Under the pieces are notes generated by a model. That model was not told where the DNA came from and ran no database searches. It saw only the letters and a program-made list of their open reading frames with translations. Shown in pieces: positions 1-64,000 of a stretch of 64,000 nt of DNA; the first letter of the stretch is position 1; every line of letters starts with the position of its first letter. Position numbers and translations under genes: made by a program. The stretch comes from Candidatus Rokuibacteriota bacterium (GTDB taxonomy: Bacteria > Methylomirabilota > Methylomirabilia > Rokubacteriales > CSP1-6): NCBI GenBank assembly GCA_003221695.1, contig QHSX01000040.1, positions 62,001-126,000 of the forward strand, given 5' to 3'.

Positions 1-477
1 CCTCCCGTCCGTCGCGGGCTCCACCCCGTACGCGATGACGACCACCGCCTGCCCGTGGATCGACGGCAGGAGCCAGTGCTTGTAGCGCCCGCGCGCGTGC
101 ATCACGCGTGTCCCGTTGCCCGCGTACACGACGGAGAAGTGACCGACGGTGCCCCAGCCGTCGTCGAGCCAGAGGCCGTCCGGCTCGCGCCAGATCCGGT
201 AGCGGGCGAGCCGGAGGGTTCGCGTCACGTGCGCCGCAAACTCGGGATGGTCCAGCAGGTACTCGAAGACCGCGCGCCGCGCGACGAAGGGCGCGCCCGC
301 CGCGTGCGCCGCGAGCGACGCCGTCGCCGTGACCGCGGTGAGCCGGCTCCGCTCGGAGGCGGGAATGTCGACGGGGAGGGCCGGCTCGGGACGCGCGGCG
401 AGCGCGCTCGACAGCAGCAGCACCACGGACGTGCCGGCGAGTGCCAGCACGCGGATCGGGCGATCCTTGATGCGCAC
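1..477 (-). CDS. hypothetical secreted protein, C-terminus cut by window edge
   Basis: Reads leftward and runs off the left edge with 159 codons visible. GTG at 477 is chosen as start because it places a basic stretch (MRIKDRPIR) before a hydrophobic core (about residues 10-22) ending near an ALAA site at 25-28, a probable Sec signal peptide. The mature part carries aromatic-rich segments such as RYRIWREPDGLW and GHFSVVYAGNG. I do not recognise the family, and no catalytic motif is visible. Just upstream, CATAAT on the minus strand (492-487) resembles a -10 box without a good -35. If used, the transcript would begin about 480 and be nearly leaderless. It is likely exported to periplasm or outer membrane; function unknown. 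Confidence 0.6.
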   Translation of the reverse strand, partial: MRIKDRPIRVLALAGTSVVLLLSSALAARPEPALPVDIPASERSRLTAVTATASLAAHAAGAPFVARRAVFEYLLDHPEFAAHVTRTLRLARYRIWREPDGLWLDDGWGTVGHFSVVYAGNGTRVMHARGRYKHWLLPSIHGQAVVVIAYGVEPATDGR

Positions 478-608
478 GACCGTCCCATTATGTCATACGG
501 CTTGACCTGGTCCGGAGCGCGCGCCTCCGACGAGCTCGTCGTCGGCCGACGCCTTGCCGGCGCGAGCCGTTTCGGGATACCCTTGGCCCGGCTTTCGAGG
601 GGGACCTC

Positions 609-806
609 ATGACGCGTCTCGCCAGAGCCGCCGTCGAGCAGATGATGACCGAGCGTCCGGACGCCACGCTCGAGGCGGCGCTCGGGGTCTTCGAGGTGTT
701 CGCGAGCGGATCGCTCACGGACGAGGTGTACATCCTGGACGACGTCGCCGGCAAACGGATCGCGATCGCGCCGGCGGCGCTCAAAGAGAAGTACCGGCGG
801 GGGTGA
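609..806 (+). CDS. small hypothetical protein (65 aa)
   Basis: Short gene of 65 codons with a purine-rich stretch (GAGGGGG) just upstream of its ATG. It ends 3 bp before the kinase-like gene that follows, so the two probably form a bicistron. The product is soluble, with no signal peptide or membrane segment. The N-terminal half looks helical (residues 1-25), followed by acidic and hydrophobic stretches (DEVYILDDVAGKR). No family is recognised. Codon use and third-position GC resemble the neighbours, which supports it being real. It could be a partner of the downstream kinase-BON protein, but that rests only on adjacency. Confidence 0.6.
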   Translation: MTRLARAAVEQMMTERPDATLEAALGVFEVFASGSLTDEVYILDDVAGKRIAIAPAALKEKYRRG

Positions 807-809
807 GCC

Positions 810-1637
810 ATGGCCATCGTTGTCATCTCCCATCAGATGGGCGCGGGGGGCCCCGAAATCGGTACGGCGCTCGCGCAGCGGCTCGGGTACCGCTACGTGA
901 ACCAGGAGCTCTTGCTGGACGCGGCGCGCCGCTACGGGCTCGCTGAGGGGAAGCTCTCGCACCTCGAGGAATCCAAACCCACCCTGTTCGAGCGCTTCGA
1001 CACCGAGACGCGCCACCACATCACGGTGCTGCAGACGACGCAGTTCGAGTTCGCCGAGATGGACAACGCCGTCCTGATGCGCGGCGGCGGCCAGTGGCTG
1101 TTGCGGGGTGTGCCGCACGCGCTGCGCGTCCGGCTCGTCGCACCCTTCGAGCACCGCGTGAAGCAGTGGATCAAGCGCACGGCGGAGATGACGGGCGAGA
1201 CGCCGAACCAGCGGGCCGCCGCGGATTTCGTGCGCCGCGACGACGCCGAGAAAGCGGGCCGCATGCGCTACCTCTACGAGGTCGACATCGCGGACCCCCT
1301 GCTGTACGAGCTCATCATCAACACCGAGAAGCTCCGGCACGAGGCCGTCGTGGAGATCCTCGAGCGCCTCGTGCGCCGTCCGGAGATGGCGACCACCGAG
1401 GAGGGGCGGCGGATCGTCGCCTCCCGCGCCCTCGCCTCGCGCGTGCAGGTGGCGCTCGCCACGAACCCCGAGACGCGCCGCTACCGGATCAACGTGGAAG
1501 CCCAGGGGGACGTGGTGACGCTCGAAGGGACCACCGCGCTCGAGCGCGCAGTCGAGGTCGCGCAGAAGGTCCCGGGCGTGCGCGAGGTCCGGACGCAGCA
1601 GGTCGAGATCCCGCCGATCCCGCCCTTCGTCGCCTAG
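810..1637 (+). CDS. cytidylate-kinase-like (AAK6 type) protein with C-terminal BON domain
   Basis: 275 aa. The N-terminal part (about 1-185) resembles the cytidylate kinase-like family (Cytidylate_kin2): a P-loop-like GAGGPEIG at residues 11-18 followed by LAQRLGYRYV. The canonical P-loop Lys-Ser/Thr is absent, as is usual in this family. It has an Arg-rich segment and a long helical region around 130-185. From about 196 to 268 a BON domain is readable (VEAQGDVVTLEGT, then VPGVREVRTQ); such domains normally bind membranes or lipids in periplasmic proteins. No signal peptide is seen. Substrate and reaction cannot be inferred; a nucleotide-binding sensor role is as likely as kinase activity. 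Its TAG stop overlaps the stop of the convergent htrA gene. Confidence 0.8.
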   Translation: MAIVVISHQMGAGGPEIGTALAQRLGYRYVNQELLLDAARRYGLAEGKLSHLEESKPTLFERFDTETRHHITVLQTTQFEFAEMDNAVLMRGGGQWLLRGVPHALRVRLVAPFEHRVKQWIKRTAEMTGETPNQRAAADFVRRDDAEKAGRMRYLYEVDIADPLLYELIINTEKLRHEAVVEILERLVRRPEMATTEEGRRIVASRALASRVQVALATNPETRRYRINVEAQGDVVTLEGTTALERAVEVAQKVPGVREVRTQQVEIPPIPPFVA

Positions 1638-2821
1638 CGCGGTTCTCGGGCCGGGAGGGCGGTGTCGGCGGCGCGGTCGGGCGCCTCCGCGATACGGAGC
1701 TCGAGCGTACGGCGCTCGCGACTCCGTACAATCGCGAGCTTGACGGTTTTCCCCACCTCCGCGTCCGCCGACAGGCGCTGGAGGTGATGGTAGTCCTCGA
1801 CCTCCGTGCCGTCGAACGTGACGATCACGTCGTTCTGGACGAGGCCCGCCGCCGCGGCGGGGCTTCCCGGGTAGACGCGGGCGACCACTGCGCCGCGCGC
1901 GTCCCGCACCCCCAGCGTCTGCGCGAGCTCCGTCGTCAGCGGCTCCATCGCGACGCCGATCCAACCCCGGATGACCTTGCCGCGGTCGATGAGCTGGCTC
2001 GTCACGCGCTTGACCATGTTGGCCGGAATCGCGAAGCCGATACCCTGGCCCGTCGCGACGATCGCGGTGTTGATCCCGATGACCTCGCCGCGCAGGTTCA
2101 CGAGCGGCCCGCCCGAGTTGCCGGGATTGATCGACGCGTCCGTCTGGATGAAGTTCTCGTACGTCGTGATACCGACGTCGGACCGTCCCGTCGCGCTCAC
2201 GACGCCGACCGTCACCGTCTGGTCCAGCCCGAACGGGTTGCCGATCGCGATCGCCCACTCACCGACGCGGAGCTTGTCCGAGTCGCCCAGCGCGGCGACG
2301 GTGAGCGGCGCCGTCGGCTCGAACCGGATGATGGCGAGGTCGGTCTTCGCGTCGGTACCGACGATGCGTCCACGGGATTCCTCCTTCGAGGACAGGCGCA
2401 CCAGGACGCCGTCTGCGCCGCGGACGACGTGCAGGTTCGTCAGCACGTAGCCCCGTTTGTCGATGATGACGCCCGAGCCGAGCCCCGGCTGATGGAACTC
2501 TTCGCGGCGTCCCGGGCCGCGCCCGAAAAACTGGTCGAAAAAATCCTTGAATGCGGGGTCATCAGCGAACGGCCCGAGCGCCGGGGGACGGCGCAACCGG
2601 GCGACCTGGACCGTGCCGATATGGACCACGGCCGGGCGAACGCGCTCGGCCACGCTGACAAAGGCCGACTGCAGGGCCTCGGCCGTGTTGGCGGGTCCCA
2701 GCGGCCCCGACCCGCCCGCTGGAGGGGGGGCCGTCAGGAGCGCATGGAGCCAGAAACCACCGCCAAGGAAGGCGAAAAGGGCGCTGGCCAGGAGAACGGT
2801 GCGGGCGCTCTTGGGAGCCAT
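1634..2821 (-). CDS. htrA: HtrA/DegP-family serine protease with one PDZ domain
   Basis: 395 aa periplasmic quality-control protease. An N-terminal hydrophobic segment (residues 8-30) acts as signal or membrane anchor. The trypsin-like domain has the full catalytic triad: His131 (TNLHVV), Asp161 (KTDLAI) and Ser236 (GNSGGP). A single PDZ domain follows at about 290-380 (GWIGVAMEPL, then AGLVQNDVIVTFDG). One PDZ and an N-terminal anchor match the DegS/HtrA-like layout rather than two-PDZ DegP. It is divergent from the exopolysaccharide operon, with a TTGACA-N17-TAGCAT promoter in the shared intergenic region. Its stop codon overlaps that of the convergent kinase-like gene. Likely role is proteolysis of misfolded envelope proteins or envelope stress control. 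Confidence 0.95.
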   Translation of the reverse strand: MAPKSARTVLLASALFAFLGGGFWLHALLTAPPPAGGSGPLGPANTAEALQSAFVSVAERVRPAVVHIGTVQVARLRRPPALGPFADDPAFKDFFDQFFGRGPGRREEFHQPGLGSGVIIDKRGYVLTNLHVVRGADGVLVRLSSKEESRGRIVGTDAKTDLAIIRFEPTAPLTVAALGDSDKLRVGEWAIAIGNPFGLDQTVTVGVVSATGRSDVGITTYENFIQTDASINPGNSGGPLVNLRGEVIGINTAIVATGQGIGFAIPANMVKRVTSQLIDRGKVIRGWIGVAMEPLTTELAQTLGVRDARGAVVARVYPGSPAAAAGLVQNDVIVTFDGTEVEDYHHLQRLSADAEVGKTVKLAIVRSRERRTLELRIAEAPDRAADTALPAREPR

Positions 2822-2871
2822 CTGGTCTCCTGACGGTTCGAGAGTCCGCCTCAGCCGGAATACCGGGACCG

Positions 2872-2900
2872 ATGCTATCCACCTGATGCTCGAGTGTCAA
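2872..2900 (-). promoter_or_regulatory. predicted sigma70-type promoter of htrA
   Basis: On the minus strand TTGACA (2900-2895) is followed after 17 bp by TAGCAT (2877-2872), placing the transcript start about 45 bp before the htrA ATG at 2821. The -35 is a perfect consensus and the -10 matches 4 of 6. It lies in the left arm of the inverted repeat described separately. Confidence 0.55.
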
Positions 2901-2936
2901 GGAAACTATTGCAATCATGTATTTTCCTTGACGCTC
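2892..2936. promoter_or_regulatory. inverted repeat spanning both divergent -35 boxes, putative operator
   Basis: Arms GAGTGTCAAGGAAA (2892-2905) and TTTCCTTGACGCTC (2923-2936) are complementary at 13 of 14 positions, with a 17-nt AT-rich centre that itself holds the palindrome ATTGCAAT (2908-2915). Each arm contains a -35 hexamer pointing outward, so a dimeric regulator bound here would control htrA and the polysaccharide operon together. It could instead be incidental symmetry of two similar promoters. Confidence 0.5.
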
Positions 2937-2957
2937 CCGAGCGCCAAAAGAGACAAT
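2928..2957 (+). promoter_or_regulatory. predicted sigma70-type promoter of the exopolysaccharide operon
   Basis: TTGACG (2928-2933) and GACAAT (2952-2957) are separated by 18 bp, giving a transcript start about 2964 and a leader of roughly 27 nt before the ATG at 2991. The region 2900-2970 is conspicuously AT-richer than the surrounding coding DNA. It is the best promoter candidate upstream of the 33-kb locus. Confidence 0.55.
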
Positions 2958-2990
2958 GAAACAATTGCGACACGGGTCCTCAGGCCCTGG

Positions 2991-4532
2991 ATGAACCGGC
3001 ACAATCTTCGCAGGACGCTCTGCGTGGTCCTTGTGGCGTCCCTGCTGGCGCCGAGCTTTGGCTTTGGTCAGCCGCAGTCGGCACCGTCGCCGGGGGTGCC
3101 GTCTCCTGGACGGTCTGTCACTACGCCGACGGCACTGGGGGGCGCGGCGCGAGTCATGCCCGGACCGGAGTACCGGCTCGGTCCCGGCGATGTACTGGAG
3201 GTCCAGATCGCGGGTCGGCTCGACGTCGAGCGCTCACAGGTGTTCGTCGACCCGACGGGTGCGATCAGCTTGCCTCCGCTCGGCTCGATCCTGGTCGGCG
3301 GCCTGACGCTGCTCGAGGCCCAGCGGCGCGTCGCCGCTCGCGCCAGCGGAGTGTTTCGGTTCGCGAACGTCACGCTCGCGGTCGCCCTCCCGCGCACGTT
3401 CGAGGTCACGCTGTCGGGCGAGGTGGAGCGGCCCGGGACGTTTGCGGTGAGCGCTCTGCGGCGGCTGCACGAGGTGATCCTCGACGCGGGCGGTGTCACG
3501 TCCCGCGGCAGCCTTCGACGCGTCCAGGTGACGCGAAAGAGCGGCGTGACCGAGGTGGATCTGCTGAGCTTCGAGCTCGGGGGCGATCTCACCCAGAACC
3601 CGTTCGCCGAGGAGGGCATGCGGATCCACGTCCCGCCCCGGGGCCCCTCCGTCATCCTGACGGGAGCGGTGCGGCGTCCCGGCGAATACGAGATCGGGCC
3701 GACCGGCTCGCTGCGCGCCCTGCTCGAGCTCGTGGGCGGCCTCAGTCAGGCGTCCGCGGGGAGCGAGGCGCGCCTCACGCGCGTCGGCTCGGACGGACGC
3801 AAGGAGACGACCGCGATCGACCTGGGAACCGCGCTGAAGCCGCCCGCAGACGTGCCGCTCGAGCCCGGCGACGCGCTGTTCGTGCCATCGCTCTCCGTGC
3901 TCCAGGACGTCGTCGAACTGCGGGGTGCCTTCAACGGCACGCCGGAGTCGACGAAGACGACCGTCGCGGGCAAGACGACGATCCTGCAGCGCTTCGAGTT
4001 GGCGCAGGGCGACCGCGTGCGCGACATGGTGCTCCGCGCGGGTGGCCCCGCCGCGCACGCCGAGCTCCGGCTGGCGCTGATCGAGCGAGGCGGAGTCACG
4101 GGGCCACGGCAGCGGATCCCGATCGACCTGCAGCGGCTGATCGTGGAGAAGGACGACACGCAGAACATCCTGCTCGAGAACGGCGATGTCCTCACGCTCC
4201 CGATCGTCGAGGACAAGGTGTACGTGATCGGCGAGGTCAAGACTCCGGGCGCGGTCGACTTCCGGCCCGACCTCACGCCCCGAGAGTACGTGGCGCTCGC
4301 CGGCGGGCCGAGTGCTCGCGCCAAGGTCGCGAGCGTCTTCGTGACCTTCCGTAGCGGAAAGAGCTACGGGATGGCGGACGCGCCGCCGCTCGAGCCGGGC
4401 GCGGTCGTGACGGTTCCCGAGGTCGCGGTGAAGTGGTGGCAGGACTACCTCGCGATTACTCAGTCGATCGCGTCGCTGATCCTGGGCATCACCGGCCTCT
4501 TCGTCATTTTCAACGGGCCCATCACGAAATAG
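2991..4532 (+). CDS. polysaccharide export protein, Wza/SLBB family
   Basis: 513 aa outer-membrane or periplasmic exporter for polysaccharide. A signal peptide is visible at residues 1-26 (basic NRHNLRR, then hydrophobic CVVLVASLLA). The poly_export domain spans about 58-132 (YRLGPGDVLEVQIAGR). SLBB-type units follow, each starting with a beta strand ending in V-x-x-PG: about 138-180 (LSGEVERPGTF), 222-270 (LTGAVRRPGEY), 308-365 and 411-450 (VIGEVKTPGAV). A hydrophobic C-terminal segment (about 488-508) could be the outer-membrane helix. An upstream extension in the same frame exists, but ATG 2991 gives the only sensible signal peptide. First gene of the locus, 3 bp before the ATPase gene. 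Confidence 0.93.
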   Translation: MNRHNLRRTLCVVLVASLLAPSFGFGQPQSAPSPGVPSPGRSVTTPTALGGAARVMPGPEYRLGPGDVLEVQIAGRLDVERSQVFVDPTGAISLPPLGSILVGGLTLLEAQRRVAARASGVFRFANVTLAVALPRTFEVTLSGEVERPGTFAVSALRRLHEVILDAGGVTSRGSLRRVQVTRKSGVTEVDLLSFELGGDLTQNPFAEEGMRIHVPPRGPSVILTGAVRRPGEYEIGPTGSLRALLELVGGLSQASAGSEARLTRVGSDGRKETTAIDLGTALKPPADVPLEPGDALFVPSLSVLQDVVELRGAFNGTPESTKTTVAGKTTILQRFELAQGDRVRDMVLRAGGPAAHAELRLALIERGGVTGPRQRIPIDLQRLIVEKDDTQNILLENGDVLTLPIVEDKVYVIGEVKTPGAVDFRPDLTPREYVALAGGPSARAKVASVFVTFRSGKSYGMADAPPLEPGAVVTVPEVAVKWWQDYLAITQSIASLILGITGLFVIFNGPITK

Positions 4533-4535
4533 CCC

Positions 4536-5339
4536 ATGTACGAAGCCTACTGGGAGCTCAGCGAACCGCCGTTCGACAACTCGCCGAACCCGAAGTTTTT
4601 CTACCTGTCGCCCGAGCACGAGGAGGCGCTGGTGCGCCTCGTCTACATGGTCAGCCACCGCAAGGGGTGCGGGATGCTCACCGGCGAGTACGGCTGTGGC
4701 AAGACGACGCTCTCACGCGCGCTCATCCAGCGCCTCGAGGCCGAACGCTACGAGATCGGTCTGCTCACCAATCCGAGCTGGAACGCCGTGGACTTCCTCC
4801 GCGAGGTGCTCTATCAGCTCGGCGTCGAGACGGCGGAGAAGCACAAACCCGAGCTTCTCCATCTCCTGAACGACACCTTCTACCGGAACTACCAGGCCGG
4901 ACGCGACAGCGTGGTGATCGTGGACGAGGCGCAGCTGATCGAGGACGACGCGGTTTTCGAGGAGCTCCGGCTGCTGCTGAACTTCCAGACGGACAACCGG
5001 TTCCTCGTGACGCTCCTGCTCATCGGCTCACCGGAGCTCGCGGTCAAGGTGCGGCGCATGAAGCACCTCGACCAGCGGATCACGCTCCGCTACCACCTCA
5101 ACACCCTCGATTACACGCACACGGCGAACTACATCGCCCACCGGCTGAAGATGGCGGGGCAGACGAAGCAGCTCTTCACCGAGGAAGCGGTCAAGCTCAT
5201 CTTCGACTTCACGCGCGGCACGCCCCGGGAGATCAACAACCTCTGCGACGTGGCGCTCCTCGTCGGGTACTCGAAGCGGGCGAAGGAGGTCGGCGAGAAG
5301 ATCATCGCCGAGGTGATCAAGGACATGGTGGGTGTCTGA
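4536..5339 (+). CDS. ExeA-like AAA ATPase associated with polysaccharide export
   Basis: 267 aa cytoplasmic P-loop ATPase. N-terminal MYEAYWELSEPPFDNSP is typical of ExeA/GspA-type ATPases, including those found beside PEP-CTERM/exosortase exopolysaccharide genes. Walker A is GEYGCGKTT at 50-58 and Walker B VVIVDEAQ with Asp130-Glu131. A sensor-like segment (LLLIGSPEL) and an Arg-rich C-terminal helical region (GTPREINNLCDVAL) complete the AAA fold. It lacks the C-terminal transmembrane and peptidoglycan-binding extension of ExeA proper. Placed between the Wza-like gene and an HD-type protein, it probably energises or regulates assembly of the export machine. No exosortase gene is in the window. 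Confidence 0.9.
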   Translation: MYEAYWELSEPPFDNSPNPKFFYLSPEHEEALVRLVYMVSHRKGCGMLTGEYGCGKTTLSRALIQRLEAERYEIGLLTNPSWNAVDFLREVLYQLGVETAEKHKPELLHLLNDTFYRNYQAGRDSVVIVDEAQLIEDDAVFEELRLLLNFQTDNRFLVTLLLIGSPELAVKVRRMKHLDQRITLRYHLNTLDYTHTANYIAHRLKMAGQTKQLFTEEAVKLIFDFTRGTPREINNLCDVALLVGYSKRAKEVGEKIIAEVIKDMVGV

Positions 5340-5341
5340 CG

Positions 5342-6490
5342 ATGGTTCGCATGAGCGACCTCGTGCGCGGCGCCCCCGCCGAAAAGGCCGCGCCCCCTAA
5401 GACCGCGCCCCCCAAGGAGCCGACGGAGAAGCGGGCCGCCGCTCCGGCGGTGCCGCCGACGCTGCCGCGCACGCGCCTGGCCGAGGGGCCGCTCCAGAGC
5501 GTCGCCGCCCCGCCCCGTCGGGGGCCGGAGCCCGCTCCCGCCCCGGAGACGCCGGCACCGTCGCCCCCACCGCCGCCGGCGCCGACCGCGGCGCCGGCCG
5601 TGAGCGCCGAGGCGCTCTTCGGCGGACTCCTCCGATTCCTGGCGGGCGTGCGTGATCTCGTGATGACGGGGAGCGTCACGTTCCCGTGGGACGGCCTCGA
5701 GCGGCTCATGGGGCACGCGATCGGGTCACTGGAGCGGTCCGGTGAGCTCTTCTGGGTCGCCAACAATCCGGCTGCGCCCGCGGACGTCGACTACCTCGCG
5801 TTCCACCAGGCGCAGGTCGCGGTGCTGTCGATGCGCATCGGCTCCGATGTCGGCTACGATCGCCGACGGCTCGTCGCGCTCGGGATGGCGGGGTGCCTGC
5901 TCGACGTCGGCCTCTGGCAGCTTCCGGAGTCCGTCCTGCGGCGGCTGGACGCGCTCACGTCCGCGGAGCAGGCGCAGTACCGGTCGCACCCCACGCTCTC
6001 GGCCGAGGTCATCCGGCGCTGGAGCCCGCCGAGCGAGGGGATCGTGGAGGCCGTGCTGCAGCACCACGAGCGGGAGCACGCGCAGGGATTTCCGCAGGGG
6101 CTCGCGGGCGCGGCGATCCATCCGGACGCGAAGATCCTCGGCCTCGTCGACACCTACACCGGGCTCACGGTCCCGCCGTCGGCCCGGCCGCGCCTGAGAC
6201 CGCACGAGGCCATCCGCGACATCGTGAAGTCCAAGCACGAGGCGTTCGCGTCGCCACTCATCAAGGCGCTGCTCTCCGAGATCTCCGTGTTCCCGCCCGG
6301 CACGCTCGTGCGGCTCAACACGGGCGAGGTCGGCCGCGTCGTCGCCGTGAACCGCAACCACCCGCTCCGCCCGCGCCTCGAGGTCGTCGCGGACGGCAAA
6401 GGCCACCGGTTCCCGACACCCAAGACCGTCGATCTCTCCGAGGCGCCGTTCATCTACATCACCGGGCCCGTCGCGGAGGGCGCGCGGTGA
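5342..6490 (+). CDS. degenerate HD-GYP-type protein with Pro/Ala-rich N-terminus
   Basis: 382 aa. ATG at 5342 lies 2 bp after the ATPase stop and is chosen by that coupling. Residues 10-88 are a low-complexity Pro/Ala linker. From about 90 to 310 the order of HD-GYP motifs is recognisable: FHQAQVAVLSMRIG (about 154-167), LLDVGLWQLP (186-195), HP (216-217), HHEREHAQGFP (241-251) and DTYTGL. In the key HD pair the His is replaced by Leu187 (Asp188 kept), and GYP reads GFP, so metal-dependent c-di-GMP hydrolysis is doubtful. A C-terminal beta domain (about 315-382) contains VNRNHPLRPRLEVV. More likely a c-di-nucleotide or protein sensor for export than a phosphodiesterase. Confidence 0.82.
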   Translation: MVRMSDLVRGAPAEKAAPPKTAPPKEPTEKRAAAPAVPPTLPRTRLAEGPLQSVAAPPRRGPEPAPAPETPAPSPPPPPAPTAAPAVSAEALFGGLLRFLAGVRDLVMTGSVTFPWDGLERLMGHAIGSLERSGELFWVANNPAAPADVDYLAFHQAQVAVLSMRIGSDVGYDRRRLVALGMAGCLLDVGLWQLPESVLRRLDALTSAEQAQYRSHPTLSAEVIRRWSPPSEGIVEAVLQHHEREHAQGFPQGLAGAAIHPDAKILGLVDTYTGLTVPPSARPRLRPHEAIRDIVKSKHEAFASPLIKALLSEISVFPPGTLVRLNTGEVGRVVAVNRNHPLRPRLEVVADGKGHRFPTPKTVDLSEAPFIYITGPVAEGAR

Positions 6491-6530
6491 GGGGTCCGGG
6501 GCGCGTGAGGCTCAGCGAGGCGCTCGGCTG

Positions 6531-9500
6531 ATGGCCCAGTACGAGATGAACCTCCGCGACTACTGGATGATCATCCGCCGCCGGCGGCTGATCATCGTCG
6601 CCTCGACGGTGCTCGTGGCGTTGTTCAGCTTCTGGTTCGCCAAGCAGCGGGTCCCGGTCTACCAGGCCACCGCCGCGGTGCGGTTCGAGCAGTCGACCCA
6701 GCTCTCGGGCCTGCTCGTGGAGGTGCTCTCGTACTCGAGCGCGGACAACATCGAGACGCAAGTCACCCTCATCAAGAGCTACCCGATCCTTGAGGAGGTT
6801 GCCAAGCGGCTCAACCGGCTGCCGCCGCAGGCCGCGGCGGGCGGGGCGGTCCGCGAGTCGAAGGCGTACTGGGTGGCGCTGGACGCGATCAGCTCGAAGG
6901 TGAAAGTGACGCGCGTCCCGAACACGAGCATCCTCGAGATCACGGGCACCTCCACGAACTCGCGAGAGGCGCGGGACCTCACGAACGCCGTCGCCGAGGT
7001 CTACCGCGACTACAACCGGCAGCAGCGGAACCTGCGCGTGACGGAAGCGCGCAAGTTCATCGAGACTCAGCTCAAGGACGTCGAGGCGCGCGTCAAACGG
7101 GCCGAGTCCGAGGTGTGGGCCTTCCGCGAAGCCAACCGCATCATCTCGCCCGGCGCCGAGTCGACGGTGCTGCTCTCCCTGTTCACCCAGGTGCGGGGCG
7201 ACATCGAGAAGGCCCGGCAGCAGCGCACCGAACTCGAGCTCGTCCAGGCGCGCCTCGCCCGGACCGATCCGAACGCGTCCGAGCGCGTCTTCATCGACAC
7301 GACGAACCCCGCGATGCAGCGCCTCCAGACGATGTACTCGGAGCTCCTCCTCGAGCGAAACAACCTCGCGCTCGAGGTCACGGAGCGACACCCGCGGCTC
7401 CAGGCGCTCGACGACCGCATGCGCGAGATCAGGGTGGAGATGCGGCGCGAGGTGGCGGCGCAGATCGCGGCGCTCCGGACGCGCGAGGAGATCCTGAACC
7501 GCCAGATGGGCGACCTGCTGCAGAAGAACCGGGAGGTTCCCGCCGTTGAGCTGGCGATGCAACGGCTGCAGCGCGAGGCGAAGAACAACGACGACCTCCT
7601 GGCGCTGCTGAAAGCGAAGCACCAGGAGGCCCTGATCAAAGAGTCGGAGAAGATCGAGGAAGTCTCGATCGTCCGCCCGGCGACGGAGCCCGACGTGCCG
7701 GTCGGAGCCGAGACCCTCAGCACCGTCCTGGTCGGCGCGCTCCTCGGCCTCTCGCTCGGCCTGGTCCTCGCGTTCGTGCAGGAGACGCTCGACACCTCGA
7801 TCGGCACCATCGAGGACGTCGAAGCCTACCTCGAGGTCCCGGTGCTCGGCGTGGTGCCGCACATTGACGCGCACGAGACGGTCCAGCGCCTCCTCGAGCG
7901 CCGCCCCGCGCTCGCCCAGGTGGATCCCGAGGCGCTCCTGAGCCACGCGCTCCTGATCGTGCACTTCGATCCGAAGTCGCCGGTCGCGGAAGCCTACCGG
8001 ACGCTCCGCACGAACATCCAGTTCGCCCGGATGGAGCGCGCGGGGAAGGTCCTGGTCGTCACCAGCCCGACCCTGCAGGAGGGCAAGACGACGACCATCG
8101 TCAACCTCGCCCTCACCCTTGCGCAGAGCGGGCAGCGCACGCTGCTCGTCGGCGGGAACCTGCGTCGGCCGTCCATCCACCGCTTCTTCGGCATCGAGCG
8201 TGAGCCCGGTCTCTCCGACATCCTGGTAGGGAGCACGGCGTGGCGCGACTGCGTCCGCACCGTCGCGGACGTCCTCATGGGGCGCTTCGAGATGGAAGAC
8301 ATCATGGCCGCGCCGGGCCTCGACAACCTCCACATCATCGAGGCGGGGCCCATCCCGGCCAACCCCTCCGAGCTCCTGTCGACGCCCGCGATGACCGCCT
8401 TTCTCCGCGCCGTGCGCGATGAGTACGACATCGTCCTCATCGACACACCACCCGTCCTACCGGTCACCGACTCGGCGATCGTCGCGGCGCAGGCCGACGG
8501 CGTGATCCTGGTCTACCAGGCGGGGAAGGTCGGACGCCTCGTGCTCAAGCGTGCCAAGGTCCATATCGAGAACGTTGGTGGCAAGGTCTGGGGCGTGGTC
8601 CTCAACGACGTCAAGGCGGAGATCGCCGGGTACGCGTACACGCACTACTACACGCACTACTACGGCGAGGAGACCGTCATCGACACTCACAAGGAGCGGC
8701 TCAATCGCGCGGCCGCGTTCTTCCGGCGGCTCCTGGGTCGCGACGCGCCCGGAGAGCCGCGTGGCGGGGCCGTGGCGGGAACCGGCGCATCCGTGGGCGC
8801 CCCGTCCCCCGCCGTCCAGCCGGTCCCGATGCCGCAGGCGACGAGCAAGCGCCGCGCCCTGCTCATCGCCCTGATCGCGGTTCTCGCGGGCGTGATCCTC
8901 GCGGGTGTGGTCGGCTGGCGAGTCGGGTTGCTCCGTGGCCAGCCCCCGCCCAAGGCGCTCCTCCGGGAAAAGCTCGACGCGTCGCCGGTCACGCCGCCCG
9001 CTGCGGCGCTGCCGGTTTCACCGGCGCCCGCGCCCATGCCGGCGCCCGCCCGCGAGCCCGCGCCGTCCCCGGAGGCCGCGGCACCGCCGCCTCCCGCGGT
9101 GAGCCCGGCGGACACGACGAGCGCCCCGGAGAGCTCGCCCGACAAGGCCGGCGCGGAACCGAGCGGCGCCCGCGTGCCGGAGCGCGCGCCCGAGCCCGTC
9201 ACGCCCGCGGCACGCCCGTCCGCCGTCGCCGCGCGTGAGGCGGCGCCGACGGCGACCGGGACGCGCTTCGCCGTCGAGCTCGGTCCCTTCGTCATGCCGG
9301 CGGAGGCGGAGCGGGTCGAGCGTCAGCTGAACCAGGCGGGGTACCAGACGACGCGCCTCCGCCAGCAGACCGACGCCGCGGTCTACGCCGTTCTCGTCGA
9401 GAGGATACCGACGGCGCGTGAGGCGCAGACGCTCGTTGCGAACCTCCGCGACGATGGGTTCGACAACGTGGCGGTGCTCGGCGAGACCGAGCCGCTGACG

Positions 9501-9716
9501 GTCCGGGTCGGCACACCGCTGCCGCTCCGCGGGGCGGTGCAGGTGGCCGAGAGGCTCCGCGCCGCCGGTCATCAAGTGCGGGTGTCGGCCCAGCCGGGCG
9601 AGGCCGTGACGTTCGTGATCCGCCACGGCAACTTCACCACGGCGGAGGTGGCGGAGGCCAAAAGCCAGGAACTCCTCCGCCTGGGTCTGAGCGGTCAAGT
9701 TGTCCGCGTCCGGTAG
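6531..9716 (+). CDS. Wzz / bacterial tyrosine-kinase fusion with C-terminal SPOR-like region
   Basis: 1061 aa inner-membrane polysaccharide co-polymerase. TM1 is at 20-36, with a periplasmic Wzz domain and long coiled coil at 165-380 and TM2 at 396-416. A cytoplasmic CpsD/Wzc-type kinase domain (about 480-700) has Walker A EGKTTT (517-522) and Walker B VLIDTPP (Asp638). The Walker A' site, normally LLIDADLR, reads LLVGGNLR (538-545) and lacks the acidic residues. A tyrosine cluster YAYTHYYTHYYGE (701-713) would be the autophosphorylation site. Unusually, a third TM (774-797) follows, then a Pro/Ala linker and two SPOR-like repeats (912-981 and about 993-1061) that would sit in the periplasm and could bind denuded peptidoglycan. 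Controls chain length and export with the Wza-like protein. Confidence 0.9.
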   Translation: MAQYEMNLRDYWMIIRRRRLIIVASTVLVALFSFWFAKQRVPVYQATAAVRFEQSTQLSGLLVEVLSYSSADNIETQVTLIKSYPILEEVAKRLNRLPPQAAAGGAVRESKAYWVALDAISSKVKVTRVPNTSILEITGTSTNSREARDLTNAVAEVYRDYNRQQRNLRVTEARKFIETQLKDVEARVKRAESEVWAFREANRIISPGAESTVLLSLFTQVRGDIEKARQQRTELELVQARLARTDPNASERVFIDTTNPAMQRLQTMYSELLLERNNLALEVTERHPRLQALDDRMREIRVEMRREVAAQIAALRTREEILNRQMGDLLQKNREVPAVELAMQRLQREAKNNDDLLALLKAKHQEALIKESEKIEEVSIVRPATEPDVPVGAETLSTVLVGALLGLSLGLVLAFVQETLDTSIGTIEDVEAYLEVPVLGVVPHIDAHETVQRLLERRPALAQVDPEALLSHALLIVHFDPKSPVAEAYRTLRTNIQFARMERAGKVLVVTSPTLQEGKTTTIVNLALTLAQSGQRTLLVGGNLRRPSIHRFFGIEREPGLSDILVGSTAWRDCVRTVADVLMGRFEMEDIMAAPGLDNLHIIEAGPIPANPSELLSTPAMTAFLRAVRDEYDIVLIDTPPVLPVTDSAIVAAQADGVILVYQAGKVGRLVLKRAKVHIENVGGKVWGVVLNDVKAEIAGYAYTHYYTHYYGEETVIDTHKERLNRAAAFFRRLLGRDAPGEPRGGAVAGTGASVGAPSPAVQPVPMPQATSKRRALLIALIAVLAGVILAGVVGWRVGLLRGQPPPKALLREKLDASPVTPPAAALPVSPAPAPMPAPAREPAPSPEAAAPPPPAVSPADTTSAPESSPDKAGAEPSGARVPERAPEPVTPAARPSAVAAREAAPTATGTRFAVELGPFVMPAEAERVERQLNQAGYQTTRLRQQTDAAVYAVLVERIPTAREAQTLVANLRDDGFDNVAVLGETEPLTVRVGTPLPLRGAVQVAERLRAAGHQVRVSAQPGEAVTFVIRHGNFTTAEVAEAKSQELLRLGLSGQVVRVR

Positions 9717-9717
9717 G

Positions 9718-10302
9718 GTGCCCCAGGGCGAGCGATCCTCGCTGGGTGGCCAAGGCCTGACGGCGCGGGCGCGACGGGTGCGTCTGCTCGTCATGGACGT
9801 CGACGGTGTCCTGACCGACGGTCGGTTGGGCCTGTCCGAACGCGGTGACGAGGTGAAGTTCTTCAACGCACACGACGGGGTGGCCGTCGCCCTCGCCCGG
9901 CGCGCGGGGCTCAAGACGGCCTTCGTCACCGGCGAAACCAGCACGGTCGCCAAGGCCCGCGGTGACAAGCTCGGCGTGGACAAGGTGGTGCTCGGCGCGC
10001 GCCGCAAGGGCGACGTGGTGGAGTCCCTGCTCACCGAGCTCGGCCTGCCGGCCGAGGCGGCCGCCTACGTGGGTGACGACCTGCTCGACATTCCGGCCCT
10101 GGAGCGTGTCGGCCTCGCGATCGCCGTCGCCGACGCGGTCCCAGAGGTCCGGGCGGCCGCCCACATGGTCACCCGCGCCGCAGGTGGCGGGGCCGCAGTC
10201 CGCGAAGCGGTCGAGCGTATCCTCAAGGCACAGGGCGTGTGGCGCGCGACCGTCCACGCGTACATCCGCGAGCACGGGGGCTCGCCGGAGCGCTGGCGGT
10301 AG
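9718..10302 (+). CDS. kdsC: 3-deoxy-D-manno-octulosonate 8-phosphate phosphatase (KdsC), HAD superfamily
   Basis: 194 aa cytoplasmic HAD phosphatase that removes phosphate from Kdo-8-P in Kdo biosynthesis. HAD motif I is DVDGVLTDG with nucleophile Asp27 and Asp29, motif II VTGETS, and motif III/IV GDDLLDIPAL. The small-cap architecture and length are those of KdsC. GTG 9718, 1 bp after the preceding stop, is taken as start; TTG 9700 in the same frame, overlapping the kinase gene, is the alternative. kdsA, kdsB and kdsD are not nearby. Kdo here may serve the LPS core or a Kdo linker at the reducing end of the exported polysaccharide. The related YrbI-type nonulosonate phosphatases cannot be excluded. 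Confidence 0.85.
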   Translation: MPQGERSSLGGQGLTARARRVRLLVMDVDGVLTDGRLGLSERGDEVKFFNAHDGVAVALARRAGLKTAFVTGETSTVAKARGDKLGVDKVVLGARRKGDVVESLLTELGLPAEAAAYVGDDLLDIPALERVGLAIAVADAVPEVRAAAHMVTRAAGGGAAVREAVERILKAQGVWRATVHAYIREHGGSPERWR

Positions 10303-10323
10303 GCCCGGACCGAAGACGGCGCC

Positions 10324-11709
10324 ATGCTCGAGTCCAGCTTTCCGCAAATCGGCTTCGCGCTCGTCCTCGGCTTCGCCGTCTTCATCATCGTCTTCATCAG
10401 GACCGAGGCGGCGATCGCCCTCGTCCTGCTGTCCATGATGCTCTCCCCCGAGTTCTCGCTGGGCGGGTCCGGCCAGCTCGCCGAAAAGCGCGAGGTGGTC
10501 ATCCGCAGCGAAGACCTCCTGCTGATGCTCATCGCCTTCAGCTGGCTGGCGAAGACCGCGGTGAACAAGGAGCTTGGGCTGATTTTGCGCACGGCCCTCA
10601 ACCGGCCGATCCTCGCGTATGTCGTGACCACCTCTCTCGCGACGCTCATCGGGTTCGCCACCGGCACGGTCCGGACGGCGGCGGGGTTCTTTTACGTGCT
10701 CAAGTACGTCGAATACTTCTTTGTCTTCTTCATGGTGGTCAACAACGTACGCGATCGCGAGCAGGCCTGGCGGCTGGTGACGGTCGCCTTCGTGACCGTC
10801 GCGGTCGTGAGCCTCGTCGGGATCGCACAGATCCCCTCGGGCGAGCGGGTGTCCGCCCCCTTCGAGGGCGAGACGGGAGAGCCGAACACCCTCGGCGGGT
10901 ATCTCCTTCTCATGATGGGTCTCGCTGCGGGCGTCGCGTTCGAAACGACGCGCATCCGCACCCGTGCGCTGTGCCTCGGGCTCGCCGTGCTCATGCTGGT
11001 GCCGTTCGTGTTCACCCTGTCCCGGTCGTCCTATCTCGGCTTGATCCCGGTGGTCGCCACGCTCTTCCTCCTCTCGCGCCGCCGGAAGATACTGCTCCCC
11101 CTGCTGATCCTGGTGGTGGTGACCTCGCCCCTGCTCGTCGTGTTCGCCCCGGCGGTCGTGCAGAAGCGTGTCGCCGAGACCTTCCGCCCCCAGGCGAACC
11201 AGCCGCGCGTGAGCGTCGGTCGAGTGGGATTCGATCCGTCCACATCCGAGCGGCTGATCGGATACCGGGGCGCGGCGGAGAAGTGGCTGGAGCGGCCGAT
11301 CCTGGGTCACGGCGTGACGGGAGGATTCTACCTGGACGCCCAGTACCCCCGGACGCTCATGGAGACGGGCATCCTCGGGTTCGCGGCGTTCGGCTGGCTG
11401 GTCTGGTCGATCCTCAAGCGAAGCCTGCTGGCCTTCGAGAGGGCCGCCCACGCCGAGGACCGGGGCCTCGCCCGGGGGTTCATCGCCGGGACGGTGGGGC
11501 TCATGTTCCATGCGCTGGGCTCGAATACCTTCATCATCGTCCGGATCATGGAGCCCTTCTGGTTTTTCGTTGGCATCATGATGCTCCTGACGAGCTTCGA
11601 GGGCGCGACACGCGCGCCTGAGGCGGCGCGGGGCCGCCGGGTCGAACTCCTCGCGGGGCCGGCGCCCCGCCTGGCGGGCTCTCCACCATGGCAGCGCAGG
11701 GCGCTGTAG
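10324..11709 (+). CDS. O-antigen ligase / Wzy-like polymerase family membrane protein
   Basis: 461 aa polytopic inner-membrane protein with roughly ten hydrophobic helices, beginning FALVLGFAVFIIVFI. The long periplasmic loop (about residues 275-345) contains the HG region (PILGHGVTGGFYLD) typical of the Wzy_C/O-antigen ligase family. Earlier, EPNTLGGYLLLMM is another family hallmark. Such proteins polymerise undecaprenyl-linked repeat units (Wzy) or ligate polymer to lipid A core (WaaL); sequence alone does not separate these. Next to an ABC exporter, ligation would be logical; next to a Wzz-kinase, polymerisation would be. The 3' end overlaps the permease gene by 22 bp. Confidence 0.85.
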   Translation: MLESSFPQIGFALVLGFAVFIIVFIRTEAAIALVLLSMMLSPEFSLGGSGQLAEKREVVIRSEDLLLMLIAFSWLAKTAVNKELGLILRTALNRPILAYVVTTSLATLIGFATGTVRTAAGFFYVLKYVEYFFVFFMVVNNVRDREQAWRLVTVAFVTVAVVSLVGIAQIPSGERVSAPFEGETGEPNTLGGYLLLMMGLAAGVAFETTRIRTRALCLGLAVLMLVPFVFTLSRSSYLGLIPVVATLFLLSRRRKILLPLLILVVVTSPLLVVFAPAVVQKRVAETFRPQANQPRVSVGRVGFDPSTSERLIGYRGAAEKWLERPILGHGVTGGFYLDAQYPRTLMETGILGFAAFGWLVWSILKRSLLAFERAAHAEDRGLARGFIAGTVGLMFHALGSNTFIIVRIMEPFWFFVGIMMLLTSFEGATRAPEAARGRRVELLAGPAPRLAGSPPWQRRAL

Positions 11710-12548
11710 GAGGCGGGGCGCACCTGCCCGAGCTCGTCATCGAGGGCACGCGGAGCCCGACGACGCGCGCGGCCCTCGCCGAGTTGTGGCTCCATCGCGG
11801 CCTGGTCCTCGCGTTCGCGATCCGCGACGTCAAGGTCAAGTACAAGCAGGCGATCCTGGGCGTCGCGTGGGCTGTCGTTCAGCCCCTCGGGCTGCTCGTG
11901 TTGTTCACGCTCCTGGTCGCGCGCGCCGTGACGATCCGGGAGACGGACGTGCCCTACCCCGCGTTTGCCCTCTCCGCGCTGATCCCGTGGCTCTTCCTGC
12001 AAAACGCCGTGGTCGCGGGCACCGGCGCGTTGTTGGCGGACAGCGCGCTCGTCAGGAAGATCTACTTCCCGCGCGAGGCGCCAATCCTCGGCGCGGTGAT
12101 GGCGACGGCCATCGAGTTCTGGATCGGCGTCGGGCTCTACCTCGCGCTCGCGCCGTTCGTCGGGGCCCGTCTGGGGCCGACGGCCATTCTCGTCGTGCCG
12201 CTCTTCGTCCTGTGTGCGCTTCTCGCCGCCGGCGTGAGCGTCGCGCTGGGCGCGCTCAACGTGTACTACCGTGACGTACGCTACGTATTGCCCTTCGCCG
12301 TCCAACTGTGGATGTTCGCGAGCCCCGTGGTCTATCCCCTGTCCACCGTTCCGCCCAGGTGGCAGGTGCTGTACGTGACGCTCAACCCTGCCGCCGGCCT
12401 GCTCGACGCTTTTGGGCGCTCGCTCGCCTCCGGCATGCCGCCCGAGCCGATGCTGCTCGGGTTGAGCACCGTGACGACCGTCGCCGTCGGCTGGATCGGT
12501 TATCGGCTCTTCAAGTGGCTGGAGCCGGCCTTTGCGGACGTGATCTGA
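11688..12548 (+). CDS. wzm: ABC-2 type polysaccharide exporter, permease subunit (Wzm-like)
   Basis: 286 aa with six predicted membrane helices and the ABC2_membrane fold. The N-terminal amphipathic segment AIRDVKVKYKQAILGVAWAV is the usual start of polysaccharide/polyol-phosphate exporters. VYYRDVRYVLPFAVQLWMF and FASPVVYPL, late in the protein, are also characteristic. It pairs with the Wzt-like ATPase 4 bp downstream to move lipid-linked polysaccharide from the cytoplasmic to the periplasmic leaflet. The N-terminus (about 20 residues) overlaps the 3' end of the upstream ligase gene, suggesting coupled translation. Confidence 0.93.
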   Translation: MAAQGAVGGGAHLPELVIEGTRSPTTRAALAELWLHRGLVLAFAIRDVKVKYKQAILGVAWAVVQPLGLLVLFTLLVARAVTIRETDVPYPAFALSALIPWLFLQNAVVAGTGALLADSALVRKIYFPREAPILGAVMATAIEFWIGVGLYLALAPFVGARLGPTAILVVPLFVLCALLAAGVSVALGALNVYYRDVRYVLPFAVQLWMFASPVVYPLSTVPPRWQVLYVTLNPAAGLLDAFGRSLASGMPPEPMLLGLSTVTTVAVGWIGYRLFKWLEPAFADVI

Positions 12549-12552
12549 GCGC

Positions 12553-13800
12553 ATGTCTATCGCCGTCCGATTCGAGGAAGTCTCCAAGGAGTATCGCCCG
12601 AGCCGGGCGCGCTATGCCTCGGTCCGCACCGAGCTCTCGGCGCTCCTGCGCTGGCTCGTGCGCCGCCGACGCCCGAGCGGCGGCCCCCTCGAGCGCCGGC
12701 GGGCGCTCGACCGCCTGTCCTTCGAGGTGCAGGCCGGGGAGGCGTTCGCGATCATCGGCCCGAATGGCGCTGGGAAGACCACAGCGCTCAAGCTCATGGC
12801 GAGGATCTCGCTCCCGAGCGCCGGCCGGATCCGGCTCTGTGGCCGGGTCGGCGCCCTGATCGAAGTCGGCGCCGGCATCCACCCGGAGCTGACCGGGCGC
12901 GAGAACATCTGGCTCTACGGGCGCTTCGTCGGCATGACGCGAGCCGCCCTCGCCCAGCGATTCGACGAAATTGTCGACTTCTGCGAGCTTGCCTACGTGC
13001 TCGACGAGCCCGTCAAGACGTACTCGACCGGCATGCAGCTCCGGCTCGGCTTCGCGGTCGCCAGTCACGTGGACCCTGACATCCTCGTGGTCGACGAGGC
13101 CCTGGCCGTGGGCGACGCCGCGTTCCAGGCGAAGTGCAGCGAGCGGATGGCGCACCTGCTCCGGCTGGGTCGCACGCTGGTTCTCGTCTCCCACAACCTC
13201 TCCGCGGTGGAGGCGCTGTGCGCGCGAGGCCTCCTGCTGATCGAGGGACGCGCCCGGTCACTCGGGCCCGTCCACCAGGTCGTCCGTGACTACATCGACT
13301 GGGTCGATGCGCAGCACCACTCGGCCGCTCGGCCGGCGGGCGCCCTGCTCCGGGGCGGCGGGCTCGTCCTGACCCGGCTCACGGCCCACGCGCTCGACGG
13401 TGACGAGCGGTACGTTTTCCGACCGGGCGAGGGGATCGAGGTGCGGCTCACCGTTCAGGCCGAGACGGCGATCCGGAGCCCGTGGTTCTCCCTCGGCGTC
13501 AGCGACGGACGGCCTGGGGCGCTCATCATGTGCTCGATGCTCGAGCGCGCGGAGGCCTTCGACCTCGCCCCCGGGGAGCACCAGCTCCTGTGTCGCCTGC
13601 CGGCGCTGCCGCTCGCGCCGCGCGCGTACGAGCTCTGGCTCTCGGTGCGCGACGCGTCCGGCGCCGTCGACATCCTCGACTGGTCCTGTGTCGGATCGAT
13701 CCGCATCGTCGACCCGTCGCCGCCCAGCGGTCCCGGAGCCCTGTCGGCGCCCTGGATGTATGGGCCCGTGCGCGTACCCTTCGAGTGGTCCAAGGGATGA
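12553..13800 (+). CDS. wzt: polysaccharide ABC transporter ATP-binding subunit with Wzt C-terminal domain
   Basis: 415 aa. The nucleotide-binding domain has Walker A GPNGAGKTT (69-77), signature YSTGMQLRL (157-165), Walker B ILVVDEALA (177-185) and an H-loop SHN near 213. About residues 265-405 form a beta-rich C-terminal domain of Wzt_C type, which in O9a-like systems recognises the modified non-reducing end of the O-polysaccharide before export. Its presence suggests chain termination by a cap such as methyl; methyltransferase genes follow directly. The TGA stop overlaps the next ATG. Confidence 0.95.
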   Translation: MSIAVRFEEVSKEYRPSRARYASVRTELSALLRWLVRRRRPSGGPLERRRALDRLSFEVQAGEAFAIIGPNGAGKTTALKLMARISLPSAGRIRLCGRVGALIEVGAGIHPELTGRENIWLYGRFVGMTRAALAQRFDEIVDFCELAYVLDEPVKTYSTGMQLRLGFAVASHVDPDILVVDEALAVGDAAFQAKCSERMAHLLRLGRTLVLVSHNLSAVEALCARGLLLIEGRARSLGPVHQVVRDYIDWVDAQHHSAARPAGALLRGGGLVLTRLTAHALDGDERYVFRPGEGIEVRLTVQAETAIRSPWFSLGVSDGRPGALIMCSMLERAEAFDLAPGEHQLLCRLPALPLAPRAYELWLSVRDASGAVDILDWSCVGSIRIVDPSPPSGPGALSAPWMYGPVRVPFEWSKG

Positions 13801-14525
13801 GCGACGAGCCGCGCAGCGCCGTCGACCGGCGCGCCGTGTTCGGGGAGACGCCGGAGGGCATCGAGCGGATCGCTCCGGGCTTCTTCCCGCCGCACATCGA
13901 GCGGGAGCATCTGGCTCGGTATCGCTGGGCCGCCCGATGGGTGGGCGGAATGTCGGTCCTCGACGTGGCCTGCGGGACTGGCTACGGCAGCGCCCTCGTC
14001 CTGCGCGCGGGCGCGCGCCGCGTGGTGGCCGTCGACCACAGCGTTCCCGCGCTCACCTTCGGCCGCGGACGCTACCCGGGGGTGCGTTATCTCCTCGCGG
14101 ATGCCGGGGCGCTACCGCTCCGGGCGGGCAGCGCCGACGTCGTCATCTCGCTCGAGACGCTCGAGCATCTCGTCGACGCCCTCCCGTTTCTGCGCGCGCT
14201 CCGCGGGATCGTGCGGGAGGACGGCGTGCTGCTCGTGTCCACGCCTAACGCCGCCCAGACCGACGGCTCGAACCCGTATCACGTTCACGAGATGGCGCGG
14301 CCCGAGCTCCTCGAGCTCCTCGCGGCCGCGGGCTTCAGGGCGGCCCGCGTCTGGGGGCAGTTCTGGCGGTTGCCGTCGCGACGGGGACTGTGGCGGCTCC
14401 GGGGCATGGGCCGTCTCGCTCACGAGATCGCGCGGCGGCCCGAGGTGGTCCGCCTGCCACGCGCGCTCGGTCTGGCTCCGCTCTATTGGTGTGTCCTGGC
14501 GCGGCCCGCCGGTTCGCCGCCGTGA
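13797..14525 (+). CDS. class I SAM-dependent methyltransferase
   Basis: 242 aa soluble protein with Rossmann motif I VLDVACGTGYGS (about 54-65), an acidic motif II (VVAVDHS), and motif IV/post-IV VVISLETLEHLVD, typical of Methyltransf_11/UbiE-like enzymes. Starts in a 4-bp ATGA overlap with wzt, so it is a good candidate for making the terminal methyl cap read by the Wzt C-terminal domain. The substrate is not visible in the sequence. It may instead methylate a sugar inside the repeat. Confidence 0.88.
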   Translation: MSDEPRSAVDRRAVFGETPEGIERIAPGFFPPHIEREHLARYRWAARWVGGMSVLDVACGTGYGSALVLRAGARRVVAVDHSVPALTFGRGRYPGVRYLLADAGALPLRAGSADVVISLETLEHLVDALPFLRALRGIVREDGVLLVSTPNAAQTDGSNPYHVHEMARPELLELLAAAGFRAARVWGQFWRLPSRRGLWRLRGMGRLAHEIARRPEVVRLPRALGLAPLYWCVLARPAGSPP

Positions 14526-15442
14526 CGACGCCCTTGCCGTTTGTGTCCGTCGTCGTTCCCACCTGGAATCGCGCGGCGCTCTTGGGTCACTGTCTGGCGA
14601 CGCTCGTCGCCCAGGACTACCCGCGCGACCGGTTCGAGATCGTCGTTGTCGACGACGGCTCGACCGACGGCACGGCCGAGGTCGCCGAGAGCCTCCCGAC
14701 GGAGCCTCCACCCGTGCTGCGGTACGTCCGCCAGCCGCATCGGGGCGTGAACGCGGGGCGGAATACTGGGATCGAGGCGGCGCGGGGGGATCCGATTTGC
14801 TTCGTGGATGACGAGTCAGACGTTCCGCGCGGTTGGTTGACCGCGATCGTGGACGGCGTGCGCCGGCGCGCCGACGCCGGCTGCTTGGGAGGGCCGATCC
14901 GCCTCCGCTTCGAGAGCACGCCGCCGCGGATCTGCGTGATGGAGTCGTGGGCCCGGGAGGGCGAGCTGGACTGGGGCCCGGAGGAGCGCGTCGTCCCCCA
15001 TATCAACGGCGGCAACATGGCGGTGCGCCGTTGGGCGCTCGGTCGTGTCGGGCGGTTCCACGACGCGCTGTCGTGCCCGGGTGACGAGACCGAGTGGCAG
15101 CGGCGCCTCCAGCAGATCGGGATCCCCATCGTCTACCTCCCGGCGGCGTGGCTCGAGCACCGGCGGCCCGCCGAAGTGCTCAAGCCCCTGAACCTGCTCA
15201 GGCGACGCTTCCGCCAGGGCCGCGCGACCGTCACGTACACGCGGCTGATCGGTGAACCCCTGCCGGGTCTCGGATACCTCGCGGACATCCCGTTCTACAT
15301 CGTGCATGCGCTCCGCTACCGCTGCTTCGGCGCGCTGCTCTCCGTCGCATGGAAGCTCGGGCGCATCACCGGCAGGCTGCGGCCGGAGGGGGGCTTGCCC
15401 ATCGAGCCGAAGACGCCTGGTGGCGGAGCGACGCGTGGGTGA
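14522..15442 (+). CDS. glycosyltransferase family 2
   Basis: 306 aa, GTG start in a GTGA overlap with the methyltransferase stop. GT-A fold motifs: SVVVPTWNRAALL near the N-terminus, IVVVDDGSTDGT (about 41-52), NAGRNTGIEAARGD, and the metal-binding DxD equivalent FVDDES (about 96). Downstream, HINGGNMAVRR and GDETEWQRRL match the acceptor-side region. The C-terminal 80 residues are amphipathic or hydrophobic (LADIPFYIVHALRYRC) and may associate with the membrane. It probably transfers an NDP-sugar to a lipid-linked oligosaccharide. Confidence 0.9.
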   Translation: MTTPLPFVSVVVPTWNRAALLGHCLATLVAQDYPRDRFEIVVVDDGSTDGTAEVAESLPTEPPPVLRYVRQPHRGVNAGRNTGIEAARGDPICFVDDESDVPRGWLTAIVDGVRRRADAGCLGGPIRLRFESTPPRICVMESWAREGELDWGPEERVVPHINGGNMAVRRWALGRVGRFHDALSCPGDETEWQRRLQQIGIPIVYLPAAWLEHRRPAEVLKPLNLLRRRFRQGRATVTYTRLIGEPLPGLGYLADIPFYIVHALRYRCFGALLSVAWKLGRITGRLRPEGGLPIEPKTPGGGATRG

Positions 15443-16403
15443 GGGCGCGCCGCGGCGGGTCTCCGTCGTCATGGCCACCTACCGGCGCGAGGAGCTCCTC
15501 CGCGCGGCGCTCGAGGACGTGCTGGCGCTAAAGTATCCGGAGCTGGAGATCATCGTCGTCGACCAGACCCCGGAGCACACGCCGGCGACCCGGGCGCTCC
15601 TCGCCTCGGTCGCCGACCACGTTCGGCTGATCCACCAGGCTCGACCGCACGTCGTCACGGCGTTGAACGCAGGCCTTGCCGCCGCGCGCGGTGAGATCGT
15701 GCTCTTTCTGGACGACGATATTCGGATCACCGACCCGGACTTCGTCGGGGCGCACGCAAAGAACTACGACGATCCGCGCGTCGGCGGCGTGGCCGGTCGC
15801 GTGATCGATGCGCGGACCCGCGCCGAGGGCCGGTACGATGCGCGGTCGGCCGATCCCGTGTTCGGATTCTTCCACACCTCCTGGAACCATCGGACGCGCG
15901 CGACGGTCTATTCGGCGCCCGGCGCCAACATGTCCTTCCGCCGCGAGGCGCTCGTCCGGCTCGGCGGCTTCGACGAGCGCTTCGTGGGGAACGCGTTTCG
16001 CTTCGAAAATGACCTGGTGCTCCGGCTCTCCCGCGCGGGTTACGTGGTGGTGTTCGACCCCGAGCCCGAGGTGCTGCACTTCTATGGGAGCCCGGGCGGG
16101 AGCGAGAACCGCCACCTCCTCGGCCGCGACCGCGCCTCGCACGCGTGGTACGTCGCCTTCTTCCACAACCAGGTCTACTGCGATCTCAAACACACGCCCC
16201 GCCGCTATCTGCCGGGGCGCTGCTGGCGCCTCTATCGCTCGCATGTGCTCAACCGGCCGTACCTCGTCGAGGGCGCGGGCTTCGTCCTCCACCGCCACGC
16301 TGCCTTCGTCCGTGGGGTGAGCGGGGCTGTCGCCACTTACGCCCGCCTGCCGCGCGCGGAGCGCTATGCCGTCGAGGCCTCCTCGACCCGGCTCCGCCGG
16401 TGA
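15435..16403 (+). CDS. glycosyltransferase family 2
   Basis: 322 aa. GTG 15435 overlaps the previous gene by 8 bp; GTG 15420 is another possible start. GT-A motifs are VSVVMATYRREELL, IIVVDQTPEHT, NAGLAAARGEIVLFLDDDIR (DxD equivalent in LDDD), and APGANMSFRREAL followed by GGFDERF. The pattern is that of inverting GT2 enzymes building polysaccharide repeats, acting at the cytoplasmic face of the inner membrane. The C-terminal region is basic and aromatic-rich. Sugar donor and linkage cannot be read from the sequence. Confidence 0.9.
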   Translation: MGEGAPRRVSVVMATYRREELLRAALEDVLALKYPELEIIVVDQTPEHTPATRALLASVADHVRLIHQARPHVVTALNAGLAAARGEIVLFLDDDIRITDPDFVGAHAKNYDDPRVGGVAGRVIDARTRAEGRYDARSADPVFGFFHTSWNHRTRATVYSAPGANMSFRREALVRLGGFDERFVGNAFRFENDLVLRLSRAGYVVVFDPEPEVLHFYGSPGGSENRHLLGRDRASHAWYVAFFHNQVYCDLKHTPRRYLPGRCWRLYRSHVLNRPYLVEGAGFVLHRHAAFVRGVSGAVATYARLPRAERYAVEASSTRLRR

Positions 16404-17929
16404 GCGCCCCGGCGGTGCGCGAGGGCTGGCAGCCGTCCAGCTGGTGGCCGCCGGTCGCGCTCGGTGGCGCACTGATCATCCGTCTCGCCTTTTTCGGCGG
16501 GCTCCTCGGATGGGACGACCTTGCCTACTGGGACGTGGCGCGGAGCTTCCGCCAGGGGGATTTCGTTCCCAACTCCCTATTCGGCGTGCGGTACCCGGTG
16601 TTCGCGCCGCTCGCCCTTTGCCAGACGCTCTTCGGCGAGACCGAGTACGCCGCCGCGCTGGTCCCGCTCGCATACTCTCTCGGCGAGCTCGTCCTCGCGT
16701 ACGCGCTCGGTGTCGTCTACGGAGGGCGCGGTCTCGGGCTCGCGGCGGTCGCGCTCCTCTCCGTCCTGCCGGTCGCGGTGCTCGAGGCCACCGAGCTGAA
16801 CGCGGACCTGCCCGCGGGCGTCTGGATGGCGGCCTCGGTGTATGCGGGGATACGCGGTGAGCTTGCTCCCGACGGCGGGCGGAGGTGGTTCCTCGCCGCC
16901 GGGCTGGCGCTCGGCTTGGCGTGGCTGACGAAGGACTCAGCGCTGGTGCTCCTGGCGGTCTTTGGGCTCCGGGCGGCCGGCCGCCAGTCGGCTCGGGCCG
17001 GCGCAGCCTGGCTCGCGACCGGACTCGCCGCCGTCATCGTCGCGCAACTCGCCTGGTCGGCGTGGGCGACCGGCGATCCCCTGGACCGGTACTCGGCGCG
17101 ACTCGCGGCGCCTCACGCCGAACACGTGCGCATGCTCGCCCCGTCGTACGCGTGGATGCTCGCCTATCCCCGGATGCTGCTCGACCCGCTCGACGGCCGC
17201 TTCGGCTATTTCGCGGGCGTGTTCTATCTCGTCCTCGTCGGGACGGTCTGGGGCGTGCGCCGAGGAGACCGCGCCATTCAGGAGCTCGCCGCCTGGTGGG
17301 GCCCCATCGTGCTGATCTTCAGCGTGATGCCCCTCGATTCCACCTTCACGCGGCCACTGTTTCATCAGTACGCCCGCAAGCTCGAGCCCCTCGTCATCCC
17401 CTTTGCGCTGACGGCTGCGCGCTGGTGGCTCGACGCGCTCGCGCGGCGACCGCCTGCGAGGGTCGCCGTCCTGTCGGGCTTCGTGGGGCTCGCGGCCCTC
17501 GGCATCTGGACGACGCACGCGGACTACCGATCGTGGGCGGCGGTCGCCCGTCAAGCAGCCCCCGTCATCGACGGCCACCCGCCGGACGCCGTGGTGATCA
17601 CCGATAACACCAACGGGTCGTTGCTCCGCGCCCTCCTGCCAGCGCGGCGGGCACGCATCCTCCCGACGGCGGGCCTCGACCGCGAGCCCTGGCCCGGCGC
17701 CGTGCTGGTGCTCCAGGACCCGTTGCTCCTCGAGAGCGACGTCGTTCACGGCCGCCCGATACCGCCGCGCCTGGCCGCGCCGCCTGCGGACTGGGTCCGC
17801 CTGGCGGAGTTCACCCGTCCCCAGCGCGTGGGCCTTCGAAGCCTGCTCCTCTCGCGCGGACGCGCGCCGGAGGGTCCGCCTCCGCCCTCGGTGCTCTGGC
17901 TGGTGCCGGCCTCCGGACGTGCAAGGTAG
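16400..17929 (+). CDS. GT-C type membrane glycosyltransferase (PMT/ArnT-like)
   Basis: 509 aa polytopic protein with about ten hydrophobic helices between residues 15 and 385. After the first helix, GWDDLAYWDVARSFRQGDF carries the Asp pair and aromatic pattern of GT-C enzymes (PMT_2/GT39), which use polyprenyl-phosphate sugars on the periplasmic side. The C-terminal 130 residues form a soluble extension. It starts with GTG in a 4-bp overlap with the GT2 gene. It probably decorates the polysaccharide or lipid after flipping, while the GT2/GT4 enzymes work in the cytoplasm. Ligase-type alternatives are less likely because the Wzy_C loop is absent. Confidence 0.78.
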   Translation: MSAPAVREGWQPSSWWPPVALGGALIIRLAFFGGLLGWDDLAYWDVARSFRQGDFVPNSLFGVRYPVFAPLALCQTLFGETEYAAALVPLAYSLGELVLAYALGVVYGGRGLGLAAVALLSVLPVAVLEATELNADLPAGVWMAASVYAGIRGELAPDGGRRWFLAAGLALGLAWLTKDSALVLLAVFGLRAAGRQSARAGAAWLATGLAAVIVAQLAWSAWATGDPLDRYSARLAAPHAEHVRMLAPSYAWMLAYPRMLLDPLDGRFGYFAGVFYLVLVGTVWGVRRGDRAIQELAAWWGPIVLIFSVMPLDSTFTRPLFHQYARKLEPLVIPFALTAARWWLDALARRPPARVAVLSGFVGLAALGIWTTHADYRSWAAVARQAAPVIDGHPPDAVVITDNTNGSLLRALLPARRARILPTAGLDREPWPGAVLVLQDPLLLESDVVHGRPIPPRLAAPPADWVRLAEFTRPQRVGLRSLLLSRGRAPEGPPPPSVLWLVPASGRAR

Positions 17930-17937
17930 GGTGCGCC

Positions 17938-19008
17938 ATGCGGATCTGCTTCGACGCGCGGGGCCTCGCGGGCAACCTGACGGGCGCTGGCAAGGCGTTC
18001 ACGCGTCTGCTCGGGCAGCTCCGCGAAGACTTTCCACAGCACGAATATCTCCTGGTGGCTCCCCGGGAGCCCGCCCGCTGGCGGCTGCCCCGCCAGCTCC
18101 TCTGGGAGCAGGTCGAGCTCCCGCTGCGCGCCCGCCGGGCCGGCGCCCACGTGCTGCACGCCCCCGGCGGAACCTCCGCGCCGATGCTGGGCGGACGCAA
18201 GGTCGTCATGACGGTCCACGATCTCGCGCCGACGCGCCACCCCGAGTTTTTGCCCCACGCGCGTAGCCGCTGGTACTGGGGACGCTGGGTGCCGCTGACC
18301 GCACGCTTCGCCGACCGCGTGGTGGTGCCGTCGCGGGCGACCAAGCGGGATCTGATCGCGTTGGCGAGGATCCGCGAGGATCGGATCCACGTCATCCCCT
18401 GGGGGGTCGCCCTCGATCTAGGCGCGCCGCCCTCGGCCGCCGAGCTCGCGCGCGTGCGCGCCGTCTACCGTCTGCCCTCGCGCTATCTCCTCTACGTCGG
18501 GACCATCGACCGCCGGAAGGACTACGCGACGTTGCTCGGTGCGCTCAGGCATCTCGACCCGACGCTGCAGCTCGTGGTGGCGGGCACGGTCATCGCCGGG
18601 CGCACCGATTTCCCCGAGCTCGTGGCGCGCCTTGATCTTCGGGCCCGCGTCAGCGTGCTCGGCTACGTGTCCGAGCGTGACCTGCCCGCGCTCTACCGCG
18701 CCGCGGACGCGTTCGTGTATCCATCGTTCTACGAAGGGTTCGGCCTGCCGGTCCTCGAGGCGCTGGCGTGCGGCACGCCCGTCGTTGCGTACAACACGAC
18801 CTCGCTGCCGGAGGTGGCGGGCGACGCCGCCATCCTCCTCGATCCGCCGGTGACCGCTGAGGCGTTGGCCGCGGCGATCGCGCGCGCCGTCGGTGACCCG
18901 GCGACGCGCGCGGACCTCGTCGGGCGCGGTCTCGAGCAGGCCAAGCGGTTCGACTGGCGCATCACCGCCGACCTCACGATGAAGGTGTATGAGTCGCTGG
19001 CGGCGTAG
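17938..19008 (+). CDS. glycosyltransferase family 4
   Basis: 356 aa GT-B enzyme. N-terminal MRICFDARGLAGNLTGAGKA is the acceptor-domain start, and GTSAPMLG and VHDLAPTRHPEF are typical early-domain signatures. The donor domain starts near YVGTIDRRKDYATLL (about 185) and contains the EX7E-like segment YEGFGLPVLEALACGTPVV. Retaining mechanism expected. It lies 8 bp after the GT-C gene. Many mannosyl/rhamnosyl-transferases of this type exist; specificity is not determinable here. Confidence 0.92.
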   Translation: MRICFDARGLAGNLTGAGKAFTRLLGQLREDFPQHEYLLVAPREPARWRLPRQLLWEQVELPLRARRAGAHVLHAPGGTSAPMLGGRKVVMTVHDLAPTRHPEFLPHARSRWYWGRWVPLTARFADRVVVPSRATKRDLIALARIREDRIHVIPWGVALDLGAPPSAAELARVRAVYRLPSRYLLYVGTIDRRKDYATLLGALRHLDPTLQLVVAGTVIAGRTDFPELVARLDLRARVSVLGYVSERDLPALYRAADAFVYPSFYEGFGLPVLEALACGTPVVAYNTTSLPEVAGDAAILLDPPVTAEALAAAIARAVGDPATRADLVGRGLEQAKRFDWRITADLTMKVYESLAA

Positions 19009-19053
19009 GGGGTCCGCCGATCGCAGGGTGCCGTCGGTGACCGCGGGGCGCTG

Positions 19054-20229
19054 ATGCGAATCTTCTTTTTGAGCTACGCGCACGAAGCCGGGCTCGTCGC
19101 CGACGCTGGCGGGTTCCGCAAGCTGTGGGAGCTTGCGCGGGCACTCGCCGAGCGCGACCACGAGGTCACGGTGCTCTACCCGAGGCTGCCCGGTCACCGG
19201 CCCTTACGGCAAGTGCCGAGCCGCTCCTACCCCGTGCTCGACCTGCCGTACCTGCGCCCACTGACCGCGTATCTCGGCATGTTCGTGCAGGCATGGGTAC
19301 TCGGCCGCGGGTGGCGCCCGGATGTCGTGTACTTCAGGAGTGGCACCAACGTCCTCCCGTTGGCCCTGGCCCGCCTCCTCGGCGCGGCGGCCGTGGTCGA
19401 GGTGAACGCGGACACGGTCGGGTTCCACCGGGCCGAGGGCGCGCCCGGGCTCAGGATCCGGGTGGGGCGGGCGCTCGAGTCCTTGAACGCCCGCCGGAGC
19501 GACGCGATCGTCGCCCTGACCCCCGGACTCAAGCGCATGCTGACGACGCGCTACGGGATCCCCCCGGCGAAGGTCCGCGTCATCCCGAGCGGGACGGACG
19601 TCCTCCACTTCGCACCCGCAGACCCCGCCGCCGCGCGCCGGCGCCTTGGGCTCGACGTGGCGTGCGTCGTCGTCGGCTTCGTCGGGCTCTTTTACCGACA
19701 CCAGGGCGTGCCGACGCTCCTCGAGGCGATCGCCCGCCTGCGGCCGACCACGCCGTCGCTCGCGGGGCTGGTGGTGGGCGATGGTGTCATGCGAGAAGAA
19801 TGGCAGGGCTCGGCCCACCGGCTCGGTGTCGCCGACATCGTGCGCTTCACAGGGCAGGTGCCTTACAGCGAGGCGCCAGCCTATCTCAGCGCCATGGACG
19901 TCGTCGTGGCGCCGTTCACCGCCGACCGGGGTGAGACCTCGCCCTTCAAAGTGCTCGACGCGATGGCGTGCGAGCGGGCGGTGGTCGCCTCCGACCTGCC
20001 GTCGGTCAGAGAGCTCGCGCGGGACAGCGGTGCCATCACGCTGGTCCCACCCGACGACCCGGACGCGCTCGCGGCGGCGCTCGAGACGCTGCTCGCCGAT
20101 CCGGACCGCCGGCGCGCGCTCGCCCGCCGGGGGCGCGCGTTCGTGATGGCACGGCACGGGTGGGATAAGATCGGAACCGTGCTCGCGGCGACGCTCGCCG
20201 AGCTCGCCGGACGGCGCGACACCCGATGA
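19054..20229 (+). CDS. glycosyltransferase family 4
   Basis: 391 aa GT-B enzyme. MRIFFLSYAHEAGLVADAGG opens the acceptor domain; donor-site motifs include FVGLFYRHQGVPTLLEAI, VVGDGVMREEW and the EX7E segment ETSPFKVLDAMACERAVV. ATG at 19054 is preceded by a 45-nt spacer, the largest gap in this part of the operon, which contains no evident promoter or terminator. The C-terminal helix crosses back to the N-terminal domain as usual for the family. Probably adds one residue of the repeat unit at the cytoplasmic membrane face. Confidence 0.92.
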   Translation: MRIFFLSYAHEAGLVADAGGFRKLWELARALAERDHEVTVLYPRLPGHRPLRQVPSRSYPVLDLPYLRPLTAYLGMFVQAWVLGRGWRPDVVYFRSGTNVLPLALARLLGAAAVVEVNADTVGFHRAEGAPGLRIRVGRALESLNARRSDAIVALTPGLKRMLTTRYGIPPAKVRVIPSGTDVLHFAPADPAAARRRLGLDVACVVVGFVGLFYRHQGVPTLLEAIARLRPTTPSLAGLVVGDGVMREEWQGSAHRLGVADIVRFTGQVPYSEAPAYLSAMDVVVAPFTADRGETSPFKVLDAMACERAVVASDLPSVRELARDSGAITLVPPDDPDALAAALETLLADPDRRRALARRGRAFVMARHGWDKIGTVLAATLAELAGRRDTR

Positions 20230-20242
20230 CGATCACGGCGCT

Positions 20243-21457
20243 GTGCGTGGCGGTCGGCGGGATCGCGTCCGGAGGCGCCGCATAGTTATCTGTCTGGTGG
20301 CGCGACGGATCTGGACCCACGGCCTCGGGGGGATGGAGGAGCACTGCCGGACCATCGCCACGGAGCTCGTGCGACAGGGGCACCGGGTCCATGTGCTGAC
20401 AACGTCCCATCCGGACCGGCGCGCGAGCGAGACGGCGTACGGTGCAACCGTGCACTACCTTGCGGGGACGCCGCCCGGCGACTATTCGCGTTCCTGGTGG
20501 CGCGAGAGCCGCCGCTGGGCGCAGGCGCATTTCTCGGCGCTGGGCGTCGAGACCGTGCTCAGCATGAGTTTCGCTGCTTCCGGTCTCGTCGGGCTCGGCG
20601 GGCCGCCGATCCACACGATCGTCCACGGCTGGGGCTTGAATCATCTCCGGAGCTTCTGGCACGATTCCCGGGGCTGGCGCCGCCTGATCGAGTTCCCGCG
20701 CTCAGCGCGCTGGTTTCTGTCGACGCTGCCAAGGGGTCGGGCCTTGCTGCTCGGGTCCCGGCGCATTCTCGCCGTGAGCCGAGAAATCGAGCACGAGCTC
20801 CGCGGCTACGGCCGCGTCTCTTTTCTCCCCAACTGCATCGACACCGCGGAGTTCACCCGCCAGCCGGAGGGCCGCGCGCGGGCGCGCTCCGACCTCGGCG
20901 TGACGGACCGTGATTGTCTCGCGCTGATGGCGAGCACCCTCACCTGGCAGAAAGGGGTGCACCTCGGCCTCCGTGCCTGCGCCGTCGTGGGGCGCGAGCA
21001 TCCCGAGCTGGCCGTGGTGGTCGTCGGCGGAGGGCCAGCGGCGGCCGCCCTCGCCGAGGAGGTCCGGCGGGCGGCGCCGCAACTCAGGGCGCACTTTCTC
21101 GGCCCCCGCCCGCACGCGGAGCTGCCGCCGTTCTACGCGGCGGCCGACCTGTTCCTCCTGCCGACGCTCCGCCAGGAGGGGATGCCGACGACGATCCTCG
21201 AGGCGATGGCCGCCGGCTTGGCGGTCGTCGCGATGCGGGCGGGGGGCACGCCGACCGGGGTCGCCGACGGCGAGACCGGCCTCCTGGTGCCGCTCGGGGA
21301 CGTCCGCGCCTTCGCCGCGGCGCTCCGCGACCTCGTCGTCAACCCCGAGCGCCGGCGCGCCATGGGTCGCGCCGCGCGGGCGCGCGCGGTGGCGGAATTC
21401 GACAAGGCGATCGTGATCCGGCGGCTCGCCGAGATCCTGGCGGGTGATCCGTGCTGA
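20243..21457 (+). CDS. glycosyltransferase family 4
   Basis: 404 aa with a GTG start 13 bp after the preceding stop. The first 14 residues are very basic and could be untranslated; a later in-frame GTG (at RRIVICLVARR) would give a more typical N-terminus. Signatures: GGMEEHCRTIATEL near the N-terminus, SFAASGLVGL, ILAVSREIEHEL, LTWQKGVHLGLRA at the donor-domain start, and the EX7E segment QEGMPTTILEAMAAGLAVVA. GT-B fold, retaining. Its end overlaps the next methyltransferase by 7 bp. Confidence 0.9.
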   Translation: MRGGRRDRVRRRRIVICLVARRIWTHGLGGMEEHCRTIATELVRQGHRVHVLTTSHPDRRASETAYGATVHYLAGTPPGDYSRSWWRESRRWAQAHFSALGVETVLSMSFAASGLVGLGGPPIHTIVHGWGLNHLRSFWHDSRGWRRLIEFPRSARWFLSTLPRGRALLLGSRRILAVSREIEHELRGYGRVSFLPNCIDTAEFTRQPEGRARARSDLGVTDRDCLALMASTLTWQKGVHLGLRACAVVGREHPELAVVVVGGGPAAAALAEEVRRAAPQLRAHFLGPRPHAELPPFYAAADLFLLPTLRQEGMPTTILEAMAAGLAVVAMRAGGTPTGVADGETGLLVPLGDVRAFAAALRDLVVNPERRRAMGRAARARAVAEFDKAIVIRRLAEILAGDPC

Positions 21458-22221
21458 AGACCGGGCACGACCTGTCGGATACGGAGATTCTGTCGCGCTA
21501 CCAGCGCCTGGTCGGGCGTGGCGGCCTGGGTCCCGCGTTCATCGCGCGTGTCCTGGCGGTCGCTGGCGATCTGACTCGTCGACGTGTCCTCGACGTCGGC
21601 TGTGGGAAAGGCGAGCTCCTGCAGGCGATCGCCGAGCGCTTCGAGTGTACGCTCACCGGTGTCGATTTCGCGGCTGCGCGGCTTGCCGCGGCGTCGGGGA
21701 GCCGGCGCCCGATCCGTCTCGTCATCCACGACCTCACGCGGGCTCTGCCGTTCGCGGCCGGCGTGTTCGACGTGATCTTCTGTACGGAGACGCTCGAACA
21801 TCTCAAGGTCCCAGCGGCGTGCCTCGCCGAGATTCGGCGCGTGTTGGCGCCTGGCGGGAAGCTCGTCGTGTCGGTCCCGAACGCGACCGGGTTCTTTCCG
21901 TTCAACCGGCTGGCGACGTTCGTCCCCGGCCGCTGGCTGCGCCGCCGTCTCCTGCCGTACGAGCATCCAGACAACACCGATCAGCCGATCGACACCTCCT
22001 TCGATTATCAGGAGATCGTCGATCTCTTGACGGCCGCCGGGTTCGCGATCGAGGTCCGCACGGGGTATCGCTACTTCCGCTATCTCGAGATGCTTCCGGT
22101 GGCGCGAGCAGTCTTCCGCGCCTTGTATCCGACACTCGAGGCGTGGCTCGAGACCATCGGTGCCCAGCGCTTCGCCTACAACCTCATCCTCAAGTGCACT
22201 CCGATGAGCTTCGTGCGGTGA
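21451..22221 (+). CDS. class I SAM-dependent methyltransferase
   Basis: 256 aa. GTG at 21451 overlaps the GT4 stop by 7 bp. Motif I is VLDVGCGKGELL (about 47-58), followed by acidic LTGVDFAAARL and the loop FDVIFCTETLEHLK, all typical of Methyltransf_11/23 enzymes. No membrane helix. It follows a glycosyltransferase in the polysaccharide operon, so a sugar hydroxyl or a lipid-linked intermediate is the expected substrate. Second of three methyltransferases in the locus. Confidence 0.88.
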   Translation: MLKTGHDLSDTEILSRYQRLVGRGGLGPAFIARVLAVAGDLTRRRVLDVGCGKGELLQAIAERFECTLTGVDFAAARLAAASGSRRPIRLVIHDLTRALPFAAGVFDVIFCTETLEHLKVPAACLAEIRRVLAPGGKLVVSVPNATGFFPFNRLATFVPGRWLRRRLLPYEHPDNTDQPIDTSFDYQEIVDLLTAAGFAIEVRTGYRYFRYLEMLPVARAVFRALYPTLEAWLETIGAQRFAYNLILKCTPMSFVR

Positions 22222-23174
22222 GAACCCCCGTCTCGGGGCTCGCGCGCTGGGTCTGCGGCTGGGCGCCCGCGCTCGGGCTCGTCACCCCGGCGAGCGCGCG
22301 TCCGATGGGGGTGAGCGCGCTCGTCCGGGCGAGGGACGAAGAGGCCTGGATCGAACCGTCGCTGCGCTCCCTCGAAGGGTTCGCCGACGAGATCGTCCTC
22401 GTCGACAACGGGTCCTCCGACTCGACGGTCGAGCGGGCGCGGGCGCTCGTCGGGCGCCTCGGCCTCGAGGTTCGGATCGACTCGGCGCCCGGCCTCGACC
22501 ACACGGCGCTCTCCAACCGCGTGCTCGAGCTGGCCCGCTTCCGCTGGCTGATCAGGTGGGACGCCGACTGCGTGGCGCACACTGCCGGGCCGAACGCCCT
22601 CCGTGAGCTGCGCCGGCGCCTTCTCGAGCTCCCGCCCTGGCGCCACGTCTGCATCCATCCGGCGGCCGTCGAGGTCGCGGGCGATCTTTTTCACCGCGTT
22701 CCCGAGATCGCCGTCCGGTACGACGCGCACGTCGTCACGTACTCGCCCGCGCTCCGCTACGAGACCGCGGTGACACGGGCCGGAGGTCGCCCGATCGCCA
22801 TCGAATTCCTCCGGCTGCCGCGTTACTACGCGATCGAGCGGTGGCCAACGCCCGCGATCTTTCACGTCAACGTCAAGCCCGCCCGGCGCATGTTGCTCCG
22901 CCACTTCTGGCTGGAGTGGTGGGCGGAGCGCCCGGCCATGTCACTCCAGGAGTACGCGCTCCAGCGCGCCCGGAAGGAATGGGGCGCCGCCAATCTCGAC
23001 GACGCGGCGGCGACATTCACGGCGCGCTACTGTCGGCGCCTGGTGCCGTTCGATCCGGCGCCCTACGGCGGCTACCCGGCGCTGCTCGCGCCGGCCCTGG
23101 CCGAGCGCCGGTTCCACGTGCTCTATGCGGACGGCGCCATCGTCGGGCGGAGCGACGTCGGCCCGCGCGCATGA
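22218..23174 (+). CDS. glycosyltransferase family 2 (DEEh-type)
   Basis: 318 aa, GTG start in a GTGA overlap. The N-terminal motif ARDEEAWIEPSLRSLEGFAD and EIVLVDNGSSDSTVERA belong to the GT2 subgroup that often adds sugars to lipid A core or teichoic-like polymers. RWDADCVAHTAG contains the DxD equivalent (DAD). After about residue 180 the protein is less conserved and contains ILHVNVKPARRMLLRHF-like acceptor-side sequence, read here as IFHVNVKPARRMLLRHF. The donor is unknown. Confidence 0.85.
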   Translation: MRTPVSGLARWVCGWAPALGLVTPASARPMGVSALVRARDEEAWIEPSLRSLEGFADEIVLVDNGSSDSTVERARALVGRLGLEVRIDSAPGLDHTALSNRVLELARFRWLIRWDADCVAHTAGPNALRELRRRLLELPPWRHVCIHPAAVEVAGDLFHRVPEIAVRYDAHVVTYSPALRYETAVTRAGGRPIAIEFLRLPRYYAIERWPTPAIFHVNVKPARRMLLRHFWLEWWAERPAMSLQEYALQRARKEWGAANLDDAAATFTARYCRRLVPFDPAPYGGYPALLAPALAERRFHVLYADGAIVGRSDVGPRA

Positions 23175-24073
23175 TCGGCGACCGCCGTACGGACGCGGTG
23201 CGAGAGTGCCCGATGTGCGGAGCGGCAGGGGCCTCCTCGCTGGTGGGCGCGCCGTCGCCCCGGATGGTGCGGTGCCGCGCGTGCAGGTTGGCCTACCGCG
23301 ACCCGCTGCCGGCCCCGGGGCCGCCGCCGGACTCGCTCGAGCCCGACCACGAGACGATCCGGCTGGAGGAGCGCGTGGCCGACCGTCGCAGCCACGAGTT
23401 CCGCCGCCTGCTGGCTCGGGCCGGGCGCCCTGGCCGGGTCCTCGATGTCGGGACGGGCTTCGGCTATTTCCTGAGGCTCGCCGGCGAAGCGGGCTGGGAC
23501 GCCGTCGGCGTGGACGTCGACGAGCAGGCGGTGCATTATGCCCGAACGCGGCTCGGCGTGAACGCTCTCGCGAGTGACCTCCACGGGTGCCGGTTCCCAG
23601 ACGCGTCCTTCGATCTCGTCACACTCTGGAACGTGCTCGAGTTCGTCGCCACACCACTCCAGCTCTTGGAGGAGGTCAGGCGCGTCGTGAAGCCCCGAGG
23701 GGGCGTGTTCATCCGGACGCAGAACCTGGCGTGGCAGCTCGCGAGCTTCCGTGCGGCCGCGGGGCTCAAGCGGCTGGGGCTCGGCGCCCCCCTCGAACGG
23801 ACGCCGCGCCTGACATTCATCTTCAACACGAACTGCTTCTCCCGCACCACGCTTGCGCTCGTCCTCGAGCGGACGGGATTGGAGCCGCTCTCGATCCGCA
23901 ACAGCCCGCCGGTCCCCGGGGATCCGTACCTCGGGCTGGGGACGCCGGGAGAGCTGGTCTTCGGCCTGGTCAAGCGCGTGATCTTCGGCGCCGCGCTGGC
24001 CATCGCGTTCGCCTCGGTCCACCGGTGGCTCGTCGGGCCCTCGCTCGAGGCGTGGGGCCGGCCGGCGCCGTGA
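23171..24073 (+). CDS. SAM-dependent methyltransferase with N-terminal zinc ribbon
   Basis: 300 aa, ATGA overlap with the preceding GT2. An N-terminal zinc-ribbon-like knuckle (ECPMCGA at 12-18 and VRCRACRLAYRDP at 33-45) gives two CxxC pairs. It is followed by a class I methyltransferase domain with motif I VLDVGTGFGYFL (about 90-101), acidic VGVDVDEQAV and the loop FDLVTLWNVLEFV. This layout (CxxC-x-n-CxxC plus Methyltransf_23) is common in polysaccharide loci. A hydrophobic stretch near the C-terminus (about 260-285) may give membrane contact. Confidence 0.87.
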   Translation: MIGDRRTDAVRECPMCGAAGASSLVGAPSPRMVRCRACRLAYRDPLPAPGPPPDSLEPDHETIRLEERVADRRSHEFRRLLARAGRPGRVLDVGTGFGYFLRLAGEAGWDAVGVDVDEQAVHYARTRLGVNALASDLHGCRFPDASFDLVTLWNVLEFVATPLQLLEEVRRVVKPRGGVFIRTQNLAWQLASFRAAAGLKRLGLGAPLERTPRLTFIFNTNCFSRTTLALVLERTGLEPLSIRNSPPVPGDPYLGLGTPGELVFGLVKRVIFGAALAIAFASVHRWLVGPSLEAWGRPAP

Positions 24074-25239
24074 GCGTGCAGCCGGTCCTGGTGCTGCACC
24101 TCGCGGGGTCCGCCGGGTGGGCCGGTGGCGAAGCGTACCTGCTCAAGCTCGCCTCCGCGCTCGACCGTGACCGCTTCACGCTCGCCGTCGCCGTGCCGGA
24201 GCCGGGTCCGCTCGTGGAGCGACTCCACGCCCTCGGCATCGCCACCTATCACGTGCCACTCGCCGACCGGCTCGTCAACCCTCGGGCGCTGGTCGTGCTG
24301 GTCCGGCTCTTCCGGTCGCTCCGCCCCGCGATCGTCCAGTCGCACGGCGCGCGCTCCAACGTCTACGCGCGACTGGCCGGACGCCTGGCCGGGGTGCCGG
24401 TGGTGCTCTCCACGGTGCACAATTCCCTCTTCGATTATGAGGTGAGCCCGGGGCGCAGGCGGGCGTACGTCCTCGCCGAGCGCCTGACGAGCGCGCTCGC
24501 TGACCGCGTCATCGCGGTCTCTACGGCCGTCGCCCATGATCTGGTCCTTCGCTATGGCATCGCCGCATCGAAGGTGGTGACGGTGCGTAATGGCATCGCC
24601 GCCGATGCCTTCGCGCCGGCCCGGCCGCCGGCGCTCGTGCGGGACGAGCTCGGGCTCCACCGTGACGATCGGCTGATCGGCGTCGCCGCGCGGATGACCG
24701 AGCAGAAGGGTCACCGCGTCCTGCTCGACGCGCTCCCGTCGGTCGCGGCGCGCTTCCCGCGTATGCGCTGTCTCCTCATCGGCGACGGTCCCCTCCGGCC
24801 CGCGCTCGAGACGCGGGCGCGTGCGCTCGGCCTGACCGAGCGCTGCCGGTTCACCGGGGCCCGCGACGATGTCGCCGATCTCCTGGCCGCCCTCGAGCTC
24901 GTCGTCCTGCCCTCGTGGTCGGAGGGGCTGTCCTTCGCGCTCCTGGAGGCGATGGCGCTCGGCAGGCCCGTCGTCGCGACTCACGTGGGCGGCAATCCCG
25001 AGGTGATCGACCACGATCGCACCGGCCTGCTCGTCGCGCCGGGCGACGCGACGGCGCTCGCGGGTGCCATCCAGCGGCTCTTGGAGTGCCCGGAAGAGGC
25101 CAGGGCGATGGGGGCGCGCGGAGCGGCGCGCGTGCGGGCGGAGTTTCCGCTCGGGGGCATGGTCCGGTCGCTCGAGATGGTCTACGCGTCCGCCCTCCAA
25201 GGCGAAGTCGCCAAGCCGGCGCCTTCTGTGAAAAACTGA
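24070..25239 (+). CDS. glycosyltransferase family 4
   Basis: 389 aa, GTG start in a GTGA overlap. Acceptor domain: LVLHLAGSAGWAGGEAYLL and VQSHGARSNVYARLAGRLAG. Donor domain: IGVAARMTEQKGHRVLLDAL, LLIGDGPLRPALE and the EX7E segment SEGLSFALLEAMALGRPVVA. This is the cleanest GT4 signature in the cluster. Cytoplasmic, probably adding a hexose or deoxyhexose to the growing lipid-linked chain. The next gene starts 22 bp downstream. Confidence 0.93.
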   Translation: MSVQPVLVLHLAGSAGWAGGEAYLLKLASALDRDRFTLAVAVPEPGPLVERLHALGIATYHVPLADRLVNPRALVVLVRLFRSLRPAIVQSHGARSNVYARLAGRLAGVPVVLSTVHNSLFDYEVSPGRRRAYVLAERLTSALADRVIAVSTAVAHDLVLRYGIAASKVVTVRNGIAADAFAPARPPALVRDELGLHRDDRLIGVAARMTEQKGHRVLLDALPSVAARFPRMRCLLIGDGPLRPALETRARALGLTERCRFTGARDDVADLLAALELVVLPSWSEGLSFALLEAMALGRPVVATHVGGNPEVIDHDRTGLLVAPGDATALAGAIQRLLECPEEARAMGARGAARVRAEFPLGGMVRSLEMVYASALQGEVAKPAPSVKN

Positions 25240-25261
25240 GCGCGATGAGGACCGCCGCCTG

Positions 25262-27166
25262 ATGTGCGGTATCGCCGGCTGGGTCGGCGACGCGGCGCCC
25301 GAGGTCATGTCGACGATGCTGGCGCTCCTCTCGCATCGTGGGCCCGACGACTCGGGCACGTGGGCCGACGGCGGGATCGCCCTCGGGATGACGCGACTCG
25401 CGATCATCGACCTCCGCACGGGAGCGCAGCCGATGACCGACGCGGCGGGATCGCTCGTGATCGTCTTCAACGGCGAGATCTACAACTTCCGCCGCCTCCG
25501 GGCGGAGCTCGAGGCGCAGGGCCACCGATTCCGGACGCGGAGTGACACCGAAGTCATCCTGGGCGCATACGCCGAGTACGGCGAGGGATGCGTCGAGCAT
25601 CTACGCGGCATGTTCGCCTTCGCGATCTGGGACCGCGCTCGGCGCGTGCTCTTCCTCGCCCGTGACCGGCTCGGCAAGAAACCGCTGTACTACTGGCGGC
25701 AGGGCGGCCTCTTTCTCTTCGCGTCGGAGCCGAAGGCGCTCCTCCTGCACCCGGCCGTATCGCGATCGCTCGACTGGCAGGCGTTCCACCACTACATGGC
25801 ATTCGGGTACACGCCGGCGGAGCGTTCGATCTTCGCCGGGATCGCGAAGCTCCCGCCGGCCCACACCGCGATCGTCCGCGATGGCCAGCTCTCTCTGCGG
25901 CGCTACTGGCGGCTGCCGGCCGGCGCGCCGGCGTCGGCGCCGCGGCCGTCGGTCGAGGACGCGGCCGCTCTCGTGCGGAGCCACCTGCGTGAAGCGGTGC
26001 GGCTGCGCCTCGAGAGCGACGTGCCGCTCGGCGTCTTCCTCTCGGGCGGCGTGGACTCGAGCGCCATCGTCGCCACGATGCGGGAGGTGACGAGCGGGCG
26101 GATCGCCACGTTCTCGGTGGGGTTCGGCCGTGCCTTCGCCTCGTACGACGAGCTGCCGTACGCCCGGATGGTGGCGGAGCGCTTCGCGACGGAGCATCAC
26201 GAGGAGATCCTGGAGCCGAAGGTCGCCGAGCTTCTTCCGACGATCGTCAGGCACTTCGACGAGCCCTTCGCGGACTCCTCGGCGGTGCCGACATTCGTCG
26301 TCGCGCAGGCGACGGCCAGGCACGTGAAGGTCGCGCTCTCCGGGATCGGCGGCGACGAAACCTTCGGCGGCTACCCCAGGTATCTCGGCGTCCGCGCGTC
26401 AGAGCGCTACGCGCGGCTCCCGTGGGCGGTCCGCCACGGCCTTCGGACGGTCGCCCCGCGCCTCGTGCCCGAATCGCGCTCGAGCCGGAACCTGGGCGAC
26501 TGGGTTCGGCGCTTCGTCGCCGCGGCGGACGCGCCCATGCCCGACCGCTACATCGCCTGGACGCGCTTGTTCGACGATGGACGGCTGGGGCGCTTGGCGA
26601 CCCCGGCGCTTCGCGCCACCCTCGCCACGCCCGTCGACGAGATCCAGCGGAACGCCTTCGCCGAGCACGGGCACGGCGATCCGATGGATGGCGCGTTCCG
26701 GATCGATCTCGAGACCTATCTGCCCGACGACCTGCTGACGATGGCCGACCGGATGAGCATGGCCAACTCACTCGAGCTGCGCGCGCCGTTCTGCGACCAC
26801 CACCTGATCGAGGCCAGCCTCACGATTCCGCCCGCGACGAAGATCCCCGGGCGGAGGCTCAAGGGGCTCCTCAAGAGCGCGTTCGCCTCGATCTTGCCCG
26901 CGCCGGTGCTCGCCCACCGAAAGCAGGGGTTCATGATCCCACTGGGGGACTGGCTCGCCGGCGACCTGCGCGGCACGATGGAAGAGCTCCTCGCGCCGGA
27001 GCAGGTGCGGGCGCGTGGCCTCTTCGAGGCGGCGGAGGTCGAGCGCCTCAAGGCCGAGCACCTCGCGGGAACCCGCACGCACGCCGATCGGCTCTGGACG
27101 CTCATGATGACGGAGGTCTGGATCCGCGAGTACCTGGACCAGCGCGGCCCATGGGCGCTGGGGTGA
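25262..27166 (+). CDS. asnB: asparagine synthase (glutamine-hydrolysing)-type amidotransferase
   Basis: 634 aa. After Met removal the class II glutaminase nucleophile is Cys2 (MCGIAGWVG). The N-terminal glutaminase domain (1-about 210) contains FNGEIYNFRRLR and TRSDTEVILGAY; the C-terminal ATP-PPi synthetase domain has the PP-loop FLSGGVDSSAI (about 259-269) and SGIGGDETFGGYPRY. Inside a glycan operon such enzymes (for example the exosortase-A-associated amidotransferase group) are thought to amidate a sugar carboxylate or a linked amino acid rather than free aspartate. That is inference here; simple asparagine synthesis remains possible. The UDP-sugar dehydrogenase downstream could provide the uronic acid substrate. 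Confidence 0.92.
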   Translation: MCGIAGWVGDAAPEVMSTMLALLSHRGPDDSGTWADGGIALGMTRLAIIDLRTGAQPMTDAAGSLVIVFNGEIYNFRRLRAELEAQGHRFRTRSDTEVILGAYAEYGEGCVEHLRGMFAFAIWDRARRVLFLARDRLGKKPLYYWRQGGLFLFASEPKALLLHPAVSRSLDWQAFHHYMAFGYTPAERSIFAGIAKLPPAHTAIVRDGQLSLRRYWRLPAGAPASAPRPSVEDAAALVRSHLREAVRLRLESDVPLGVFLSGGVDSSAIVATMREVTSGRIATFSVGFGRAFASYDELPYARMVAERFATEHHEEILEPKVAELLPTIVRHFDEPFADSSAVPTFVVAQATARHVKVALSGIGGDETFGGYPRYLGVRASERYARLPWAVRHGLRTVAPRLVPESRSSRNLGDWVRRFVAAADAPMPDRYIAWTRLFDDGRLGRLATPALRATLATPVDEIQRNAFAEHGHGDPMDGAFRIDLETYLPDDLLTMADRMSMANSLELRAPFCDHHLIEASLTIPPATKIPGRRLKGLLKSAFASILPAPVLAHRKQGFMIPLGDWLAGDLRGTMEELLAPEQVRARGLFEAAEVERLKAEHLAGTRTHADRLWTLMMTEVWIREYLDQRGPWALG

Positions 27167-27173
27167 CCAGGGC

Positions 27174-28418
27174 GTGAAGGCAAAGCTTCGCGTGCTCATG
27201 GTCGCCGACGTCTCGCCCGCGCGCCCGGGGGGCGGGGGCGAGCGGATGCTCTGGGAGCAGGCGTGGCGTCTCGCCGCCCGTGGGCACGACGTGCGGATCG
27301 TCAGTCGCGCCCCCGGCGACGGCGAGGCCGCCGCCGAGGTACGGCAGGGGGTGCGCATGAGCCCCTTCCGCGTCAACCGGCGCACGTCCGTGCGATTCGC
27401 GGTGAGCTCCATGCTCGCCGCGCGGCGAGCCGTGACCCGAGCGCTTCGCGAGGAGCCGGCGGACGTGCTGCACGTGCACCAGCCATTCGCAGGATACGGC
27501 GCGCTCGGATCACGTCCGGCGCGCCACGTGCCCACCCTGTATAGCTTCTACTCGCCGGCGCCCCTCGAGTATCGCGCCCGTCGACGGATGACCGCGCACC
27601 ATCACGGCGGGTGGACGGGCGAGTTGGGGGTCGTCGCCCTCTGGGCCATTGAGCGCGCGTGTCTGCGACGCGCCGGCCTGATCCACGTGCTGAGCGATTT
27701 CTCGGCCGCCCAGCTCTGGAGGCTCTACCGGATCCCGCGCGAGCGGCTCGTCCGGATCGACGGCGCGGTCGCGACGGACAGGTTCCGTCCGGCGACGGAC
27801 CGTGAAGCGATCAGGCAGGCCCTGGGCCTTCCCGCGAACCGGCCGGTCCTTCTGTCCGTGCGCAATCTCGAGGCGCGGATGGGGCTCGATCGGCTCATCC
27901 GTGCCCTCGCGATCCTGGCCCCGGATGCGGTGGGCCCATTGCTCCTGATCGGCGGCACCGGGTCGATGCGGCGGGAACTCGAATCGCTCAGCGAGGGCCT
28001 CGGGCTCCGCACGCACGTGCGTTTCCTCGGCTTCATTCCGGACGAGGCGCTCCCTCTCTACTACCAGGCGGCCGATCTCTTCGTCTTGCCGACAGGCGAG
28101 CTCGAAGGGTTCGGGCTCGTCACCGTCGAGGCGCTCGCGTGCGGGACGCCGGTGCTCGGGACGCCGGTCGGCGCCACGCCGGAGATCCTGGTGCCGCTCT
28201 CGCCTGCGCTCGTCTTTCGAGGCCTGGCGCCCGAGGTCATGGCCGACGATATCTGCCGGTTCCTCGAGTGGAGGGCGCGGGACCCGCAGGCCCACGCCCG
28301 GCTGCGCGAGGCGTGCCGCTGCCACGCCGAGACGCGCTATCACTGGGACGCGGCCATCGACGGGTTGGAGGGGGCGCTGACGCGTGTGGTGGGCGGCGGC
28401 CCGCGTCGGCTGGCATGA
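27174..28418 (+). CDS. glycosyltransferase family 4
   Basis: 414 aa with a GTG start 7 bp after asnB. Signatures: LMVADVSPARPGGGGERMLWEQ at the N-terminus (glycine-rich acceptor loop), VLHVHQPFAGYGALG, LIHVLSDFSAAQLW, VLLSVRNLEARMGLDRLI opening the donor domain and EGFGLVTVEALACGTPVLG as EX7E. It has the standard GT-B length. The neighbouring asnB and GT4 genes are co-oriented with minimal spacing, so it is co-expressed with them. Specificity unknown. Confidence 0.92.
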   Translation: MKAKLRVLMVADVSPARPGGGGERMLWEQAWRLAARGHDVRIVSRAPGDGEAAAEVRQGVRMSPFRVNRRTSVRFAVSSMLAARRAVTRALREEPADVLHVHQPFAGYGALGSRPARHVPTLYSFYSPAPLEYRARRRMTAHHHGGWTGELGVVALWAIERACLRRAGLIHVLSDFSAAQLWRLYRIPRERLVRIDGAVATDRFRPATDREAIRQALGLPANRPVLLSVRNLEARMGLDRLIRALAILAPDAVGPLLLIGGTGSMRRELESLSEGLGLRTHVRFLGFIPDEALPLYYQAADLFVLPTGELEGFGLVTVEALACGTPVLGTPVGATPEILVPLSPALVFRGLAPEVMADDICRFLEWRARDPQAHARLREACRCHAETRYHWDAAIDGLEGALTRVVGGGPRRLA

Positions 28419-29575
28419 GCGTCCGCGTCCTGCACGTGATCACTCGCCTCACCGTCGGGGGCTCTCCGGAGAACACCGTCTCGACCGTCGTCGCGCTCGA
28501 GCGCGCGGGCTACCTTTGCACGCTGGCCGTCTCGTTCCGCGAGTCCGACGACGCGGTGCTCGAGGACGCCCGCCGGCGCGGGTGCCGGCTCCTCGACGTG
28601 CCGTCGCTCGGGCGCGAGGTGGCGCTCGTCGCCGACGTCGTGGCGCTCGGGAAGCTGGTCCGCCTCATCGGCGCCGAGCGGCCCCACATCGTTCACACCC
28701 ACACCTCCAAAGCCGGCTTCGTCGGGCGCCTCGCGGCGCGGCTCGCGCGCGTGCCCGCCGTCATCCACCAGCCACACGGCCACGTGTTCTACGGGTACTT
28801 TGGCCCGCGGCGCACCGCCGTCTATACGGCGCTGGAGCGGCGGGCGGCCGTCTGGTGCGACCGCATCATCACGCTCACCGAGCGCGGCACCGAGGAGCAC
28901 CTGGCGCGTGGGATCGGGCGCCCGGCGCAGTATGTGACGGTGCCGAGCGGCGTGCCGACGGCGCGGCTTCGCGCGACGGCGCCGTCGCGGCCGGTGGCGC
29001 GCGCGCGTCTTGGGGTGGAGGCCCAGGCGTACCTCGTCGCCGGGTTCGGGCGCCTGGTGCCGATCAAGGGCTTCGACCTCCTCGTCGAGGCGCTGCCGCG
29101 CCTCCGCGCCGCCGTGCCGTCCGCGCGTCTCCTGCTCGTCGGTGACGGGCCGGAGCGCGCGGCGCTCGAGCGGCGCGCCACCGCGCTCGGCGTCGCCGAC
29201 CGCCTGCACGTGACCGGCGTCGTCAGGGACGTGGTGACGTCCCTGGCGGCCGCGGATGTCGTCGCGGCCCCGTCGCGCAACGAGGGGATGGGACGGGCCC
29301 TCGTCGAGGCGATGGCACTCGGGATTCCCGTCGTCGGCGCCGCCGTCGGGGGGATCCCCGCCGTGATCGTGGACGGCGAGTGCGGACGACTCGTGCCCCC
29401 GGAGGACCCCGCGGCGCTCGCCCGGGCGCTCATGGAGCTCGGGCGCGACGAGCCGCTCCGGCGGAAGCTCGGGGAGGCGGCGATCGACCGGGCCGAGGCG
29501 TTCTCGACGGCGGTGGCCGATGCCAAGATGTGCGCCGTGTACGAGGCGCTGGTGCGGGAGAAGCGGATATTGTGA
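28415..29575 (+). CDS. glycosyltransferase family 4
   Basis: 386 aa, ATGA overlap. MSVRVLHVITRLTVGGSPEN and VHTHTSKAGFVGRLAARLA are hallmarks of the subgroup that includes colanic-acid and exopolysaccharide glucosyl- or rhamnosyl-transferases. The donor domain has VAGFGRLVPIKGFDLLVEAL, LLLVGDGPERAALE and the EX7E segment NEGMGRALVEAMALGIPVVG. GT-B, retaining. It is the last of the six GT4 genes; the following gene overlaps it by 4 bp. Confidence 0.92.
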   Translation: MSVRVLHVITRLTVGGSPENTVSTVVALERAGYLCTLAVSFRESDDAVLEDARRRGCRLLDVPSLGREVALVADVVALGKLVRLIGAERPHIVHTHTSKAGFVGRLAARLARVPAVIHQPHGHVFYGYFGPRRTAVYTALERRAAVWCDRIITLTERGTEEHLARGIGRPAQYVTVPSGVPTARLRATAPSRPVARARLGVEAQAYLVAGFGRLVPIKGFDLLVEALPRLRAAVPSARLLLVGDGPERAALERRATALGVADRLHVTGVVRDVVTSLAAADVVAAPSRNEGMGRALVEAMALGIPVVGAAVGGIPAVIVDGECGRLVPPEDPAALARALMELGRDEPLRRKLGEAAIDRAEAFSTAVADAKMCAVYEALVREKRIL

Positions 29576-31035
29576 GACACGCGCGCGTGGCTGCCCTCGT
29601 GGTGTCTCTCCTCGGCGGTCTGGCCACGGCGGGCGCCGCGGAGCTCGAGCGGCTGCCGGCGGTGCTCCACGTGCACTCCACGCTCTCGACGGGCGACTTC
29701 TCGCTCGACGAGCTGGCCGCGCTGGCGGAGAAGAACGGGGTCGGCGCGCTCCTGCTCACCGAGAACTATCTCCTCCGCGTCGAGTACGGGCCCCCGCCGT
29801 TCCGCGCCCTCACGCGCGTGGTGCGCGAGGAGCGCTCCATCCTCGACGGCGGCGTCGGGCGCTTCCTCGACGCCGTCGCCGAGGCGCGGCGGCGCAATCC
29901 GCGCGTGCTCCTCATCGCCGGGGTGGAGGTGGTGCCCCACTATTACTGGACGGGCTCGCCGCTCGCGCTCGAGATGACGGCGCACAACACGCAGAAGAAC
30001 CTGCTCGTGTTCGGCCTCGCCGGGGCGCCGCTCGAGTCGCTGCCGGTGGCCGGGAACGCGGCGGCCGGTGGGTTCGCCTGGACGGCCGCGCTCGACCTCG
30101 TCCCCGGCCTCCTCCTCATCCCGGGCGCGCTCCTGCTCATGCAGAAGCGTCGGGCGGTCCAGCGGGTCGGCCACGCCGTCGTCGTCGTCCGACGCCGGCG
30201 CTGGCTCGCGGGCGGGTTGCTCTGCGCGGTGGGCGCGCTCGCGCTCGCTCGTGCGTGGCCCTTCACCGGCGATCCCTATCCGCCCTACAGCGACCTCGGT
30301 CTCGCCCCGCACCAGGCGCTCATCGAGTACGTCGACCGACTGGGCGGCGTGACGGTGTGGTCGCTGCCGGAGGCGCGGGACAGCGGCGAGCAGTGGCTCG
30401 GCCCCGTCCGCGTTGCGTGGCAGACGGATCCGTATCCCGACGACCTGCTGCGTACCTTTCGCTACACGGCGTTCGGGGCCGTCTACGAGGACACGACGCG
30501 CTTCGACCTCGGCGGCGGGGGCTGGGACCAGCTCCTCCGCCAGTACGCGGCGGGCGAGCGGAGCCGCCCCGCGTGGGCGGTGGGCGAGTCGGGGTTCCAC
30601 GGCGTCAGCGCCGGCAAGAGCATCGGGCCCGTGCAGACGGTCTTCCTCGTCTCCGAGCGGACGGAGCGCGCCGTGCTCGACGCGATGAAGCGCGGGCGCA
30701 TGTACGCGCTCTTCCGAGGCGCGGATCCGGCCCTCGCCCTCGCGGAGTTCAGCGTGACCGACGGCGTGCGCAACGCGGTCTCGGGCGAGACGCTCACGAC
30801 GCGTGAGGGCTCGCTGCTCGAGGTCCGCGTGGGCATCGACGCCGTGGACGGCGCGGCGCGCGCGGTCCGTGTCGCGCTCCTCAGGAACGGGACGCTCGCC
30901 GGCGCCTGGACCGCCACGACGCCCTTCCGCGTCGTCCAACGCGAGGTCTACGACGGCGGGCCGGCATTCTACCGGCTCGACGTCCGGGGCCCGGGGCGCC
31001 TCTTGTCCAACCCGATCTTCCTCAAACGGCCATGA
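29572..31035 (+). CDS. membrane-embedded, degenerate PHP-domain protein
   Basis: 487 aa, GTG start in a GTGA overlap. A signal-like segment (residues 6-22) is followed by a PHP N-half with HVHSTLSTGDFSLDEL (His33, His35). The usual TDH motif reads TEN (63-65), while LIAGVEV (114-120) resembles the GxE strand. Two hydrophobic segments (about 173-190 and 211-228) form a membrane hairpin, after which GVTVWSLPEA and GESGFHG resume a PHP-like C-half. The last 100 residues are beta-rich. With some metal ligands missing, hydrolase activity is uncertain. The location suggests envelope processing or sensing in polysaccharide assembly. Homologous membrane-bound PHP phosphoesterases exist, but this function is not established. 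Confidence 0.75.
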   Translation: MRHARVAALVVSLLGGLATAGAAELERLPAVLHVHSTLSTGDFSLDELAALAEKNGVGALLLTENYLLRVEYGPPPFRALTRVVREERSILDGGVGRFLDAVAEARRRNPRVLLIAGVEVVPHYYWTGSPLALEMTAHNTQKNLLVFGLAGAPLESLPVAGNAAAGGFAWTAALDLVPGLLLIPGALLLMQKRRAVQRVGHAVVVVRRRRWLAGGLLCAVGALALARAWPFTGDPYPPYSDLGLAPHQALIEYVDRLGGVTVWSLPEARDSGEQWLGPVRVAWQTDPYPDDLLRTFRYTAFGAVYEDTTRFDLGGGGWDQLLRQYAAGERSRPAWAVGESGFHGVSAGKSIGPVQTVFLVSERTERAVLDAMKRGRMYALFRGADPALALAEFSVTDGVRNAVSGETLTTREGSLLEVRVGIDAVDGAARAVRVALLRNGTLAGAWTATTPFRVVQREVYDGGPAFYRLDVRGPGRLLSNPIFLKRP

Positions 31036-31057
31036 CGGCACGCGCCATTCTGGGATC

Positions 31058-31774
31058 ATGAAAGTCGCGATCCACCAGCCGCACTACCTGCCGTGGCTCG
31101 GGTACTTCGCCAAGTGGGCCGCGGCCGACCGCTTCATCTTCCTCGACACGGTGCAGTACGAGAAGAACGGTTGGCAGAACCGAAACCGCGTCAAGATGGC
31201 GGCCGGCCCGCGCTGGCTGACCGTGCCGGTGCACGCCCGCCTCGGCACGCCGATCCGCGACGTCACGATCGACACGACGCAGCCGTGGCGCGAACGCCAC
31301 CTGCGCGCGATCGAGCAGGCGTACGCGAAGGCGCCGGAGCTCGGGCGGTACCGCGACGCGCTCGCCGCCTTCTACCGCCAGGACTGGGACCGGCTCGCTC
31401 CGCTGGCGATGGCGAGCAGCCGATGGCTGGCGGGCGCGCTCGGTGTGGCGACGCCGGCCGTGCTCGCCTCGGAGCTCGTGGTCGAGGGAACCGGCGCGGC
31501 GGACGACGCGACCGCGCGACTGGTCGCCCTCTGCCGGGCGGTCGGCGCGGACACGTATCTGGCCGGGCAGGACGGCGCCCGGTACATGGACACGCAGCGG
31601 TTCGTGGCGGCCGGGATCGCCGTGCAGGCGCAGCGCTACGAGCACCCCGTCTACGGCCAGCTCCACGGGGAATTCGCTCCGTTTCTCTCGGCGCTTGACT
31701 TATTATTGACGCACGGAGATGAGGCCCTCGCCATCCTCTGTGGAGGGAGCACGTGGTCCCGCCTCTCGCCCTGA
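31058..31774 (+). CDS. WbqC-like family protein
   Basis: 238 aa. MKVAIHQPHYLPWLGYFAKW is the highly typical WbqC opening, followed by FIFLDTVQYEKNGWQNRNR and a long helical middle. The C-terminal YLAGQDGARYMD and HPVYGQLHGEFAPFLSALDL also fit the family. WbqC-like proteins occur in O-antigen clusters making amino-sugar derivatives and are suspected acyl- or aminoacyl-transferases, but the reaction is not firmly known to me. The trio WbqC, PIG-L deacetylase and DegT aminotransferase here suggests modification of an amino sugar. Confidence 0.88.
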   Translation: MKVAIHQPHYLPWLGYFAKWAAADRFIFLDTVQYEKNGWQNRNRVKMAAGPRWLTVPVHARLGTPIRDVTIDTTQPWRERHLRAIEQAYAKAPELGRYRDALAAFYRQDWDRLAPLAMASSRWLAGALGVATPAVLASELVVEGTGAADDATARLVALCRAVGADTYLAGQDGARYMDTQRFVAAGIAVQAQRYEHPVYGQLHGEFAPFLSALDLLLTHGDEALAILCGGSTWSRLSP

Positions 31775-31785
31775 GACGTAGCTGA

Positions 31786-32400
31786 GTGAACATCCTCGCG
31801 ATCGGCGCCCATCCCGACGACATCGAGTACGGCTGCGGTGGCATGCTCGCCAAGTACGTGCGCCGCGGGCATGTGGTCTTCATGTTCATCGCTTCGGACG
31901 GCGCGCTCGGAGGCGACGGGGAGGTCCGGCGTCAGGAGCAAAAGGACGCGGCGCGCATTCTGGGCGTGCGCGAGGTGTTCTGGGGCGGCTACCAGGACAC
32001 GGAGGTGCCGCTGTCACGCGACCTGATCGTCCGCCTCGAGGCCGTGATCCGACAGGTGGACCCGCGGATGATCTTCGTCAACTCGCCGGAGGACACCCAC
32101 CAGGACCACCGCCACCTGGCCCAGGGCGCGATGTCCGCGACGCGCTACGTGCCGAACTTCCTCTTCTACGAGGTGCCGTCAACGGTCAACTTCGCCCCGA
32201 ACTGCTCCACCGACGTCGCGGACGTGCTCGATGTCAAGCTCGCGAGCCTCGAGGCCCACCGATCCCAGGTGTCGAAGACCAACATCGAGGACCTGACGAT
32301 CCTCGAGCTGGCGCGGTCGTGCGCCAACTTTCGCGGCATCCAGGCGCGGGTCAAGTACGCCGAGGCGTTCCAGTCGGTCCGACTGCTCCTGAATCTTTGA
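31786..32400 (+). CDS. PIG-L / LmbE family deacetylase
   Basis: 204 aa, GTG start 11 bp after the WbqC gene. Zinc-binding motif AHPDDIE (about 8-14) gives His and two Asp ligands; the third ligand is expected in SPEDTHQDHRHLAQG (about 101-115, HxxH). LmbE proteins remove N-acetyl groups from GlcNAc-type substrates. Here the likely target is an N-acetylated nucleotide or lipid-linked sugar of the repeat unit, giving a free amine for WbqC-type acylation. A 175-nt non-coding gap follows. Confidence 0.9.
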   Translation: MNILAIGAHPDDIEYGCGGMLAKYVRRGHVVFMFIASDGALGGDGEVRRQEQKDAARILGVREVFWGGYQDTEVPLSRDLIVRLEAVIRQVDPRMIFVNSPEDTHQDHRHLAQGAMSATRYVPNFLFYEVPSTVNFAPNCSTDVADVLDVKLASLEAHRSQVSKTNIEDLTILELARSCANFRGIQARVKYAEAFQSVRLLLNL

Positions 32401-32490
32401 GTTGGTCTCTGGCTGGAATGAGAAGCGGCTCGCCGCGAATGAGGCGACGGGTATTGGCCGGACGGGGCCGGCTCGTATCCACGGCACGCC

Positions 32491-32540
32491 GACTCACGCA
32501 GGCTCGCCTCGCGCGTCGGACGCGCTGCGGCTTCGCACTC
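32491..32540 (-). repeat. intergenic repeat, copy 1 (minus orientation)
   Basis: Read on the minus strand this stretch gives GCGAAGCCGCAG, GCGCGTCCGA and then CGAGGCGAGCCTG, matching the copies at 33.62 and 38.23 kb, which read on the plus strand. It occupies most of the 32401-32575 gap, in which I see no gene. Confidence 0.5.
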
Positions 32541-32575
32541 CCGCGGAATGCTCCGGCCCCGCGGGCGTCGCTCCA

Positions 32576-33616
32576 ATGATCCCGCACTCGAGGCCGACGG
32601 TGAGCGCGGAGGACGCCGAGTGCGTGGCGCGCGTCGTGCGCTCCGGCCACCTGGCCCAGGGCGCCGAGGTCGAGGGGTTCGAGCGCGAGCTCACGGCGCG
32701 GCTCGGCGTCCCGGCCGTCGCGGCCGTGAGCTCGGGCAGCGCGGCGCTGGAGCTGGCGCTCCGCGCGCTCGACGTCGGACCGGGCACCGAGGTCGTCGTT
32801 CCCACGTACGCCTGCGACGCGCTCCATCACGCCGTCACCCGCTGTGGCGCCACGCCGGTTCTCGCCGACGCCGACCCCGCGACGCTCGGGCCGTCCGCCC
32901 AGGATGTGGCGCGCCGCCTCACGCGCCGCGCGCGCGCCGTCGTCGTCGTCCATCCCTTCGGCCTCGCCCTGGACCTCGACCAGTTCCTCGCGCTCGGCGT
33001 TCCCGTCGTGGAGGACTGCGCCCAGGCGCTCGGCGCCCGCGTCGCGGGGCGCCCGGTCGGATCACGCGGCGCCCTGGCCGTCTACTCCTTCTACGCGACC
33101 AAGTTGTTGACGACGGGGGAGGGCGGCGCCGTCGCCGGCGACGCGGCGCGGGTCGCGCGCGTCCGCGACGCGCGGGACTACGACGAGCGCGAGGATCTGG
33201 CTCCGCGGTTCAACTTCAAGCTGACGGACATCCAGGCGGCGCTCGGCCGGAGCCAGCTCGGCCGCCTCGACGCCTTCATCGCGCGCCGGCGGGCGATCGC
33301 CGCACGCTACCGCGCGCGCCTGTCGGCCGCCGCCGGCTGTCGCCCTCCGGGCGACACGGGCGAGCGTCACGTGTTCCACCGATTCGTCGTGACGGTCGAG
33401 CGGCCGCTCGGCCCCGTGCTCGACCGCCTGACGCGAGGGGGCATCGCGGCGCGACGCCCCGTCTTCCGTCCGATCCACCGGGCCCTCGGCGTCGGCGGCT
33501 ACCCGGAGGCCGACCGGTTGTGGACGCACTGCCTCTCACTGCCGTGCTACCCGTCGCTCACCGACGCCGAGGTGGACGCCGTCGGCACGGCGCTCGCCGA
33601 GGCCCTCCGCGGGTGA
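32576..33616 (+). CDS. DegT/DnrJ/EryC1 family PLP-dependent sugar aminotransferase
   Basis: 346 aa fold-type I aminotransferase that converts a keto-NDP-sugar to an amino-NDP-sugar with glutamate as amine donor. Substrate loop SSGSAALELALRAL (about 52-65); PVVEDCAQALGA carries the cofactor Asp147; the Schiff-base Lys is Lys176 in SFYATKLLTTGEGG. FNFKLTDIQAALGRSQL and the late HCLSLPCYPSLTDAEV are family hallmarks. ATG 32576 is chosen because upstream sequence in the same frame crosses the repeat element and has no homology pattern. Likely provides an amino sugar for the same modification as the WbqC and deacetylase genes. Confidence 0.93.
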   Translation: MIPHSRPTVSAEDAECVARVVRSGHLAQGAEVEGFERELTARLGVPAVAAVSSGSAALELALRALDVGPGTEVVVPTYACDALHHAVTRCGATPVLADADPATLGPSAQDVARRLTRRARAVVVVHPFGLALDLDQFLALGVPVVEDCAQALGARVAGRPVGSRGALAVYSFYATKLLTTGEGGAVAGDAARVARVRDARDYDEREDLAPRFNFKLTDIQAALGRSQLGRLDAFIARRRAIAARYRARLSAAAGCRPPGDTGERHVFHRFVVTVERPLGPVLDRLTRGGIAARRPVFRPIHRALGVGGYPEADRLWTHCLSLPCYPSLTDAEVDAVGTALAEALRG

Positions 33617-33621
33617 TGGCC

Positions 33622-33692
33622 ACGCGAGCCGCAGGACGGCCGCGGAGCCGGAAGCGGAGCGCGTCCGAGGCGAGTCTGTGGATGAGTCTGTG
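33622..33692 (+). repeat. intergenic repeat, copy 2, with internal 12-bp duplication
   Basis: Contains GCGAGCCGCAG near its start and GCGCGTCCGAGGCGAGTCTG near its end, the shared pieces of the repeat family. GAGTCTGTG appears twice in tandem, 12 bp apart (33673 and 33685), and each copy supplies a GTG that is a possible start for the following gene. Confidence 0.5.
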
Positions 33693-34808
33693 ATCGATCG
33701 CTGGATGCCGTTGCGGTTCGTGTTCGTGGCCGTGCTCCTCTTCACCCCGTTCTGGCGCTCGTACGCGGCGCGGCTGCCCTGGCTCTATCTGGTCGTGCTC
33801 GCCTGCGCGCTCGCGTTCTTCGCCACGCCGCTGGTCCGGGGGGTCGCCCGCTGGTGGGGCGTCCTCGACCTGCCAGGCGAGCGCAAGGTCCATGCAACGG
33901 CGACCCCGCTCCTCGGCGGCACCGCCGTCTATGGCGCGTTCGCCGTGACCGTGCTCGCGAACTTCGATTTCTCACGGGGGCTCAAGGGCGTGGCGGTGGG
34001 CGGCGCGATCGTGGTTGCGATCGGTCTGCTCGACGACCTCACGGATCTCCCGGCGTGGCTGAAGCTCGGCGGACAGATCGCCGCGGCGTCGGCGGCGATC
34101 GGCTACGGCGTGATCCTCAACACCGTGCCCAACTGGATCCCCGGCGTCCTCTGGCTCAACGTGCTCCTCACCGTGCTCTGGTTCCTGACGGTCACCAACG
34201 CGATCCAGTTCCTCGACGGCATGGATGGCCTGGCGGCGGGGCTCGGCGTCATCGCCGGGATCTTCTTCAGTATCGTGTCGCTTCAGACCGGCCAACGGTA
34301 CCTCATGTTCCTGTCGGCGGCGCTCGTCGGGGCGTGTCTCGGGTTCCTGCCGTACAATTTCCGCCCGGGGGGCGCGACGATCTTCCTCGGCGACAGCGGG
34401 GCCAGCTTCATCGGCTTCACCCTCGCCGGCCTCGCGGCGATGGGCGTGTGGGCCGCGCGCGATCCGGTCGTGTCGCTGTTGACCCCGATGCTGATCCTGG
34501 GCGTGCCGCTGTTCGACATCGCGTTCGTGGGCATCGTGCGCGTGGTCACGGGCAAGGTGCACTCGCTCCACGAGTGGCTCGCGTACACGGGGAAGGACCA
34601 CATGCACCATCGCTTCGCGGCGCTCGGCCTGACGAAGACGCAGAGCGTGTTGCTCATCTTCTTCGTCGCCTCGACGCTGGGTCTCTCCGCGATCCTGCTC
34701 AAGGACGCGGCGCCCCACGAGGTGGCGCTCGTCCTCGTCCAGGCCGGGTGCATCCTCGCGCTGGTCGCCGTGCTCGAGAGTGTCGGGCGGGGGCGCACGG
34801 GCCGATGA
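33678..34808 (+). CDS. wecA: WecA-like undecaprenyl-phosphate N-acetylhexosamine-1-phosphate transferase
   Basis: 376 aa, about eleven membrane helices. Glycosyltransferase family 4 membrane motifs (MraY/WecA/TagO superfamily) are present: Mg-binding DDLTD (about 116-120), NAIQFLDGMDGLAAG, GDSGASFIGF and the WecA-type HIHH-equivalent DHMHHR. It would transfer GlcNAc-1-P or a related sugar phosphate to undecaprenyl phosphate, starting the lipid-linked repeat unit. GTG 33678 and GTG 33690 lie in a duplicated 12-bp stretch; a GAGG sits 7 nt before the first. It is the only initiating phosphoglycosyltransferase seen; no WbaP-type enzyme is present. Confidence 0.92.
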   Translation: MDESVIDRWMPLRFVFVAVLLFTPFWRSYAARLPWLYLVVLACALAFFATPLVRGVARWWGVLDLPGERKVHATATPLLGGTAVYGAFAVTVLANFDFSRGLKGVAVGGAIVVAIGLLDDLTDLPAWLKLGGQIAAASAAIGYGVILNTVPNWIPGVLWLNVLLTVLWFLTVTNAIQFLDGMDGLAAGLGVIAGIFFSIVSLQTGQRYLMFLSAALVGACLGFLPYNFRPGGATIFLGDSGASFIGFTLAGLAAMGVWAARDPVVSLLTPMLILGVPLFDIAFVGIVRVVTGKVHSLHEWLAYTGKDHMHHRFAALGLTKTQSVLLIFFVASTLGLSAILLKDAAPHEVALVLVQAGCILALVAVLESVGRGRTGR

Positions 34809-35281
34809 CCTCGCGTGACGCCCTCCGCGAGCGGCTGCGCGCCGCCTTCCGCGTCGACGATCCACCGTGGCGCGTCGCGGCGGCGCTCGCCGTCGGCGTG
34901 TTCGTCAGCTGCACGCCCCTCTACGGGTTCCAGACGCTCCTGTCGCTGCTGGTCGCGACCGTGTTCCGGCTCAACAAGGCGGCCGTCGTCGTGGGAACGT
35001 GGTTGAACCTGCCCTGGTTCGCGCCGCTGGTCTACGGCGCGGCGCTCTGGGTCGGCGGGCGCCTCGTGCCCGACGCGCCCGGGCTGGCGTCCGAGGTCAC
35101 GGCGCTGCTGGCCGCGTCGGGATCGTTCTCGTTGCCGCGGATCATCCTCGTCGTCCAGAACCTCTCCGTGCCGCTGCTCGTCGGCACCACCGTCGTCGGT
35201 GCCGTCGCCGGCCTCACCACATACCTCGTCGCCCTCGGCGTGCTTCGCCGCCGGCACGCCCGCGGTATGATGGGGCCGTGA
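34805..35281 (+). CDS. DUF2062 domain membrane protein
   Basis: 158 aa, ATGA overlap with wecA. FVSCTPLYGFQTLLSLLVA and WLNLPWFAPLVYGAALWVG are characteristic of the DUF2062 family, small proteins with two or three membrane helices often encoded near glycosyltransferases. A basic N-terminus and a Leu/Val-rich C-terminal helix (about 120-145) are visible. The family has no established biochemical role. Its position between wecA and galU, with overlaps on both sides, ties it to polysaccharide synthesis at the inner membrane. Confidence 0.85.
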   Translation: MTSRDALRERLRAAFRVDDPPWRVAAALAVGVFVSCTPLYGFQTLLSLLVATVFRLNKAAVVVGTWLNLPWFAPLVYGAALWVGGRLVPDAPGLASEVTALLAASGSFSLPRIILVVQNLSVPLLVGTTVVGAVAGLTTYLVALGVLRRRHARGMMGP

Positions 35282-36141
35282 GCGTGAAGAAGGCGGTGTT
35301 CCCCGCCGCCGGGCTCGGAACGCGATTCCTCCCGGCGACGAAGGCGCAGCCGAAGGAGATGCTCCCGCTCGTCGACAAGCCCATGATCCAGTACGTCGTC
35401 GAGGAGGCGGTCGCGTCGGGCCTCTCGGAGATCATCATCGTGACCGGTCGGGGCAAGCGCGCGATCGAGGACCACTTTGACGCCGCCTTCGAGCTCGAGT
35501 ACTACCTGAACGACCGGGGCAAAGTCGAGGAGCTCGCCCAGATCAAGACGATCTCGGAGCTGGCGTCGGTGTCCTACGTGCGGCAGAAAGAGCCGCTCGG
35601 GCTGGGCCACGCCATCCTCTGTGCGCGCTCGCTCGTGGGCGACGAGCCGTTCGCCGTGTTCCTGGGCGACGACATCATCGCGGCGCGGGAGCCGTGCATG
35701 CACCAGCTCCTCGCCGTGTTCGAGCGCTACGCCGGGCCGGTGCTCGCCGTCGAGCGCGTCCCGCGGGAGCGCTTGCCGCAGTACGGCGTGATCGCCGCGC
35801 GCCAGATCGCCGCCAACGTGTACGAGATCCTCGACCTCGTCGAGAAGCCGCGGCCGAACGAGGCGCCGTCCGACCTCGCGATCATCGGACGCTACGTGTT
35901 GCCGCCGGACGTCTTCGGCGTCCTCGTCGACACGCCTCCGGACGCGCGCGGCGAGATCCAGCTGACCGACGCCCTCCGGACGCTGCGCTCCCGCCGTCCG
36001 ATGTACGCGGTCGCGTTCGAGGGCAAGCGCTTCGACACGGGCGACAAGCTCGGCTTCCTCAAGGCGACCGTCGAGTTTGCGCTCGCGCGGCCCGACCTGG
36101 GCGACGCCTTTCGGGCCTACCTCAAGTCCCTCGGGCTCTAG
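35278..36141 (+). CDS. galU: UTP-glucose-1-phosphate uridylyltransferase
   Basis: 287 aa; makes UDP-glucose from UTP and glucose-1-phosphate. The nucleotide-binding signature GLGTRFLPATKAQPKEMLP (about 12-30) is exact for GalU, and VDKPMIQYVVEEAV, FAVFLGDDII and VEKPRPNEAPSDLAIIGRYV follow in order. Length is close to E. coli GalU (302). GTG start in a GTGA overlap. UDP-glucose would feed the glycosyltransferases and, after dehydrogenation or epimerisation, other donors. Last gene of the co-directional locus before an 89-nt gap. Confidence 0.95.
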   Translation: MSVKKAVFPAAGLGTRFLPATKAQPKEMLPLVDKPMIQYVVEEAVASGLSEIIIVTGRGKRAIEDHFDAAFELEYYLNDRGKVEELAQIKTISELASVSYVRQKEPLGLGHAILCARSLVGDEPFAVFLGDDIIAAREPCMHQLLAVFERYAGPVLAVERVPRERLPQYGVIAARQIAANVYEILDLVEKPRPNEAPSDLAIIGRYVLPPDVFGVLVDTPPDARGEIQLTDALRTLRSRRPMYAVAFEGKRFDTGDKLGFLKATVEFALARPDLGDAFRAYLKSLGL

Positions 36142-36159
36142 CCGAGGCCGGCCGTTGCG

Positions 36160-36188
36160 TTGACTTGACGCGGCGCTTCTGACACACT
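36160..36188 (+). promoter_or_regulatory. weak promoter candidate upstream of pncB-trp block
   Basis: TTGACT (36160-36165) followed by CACACT (36183-36188) at 17 bp; a second TTGACG overlaps at 36165. The -35 is good but the -10 matches only 3 of 6. The surrounding 89-nt gap is locally AT-richer and separates galU from the next functional block, so a promoter is expected here. Confidence 0.3.
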
Positions 36189-36230
36189 TTTCCAACTCTC
36201 CGGCGTCGACCCGAAGAGCCCATACACCAT

Positions 36231-37439
36231 ATGGCGAACGCTCCGAAGCGTCCATTCCACACCGCCTCCGACGCCGACATCAAGCGCGGCGAGGTTTCCG
36301 ACGTCTATTTCGCGCGCACGGTCCAGATCCTGATCCACCGCGGGGACAAGAAGCGCGTGAAGGCGGAGATCTATCTGAAGAGCCTCCCGGAGGACTGGCG
36401 CTGGGGCATCCTCGCGGGCGTCGAGGAGGCCGCGGCGCTCCTGGAGGGCGTGGCGGTGGACGTCTGGGCCATGGACGAAGGGACCGTCTTCGAGCCCTAC
36501 CAGCCGGTGCTCCGCGTCGAGGGGACCTACGTCGAGTGGGCCCAGTACGAGACGGCCCTCCTCGGCCTGCTCTGCCAGGCCTCGGGGATCGCGACCAAGG
36601 CCGCGCGCTGCAAGAAGGCCGCGGCCGACCGCCAGGTGATCTCGTTCGGCGCCCGCCGGATGCACCCGACGCTCGCGCCGATGATCGAGCGGAACGCGTT
36701 CGTCGGCGGCTGCGACGGCGTCGCCGTGACGAAGTCCGCGGAGCTGATCGACGCGGACCCAACGGGCACGATCCCGCACGCGCTGGTCCTGATGGTCGGC
36801 GATACGGTGGAAGCTCTCAAGGCCTTCCACGACATCATCGACCCCAAGGTCCGCCGTGTCGCCCTGATCGACACCCTGCAGGACGAGAAGTTCGAGGCGA
36901 TCCGCGTGGCCCAGGCGCTCGGCCGTGACCTCTACGCCGTGCGGCTCGACACGCCCTCGTCGCGGCGCGGCGATTTCTACCGGATCATCGAGGAGGTCCG
37001 CTGGGAGCTCGGCCTCCGCGGCTTCGGCCACGTGAAGATCCTTGCCTCGGGGGGCATCGACGAGTACGAGATCCTGGCGCTCAACCCGGTCGTGGATGGC
37101 TACGGCGTCGGCACCTCCATCGCGAACGCGCCCGTGCTGAATTTCGCGCTCGATATCATGGAGATCGAAGGCCGGCCGATGGCGAAGCGCGGCAAGTGGT
37201 CGGGCGCCAAGGACGTCTTCCGCCGGCGCGGGGCGCTCGACACCGTGGTCCTCCCCGCCGGACAGCGGCCGCCCGGGCCGGACGGCGCGTGGGAGCCCCT
37301 GCTCAAGCCCCTCGTCACCGCGGGCCGGATCGTTCGCGACCTGCCGCCGCCGCGCACCCTCCGCGAGTACGTGCTGGATCAGCTCACGCGCGTGCCGCTC
37401 GAGACACTGCGGCGCGCGGGGCTGCGGAAGGACTTCTGA
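36231..37439 (+). CDS. pncB: nicotinate phosphoribosyltransferase
   Basis: 402 aa enzyme of NAD salvage: nicotinate plus PRPP gives nicotinate mononucleotide. Motifs: GEVSDVYFARTVQIL near the N-terminus, SFGARRMHPTLAPMIERNAF (about 139-158) with the catalytic His region, ALIDTLQDEKFEAI, YAVRLDTPSSRRGDFYRI and the phosphate-binding ILASGGIDEYEI and YGVGTSIANAP. The length and motif set fit the shorter archaeal/Thermoplasma-like NAPRTase group. It sits 5 bp before trpC, apparently in one transcript with the tryptophan genes; both pathways consume PRPP-derived intermediates, but co-location may be chance. Confidence 0.92.
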   Translation: MANAPKRPFHTASDADIKRGEVSDVYFARTVQILIHRGDKKRVKAEIYLKSLPEDWRWGILAGVEEAAALLEGVAVDVWAMDEGTVFEPYQPVLRVEGTYVEWAQYETALLGLLCQASGIATKAARCKKAAADRQVISFGARRMHPTLAPMIERNAFVGGCDGVAVTKSAELIDADPTGTIPHALVLMVGDTVEALKAFHDIIDPKVRRVALIDTLQDEKFEAIRVAQALGRDLYAVRLDTPSSRRGDFYRIIEEVRWELGLRGFGHVKILASGGIDEYEILALNPVVDGYGVGTSIANAPVLNFALDIMEIEGRPMAKRGKWSGAKDVFRRRGALDTVVLPAGQRPPGPDGAWEPLLKPLVTAGRIVRDLPPPRTLREYVLDQLTRVPLETLRRAGLRKDF

Positions 37440-37444
37440 GGCCG

Positions 37445-38224
37445 TTGAGCATCCTCGACGACATCGTGCGCGACAAGCGCGTGGAGGTGGCCCGCCGCAA
37501 GGCGGAGACGGACCGCGCCGCTCTCGAGCGTGAGTGCGCGCGTCGTGCGCCGGCGCGCGACTTCGAGGCCGCGCTGCGGCCCCCGAGCGGCGGCGTCCGG
37601 CTCATCGCCGAAGTGAAGAAAGCGTCGCCGTCGCGCGGCGTGCTGGCGCCCGTCCTCGATCCTCAAGCACTCGCCCGGACATACGCGGCGGGGGGCGCCC
37701 ACGCGATCTCGGTCGTCACCGACGAGAAGTACTTCCAGGGGAGCCTCGACCTGCTCGGCCGGATCCGTGGGGTGGTGGAGACGCCGCTGCTCCGCAAGGA
37801 CTTCACGATCGACGAGTACCAGCTCTGGGAGGCGCGCGCGGCCGGCGCCGACGCGGTGCTCCTGATCGTCGCGATCCTCGAGCCTCCCCACCTCCGGGAC
37901 CTCGCGGCCGCGGCGAAGGGGCTCGGGCTGGCCGCGCTGGTCGAGTGTCATACCGCGGCCGAGGTGGACGCGGCGCTCGCGGTGGGCGTCCGGATCATCG
38001 GTCTCAACAACCGCGACCTCCGCACGTTCGAGACGCGGATCGAGACCACGCTCGAGCTCCTGCCGCTGGTACCGCCGGGACCGATCGTCGTCAGCGAGAG
38101 CGGCTTCGTCGACCGTGCCCAGGTCCAGCGGGTCGTCGCGGCCGGCGCCCACGCGATCCTCGTGGGCGAGGCGCTCGTCACGGCGGGCGACGTCGGCGCC
38201 CGGATCCGCGAGCTGACGCTCTAA
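37445..38224 (+). CDS. trpC: indole-3-glycerol phosphate synthase
   Basis: 259 aa TIM-barrel enzyme. TTG 37445 is the only plausible start: it gives LSILDDIVRDKRVEVA, the normal TrpC N-terminus, 5 bp after the pncB stop. Catalytic motifs: IAEVKKASPSRG, LRKDFTIDEYQLWEARAAGA, ALVECHT, IGLNNRDL and VSESGF. It converts CdRP to indole-3-glycerol phosphate. Monofunctional (not fused to TrpF). First of the trpCFBA set; trpE, trpG and trpD are not in the window. Confidence 0.96.
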   Translation: MSILDDIVRDKRVEVARRKAETDRAALERECARRAPARDFEAALRPPSGGVRLIAEVKKASPSRGVLAPVLDPQALARTYAAGGAHAISVVTDEKYFQGSLDLLGRIRGVVETPLLRKDFTIDEYQLWEARAAGADAVLLIVAILEPPHLRDLAAAAKGLGLAALVECHTAAEVDAALAVGVRIIGLNNRDLRTFETRIETTLELLPLVPPGPIVVSESGFVDRAQVQRVVAAGAHAILVGEALVTAGDVGARIRELTL

Positions 38225-38232
38225 GTATGGTC

Positions 38233-38267
38233 GTGCGAGCCGCAGCCGCAGGCGAGGCGAGTCTGTA
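38233..38267 (+). repeat. intergenic repeat, copy 3
   Basis: GTGCGAGCCGCAG followed closely by AGGCGAGGCGAGTCTGT, the same two conserved pieces as copies 1 and 2 but with a shorter spacer. It fills most of the trpC-trpF gap. Confidence 0.5.
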
Positions 38268-38270
38268 ACG

Positions 38271-38292
38271 ATGGTCCGCGTATGGTCCGCGT
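38271..38292 (+). repeat. tandem 11-bp duplication at trpF start
   Basis: ATGGTCCGCGT occurs twice head to tail, giving two ATG codons 11 bp apart, of which only the second (38282) is in the trpF frame. Confidence 0.85.
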
Positions 38293-38929
38293 GAAGGTCT
38301 GTGGGATCACGCGTCTCGAAGACGCGCTGACGGCCGTCGAGGCGGGCGCCGACGCCCTCGGGTTCATCTTCGTGGAGAGTACGCCGCGCTTCGTGACGCC
38401 GGAGCAGGTCGCGCCGATCGTTCGGGCGCTGCCGCCGTTCGTCACGCCGGTCGGCGTCTTCTGGGACCACCCCGCCGGCCACGTCAAGGCGATCGCCGAG
38501 GCGTGCGGGCTCCGGGCGCTCCAGTTCCACGGCGACGAACGGCCCGAGGACCTCGACGGTTACCCGCTGCCGGTCATCAAGACGATCAAGCTGGTACCGT
38601 CGGGCGAGCTGGGCGGGCGGCCGGTGTTGAATCTGATCGTGACCGAGCGCTACCGCAAGTGCGCGGCCGCGCTCCTGCTCGACAGCGCCGCGCGCTGGAG
38701 CGAGGGCGAGGCGCGCCAGCCGATCGAGTGGACCGTCGCGCGCGAGCTGGCCGGCCAGCGGTGGCGGATCATCCTCTCCGCCGGCCTCACGCCCGAGAAC
38801 GTCGGTCGCGCCGTCGCGACCGCGCGGCCGTACGCCGTGGACGTCAACTCCGGTGTCGAGGCCGAGCCCGGGCGCAAGGACCCGGACAAGGTCTGGCGGT
38901 TCGTCGCCGAGGCGAAGGGTGTGCGATGA
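38282..38929 (+). CDS. trpF: phosphoribosylanthranilate isomerase
   Basis: 215 aa TIM-barrel enzyme converting PRA to CdRP. Catalytic Cys7 in VKVCGIT and the Asp of [10 protein letters not shown] are present, with [22 protein letters not shown] and [14 protein letters not shown] in the usual order and [15 protein letters not shown] at the phosphate site. ATG 38282 is used; the ATG 11 bp upstream is out of frame because of the tandem duplication. The stop overlaps the trpB ATG. Confidence 0.96.
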
Positions 38930-40119
38930 CGCTTCCCGACGCGCAGGGCCGCTTCGGGCGCTTCGGGGGACGGTTCGTCCCCGAGACGCTCATGGCGCCG
39001 CTCCAGGAGCTGGAGCGCGCCTACCGGGCCGCCCGGCGCGATCCGGAGTGGGCGCGGCGGCTCGCCGGGCTCCTCGCCGACTACGCGGGCCGGCCGACGC
39101 CGCTCTACTTCGCACGGCGGCTCACGGAGCATTGCGGCGGGGCGCGGATCTACCTCAAGCGCGAGGACCTCTGCCACACGGGCGCTCACAAGATCAACAA
39201 CGTGCTCGGCCAGGCGCTCCTGGCCGCGCGTATGAAGAAGGGCCGCGTGATTGCGGAGACCGGCGCGGGACAGCACGGGGTCGCGACGGCGACGGCCGCC
39301 GCGCTCCTCGGGCTCGAGTGCGAGGTGTACATGGGGGCCGAGGACGTCGAGCGCCAGGCGCTCAACGTCTACCGCATGCGGCTCCTCGGAGCGCGGGTCA
39401 CCGCCGTCGAGGCGGGAAGCCGCACGCTGAAGGACGCGATCAACGAGGCGCTCCGCGACTGGGTCACGCACGTGCGGACGACGTACTATCTCCTCGGCTC
39501 GGCGCTCGGCCCGCATCCGTACCCCCTGATGGTCCGCGACTTCCACGCCGTCATCGGCCGGGAGACGCGGCGCCAGGCGCGGACGACGCTCGGGCGTCTG
39601 CCGGACGTGCTCGTCGCGTGCGTGGGCGGCGGCTCGAACGCGATCGGGCTCTTCCATCCCTTCATCGGCGACCGGCGCGTCCGCCTGATCGGCGTCGAGC
39701 CGGGCGGCGAGGGGATCGCGACGGGCCGTCACGGCGCGTCGATGACGGCGGGCCGAATCGGCGTCCTCCACGGCTGCATGAGCTATCTGCTCCAGAACGA
39801 CGACGGGCAGATCGCCACCGCGCACTCGATCTCGGCGGGGCTCGACTATCCGGGCGTCGGGCCCGAGCACGCGTACTACCGCGACGCCGGTCGGTTCGAG
39901 TTCGTCTCGATCACCGACGAGGAGGCGGTCGAGGGGTTCCAGGCGCTGACCCGTCAGGAAGGCATCATGCCCGCGCTCGAGTCAGCGCACGCCGTGGCCC
40001 ACGCGATGCGCCTGGCGAAGACGCTCCCGCGGTCGAAGGCGATCGTCGTCGGGCTCTCGGGCCGCGGGGACAAGGACGTCCACGTCGTGGCGAAGGCGCT
40101 CGGGCAGGAGGTCAGATGA
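38926..40119 (+). CDS. trpB: tryptophan synthase beta chain
   Basis: 397 aa, the same length as E. coli TrpB. The PLP-binding Lys89 lies in [13 protein letters not shown]. The phosphate cup [33 protein letters not shown] and the late [11 protein letters not shown] and LSGRGDKD are all intact, as is [20 protein letters not shown] (TrpB1 type). Condenses indole with serine; forms the alpha2-beta2 complex with TrpA. ATGA overlaps at both ends. Confidence 0.98.
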
Positions 40120-40982
40120 AGGACCCCGGGACGAAGTCTCGCCTCGCGGCGACCTTCGCCGACCTCCGCGCCCGCGGCGAGCGCGCCCTGGTGGCCTACC
40201 TCACGGCCGGCGATCCCTCGCTCGGGGCCACAGAGCGGCTCGTGCGCGAGGCGGCGGCGCGCGGCGCCGACATCGTCGAGCTCGGCGTGCCCTTCTCGGA
40301 CCCCATCGCCGACGGCCCCGTCATCCAGCGCGCGGCCATGCGGGCTCTCGAGCGGGGGATTTCCGTGGCGCGGGTGCTCGAGACGGTCGCAACGCTGCGG
40401 GCGGAGACGGCCGTGCCCTTCGTGCTCCTCACGTACTACAACCCCGTCCTCGCCTTCGGCCTCAAGGCCTTCGCGCGAACGGCGGCCGACGCGGGCGTCG
40501 ACGGCGTGATCGTCGCCGACCTGCCCCCGGAAGAGGCGGGCCCGTTCGCGGCCGAGGCGGAGGCGGCGGGGCTCGACCTCGTCCACCTCGTGGCGCCGAC
40601 CTCCACACCGGCGCGTGTGCGCCTGATCGCCCGCCGGAGCCGCGGCTTCATCTACGTGGTCTCGTTGACGGGCGTCACGGGGGAGCGGCGGGAGCTGCCG
40701 CGCGACCTCGAGGCGCAGATCACGGCGCTCAGACGCGTGACGACGAAACCGGTCTGCGTCGGGTTCGGGATCGGCCACCCCGACCAGGTGGCGGCGGTGG
40801 GGCGGCTCGCGGACGGCGTGATCGTCGGCTCCGCGATCGTGCGCCTGATCGAGGAGCGCGCCGGCTCCCCGAGTCTCGTGAAGGACGTCGGTGATTTCAT
40901 TGCCGCGCTGAAGGAGCCGCTGCGTGAGGCCGGGTTGGGAGATCTCCCCCAGACCCCCCCCGCGCGCAGGCGTCCGAGGTAG
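40116..40982 (+). CDS. trpA: tryptophan synthase alpha chain
   Basis: 288 aa; cleaves indole-3-glycerol phosphate. Catalytic Glu55 ([14 protein letters not shown]) and Asp66 are present, with [31 protein letters not shown] and [14 protein letters not shown]. It is about 20 residues longer than E. coli TrpA because of a Pro/Arg-rich C-terminal tail ([12 protein letters not shown]), which looks unstructured. ATGA overlap with trpB and 3 bp before accD. Confidence 0.97.
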
Positions 40983-40985
40983 CCT

Positions 40986-41849
40986 ATGGCTGCGTGGTTC
41001 CGACGTAAGACCGACGGGTCCGAGGGCAAGCCGAGCCGCGTCCACATCGCCGAGGGGCTCTGGATCAAGTGCGACTCGTGCAAGGAGATCGTCTACCGTG
41101 CCGAGGTCGAGCGCGCGGGGCGCGTCTGCCCGAAGTGCCTCTATCCCTTCCGCGTCTCCGCGCGCGAGCGTGTCGCGCTCCTGGCGGACCCAGGCACGTT
41201 CGAAGAGCGCGACACCAACCTCGAGACCACGGACCCGCTCGGCTTCAGGGACACCAAGAAGTACCGCGACCGGGTCCGCGCCGCCGTGGAGAAGACGAAA
41301 ACCGACGAGGCGGTCGTCACGGGGGTGGCGCGGATCGGCGGCGTGCCCGCGGTGCTGTGCGTGTTCGAGTTCGGATTTCTGGGCGGCAGTATGGGGTCGG
41401 TCGTCGGCGAGAAGCTCACGCGCGCGATCGAGCTCGCCATCGACAAGCACCTGCCGGTCGTCATCGTTTCCGCGTCGGGCGGCGCCCGCATGCAGGAAGG
41501 GATCCTCTCACTCATGCAGATGGCCAAGACCGCCGCAGCGCTCGAGCGCCTCGGCGAGCGCCGCCTCCCGTACGTCTCCGTCCTGACCGATCCGACGACG
41601 GGGGGCGTCACGGCAAGCTTCGCGATGCTCGGCGACATCATCCTCGCCGAGCCGCGCGCGTTGATCGGCTTCGCCGGGCCGCGCGTGATCGCCGAGACGA
41701 TCCGCCAGCCCCTGCCCGAAGGGTTCCAGCGCTCGGAGTTCCTGCTCGAGCACGGTCAGATCGACTTCATCGTCGACCGGCGCGAGCTCAAGGAGACCCT
41801 CCGCCGCATCCTCGCGTTCTTCGCCGGCGAGCCGCCCCGGTCCGGCTAG
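40986..41849 (+). CDS. accD: acetyl-CoA carboxylase carboxyltransferase subunit beta
   Basis: 287 aa; with AccA it moves carboxyl from carboxybiotin to acetyl-CoA in the first step of fatty-acid synthesis. The N-terminal zinc ribbon has Cys29, Cys32, Cys48 and Cys51 (KCDSCKEIVY and VCPKCLYPF). Carboxyltransferase motifs are GSMGSVVGEKLTRAIE, SGGARMQEGILSLMQMAKTA, TDPTTGGVTASFAMLGDI and GFAGPRVIAETIRQPLPEGF. The order trpBA-accD-folC is widely conserved. The 3' end is followed by an unusual 306-nt gap. Confidence 0.97.
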   Translation: MAAWFRRKTDGSEGKPSRVHIAEGLWIKCDSCKEIVYRAEVERAGRVCPKCLYPFRVSARERVALLADPGTFEERDTNLETTDPLGFRDTKKYRDRVRAAVEKTKTDEAVVTGVARIGGVPAVLCVFEFGFLGGSMGSVVGEKLTRAIELAIDKHLPVVIVSASGGARMQEGILSLMQMAKTAAALERLGERRLPYVSVLTDPTTGGVTASFAMLGDIILAEPRALIGFAGPRVIAETIRQPLPEGFQRSEFLLEHGQIDFIVDRRELKETLRRILAFFAGEPPRSG

Positions 41850-42155
41850 CGTTCGCCTGGGGAGCATGGCAACGATCGCCGCGCAGCGAGGCCGACGGGC
41901 ACGCACGCCAGGGATCGCGGGACCACGCGGCACGCGTCCTGTGCCCCGTTGTGGCTGGGCTCCACCTGGGCCCGCGGGGTCCGTTGCCAGTTGGTGGGAA
42001 CGGGTCCCTTCCACCCCTGGCGCGCGCGCCCGTCGGCGCCGCCCTCGAGCGCCGGCTGCGCCGGCGCAATCGAATCCTGGGGGTGGCTCGGCGGGGGCCG
42101 TCGCGCCCTGGGGGCGCGCCTGTGAAGTCGCCCCCTTCGATGAGCTAGCGCGCCG
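41850..42155. other. 306-nt GC-rich gap between accD and folC with a strong hairpin
   Basis: No convincing gene is seen on either strand; open frames here are short, Arg/Pro/Gly-rich and match no family. A hairpin CGCGCCC-TGG-GGGCGCG (42102-42118) sits inside an outer GGGGGC/GCCCCC pairing just upstream of folC. There is no following T-run, so it is not a canonical intrinsic terminator. The gap stands out because neighbouring genes are separated by a few bases or overlap. Confidence 0.5.
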
Positions 42156-43454
42156 GTGACCTATGCCGAGGCGGTCGCTCGCCTGCTCGCCCTGCGCGGC
42201 GGCGAGCACGCGGGGATGCGCCCGGGGCTCGAGCGGATCGAGGCGCTGCTCGCGGCGTTGGGCCATCCCGAGCGGCGCTACCGGCTCGTCCAGGTCGGGG
42301 GCACGAACGGCAAGGGGTCGGTGGCGGCGATGCTGGCGGCGATCCTCAAGGCCGGCGGCCACCGCGTCGGTCTCTACACCTCGCCCCACCTCGTCTCGTT
42401 TCGCGAACGGATCCGCGTGAGCGGCGAGCCCATCTCGGAGGACAGCGTGGTCGACGGCGTGGAGGCGCTCGGCACTCTGATCGCGCGTCTCGACGCCACC
42501 ATGTTCGAGGCGGCGACCGCGCTCGCGCTCGACCACTTCGCGCACGAGGCGGTGGACGTCGCGGTGCTCGAGGTCGGTCTCGGCGGGAGACTCGACGCGA
42601 CGACCGTCGGCGTCCCGGCCGTCAGCGTCGTCACGCGCATCGACCTCGACCACCAGGCGGTGCTCGGGTCCACGCTCGCGGCGATCGCCGCCGAAAAGGC
42701 GGCGATCATCCGTGCAGGCGTCGCCATCGTGGCGTCGCAGGCACCCGAGGCGATGGCGGTGCTCCTCCGGCACGCGGCCGCGGTCGGCGTGCCGCTCCTC
42801 TCCGCCGGGCGCGATCTGTTCGTGACGGTCGAGCACCGTGACCTCGACGGGCAGCGGATCGGCTGCGCCGGGCCGGGCTGGTCCCTATCGCCCCTCACGC
42901 TCGGCATGCTCGGGAGCTTCCAACCCGAGAACGCCCTCCTCGCGGTCGCGGCGGCCCGCGCCCTCGGCGTCGGCGCCGCCGCGATCGGCCAGGGACTCGC
43001 GCGCGCCCGGTGGCCGGGACGCTTCCAGGTCCTCGCGCGTGACGGCGGATGGCTCGTCCTCGACGGCGCGCACAACCCCGGCGGTGCCCGTGCGCTCGTC
43101 AGCTCCCTCCGGGACTATTTCGGCTCCACCGCCGTCACGTTCGTGGTGGGGATCCTGCGGGACAAAGACGCTCCCGCGATCCTGGCCGAGCTGGCACCGC
43201 TCGCCCGCCGGCTCATCCTGACCGCGTCGTCCAACCCCCGCGCGACCGACCCGCCGGCGCTCCGCGCGGCCGTCCCGCCCGCCGTCGGGGGCGTCGAGCT
43301 CGCCGCGTCCCCCGTCGAGGCCCTCGCGATGGCTGGCCGGCCGCCGTCCGCCCCGGTCGTGTGCGTCGCCGGCTCGCTCTCCCTCATCGGCGACGTGTGG
43401 AGACACCTCGCGGGGAGCGATGACCCAGTTAATATGATGGGGTCCCCTTTCTGA
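42156..43454 (+). CDS. folC: bifunctional folylpolyglutamate / dihydrofolate synthase
   Basis: 432 aa Mur-ligase-like enzyme adding glutamate to (dihydro)folate. The P-loop is VGGTNGKGSVAAM (about 47-59). LYTSPHLVSFRERIRVSGEPI is the folate/omega-loop signature. VGLGGRLDATTV and VTRIDLDHQAVLGSTLAAIA-KA carry the Mg ligand residues, and LDGAHNPGGARAL (about 300) the glutamate domain. GTG start. Length is near E. coli FolC (422). Follows accD as in many Proteobacteria. Confidence 0.96.
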   Translation: MTYAEAVARLLALRGGEHAGMRPGLERIEALLAALGHPERRYRLVQVGGTNGKGSVAAMLAAILKAGGHRVGLYTSPHLVSFRERIRVSGEPISEDSVVDGVEALGTLIARLDATMFEAATALALDHFAHEAVDVAVLEVGLGGRLDATTVGVPAVSVVTRIDLDHQAVLGSTLAAIAAEKAAIIRAGVAIVASQAPEAMAVLLRHAAAVGVPLLSAGRDLFVTVEHRDLDGQRIGCAGPGWSLSPLTLGMLGSFQPENALLAVAAARALGVGAAAIGQGLARARWPGRFQVLARDGGWLVLDGAHNPGGARALVSSLRDYFGSTAVTFVVGILRDKDAPAILAELAPLARRLILTASSNPRATDPPALRAAVPPAVGGVELAASPVEALAMAGRPPSAPVVCVAGSLSLIGDVWRHLAGSDDPVNMMGSPF

Positions 43455-43474
43455 CGGGGACGTTCCAGATACCG

Positions 43475-45682
43475 ATGCGAGGTCTCTCCGCGGCCACGCT
43501 CCTCCTCGCCGGCGCCCTCCTCGCCGGTCCGCTCCCCTCGGCGGCCCTGGCGCCCGGCCCGGTGACCGTGCGGACCAATGGCGACGTCACAATCCTGGCG
43601 GATCGGATCGAGGAGGTCGCCTCTGACAACCTCCTTGTCGCCACCGGCAACGTGGAGGTCTCGCGGGGGACCGCGCGCCTGCTGGCCGACCGCGTGGAGC
43701 TGAACCGCGACACCGGCGACGTGGTCGCGCAGGGGCGCGTGATCTTCTACGACGGCGACGACCAGCTCACGGGTGAGCGCATCGAGTACAACGTGAGGAC
43801 CGGCACCGGTGTCATCTACCGTGGTCGGATCCTCGTCGCGCCCGCGTACCGGATCGCCGGCGAGCGCCTCGAACGAGTCGGCGAGAGCGTCTACCACGTC
43901 CGCCGCGGGATTTTCACGACGTGCGAGGACGACGGGTCGCCCGCGTGGTCCTTCCGCTTCGGCTCGGCCACCGCGGACCTCGAGGACCTGATCTACGGGA
44001 CGAACGCGTCCTTCTGGGCCAAGGGCGTTCCGCTGATTCCCTTCTTCCCGTTCTTTGCCGCGGCGATCCGGCGCGAGCGCCAGACCGGCCTCCTGCCGCC
44101 CGTGTTCGGGACGTCGGGCCGGCGCGGGTTCTTCGCCGAGATGCCGTTCTTCTGGGCGATCTCGGACAGCCAGGACGCCACGCTCGGGCTCGACTTCTTC
44201 GAGCGACGCGGCGTCGGCGGCTCGGCGGAGTACCGGTACATCCTGTCGGAGGGGCAGCGCGGCACCCTCGGAGGGTTCTGGGTGCACGAGAGCATGCAGC
44301 ACGGCGACGACCGGGGCTGGGGACGGCTCTCCCACGACTGGCAGATCGCGCCCGGGTTCCAGTTCCGCGCGGACCTCAACGGCGTGTCCGACGACGGCGT
44401 GCTCCGACTCTACGAAGACTCACTCCAGCGGCGGGCGGCGCAGCGGGCCGAGTCCAACGTGTCCCTCACGCGGACGTTGCAGGACTGGAACGTCGTGGGC
44501 CGCGTCTTCGTCTACCAGGACCTCACGACGCCGGACCCGGTCGAGCTCCAGCGGCTGCCCGAGCTGTCGGTCCAGGGCGTGCGGCAACCGTTCCCGGGAC
44601 TCCCCGGCCTCCTCTACCAGGTCGACGCGAGCGCCGTCCACTTCTACCGTGAGCTCGGCTCCGACGGCACGCGGGCCGACCTGCGGCCGCGGCTGTCGAG
44701 GCCGATCCCGCTCGCGGGGTACGCCACCGTGACGCCGTTCGCCGGCGGGCGCGTGACCGCCTACGACCGGACGGTCAGGAGCATCGGGATCACGCACGAC
44801 GTCTTGGTCGAGCACACCGACGACACCGCGCGCGTCCGGCAGCTCGCCGAGTTCGGCGCCGACTTCGAGACCCGCGCCGCACGCGTCTACGCCCTCGGCG
44901 GCGCGGCGGGCCTCGACGCGCTCCTGCACTCGATCGAGCCGCGCGTGCACTACATTCGCGTCGTCGGCAAGAACTTCTACAGCCTGCCGATCTGGGACGA
45001 GCATGTCGACCGGGTCCCGGAGGGGAACTGGCTCGAGTACTCGGTCACGAACCGGCTGCGCGGGCGGACGGTGAGCCCGGAGGGCACGGAGCCCGAGCGG
45101 CTGGAGCTCACCCGGTTCACCCTGGCCCACGCGTACGATCTCGAGGGCCGGCGCTGGGGAAACCTCGCGGGTGACCTCACCGTCCAAGCAACCAAGGTAC
45201 TTCGCTTGCGGGGCGATGTAAGCTACAACGTTGAGCATGGGACGTTCGTCGCGGGGACCACGGACATGGCGGTGACCCTGCCCGTCGTGACGGCCACCGT
45301 CGGGACGCGCTTCGACCGCCGGGTGCCGTTCGTCCCGGACTGGGTCGAGATCCCGGGCACCTACAACCCGGGCCTCGCGGTCCTGGACCGCCCGAACGTG
45401 AACTTCCTCGAGGGGAGCCTCTCCGTGGAGGTCTCGAAGAACCTCGTCCTCCGCGTCAGGACCAACTACGACGCGCGCACGGACACCTTCGTCGAGAGCC
45501 GCTTCGGCGCCGACTTCAAGCTCCAGTGCTGGGCGCTCCTGGTCGAGTACGTCAACCGCAGTCCCGAGTTCGCCGGCAAGACGGCCGACAACGAGTTCCG
45601 CTTCTCGCTCAACCTGCTTGGCGTGGGGGGCGTGCTGTCGACGCGGCTCGGCGCGAGCGACTCGGGAGCCCGCCTCAAGTGA
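43475..45682 (+). CDS. lptD: LPS-assembly protein LptD
   Basis: 735 aa outer-membrane beta-barrel that inserts LPS into the outer leaflet. Signal peptide at 1-24 (GLSAATLLLAGALLAGPLPS). The N-terminal OstA/LptA-like domain (about 35-125) has the repeating pattern ILADRIEEV, ATGNVEVSRG, LLADRVELN, VVAQGRVIF. The long C-terminal region (about 190-735) of alternating strands fits the LptD barrel, e.g. GVPLIPFFPFFAAAIRRERQ and GLLPPVFGTSGRRGFFAEMP. A TATGAT box at 43433-43438 could serve as a -10, without a clear -35. E. coli LptD is 784 aa. Cysteines are few, so disulfide pairing differs from E. coli. Confidence 0.93.
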   Translation: MRGLSAATLLLAGALLAGPLPSAALAPGPVTVRTNGDVTILADRIEEVASDNLLVATGNVEVSRGTARLLADRVELNRDTGDVVAQGRVIFYDGDDQLTGERIEYNVRTGTGVIYRGRILVAPAYRIAGERLERVGESVYHVRRGIFTTCEDDGSPAWSFRFGSATADLEDLIYGTNASFWAKGVPLIPFFPFFAAAIRRERQTGLLPPVFGTSGRRGFFAEMPFFWAISDSQDATLGLDFFERRGVGGSAEYRYILSEGQRGTLGGFWVHESMQHGDDRGWGRLSHDWQIAPGFQFRADLNGVSDDGVLRLYEDSLQRRAAQRAESNVSLTRTLQDWNVVGRVFVYQDLTTPDPVELQRLPELSVQGVRQPFPGLPGLLYQVDASAVHFYRELGSDGTRADLRPRLSRPIPLAGYATVTPFAGGRVTAYDRTVRSIGITHDVLVEHTDDTARVRQLAEFGADFETRAARVYALGGAAGLDALLHSIEPRVHYIRVVGKNFYSLPIWDEHVDRVPEGNWLEYSVTNRLRGRTVSPEGTEPERLELTRFTLAHAYDLEGRRWGNLAGDLTVQATKVLRLRGDVSYNVEHGTFVAGTTDMAVTLPVVTATVGTRFDRRVPFVPDWVEIPGTYNPGLAVLDRPNVNFLEGSLSVEVSKNLVLRVRTNYDARTDTFVESRFGADFKLQCWALLVEYVNRSPEFAGKTADNEFRFSLNLLGVGGVLSTRLGASDSGARLK

Positions 45683-46773
45683 TCCCGTTCATCGACCTGA
45701 CCCGCCAGCACGCGGCGCTCCGGACGGAGCTTCTCGCGGCGATGGCGGGCGTGCTCGACCGGAGCGAATTCGTCCTGGGCGGCGAGGGGCGGGTGCTCGA
45801 GCAGGAGCTCGCTCTCACGTGCGGCGTCCGCCACGCGGTCGGCGTCGCGTCCGGCACGGACGCGCTCCGCCTGGCGCTCGCGGCGCTTGGCGTCGGGCCC
45901 GGCGACGAGGTCCTGACGCCGGCGTTCTCCTTCGTCGCCTCGGCCTCGACGATCGTGATGGCGGGTGCCACGCCCGTCTTCGTGGACATCGATCCGGCGA
46001 CCTACACGCTCGACGTCCGGGCGGCGGAGCGCGCGCTGACCCCGCGCACGCGCGCGATCGTCCCCGTGCACCTCTACGGCCACCCCGCGCCGATGGACGC
46101 GATCGTGGCCTTCGCCGGGCGGCACGGGCTCGTCGTCCTCGAGGACGCCGCGCAGGCCATCGGCGCGACGTGGGCCGGGAGACCAGTTGGGAACTGGGGA
46201 GACGCGGCGTGCGTCTCGTTCTATCCGACGAAGAACCTCGGCGCGTGCGGCGACGGGGGGATGGTGCTGACCGACCGTGACGACGTCGCGGAGCGCGTGC
46301 GGCGGCTCAGGCACCACGGTGACGGCGGCCGCTACCGCCACGTGGAGCTCGGTTACGCGAGCCGGCTCGACGAGCTCCAGGCGGCCGTCCTCCGCGTCAA
46401 GTGGAGACGGCTCGGGGAGTGGACGGAGCGCCGACGACGGCTCGCGGCCCGGTACGGTGATCTCCTCCGCGACCTGCCGCTCGGGCTCCCGGTGGAGCGT
46501 CGGGAGGCGCGGCACGTCTATCACCTCTTCACCGTCCGCCACGCGCAGCGCGACGCGTTCGCCAAGGCGCTCGCCGACCTGGGCGTGGGGACCGGGGTGT
46601 ACTATCCCCTCGCCGTGCCGAATCAGCCCATGTTCGGCGGAGACGAGCGGCGGTTCCCCGAGGCGTGGCGCGCCGCGCGCGAGGTGCTGTCGCTGCCGTG
46701 CTTCGCGGAGCTCGGCGACGAGGAAGTCGACACGGTGGCGGCCGCCGCCCGGAAAGCGTGCGAGGCGATATGA
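45679..46773 (+). CDS. DegT/DnrJ/EryC1 family sugar aminotransferase (WbpE/ArnB-like)
   Basis: 364 aa, GTG start in a GTGA overlap with lptD. FIDLTRQHAALRTEL and LGGEGRVLEQEL are the typical N-terminus; SGTDALRLALAALGVGPGDEV binds the cofactor phosphate region; VLEDAAQAIGATW carries the pyridine Asp; the Schiff-base Lys is in SFYPTKNLGACGDGG. Late motif VYYPLAVPNQPMF matches the WbpE/WlbC group that aminates 3-keto-UDP-uronates. Coupled to the next gene, a UDP-sugar dehydrogenase, this suggests synthesis of an amino-uronic acid donor. Confidence 0.93.
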   Translation: MIPFIDLTRQHAALRTELLAAMAGVLDRSEFVLGGEGRVLEQELALTCGVRHAVGVASGTDALRLALAALGVGPGDEVLTPAFSFVASASTIVMAGATPVFVDIDPATYTLDVRAAERALTPRTRAIVPVHLYGHPAPMDAIVAFAGRHGLVVLEDAAQAIGATWAGRPVGNWGDAACVSFYPTKNLGACGDGGMVLTDRDDVAERVRRLRHHGDGGRYRHVELGYASRLDELQAAVLRVKWRRLGEWTERRRRLAARYGDLLRDLPLGLPVERREARHVYHLFTVRHAQRDAFAKALADLGVGTGVYYPLAVPNQPMFGGDERRFPEAWRAAREVLSLPCFAELGDEEVDTVAAAARKACEAI

Positions 46774-48080
46774 AGTCCATAGCGGAGACGCTCAAACAGC
46801 GACTCGCGGCGACGCCCACCGTCGGCGTCATCGGACTCGGGTACGTGGGCCTGCCGCTGGCCGTGGCGTTCGCCGAGTCCGGCGCGACCGTGATCGGCGT
46901 GGACGTCGATCCCGCCCGCGTGGCGCGGGTCCGCGCGGGCGAGAGCTTCGTCGAGGACGTGCCGGCCAGCACGCTCGCCCGCCTGGTCACGGCGAAGAGC
47001 CTGACCGCGACCGACGACATCGCCGCCCTCAAGGACGCGGATGCGATCCTCATCTGTGTCCCCACGCCCCTCGGCAAGTCGAAGGAGCCCGACATCTCCT
47101 ACATCGTGAGCGCCGCCGACGCGATCGCTCGCGTGATCCACGGCGGCCAGCTCGTCGTGCTCGAGTCGACGACGTACCCCGGCACGACGCAGGAGATCCT
47201 GCTGCCCCGCTTCGAGGCCCGCGGGCTCAGGGCCGGGGAGGACTTCTTCCTCGCGTTCTCGCCCGAGCGGATCGATCCGGGAAACCGCCGCTACACGCTA
47301 CGGGAGATCCCCAAGGTGGTGGGCGGCCTCACGCCGGCGTGCCGGGAGCTGACGATGACGCTCTACGCGCGTGTCGCGCGGCAGGTCGTCCCGGTGTCCG
47401 GGCCAGAGACGGCCGAGATGGTCAAGCTCTTCGAGAACACGTTCCGCTCCGTCAACATCGCCCTGGTGAACGAATTCGCGATCATGTGTCGGCGCCTTGG
47501 CCTCTCGGTCTGGGAGGTGATCGGCGCCGCGGCGACGAAGCCGTTCGGCTTCATGCCGTTCTATCCCGGCCCGGGCCTCGGCGGGCACTGTTTACCATCC
47601 GATCCCCACTACCTCTCCTGGCGGGTGCGCCTCGAGGGCTACGAGCCGCGCTTCATCGCGTTCGCCGACGAGATCAACCGCCAGATGCCGACGTACGTCG
47701 TGCAGCTCATCACCGACGCGCTCAACGAGCGTGGTCGCTCCGTCCGCGGCGCGCGCATCCTCGTCCTCGGCGTGGCCTACAAGGCGAACGTCGCCGACAC
47801 GCGCGACTCGCCTGCGATCGAGATCCTCCAGACCCTCCTCGCGAAGGGCGCCGCGGTCGCCTACCACGACCCGTTCGTGCCGTTGCTTCCGCTCGACCGG
47901 ACGACGCTCGAGTCGATCGCCTGGGGCGACGCCGAGCTCGCCGGTCGCGACGTGGTGCTGGTCCTCACGCCGCACGAGGGGTACGACTGGGCGGCGATCG
48001 TGCGGGAGGCGCCTCTCGTGGTCGACACCCGCAACGCGACCGCGGGAGTGCCGCCCGCGCCGCACGTCATCCGACTCTAG
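46770..48080 (+). CDS. UDP-N-acetylhexosamine (UDP-sugar) 6-dehydrogenase, WbpA/WecC-like
   Basis: 436 aa NAD-dependent enzyme oxidising C6 of a UDP-sugar to the uronic acid. NAD-binding GVIGLGYVGLPLAVAFA (about 19-35) is followed by IGVDVD. The middle domain has CVPTPLGKSKEPDISYI, LESTTYPGTT and FLAFSPERIDPGN. Catalytic Cys274 lies in GPGLGGHCLPSDPHY, and the C-terminal UDP-binding domain contains LGVAYKANVADTRDSPA. The HCLPSDP form and SPERIDPGN favour UDP-GlcNAc/ManNAc dehydrogenases over UDP-glucose dehydrogenase. ATGA overlap with the aminotransferase. Ends 16 bp from the end of the minus-strand pseudogene. Confidence 0.94.
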   Translation: MKSIAETLKQRLAATPTVGVIGLGYVGLPLAVAFAESGATVIGVDVDPARVARVRAGESFVEDVPASTLARLVTAKSLTATDDIAALKDADAILICVPTPLGKSKEPDISYIVSAADAIARVIHGGQLVVLESTTYPGTTQEILLPRFEARGLRAGEDFFLAFSPERIDPGNRRYTLREIPKVVGGLTPACRELTMTLYARVARQVVPVSGPETAEMVKLFENTFRSVNIALVNEFAIMCRRLGLSVWEVIGAAATKPFGFMPFYPGPGLGGHCLPSDPHYLSWRVRLEGYEPRFIAFADEINRQMPTYVVQLITDALNERGRSVRGARILVLGVAYKANVADTRDSPAIEILQTLLAKGAAVAYHDPFVPLLPLDRTTLESIAWGDAELAGRDVVLVLTPHEGYDWAAIVREAPLVVDTRNATAGVPPAPHVIRL

Positions 48081-48095
48081 TCGGGCACCATCGAA

Positions 48096-48885
48096 TTAGC
48101 GCGCCAAGGGGTGCAAGACGTCGATCGCCCAGCCCACGTCCAGGCGCTCCCCCAGCCACCCCGGCGTGGTGGTTCGCGCGTTCAGGACAACCCCCTCGGC
48201 ATCGTGCTGTCCGGCGGAATCGTGCGTGTCCGGGCCCCGACCTCCAGCAGGCGCCCGTCTGCGTCGTGGCGCATCACGACCCGGCTCGCGTCGCACGCCT
48301 GGGGTGCACCCCTAAAGTGAGACACGGAAACTAAGGAAAGTCGTCGTTAAGCGCGGTTCACCGCATGCTCGTTCCGCCGTAGGACCATGACTGGCGCCAC
48401 CGTCGCTTCAAAGTCGGCCGGCGCCAGGTAGCTGAGGGCGGAGTGGAGGCGCTGCCGATTGTAGACGTCTTCGTCGATGCCGTGATGGAGCGCGCTCTCG
48501 GCGAGCAAGGCGAGGGCGTCGGCGGATCGGCCTCCGGCGCCTGGTCGAGGGCGCCGACCTCGGGGGCTAGTCGCCCTCGGACCCTCACGGTGCCGTCCTC
48601 ATCTGGATACACGTGCAGCGCTCGGCCGGCGTGCTGGTGGTCGTCCTCTCGAGCCTCGGCCTTGCGGTCCACCCGACGCCAGCCTCGCACGATCCGCTCG
48701 ACGTGCGCGGCGGTGCCGGCGCGGCCCACTGCCAGTAGCCGCGCCTCGGTCTCCGGGGTAGCCACGCGGGTCAACTCCCTGACCTTGGCGTAGGACAGCT
48801 CGCCGCGGGCGAGCGCGCGCGACAGCAGCGGCAGCATGCCGAGCGCGCGCGCCACCCGGACGTGCTCCCGGGCCGGTCGAGCGAG
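48096..48885 (-). pseudogene. decayed DUF222 / HNH endonuclease-family gene
   Basis: Four pieces in minus-strand order match successive parts of DUF222-HNH proteins. Piece one starts at REHVRVARALGMLPLLSRAL and includes RGELSYAKVRELTRVATPET (5' end missing). Piece two, ADALALLAESALHHGID (48523-48473), is in another frame after a shift near 48525-48545. Piece three, CDASRVVMRHDADGRLLEVG then ARTRTIPP (48295-48215), lies beyond the IS scar. Piece four, LGERLDVGWAIDVLHPLAR (to 48096), is the natural C-terminus in yet another frame. The central HNH zinc/nuclease part has been deleted. So the gene lost both its start and its catalytic site and cannot make a working nuclease. These 13E12-like families are typically multicopy and associated with genome plasticity. 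Confidence 0.85.
48301..48472 (-). mobile_element. IS3-family insertion sequence scar (3' end of transposase orfB)
   Basis: On the minus strand YNRQRLHSALSYLAPADFEA, ending in stop TAA at 48349-48347, is the C-terminal signature of IS3-family OrfB (rve_3 region). It is fused in frame to a DUF222 piece just upstream. After the stop, about 45 nt lead to GGGGTGCACCCC (48301-48312, a palindrome), where nuclease-like sequence resumes at 48298. This is consistent with the element's right terminal end. No left end, orfA or DDE domain remains, so it is immobile. Confidence 0.75.
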
Positions 48886-49283
48886 CGCGTGTCCATGGCG
48901 AGTCCCCCTTCTGCGGCTGGGGCGACACCCGAGTTTCGGAGCCACCGGGGAGACGCGCCCAGCGGCGATCGCGGCCCGATCGACATTTTTTCGACGAACG
49001 CATCCGAGACGCCTTCTCCGGGCGGTGATGGACCGCTGGGGCGGGATTTATCAGAGGCTGCCGCCACGCGGCGACTGCCCACGCAGAAGCTGTCAAGCGG
49101 AAATCGTCGGCGACTCGCCGCCGTCCCGGACGATCATCAAGTTCTTCGCGCGGGAGCTCGAACAGTAGCGCGTCCGACACGGCGCCCGGCCGGGCGCCGG
49201 CGCGTGGCTGGAGTAGAATAGCGGCGTGAGAGGCCAGGTCGCGATCCGCTCGTCCGCTGCGCGCCGTCCGCGTCGGGACTGAC
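48886..49283. other. 398-nt gap upstream of gltX; perfect 18-bp palindrome
   Basis: No supported gene. The left part may be the degraded start of the nuclease pseudogene. GGCGCCCGGCCGGGCGCC (49181-49198) is a perfect palindrome. TAGAAT (49214-49219), resembling a -10 box, follows 15 bp later and would give a leader of about 57 nt to the gltX GTG. A convincing -35 is not seen; the palindrome occupies its expected place, as an operator might. Confidence 0.4.
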
Positions 49284-50702
49284 GTGAGCGGTACCGTCCG
49301 TGTGCGCTTCGCACCGAGCCCGACGGGCCACCTCCACGTGGGCGGCGCGCGCACGGCGCTGTTCAACTGGCTCTACGCGCGCCACCACCGCGGCGCCTTC
49401 ATTCTGAGAATCGAGGACACCGACCGCTCGCGCTCGACCGATGCGAACATCGCCGCGATTGTCGAGGCGCTCGAGTGGCTCAGCCTGGACTGGGACGAGG
49501 GACCGCCGACGCCGGGCTATCGCCAGACCGAGCGCCTCGCGATCTACCGCGAGCACGCCGAGTGGCTCTTCGCCGCGGGCCGCGCCTACTACTGCGATTG
49601 CGCGCCCGAGCAACTGGAGCGCGAGCGACGGGCCGCGCAGGCGCGCAAGGAGACCTTCCGGTACTCGGGGCGGTGTCGCGATCGCGGCCTCGCCGCGGGC
49701 GCGCTCCGCCTCAGGATCCCGGACGAGGGCGCGACGATCGTGAACGACCTGATCCACGGTCCGGTGACGTTCGATCACCGCCAGCTCGACGACTGGATCC
49801 TCGTCCGCACCGAGGGGACGCCCACGTACAACTTCTGCGTCGTCGTGGACGACGTCACGATGCGGATCACCCACGTGATCCGCGGGAACGATCACCTGCC
49901 GAACACGCCCAAGCAAATCCTCTGCTACGAGGCTCTCGGCTACCCGCTCCCCGAGATGGCGCACGTCTCGATGATCCTAGGGCCGGATCGGAGCCGGCTC
50001 TCCAAGCGCCACGGCGCGACCTCCGTCCAGGCCTTCCGCGACGCCGGCATCCCCGCTGAGGCGATGGTCAACTACCTGGCCCGTCTGGGCTGGTCCCACG
50101 GCGACCAGGAGATCTTCACGCGGGAAGAGCTGATCGAGCTCTTCGACATCAAGGACGTCGCCTCCTCCGGCGCCGTCTTCGACCACGCAAAGCTCGAGTG
50201 GCTCTCGCACCAGTGCATCAAGCGGATGGACGCGGACCGGCTCGCGGCCGCGGTGGCGCCGTTCTTCCCGGCCGTCGGGCTCGCGGTACCCCGCGACCGC
50301 GAGTACGTCGCGCGCGTGCTGCCGACGCTCAGGGAGCGTGGGAAGACGTTCCGCGAGCTGCTCGAGGTTGGCCGCTTCTACTTCGAACGTCCCCGTGACT
50401 ATGCGCGGGAGGCGGCGGACACGTACTTCACCGAGACGGGTGCCGGGCGGCTCGCGGCGCTCATCGCGCGGCTCGAGGCGCTGCCGAGCTTCACCCCCGA
50501 CACGCTGGAGCGCGCGTACCGCGACCTGGGCGCGGAGCTCGGGCTCAAGCTCGTCGATCTGGCCCAGCTCACCCGCCTGGCGCTCTCCGGCGGGACGGCG
50601 TCGCCACCCCTGTTCGAGGTCCTCGCCCTCCTGGGGCGCGAGGAGGCGCTCGCGCGTCTCCGCGCGGCTCAGGACTGGATCATCGCGCGGAGACGGTCGT
50701 GA
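49284..50702 (+). CDS. gltX: glutamyl-tRNA synthetase
   Basis: 472 aa class I aminoacyl-tRNA synthetase, one residue longer than the E. coli enzyme. The HIGH-equivalent is in PSPTGHLHVGGARTALFNW (about 9-27) and the KMSKS-equivalent is SRLSKRHGA (about 236-244). HVIRGNDHLPNTPKQILCYE (about 193-212) matches the active-site region. The C-terminal half is the all-helical anticodon-binding cage. It may charge tRNA-Glu only or also tRNA-Gln (non-discriminating); the window has no gatCAB or glnS to decide. GTG start; stop overlaps the next gene. Confidence 0.97.
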   Translation: MSGTVRVRFAPSPTGHLHVGGARTALFNWLYARHHRGAFILRIEDTDRSRSTDANIAAIVEALEWLSLDWDEGPPTPGYRQTERLAIYREHAEWLFAAGRAYYCDCAPEQLERERRAAQARKETFRYSGRCRDRGLAAGALRLRIPDEGATIVNDLIHGPVTFDHRQLDDWILVRTEGTPTYNFCVVVDDVTMRITHVIRGNDHLPNTPKQILCYEALGYPLPEMAHVSMILGPDRSRLSKRHGATSVQAFRDAGIPAEAMVNYLARLGWSHGDQEIFTREELIELFDIKDVASSGAVFDHAKLEWLSHQCIKRMDADRLAAAVAPFFPAVGLAVPRDREYVARVLPTLRERGKTFRELLEVGRFYFERPRDYAREAADTYFTETGAGRLAALIARLEALPSFTPDTLERAYRDLGAELGLKLVDLAQLTRLALSGGTASPPLFEVLALLGREEALARLRAAQDWIIARRRS

Positions 50703-51333
50703 GGCTCCTGCTGGTCCGGCACGGCCAATCGGAGTGGAACCAGGTGCGGCGCTTCCAGGGCGCCCACGACGTCGGCCTCTCCGACACCGGGCGGGTCCAG
50801 GCCGAGGCGCTGGGGCGTGCGGTCCGGCGCGGCTATCGCGTGGCCACCGCCTATGTGAGCCCGATGCGCCGCGCCCTGGAGACGGCCGAGATCGCGCTCG
50901 CGGGGACCGCGATCCCGCGGGTCCCACTGCCGGATCTCCGCGAGCTCTCGCTCGGGGAGTGGGAGGGACGCACGGTGGACGAGGTCCGCGCCCTCCACGG
51001 GGACCCGTTTCACGCGTGGGTCCGCGCACCGCTCGACTGCCCGCCGCCCGGTGGCGAGGCGCTCCCGGAGGTCTCGGCCCGGGTGCGGCGCGCCATCGCG
51101 CGGATCGGCGAAGACCATCGGAACGGCGATGACGTGCTGGTCGTCGCGCACGGCGGCGTGATCAGCGTCTACCTCTGCCATCTGCTGGGCGTCTCGTTCA
51201 ACGCGCTCTGGCGGCTCCGCATCGACAACGGCTCGCTGTCGATCGCCGAGCCCCCGCGGCTCGTCTCCGTGAATGACACCACCCATCTCCCGCCGGTGCC
51301 GCGGAGCGCGTGGTTCGACGAGTCGAGGGCACC

Positions 51334-51337
<4 letters not shown>
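50699..51337 (+). CDS. histidine phosphatase (phosphoglycerate mutase-like) family protein
   Basis: 212 aa, GTG start in a GTGA overlap with gltX. LLVRHGQSEWN (about 3-13) holds the catalytic His; VSPMRRALETAEIAL and LRELSLGEWEGRTVDEV supply the Arg and Glu; VVAHGGVIS (about 149) the second His. This is the GpmB/CobC-type branch. Substrates range from phosphoglycerate to alpha-ribazole phosphate or other phosphoesters and cannot be assigned from sequence. Its neighbours (gltX, phosphate symporter) give no strong hint. Confidence 0.9.
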
Positions 51338-56399
<5,062 letters not shown>

Positions 56400-56403
<4 letters not shown>

Positions 56404-57293
56404 GGGGTCGAGGCCGGGTGCGCGAGCGCGGCAGCGTGCTCGGGATCGACGTCGGCTACAGCGCGCGTCGGAGAACCACGGGGTTCTGCGGGCTCACGTG
56501 GGATCGGCGCGCCGTCCGCTGGACGTGTCACAACGCGGGCCTCGGCGCGCGCGACCGTCGCGACGCGCTCCGACGCGTGCTGCCCGAGCCGGCGGCCGAG
56601 CTCGCCGCCGTGGCGATCGACGGGCCACTCCTTCCCGGGCTCGACCCGACGCCGCGCTATCGCTGCGCCGAGAGCCTCCTGAGTCGCGGCGCGTTCGCGC
56701 GGCGCGGAAAGCCCGCCCCGACGAACGGCGGGAGCGGCCCGGCCCTGCACGAGCACGCGACGCGCCTCGCCCACTTCGTCTTGCGGGAATGTCGAGTCGC
56801 AGCGGCGGGCCATGGTCCCGCGATCCACGCGCGCGCGATCGTCGAGGCGTTCCCGAATGCCTTCCTGGGCGTCCTGTGCGACGAGGCGGACTATCCGCTG
56901 GCGGCGCGCCCGAAGCGCAAGTGGACCGACACGCTGTACCATTGGCGTCCGGGCGACCCGGTGATCCGGCGAAAGCTCCAGCGCCTCCTCGAGTCCCTCG
57001 TGCCCCGGCGGGCGATCGAGGGTGAGCTCTGCCTCGACGACCATGAGGAGATCGCGAGCTTCGTCTGCGCGCTGACCGCGCTCTCGGTCGCGGCGAATCG
57101 GTTCGTCGCGGTGGGCTCGGCCTGTGGCGGATACATCGTGCTGCCGCCCCACGCGACGTGGGGTCTGGGGGCGCCGCTCGCCACGCCCTGGGCGGAACGC
57201 GAGCTGCGGGTCAATCTCGCGCGTGTCGCGGACGCCTTTCCCGACGCCGAGCCCGCGGTCTACGCGGACGGCGAGCGGTGGAGCCCGGCGTGA
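56400..57293 (+). CDS. DUF429-like protein (predicted nuclease fold)
   Basis: 297 aa, GTG in a GTGA overlap with glnE; a later GTG at 56418 is possible. SVLGIDVGYSARRRTTGFCG near the N-terminus has the acidic first strand of RNase-H-like DUF429 proteins, followed by VAIDGPLLPG and VEAFPNAFLGVL. The C-terminal half holds LDDHEEIASFVCALTALSVA, again typical. The family is predicted to be a metal-dependent nuclease but is experimentally obscure. Located between glnE and polA with overlaps on both sides. Confidence 0.75.
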
Positions 57294-59866
57294 AGACGTT
57301 CTACGTGGTCGACGGCCACTCGCAGCTCTTCCGCGCCTACCACGCCGTCGGCTACCTCTCGACCTCCAAGGGGGTCCCGACGCAGGCGGTGCTGATCCTG
57401 AGCACGATGCTCTGGAAGCTGATTCGCGAAGAGCAGCCCGACTACCTCGCGGTCGCCTGGGACCCCCCGGGGCCGACGTTCCGGGACGCGCTCTCCGCCG
57501 AGTACAAGGCGACCCGCGCGGCGATGCCCGACGACCTCGTGCGCCAGCTCCCGTACGTCCGGCGGCTCTTCGAGGGGCTCCGGATCCCGGTGATCGAGGT
57601 CACGGGCTTCGAGGCCGACGACGTCCTCGCCACGCTCGTCGTGCGTGCCCTCGCGCGGCCCGACCTCGAGGTCGTGATCGTGACCGGCGACAAGGATCTC
57701 CTCCAGCTCGTCGGCCCGCGCGTGCGCGTCCTCTCCGTCTCGGGTCGCACCGGGGAGCCCGTCCTCTACGACGAGGCGAAGGTGCGCGAGCGGTGGGGCG
57801 TCGCGCCCGGGCAGATCGCCGACGTGCTGGCGCTCATGGGCGACACGATCGACAACATCAAGGGCGTCCACGGCGTAGGCGAGAAGACGGCCGTGAAGCT
57901 CCTCGGCCAGTTCGGCTCGGTCGAACGGCTCTACGAGAACCTGCCGCTCGTCCCCGGCAAGCTACGCGAGACGCTCGCGACCGGTCGCAAGGACGCGTTC
58001 CTCTCCCGCGAGCTGGCCACGCTCAACCGGGACGTCCCGCTCGCGTTCGACCTCGAGGCCGCCCGCCGCGGCGAGCCCGACGGGACGAAGCTCCGGGCCC
58101 TCTGGATGGAGCTCGAGTTCACGCGGCTCCTGAAGGAGCTCCCGGCGCCCGTCGCTGCCGTCAGCGGGGCGCCAGTCACCGTCCTCACGGATCACGCGGC
58201 GGTCGTGGCGTGGCTCGCCGCCGTCCCCGCGGGCGCGCCCCTCGCCCTCGACTGGGCGGGCGACGCCCGGCCGCCAGACCCGCGCCTCGCGGGGGTCGCC
58301 GTCTTTCATCCCGCCGTCGGGACGGCGCGGCTCCGCTCGCCCGACCCCGTCGCGCTCGGCGACCGCGAGATCCGGGTGCACGACGCGAAGCCGCTCCTCG
58401 AGGCGTGGCTCAGTCAGGGGCCGCCGCTCCCGCCGATCCAGGACAGCGCGGTCGCCGCGTACCTCCTCAATCCCGCGCGCTCGGCCTACCGCCTGGAGGA
58501 GCTGTGCCTCGAGGCGTTCGGCGAGTGCCCGCCCCCGCTTCCGGCACCCGCCGTAGCCGACGAGGAGCTGGGGCGGGTGCTCGCGGAGCGCGCGCGGTGG
58601 GTCCAGCGCTACTGGGAGCACGTCGCGGCCGAGCTCCGGGACAAGGAGCTCTGGAAGGTCTACGAGGAGATCGAGCGCCCGCTCGTGCCGGTGCTCGCGC
58701 GCATGGAGCGCCACGGCATCCGCGTCGATCCCGCTCGGCTCGAGGCGTTCGCCAAGGAGCTCGAGCGGAGCCTCGACAACCTGACGCGGGAGATCTGGGA
58801 GCTCGCCGGCGAGGAGTTCACGATCGCGTCGCCGAAGCAGCTCGCGCACATCCTCTTCGAGAAGCTCGGGCTGCCCGCGTTCCGTCGGACGAAGACGGGC
58901 TATTCGACCGACGCCGACGTCCTCACCGAGCTCGCGCTCGGTCACCCGCTGCCCGCGAAGATCCTCGAGCATCGGACGCTGGCCAAGCTCAAGGGGACCT
59001 ACGCCGACACCCTGCCGGCGCTCGTCCACCCGCGCACCGGCCGCATCCACACGACGTTCAACCAGCTCGTGGCGACGACGGGGCGGCTCTCCTCGCAGGA
59101 CCCGAACCTCATGAACATCCCGATCCGGACCGAGCTCGGCCGGCGGATCCGCGCCGCGTTCATCCCGGCGGAGGGCTGGCGGTTCGTCGCTGCCGACTAC
59201 TCGCAGATCGAGCTGAGGATCCTCGCGCACCTGTCCGGCGATCCCGCGATCCTCGAGGCGTTCCGGCGGGGCGAGGACATCCACACGCGCACGGCGTCGG
59301 AGGTGTTCAGGGTCGCCCCCGCGGACGTCACGCCGCTCCAGCGGACGATCGCCAAGAGCGCCAACTTCGCGATCCTGTACGGCGTCTCGGCCTTCGGGCT
59401 CTCGCAGGCGACGAAGATCGACCAGAAGGCGGCGCAGCGCTACATCGACGACTACTTCGCGGCCCACCCGCGGGTGCGCGCGTTCATCGACGCGACGCTC
59501 GCGTTCGGGCGCGAGCACGGCTACGTCACCACGCTGCTCGGCCGCCGCCGCTACCTGCCCGACCTCAGAAGCGCGAACCCCGTCGCGCGGAACGCGGCGG
59601 AGCGCATGGCCATGAACGCGCCGGTCCAGGGCACCGCGAGCGACATGATCAAGATCGCGATGGTGCGGATGCAGGCGGCGCTCGAGGGGCGCGGCCTCTC
59701 CGCGCGGATGCTGCTGCAGGTCCACGACGAGCTCCTGTTCGAGGCGCCGCCCGAGGAGGTCCCGGCGGTCGAAGCCCTGGTGCGCGAAATCATGGAAATG
59801 GCGCTGCCGCTCCAGATCCCCCTCGTCGTCGACGTGAAGTCGGGCGCAGACTGGGCGGAGGCATGA
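57290..59866 (+). CDS. polA: DNA polymerase I
   Basis: 858 aa (E. coli 928), GTG start in a GTGA overlap. The 5'-3' exonuclease domain (1-about 255) is intact: VDGHSQLFRAYHAV, VTGFEADDVLATL, VTGDKDLLQLV, HGVGEKTAVKLL. The 3'-5' exonuclease-like domain (about 290-440) lacks the DxE motif: the expected DTE position reads ALDWAGDARPPD, and the HNxKYD-like segment is VHDAKPLL, so proofreading is probably lost. The polymerase domain has motif A DYSQIELRILAHLSGD (about 635), the O-helix RTIAKSANFAILYGVSAFGL and motif C VHDELLFE (about 810). Functions in repair and RNA-primer removal. Confidence 0.97.
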   Translation: MKTFYVVDGHSQLFRAYHAVGYLSTSKGVPTQAVLILSTMLWKLIREEQPDYLAVAWDPPGPTFRDALSAEYKATRAAMPDDLVRQLPYVRRLFEGLRIPVIEVTGFEADDVLATLVVRALARPDLEVVIVTGDKDLLQLVGPRVRVLSVSGRTGEPVLYDEAKVRERWGVAPGQIADVLALMGDTIDNIKGVHGVGEKTAVKLLGQFGSVERLYENLPLVPGKLRETLATGRKDAFLSRELATLNRDVPLAFDLEAARRGEPDGTKLRALWMELEFTRLLKELPAPVAAVSGAPVTVLTDHAAVVAWLAAVPAGAPLALDWAGDARPPDPRLAGVAVFHPAVGTARLRSPDPVALGDREIRVHDAKPLLEAWLSQGPPLPPIQDSAVAAYLLNPARSAYRLEELCLEAFGECPPPLPAPAVADEELGRVLAERARWVQRYWEHVAAELRDKELWKVYEEIERPLVPVLARMERHGIRVDPARLEAFAKELERSLDNLTREIWELAGEEFTIASPKQLAHILFEKLGLPAFRRTKTGYSTDADVLTELALGHPLPAKILEHRTLAKLKGTYADTLPALVHPRTGRIHTTFNQLVATTGRLSSQDPNLMNIPIRTELGRRIRAAFIPAEGWRFVAADYSQIELRILAHLSGDPAILEAFRRGEDIHTRTASEVFRVAPADVTPLQRTIAKSANFAILYGVSAFGLSQATKIDQKAAQRYIDDYFAAHPRVRAFIDATLAFGREHGYVTTLLGRRRYLPDLRSANPVARNAAERMAMNAPVQGTASDMIKIAMVRMQAALEGRGLSARMLLQVHDELLFEAPPEEVPAVEALVREIMEMALPLQIPLVVDVKSGADWAEA

Positions 59867-60501
59867 CGCGGAGGTTCCTGCTCGTGGGGCTGACGGGGGG
59901 CATCGCGACCGGCAAATCCACCGTCGCCGAGGTCTTCCGGCGGCTCGGGTGCGTGATCATCGACGCCGACGGGCTCGCGCGCGAGGTGGTGGTCCCCGGC
60001 GCGCCCGCGCACGACGACATCGTCGCGGCGTTCGGGGGCGGGATCCTCCGGCCCGACGGGACGCTCGACCGCCAGAAGCTCGGCGCGATCGTCTTCGCCG
60101 TGCCCGACGCGAAGAAGCGCCTCGAGGCGATCACCCATCCACGGATCCGCGAGCGGTTCGCGGAAGCCCTCGCCGAGCTCGAGGCGCGCGACTTCGCCGG
60201 CATCGTGATCTTCGACGCCCCGGTGATGATCGAGAGCGGGAACTACACGGCCATGGATCGCCTCGTCGTGGTCGTCACGGACGCGGCGACGCAGGCCCGG
60301 CGCCTCACGGCGCGCGACGCGGTGGGCGCCGCGGAGGCGGAGCAGCGGATCGGGAGCCAGATGCCCGTCGCGGAGAAGGCCAAGCTGGCGGACTACGTCA
60401 TCGACAACTCGGGCGATCGCGAGACGACGATCGCCGAGGCGCGCCGCGTCCACGCGGCCCTCCTGGCCGACCTCAAGGCGCGGGGGCGTGCGCGCGACTA
60501 A
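59863..60501 (+). CDS. coaE: dephospho-CoA kinase
   Basis: 212 aa; final step of CoA synthesis. P-loop GLTGGIATGKST (9-20), then IIDADGLAREVVVPG with the conserved DAD. LEAITHPRIRERF and VIFDAPVMIESG follow; the latter replaces the usual DxPLLFE and is slightly unusual. VVVVTDAATQARRLTARD carries the lid Arg. Length near E. coli CoaE (206). ATGA overlap with polA, 14-bp overlap with rsmA. Confidence 0.95.
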   Translation: MTRRFLLVGLTGGIATGKSTVAEVFRRLGCVIIDADGLAREVVVPGAPAHDDIVAAFGGGILRPDGTLDRQKLGAIVFAVPDAKKRLEAITHPRIRERFAEALAELEARDFAGIVIFDAPVMIESGNYTAMDRLVVVVTDAATQARRLTARDAVGAAEAEQRIGSQMPVAEKAKLADYVIDNSGDRETTIAEARRVHAALLADLKARGRARD

Positions 60502-61273
60502 GCGGCGCGCGCTCGGCCAGCACTTCCTGCGCGACGCGGGGATCGCCCGCGCGATCGTCGACCTCGTCGCGCCCACGGCGGCGGACCTCGTGATCGAGAT
60601 CGGCCCCGGCGAGGGCGCGCTCACGGGGGAGCTCGCGCGCCGCGCCGGCCGCGTCGTCGCGCTCGAGGTGGATCGCGGGCTCGTCGAGCGGCTGCGCGCG
60701 CGCTTCCCGTCGGTCGAGGTCGTCGAGGCCGACGCGCGGGCGTGGGAGTACGGCGCGATCGCGCGCCCCCGCGAGGGGCGCGTGCTCGTCGCCGGCAACC
60801 TGCCGTACAGCGTCGGGAAGCCGATCCTGGCCGCGCTGGTCGCCGCACGCACCGCGATCGACGAGATGGCGCTCATGCTCCAGCGCGAGGTCGCCGAGCG
60901 CGTCGCGGCGCCGCCGGGCAGCAAGACGTACGGGAGCCTCTCGGTCCTGAGCCAGCTCTACTGCGACGTGCGCCTGGCGCTTCGCGTCCCGCCGGGCGCG
61001 TTTCGCCCGCCGCCCGCGGTGGAGTCGGGAGTCCTCCACGTGCGCGTTCGCCCCGCGCCGCGCGTCCCGCTGGCGGACGAGAGCCGCTTCCGCGCGGTCG
61101 TCCAGGCGGCGTTCGGGCAGCGCCGGAAGACGCTCGCCAACGCCCTGGCCCGAGGGCTCGGCCTGCCCCTTGAGGTCGTCAGGAGGACGGCCACAACCAC
61201 TGGGGTCGATCCGGGCCGGCGGGCGGAAACCCTGACGATTCTTGAGTTCGCGGAGCTCGCGCGCCGGCTATGA
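60488..61273 (+). CDS. rsmA: 16S rRNA (adenine1518/1519-N6) dimethyltransferase
   Basis: 261 aa KsgA/RsmA enzyme that dimethylates the two adenines near the 3' end of 16S rRNA. GQHFLRDAGIARAIVDLV, SAM motif VIEIGPGEGALTGEL (about 38-52), motif IV NLPYSVGKPIL and the C-terminal VPPGAFRPPPAVESGVL and AFGQRRKTLANAL are present. GTG start overlapping coaE by 14 bp. KsgA of E. coli is 273 aa. Confidence 0.97.
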   Translation: MRATKRRALGQHFLRDAGIARAIVDLVAPTAADLVIEIGPGEGALTGELARRAGRVVALEVDRGLVERLRARFPSVEVVEADARAWEYGAIARPREGRVLVAGNLPYSVGKPILAALVAARTAIDEMALMLQREVAERVAAPPGSKTYGSLSVLSQLYCDVRLALRVPPGAFRPPPAVESGVLHVRVRPAPRVPLADESRFRAVVQAAFGQRRKTLANALARGLGLPLEVVRRTATTTGVDPGRRAETLTILEFAELARRL

Positions 61274-61280
61274 TGGGCCA

Positions 61281-62519
61281 ATGACGAATCGTTCCGCCGT
61301 CGCAGCGGCGCTCCTGGCGGCGAGCCTCGGCTCGCTCGGCGCCTCCGCGCGTCTCTACCTCTGGCCGGACGCGCCAGGGCCGTGGTTCTTGTCGGCGCCC
61401 CCGCCGCTCGAGATCCTCCCGACGGCCCGGGCCGCCACCCGAACCATCGAGATCAGGCCCGGCCACAACTTCGTCGGCGCGCTCATGAGCGCGGGCGTCC
61501 GTGCGCGCATGGCCGCCGAGCTCGCGGCCCTCTTCGCGAAGAACGGTGCGGAGCTCAAGAAGCTCCGGCCCGGCAACGCGCTCGACGTCACCTGGAACTT
61601 CCGCCGCGAGCCGATCGAGGTGCGCTACGCGCCGAGCCCCTGGGTGCGCTTCGCGGCTCGGCGCGAGGACGGGAGCTGGGCGGTCACGCGTGGCGAGACC
61701 GAGCCCGACGTGCGCGTCGCGGCGGTACACGGCGAGGTGAAGAGCTCGCTCTTCGAGGCGGTCGACGACGTGGGCGAGTCTCCGCAGCTCGTGATGGCGC
61801 TGGTCAACATCTTCGAGTGGGACTTCGATTTCACCGCCGACACCCGGACCGGGGACCGCTTCCGTCTCTTGGTCGAGAAGCGCTACGCGGGCGATCGCTT
61901 CGTGAACTACGGCCGGATCCTCGTCGCGCAGTACGTGAGCAACGGTCGCGTCATCTCCGGCGTCGGGTTCGAGGCGCGGGGCGAGGGCCGCTACGCGTTC
62001 TACGATCCCGACGGGCGTTCGCTCAAGAAGAGCTTCCTCAAGTCGCCGCTCGAGTTCTCGCGCATCACGTCGCGGTTCACGTACGCGCGCCCGCACCCGA
62101 TCCTCGGCGGCACGCTGCCCCACCTCGCCGTGGATTACGCCGCGCCCCCGGGCACGCCGGTCCGTGCGGTCGCCGACGGCACCGTGACGCACGCCGGATG
62201 GGATGGCGGCTACGGCCTCGCGGTGCTGATTCGCCACCGCTCCGGCTACCAGACCCGCTACGCGCATCTCTCCCGGGTCGGCCGCGACGTCCGGGGCGGG
62301 GCGCGCGTGAACCAGCGGCAAGTGATCGGCTACGTGGGCTCGACCGGGCTGAGCACCGGGTCGCATCTCCACTACGAGGTGATCAAGGCCGGCCGACGCG
62401 TCAACCCGCTCGGTGAGAAGTTCATCCCCGGCGACCCCATCCCGCGCGCCGAGCGCGCGGAGTTCGAACGTTACACCCACGCCCTCATCGCGCGCCTGGA
62501 GGCCGAGGCCGCCTTCTGA
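61281..62519 (+). CDS. M23-family peptidoglycan metallopeptidase
   Basis: 412 aa periplasmic protein. ATG 61281 gives a signal peptide or anchor (residues 6-22, AVAAALLAASLGSLGA). A LysM/OapA-like N-terminal region (about 55-200) contains IRPGHNFVGALMSAGV and FKNGAELKKLRPGN-type sequence read as AKNGAELKKLRPGNALDV. The LytM/peptidase M23 domain (about 270-390) has zinc ligands HLAVD (HxxxD) and GSHLHYEV (HxH), with VAPPGTPV-like AAPPGTPVRAVADGTV. With all ligands present it should be an active endopeptidase or a divisome-type hydrolase. Not obviously linked to rsmA. Confidence 0.92.
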   Translation: MTNRSAVAAALLAASLGSLGASARLYLWPDAPGPWFLSAPPPLEILPTARAATRTIEIRPGHNFVGALMSAGVRARMAAELAALFAKNGAELKKLRPGNALDVTWNFRREPIEVRYAPSPWVRFAARREDGSWAVTRGETEPDVRVAAVHGEVKSSLFEAVDDVGESPQLVMALVNIFEWDFDFTADTRTGDRFRLLVEKRYAGDRFVNYGRILVAQYVSNGRVISGVGFEARGEGRYAFYDPDGRSLKKSFLKSPLEFSRITSRFTYARPHPILGGTLPHLAVDYAAPPGTPVRAVADGTVTHAGWDGGYGLAVLIRHRSGYQTRYAHLSRVGRDVRGGARVNQRQVIGYVGSTGLSTGSHLHYEVIKAGRRVNPLGEKFIPGDPIPRAERAEFERYTHALIARLEAEAAF

Positions 62520-62578
62520 AGTTTCGGCACCACTCGCCCGGGTGCTACCATGGAGCCGCTCGACCGAAAGGAGCTCCC

Positions 62579-64000
<1,422 letters not shown>

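Follow-up and report, generated by a model that had tools for sequence, protein, structure and literature searches.

For the polysaccharide co-polymerase Wzc, the dephosphorylated octamer has been proposed to be the export-competent form, the ring being taken apart as phosphorylation progresses (PMC8285477, PMC11986026). The tyrosine tail of one subunit touches the active site of its neighbour, and a kinase-dead protein is present as a stable octamer (PMC8285477). Studies on EcpK indicated that BY pseudokinases can also support export, and a mechanism free of tyrosine phosphorylation was proposed (PMC12004946). The SPOR domain of RlpA contacts denuded glycan by one Gln and a patch of three Arg, and the residues that matter in FtsN are Q251, S254, W283, R285 and I313 (PMC6895207).

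The window analysed here, a stretch of 64,000 nucleotides from a Candidatus Rokuibacteriota contig, encodes a protein, termed Wzc-SPOR in the following, in which a co-polymerase, a BY-kinase-like domain and two SPOR repeats are combined in one chain. It is a PCP-2a variant without the acidic Walker A′ site of catalytic BY-kinases, yet it is not a pseudokinase of the EcpK type. A limited literature search, in which only work on MapZ surfaced, found no published description of a Wzc-SPOR protein with a GxN site. One lineage has stripped exactly the A′ acids and kept the remaining active site and the tyrosines; it offers a natural experiment on whether a PCP-2a protein needs cycles of tyrosine phosphorylation or nucleotide binding and assembly alone.

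Architecture of Wzc-SPOR and its locus

Wzc-SPOR is a Wzc-type (PCP-2a) polysaccharide co-polymerase with Wzz and GNVR domains, two transmembrane helices flanking a large periplasmic region and a Foldseek match to Wzc (Table 1). Pfam recognizes Wzz (5–93), GNVR (345–418), AAA_31 (518–665) and SPOR (910–982) domains, each above its gathering score, and gives no match to SPOR repeat 2. The nearest solved structures by sequence are Wzc octamers and the kinase domains of CapAB, BceF, VpsO and Etk. Compared with the CapA1B1-ADP-Mg structure by Foldseek, the kinase region reaches a TM-score of 0.92 on the target, the kinase fold being intact, and the octamer-interface motif EX2RX2R (E487, R490, R493) is conserved in the BY-kinase-like domain. 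Three segments of the chain are hydrophobic (18–39, 389–420 and 772–802). In a whole-chain AlphaFold2 prediction, run with 25 relatives, TM1, TM2 and TM3 (772–797) are helical, residues 816–909 are disordered and the segments 912–983 and 989–1060 are folded. With the kinase domain in the cytoplasm, the topology would place the tail after TM3 in the periplasm. The Tyr cluster is located internally rather than at a free C-terminus: about 60 residues lead from it to TM3, and the periplasmic tail comes after that helix. The combination of Wzz, BY-kinase, third helix and two SPOR-like repeats, which an earlier note had read from the sequence, was confirmed by Pfam domain search, AlphaFold2 and Foldseek, and its non-acidic Walker A′ motif LLVGGNLR recurs as GxN or NxN in 40 distinct sequences. 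A SPOR-like fold is indeed predicted for 912–1061, divided into the two repeats given above. The third helix, which the same note set at 774–797, is real because the segment 772–802 is hydrophobic, although its AlphaFold2 span is 772–797.

The SPOR fusion and the A′ loss are fixed family-wide and are not an oddity of one genome. More than 25 relatives from Candidatus Rokuibacteriota MAGs have the identical full-length architecture, and a survey of related genomes bore out the same fusion throughout the family, with a match to the tail in 43 of 60 genomes of the order. Tail copies of at least 51% identity belong to frames of about 1000 residues or longer, except for those cut at contig ends and one split frame (L052). 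A single-genome oddity is excluded by the relatives bearing the same fused tail, a sequencing or assembly error by the agreement of 40 distinct sequences from independent MAGs on GxN/NxN, and pseudogene decay by open frames in nearly all copies, invariant motifs and a conserved operon. The Rokubacterial fusion was also found at high identity in a record labelled Chloroflexi (L048), which is probably a mis-binned contig.

Nearly all family members share the gene order CMK > < HtrA, SLBB > ExeA > HD > Wzc-SPOR > Wzy_C ligase, often accompanied by a KdsC-type gene. The SLBB/Poly_export and Wzy_C genes and the conserved synteny characterize it as an export operon, in which no phosphatase gene, Wzb-type included, was seen. 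The cytidylate-kinase-like protein at window positions 810–1637 carries a C-terminal BON domain and lies beside HtrA across the order. Directly downstream of the operon, a Wzm/Wzt-type pair of ABC-2 permease and ATPase (window positions 11688–13800) has an equivalent at this position only in L060, so that the downstream part of the polymer pathway differs between loci.

Table 1. Coordinates of the features in the window and, where a locus handle precedes the colon, at related loci
Feature	Coordinates	Strand	Evidence
HtrA-type protease, marks locus	1634..2821	-	synteny
SLBB/Poly_export outer-membrane polysaccharide export protein	2991..4532	+	operon partner
ExeA/XrtA-associated-type AAA ATPase	4536..5339	+	Pfam AAA_22; TIGR03015 below its cut-off
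HD-GYP-type protein, catalytic HD lost, LDVGL for HDxGK	5342..6490	+	Pfam HD_5 9.8e-25, alignment
Wzz – BY-kinase-like – TM3 – tandem SPOR protein, 1061 aa	6531..9716	+	ORF, ATG start
Wzz (chain-length determinant) domain aa 5-93 and TM1 (18-39)	6543..6809	+	Pfam PF02706 9.7e-9; hydrophobicity
GNVR domain aa 345-418 and TM2	7563..7784	+	Pfam PF13807; hydrophobic 389-420
BY-kinase-like domain aa 480-694	7968..8612	+	Foldseek; invariant columns
Walker A S512-PTLQEGKTT, intact	8064..8093	+	alignment, K519 and T520 40/40
Walker A′ LLVGGNLRRP, G541 and N543 replace both acids	8142..8171	+	alignments, tree
Walker B YDIVLIDTPP	8424..8453	+	alignment, D638 40/40
Tyr cluster Y701-Y711 (YAYTHYYTHYY), internal	8631..8663	+	translation, alignment
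Third transmembrane helix, aa 774-797	8850..8921	+	AlphaFold2 helix 772-797; hydrophobicity 3.03
Periplasmic linker rich in Pro and Ala (28 each among 104 residues), mostly disordered (predicted)	8946..9257	+	AlphaFold2, composition
SPOR repeat 1, aa 912-983, E916 for canonical Gln	9264..9479	+	Pfam PF05036 3.1e-9; fold
SPOR repeat 2, aa 989-1060, basic face R/Q992, R1017, R1031	9495..9710	+	fold, conservation
Wzy_C / O-antigen ligase-type membrane protein	10324..11709	+	Pfam PF04932, synteny
Sister Wzc kinase, Walker A′ EAD, third TM helix, single SPOR	L128:8-2719	-	
Sister Wzc kinase, Walker A′ EAD, third TM helix, single SPOR	L130:6415-9297	-	
Sister Wzc kinase, Walker A′ EAD, third TM helix	L131:5123-7720	-	
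Stand-alone TM-SPOR gene beside cytidylate-kinase-like and HtrA genes	L062:6814-7672	+	
Stand-alone TM-SPOR gene beside cytidylate-kinase-like and HtrA genes	L063:1469-2093	-	
Stand-alone TM-SPOR gene beside cytidylate-kinase-like and HtrA genes	L064:1488-2034	-	

The Walker A′ site and the HD partner

Wzc-SPOR contains the Walker A (GKT) and Walker B (IDTPP) signatures of BY-kinases, and reads G541-x-N543-x-R545 in place of the Walker A′ motif DxDxR. Solved and neighbouring kinases have D-x-D at this site, as do the genome's three further BY-kinases (L002 to L004) and most others of the order and class, one related group having E-A-D. In the alignment of distinct readable kinase domains of the Rokubacterial clade, the site is GxN in 39 of 40 and NxN in one (L015); N543, K519, T520 and D638 are found in all 40 and G541 in 39, and Y703, Y707, Y710 and Y711 are invariant wherever present in the 40 distinct members. 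The near-absolute conservation of G541 and N543 compares with a mean of 0.88 over the kinase-domain columns. D-A-N was encountered only in two distant Methylomirabilis-type proteins, the other BY-kinases of the genome and order being [DE]xD; these two (L093 and L097) are BY-kinase-like proteins with an open frame of 264 residues and represent another partial loss. In a kinase tree computed without the Walker A′ columns, the GxN proteins form a single branch (SH-aLRT 100) which adjoins an ExD/DxD group of Rokubacteriales, a Methylomirabilis-type family, Schekmanbacteria and Deltaproteobacteria. The simplest reading of these sequences is that the A′ change arose once on the stem of the clade and was then retained.

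The ExD sisters of Rokubacteriales (L128, L130) resemble Wzc-SPOR in the Wzz-kinase family, operon type, TM3 and the presence of SPOR, but keep EAD, and their one SPOR domain has the canonical Gln, Trp and Arg. Their acidic A′ site and canonical SPOR domain make them a matched control. Their SPOR tails show that the tail does not require the A′ loss, as would be expected if Wzc-SPOR were an ordinary PCP-2a protein in which a neutral A′ drift was fixed in the ancestor and the tail is a generic anchor unlinked to kinase function. Neutral drift is, however, hard to combine with the near-absolute G541 and N543 or with the corresponding loss in the HD protein described below, and we consider this explanation very improbable.

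The HD protein encoded upstream of Wzc-SPOR has replaced the His of its HD site by Leu, Ile, Phe or Met in all aligned sequences of the window clade. Its counterpart in the ExD sisters reads ADVG, CDVG or ADIG, and that of a distant relative with a DAD kinase (L056) retains HDLGK and GYP. As judged from the alignments, catalytic residues have disappeared in the window clade from two regulatory enzymes of one operon, the kinase and the HD protein, and an enzymatic control may have been replaced by a phosphorylation-free, ligand-sensing one. For Wzc-SPOR itself, the natural prediction would be nucleotide binding without efficient phosphotransfer. The suspicion that the kinase is weak or differently regulated fits the clade-wide loss of the A′ acids and the degenerate HD partner, but inactivity would go beyond the data, Walker A, Walker B and the Tyr cluster all being maintained.

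The kinase could also be active in a different way, in view of its conserved tyrosines and of the near-invariant acidic residues E587, E604 and D693, which are specific to the GxN clade and lacking in the sister group. In such a rewired site, Walker A and D638 would hold Mg-ATP, E587, E604 and D693 would be candidates for replacing the A′ acids, the Tyr cluster would still be phosphorylated and the SPOR tail would merely anchor the ring. The invariance of the Tyr cluster, K519, T520 and D638, the three clade-specific acids and the sister group's tolerance of Glu for Asp at the first position of A′ speak for this possibility, which we nevertheless rate as rather unlikely, both A′ acids being gone and the sole variant, NxN, being non-acidic too. 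Alternatively, Wzc-SPOR might be a pseudokinase whose tyrosines are phosphorylated in trans by one of the three further BY-kinases of the genome, all DxD, and dephosphorylated by a low-molecular-weight phosphatase. The three loci (L002 to L004), two LMWPc-family matches in the genome and the conserved Tyr cluster are in line with such a scheme. On the other hand, these kinases belong to separate operons and have Wzz partners of their own, the Wzc-SPOR operon shows no phosphatase, and EcpK and HfsB apparently function without such help (PMC12004946), so that a phosphorylation in trans appears improbable.

The SPOR tail and its origin

Predicted alone, the tail of Wzc-SPOR forms two successive β-α-β-β-α-β units (AlphaFold2 pLDDT 90) and matches the SPOR domain of CwlC (pdb-code: 1x60) with a Foldseek probability of 1.00 and a TM-score of 0.71 on the target. 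An RNP-like SPOR fold is thus indicated by Pfam for repeat 1, by AlphaFold2 for both repeats and by the match to 1x60. The two repeats differ at the positions of the glycan-contacting residues. In repeat 1, the Gln is replaced by Glu (E916) in 31 of 31 sequences, with Pro at the position of S254 and Ala or Gly at that of R285. In repeat 2, the Gln position is occupied by Arg (21) or Gln (10), R1017 and R1031 are present in 31 of 31, and R1031 would, by register, fall at the position of R311 in RlpA. Of the two, repeat 2 is, by these residues, the more likely to bind glycan, and repeat 1 may have some other role. Tethering to division or remodelling sites, as considered in the earlier note, is made plausible by two periplasmic SPOR folds and the basic face of repeat 2, but a canonical binding of denuded glycan does not follow from them, since the Gln and the Arg285 equivalent are gone from repeat 1 and the basic face is confined to repeat 2.

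Stand-alone TM-SPOR genes were found between CMK and HtrA in two further families belonging to the order (L063, L064); in the window's own family, one immediately follows HtrA without an intervening Wzc (L062 of genome G005). The window tail is 40% identical to the L062 protein over 248 residues (E 1e-40), 34% to that of L063 and 33% to that of L064. Its similarity to the tails of the ExD sister kinases is near noise (blastp E 0.16–0.5; 0.005 for L131). The fused tail is therefore most likely derived from the neighbouring stand-alone SPOR gene by gene fusion, and the ExD sister group probably gained its own SPOR domain independently; a common origin of both kinds of tail is unsupported, their similarity beyond the fold being about noise. 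The tail tree does not separate whether L062 represents the pre-fusion state or the leftover of a deletion, and L063 and L064, which lie outside the window's family, are better candidates for the former. The repeated joining of SPOR to this co-polymerase points to a benefit that it draws from wall anchoring.

Mechanistic proposal and relation to known systems

From the sequences and predicted folds we infer a loss of kinase activity and a binding to peptidoglycan. The best explanation, to which we give about an even chance, is a kinase-impaired, nucleotide-binding PCP-2a ring which is periplasmically anchored via TM3 and two SPOR domains. In this scenario, the kinase domain would have turned into a nucleotide-binding, phosphotransfer-impaired structural domain. 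Tyrosine transfer to the tail of the neighbouring subunit would be weak or absent without the A′ acids, and the autophosphorylation-driven dismantling of the ring would accordingly not take place. Instead, the conserved Tyr segment might dock into the active site of the neighbour as a nucleotide-dependent latch. TM3 would keep the Tyr segment close to the membrane at either end and add periplasmic anchors, so that up to 16 SPOR domains per octamer could attach the ring in the periplasm, probably to peptidoglycan or another acidic glycan via repeat 2. In place of a kinase/phosphatase cycle, control over assembly would then lie with the ExeA-type ATPase, the non-catalytic HD protein and the state of the wall. 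The fixation of both changes suggests that polymer export is controlled by wall anchoring and not by self-phosphorylation.

Several points count against this best explanation. Capsule production by Wzc requires cycling and not a locked octamer (PMC8285477), and known BY pseudokinases such as EcpK have dispensed with the Tyr cluster and all Walker motifs (PMC12004946). Full conservation of the Tyr cluster would be odd if it were never phosphorylated, and E587, E604 and D693 could be stand-ins for the A′ acids. The loss of the glycan-contacting Gln and Arg in repeat 1 argues against the wall-anchoring part. A further step would regard the kinase and the HD-GYP phosphodiesterase both as non-catalytic sensors, the export ring being gated by nucleotide and SPOR–glycan contact independently of phosphorylation. 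We consider such gating possible but doubtful; if true, it would couple capsule export physically to wall remodelling.

Wzc of Escherichia coli is the best PDB match of Wzc-SPOR by sequence and fold and shares with it the Wzz domain, two transmembrane helices, the cytoplasmic P-loop kinase, the Tyr-rich segment and EX2RX2R (PMC8285477, PMC11986026). Wzc-SPOR differs by GxN for DxD, the internal Tyr cluster and the added TM3, linker and two SPOR domains. EcpK and HfsB (with EpsV and HfsA, respectively) likewise have a BY-kinase fold without catalytic residues and are proposed to support a PCP-2 protein without tyrosine phosphorylation (PMC12004946). However, EcpK is a separate protein without the three Walker motifs, Tyr tail and SPOR (PMC12004946), whereas Wzc-SPOR has lost only A′, retains its Tyr cluster and comprises all parts in one chain. 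FtsN, CwlC and RlpA share the SPOR fold, and FtsN also the order of transmembrane helix, disordered linker and periplasmic SPOR domain (PMC6895207), but the SPOR domains of Wzc-SPOR are arranged in tandem and carried by a co-polymerase. In Streptococcus pneumoniae, the co-polymerase/kinase pair CpsC/CpsD puts capsule synthesis at the division site, a logic like that proposed for Wzc-SPOR; unlike the latter, it is a Gram-positive split system, localized by CpsC, with an active kinase and no SPOR domain (PMC4574921). Tandem SPOR domains in the same chain would offer a physical route to site capsule synthesis at the wall, which the pneumococcus achieves otherwise.
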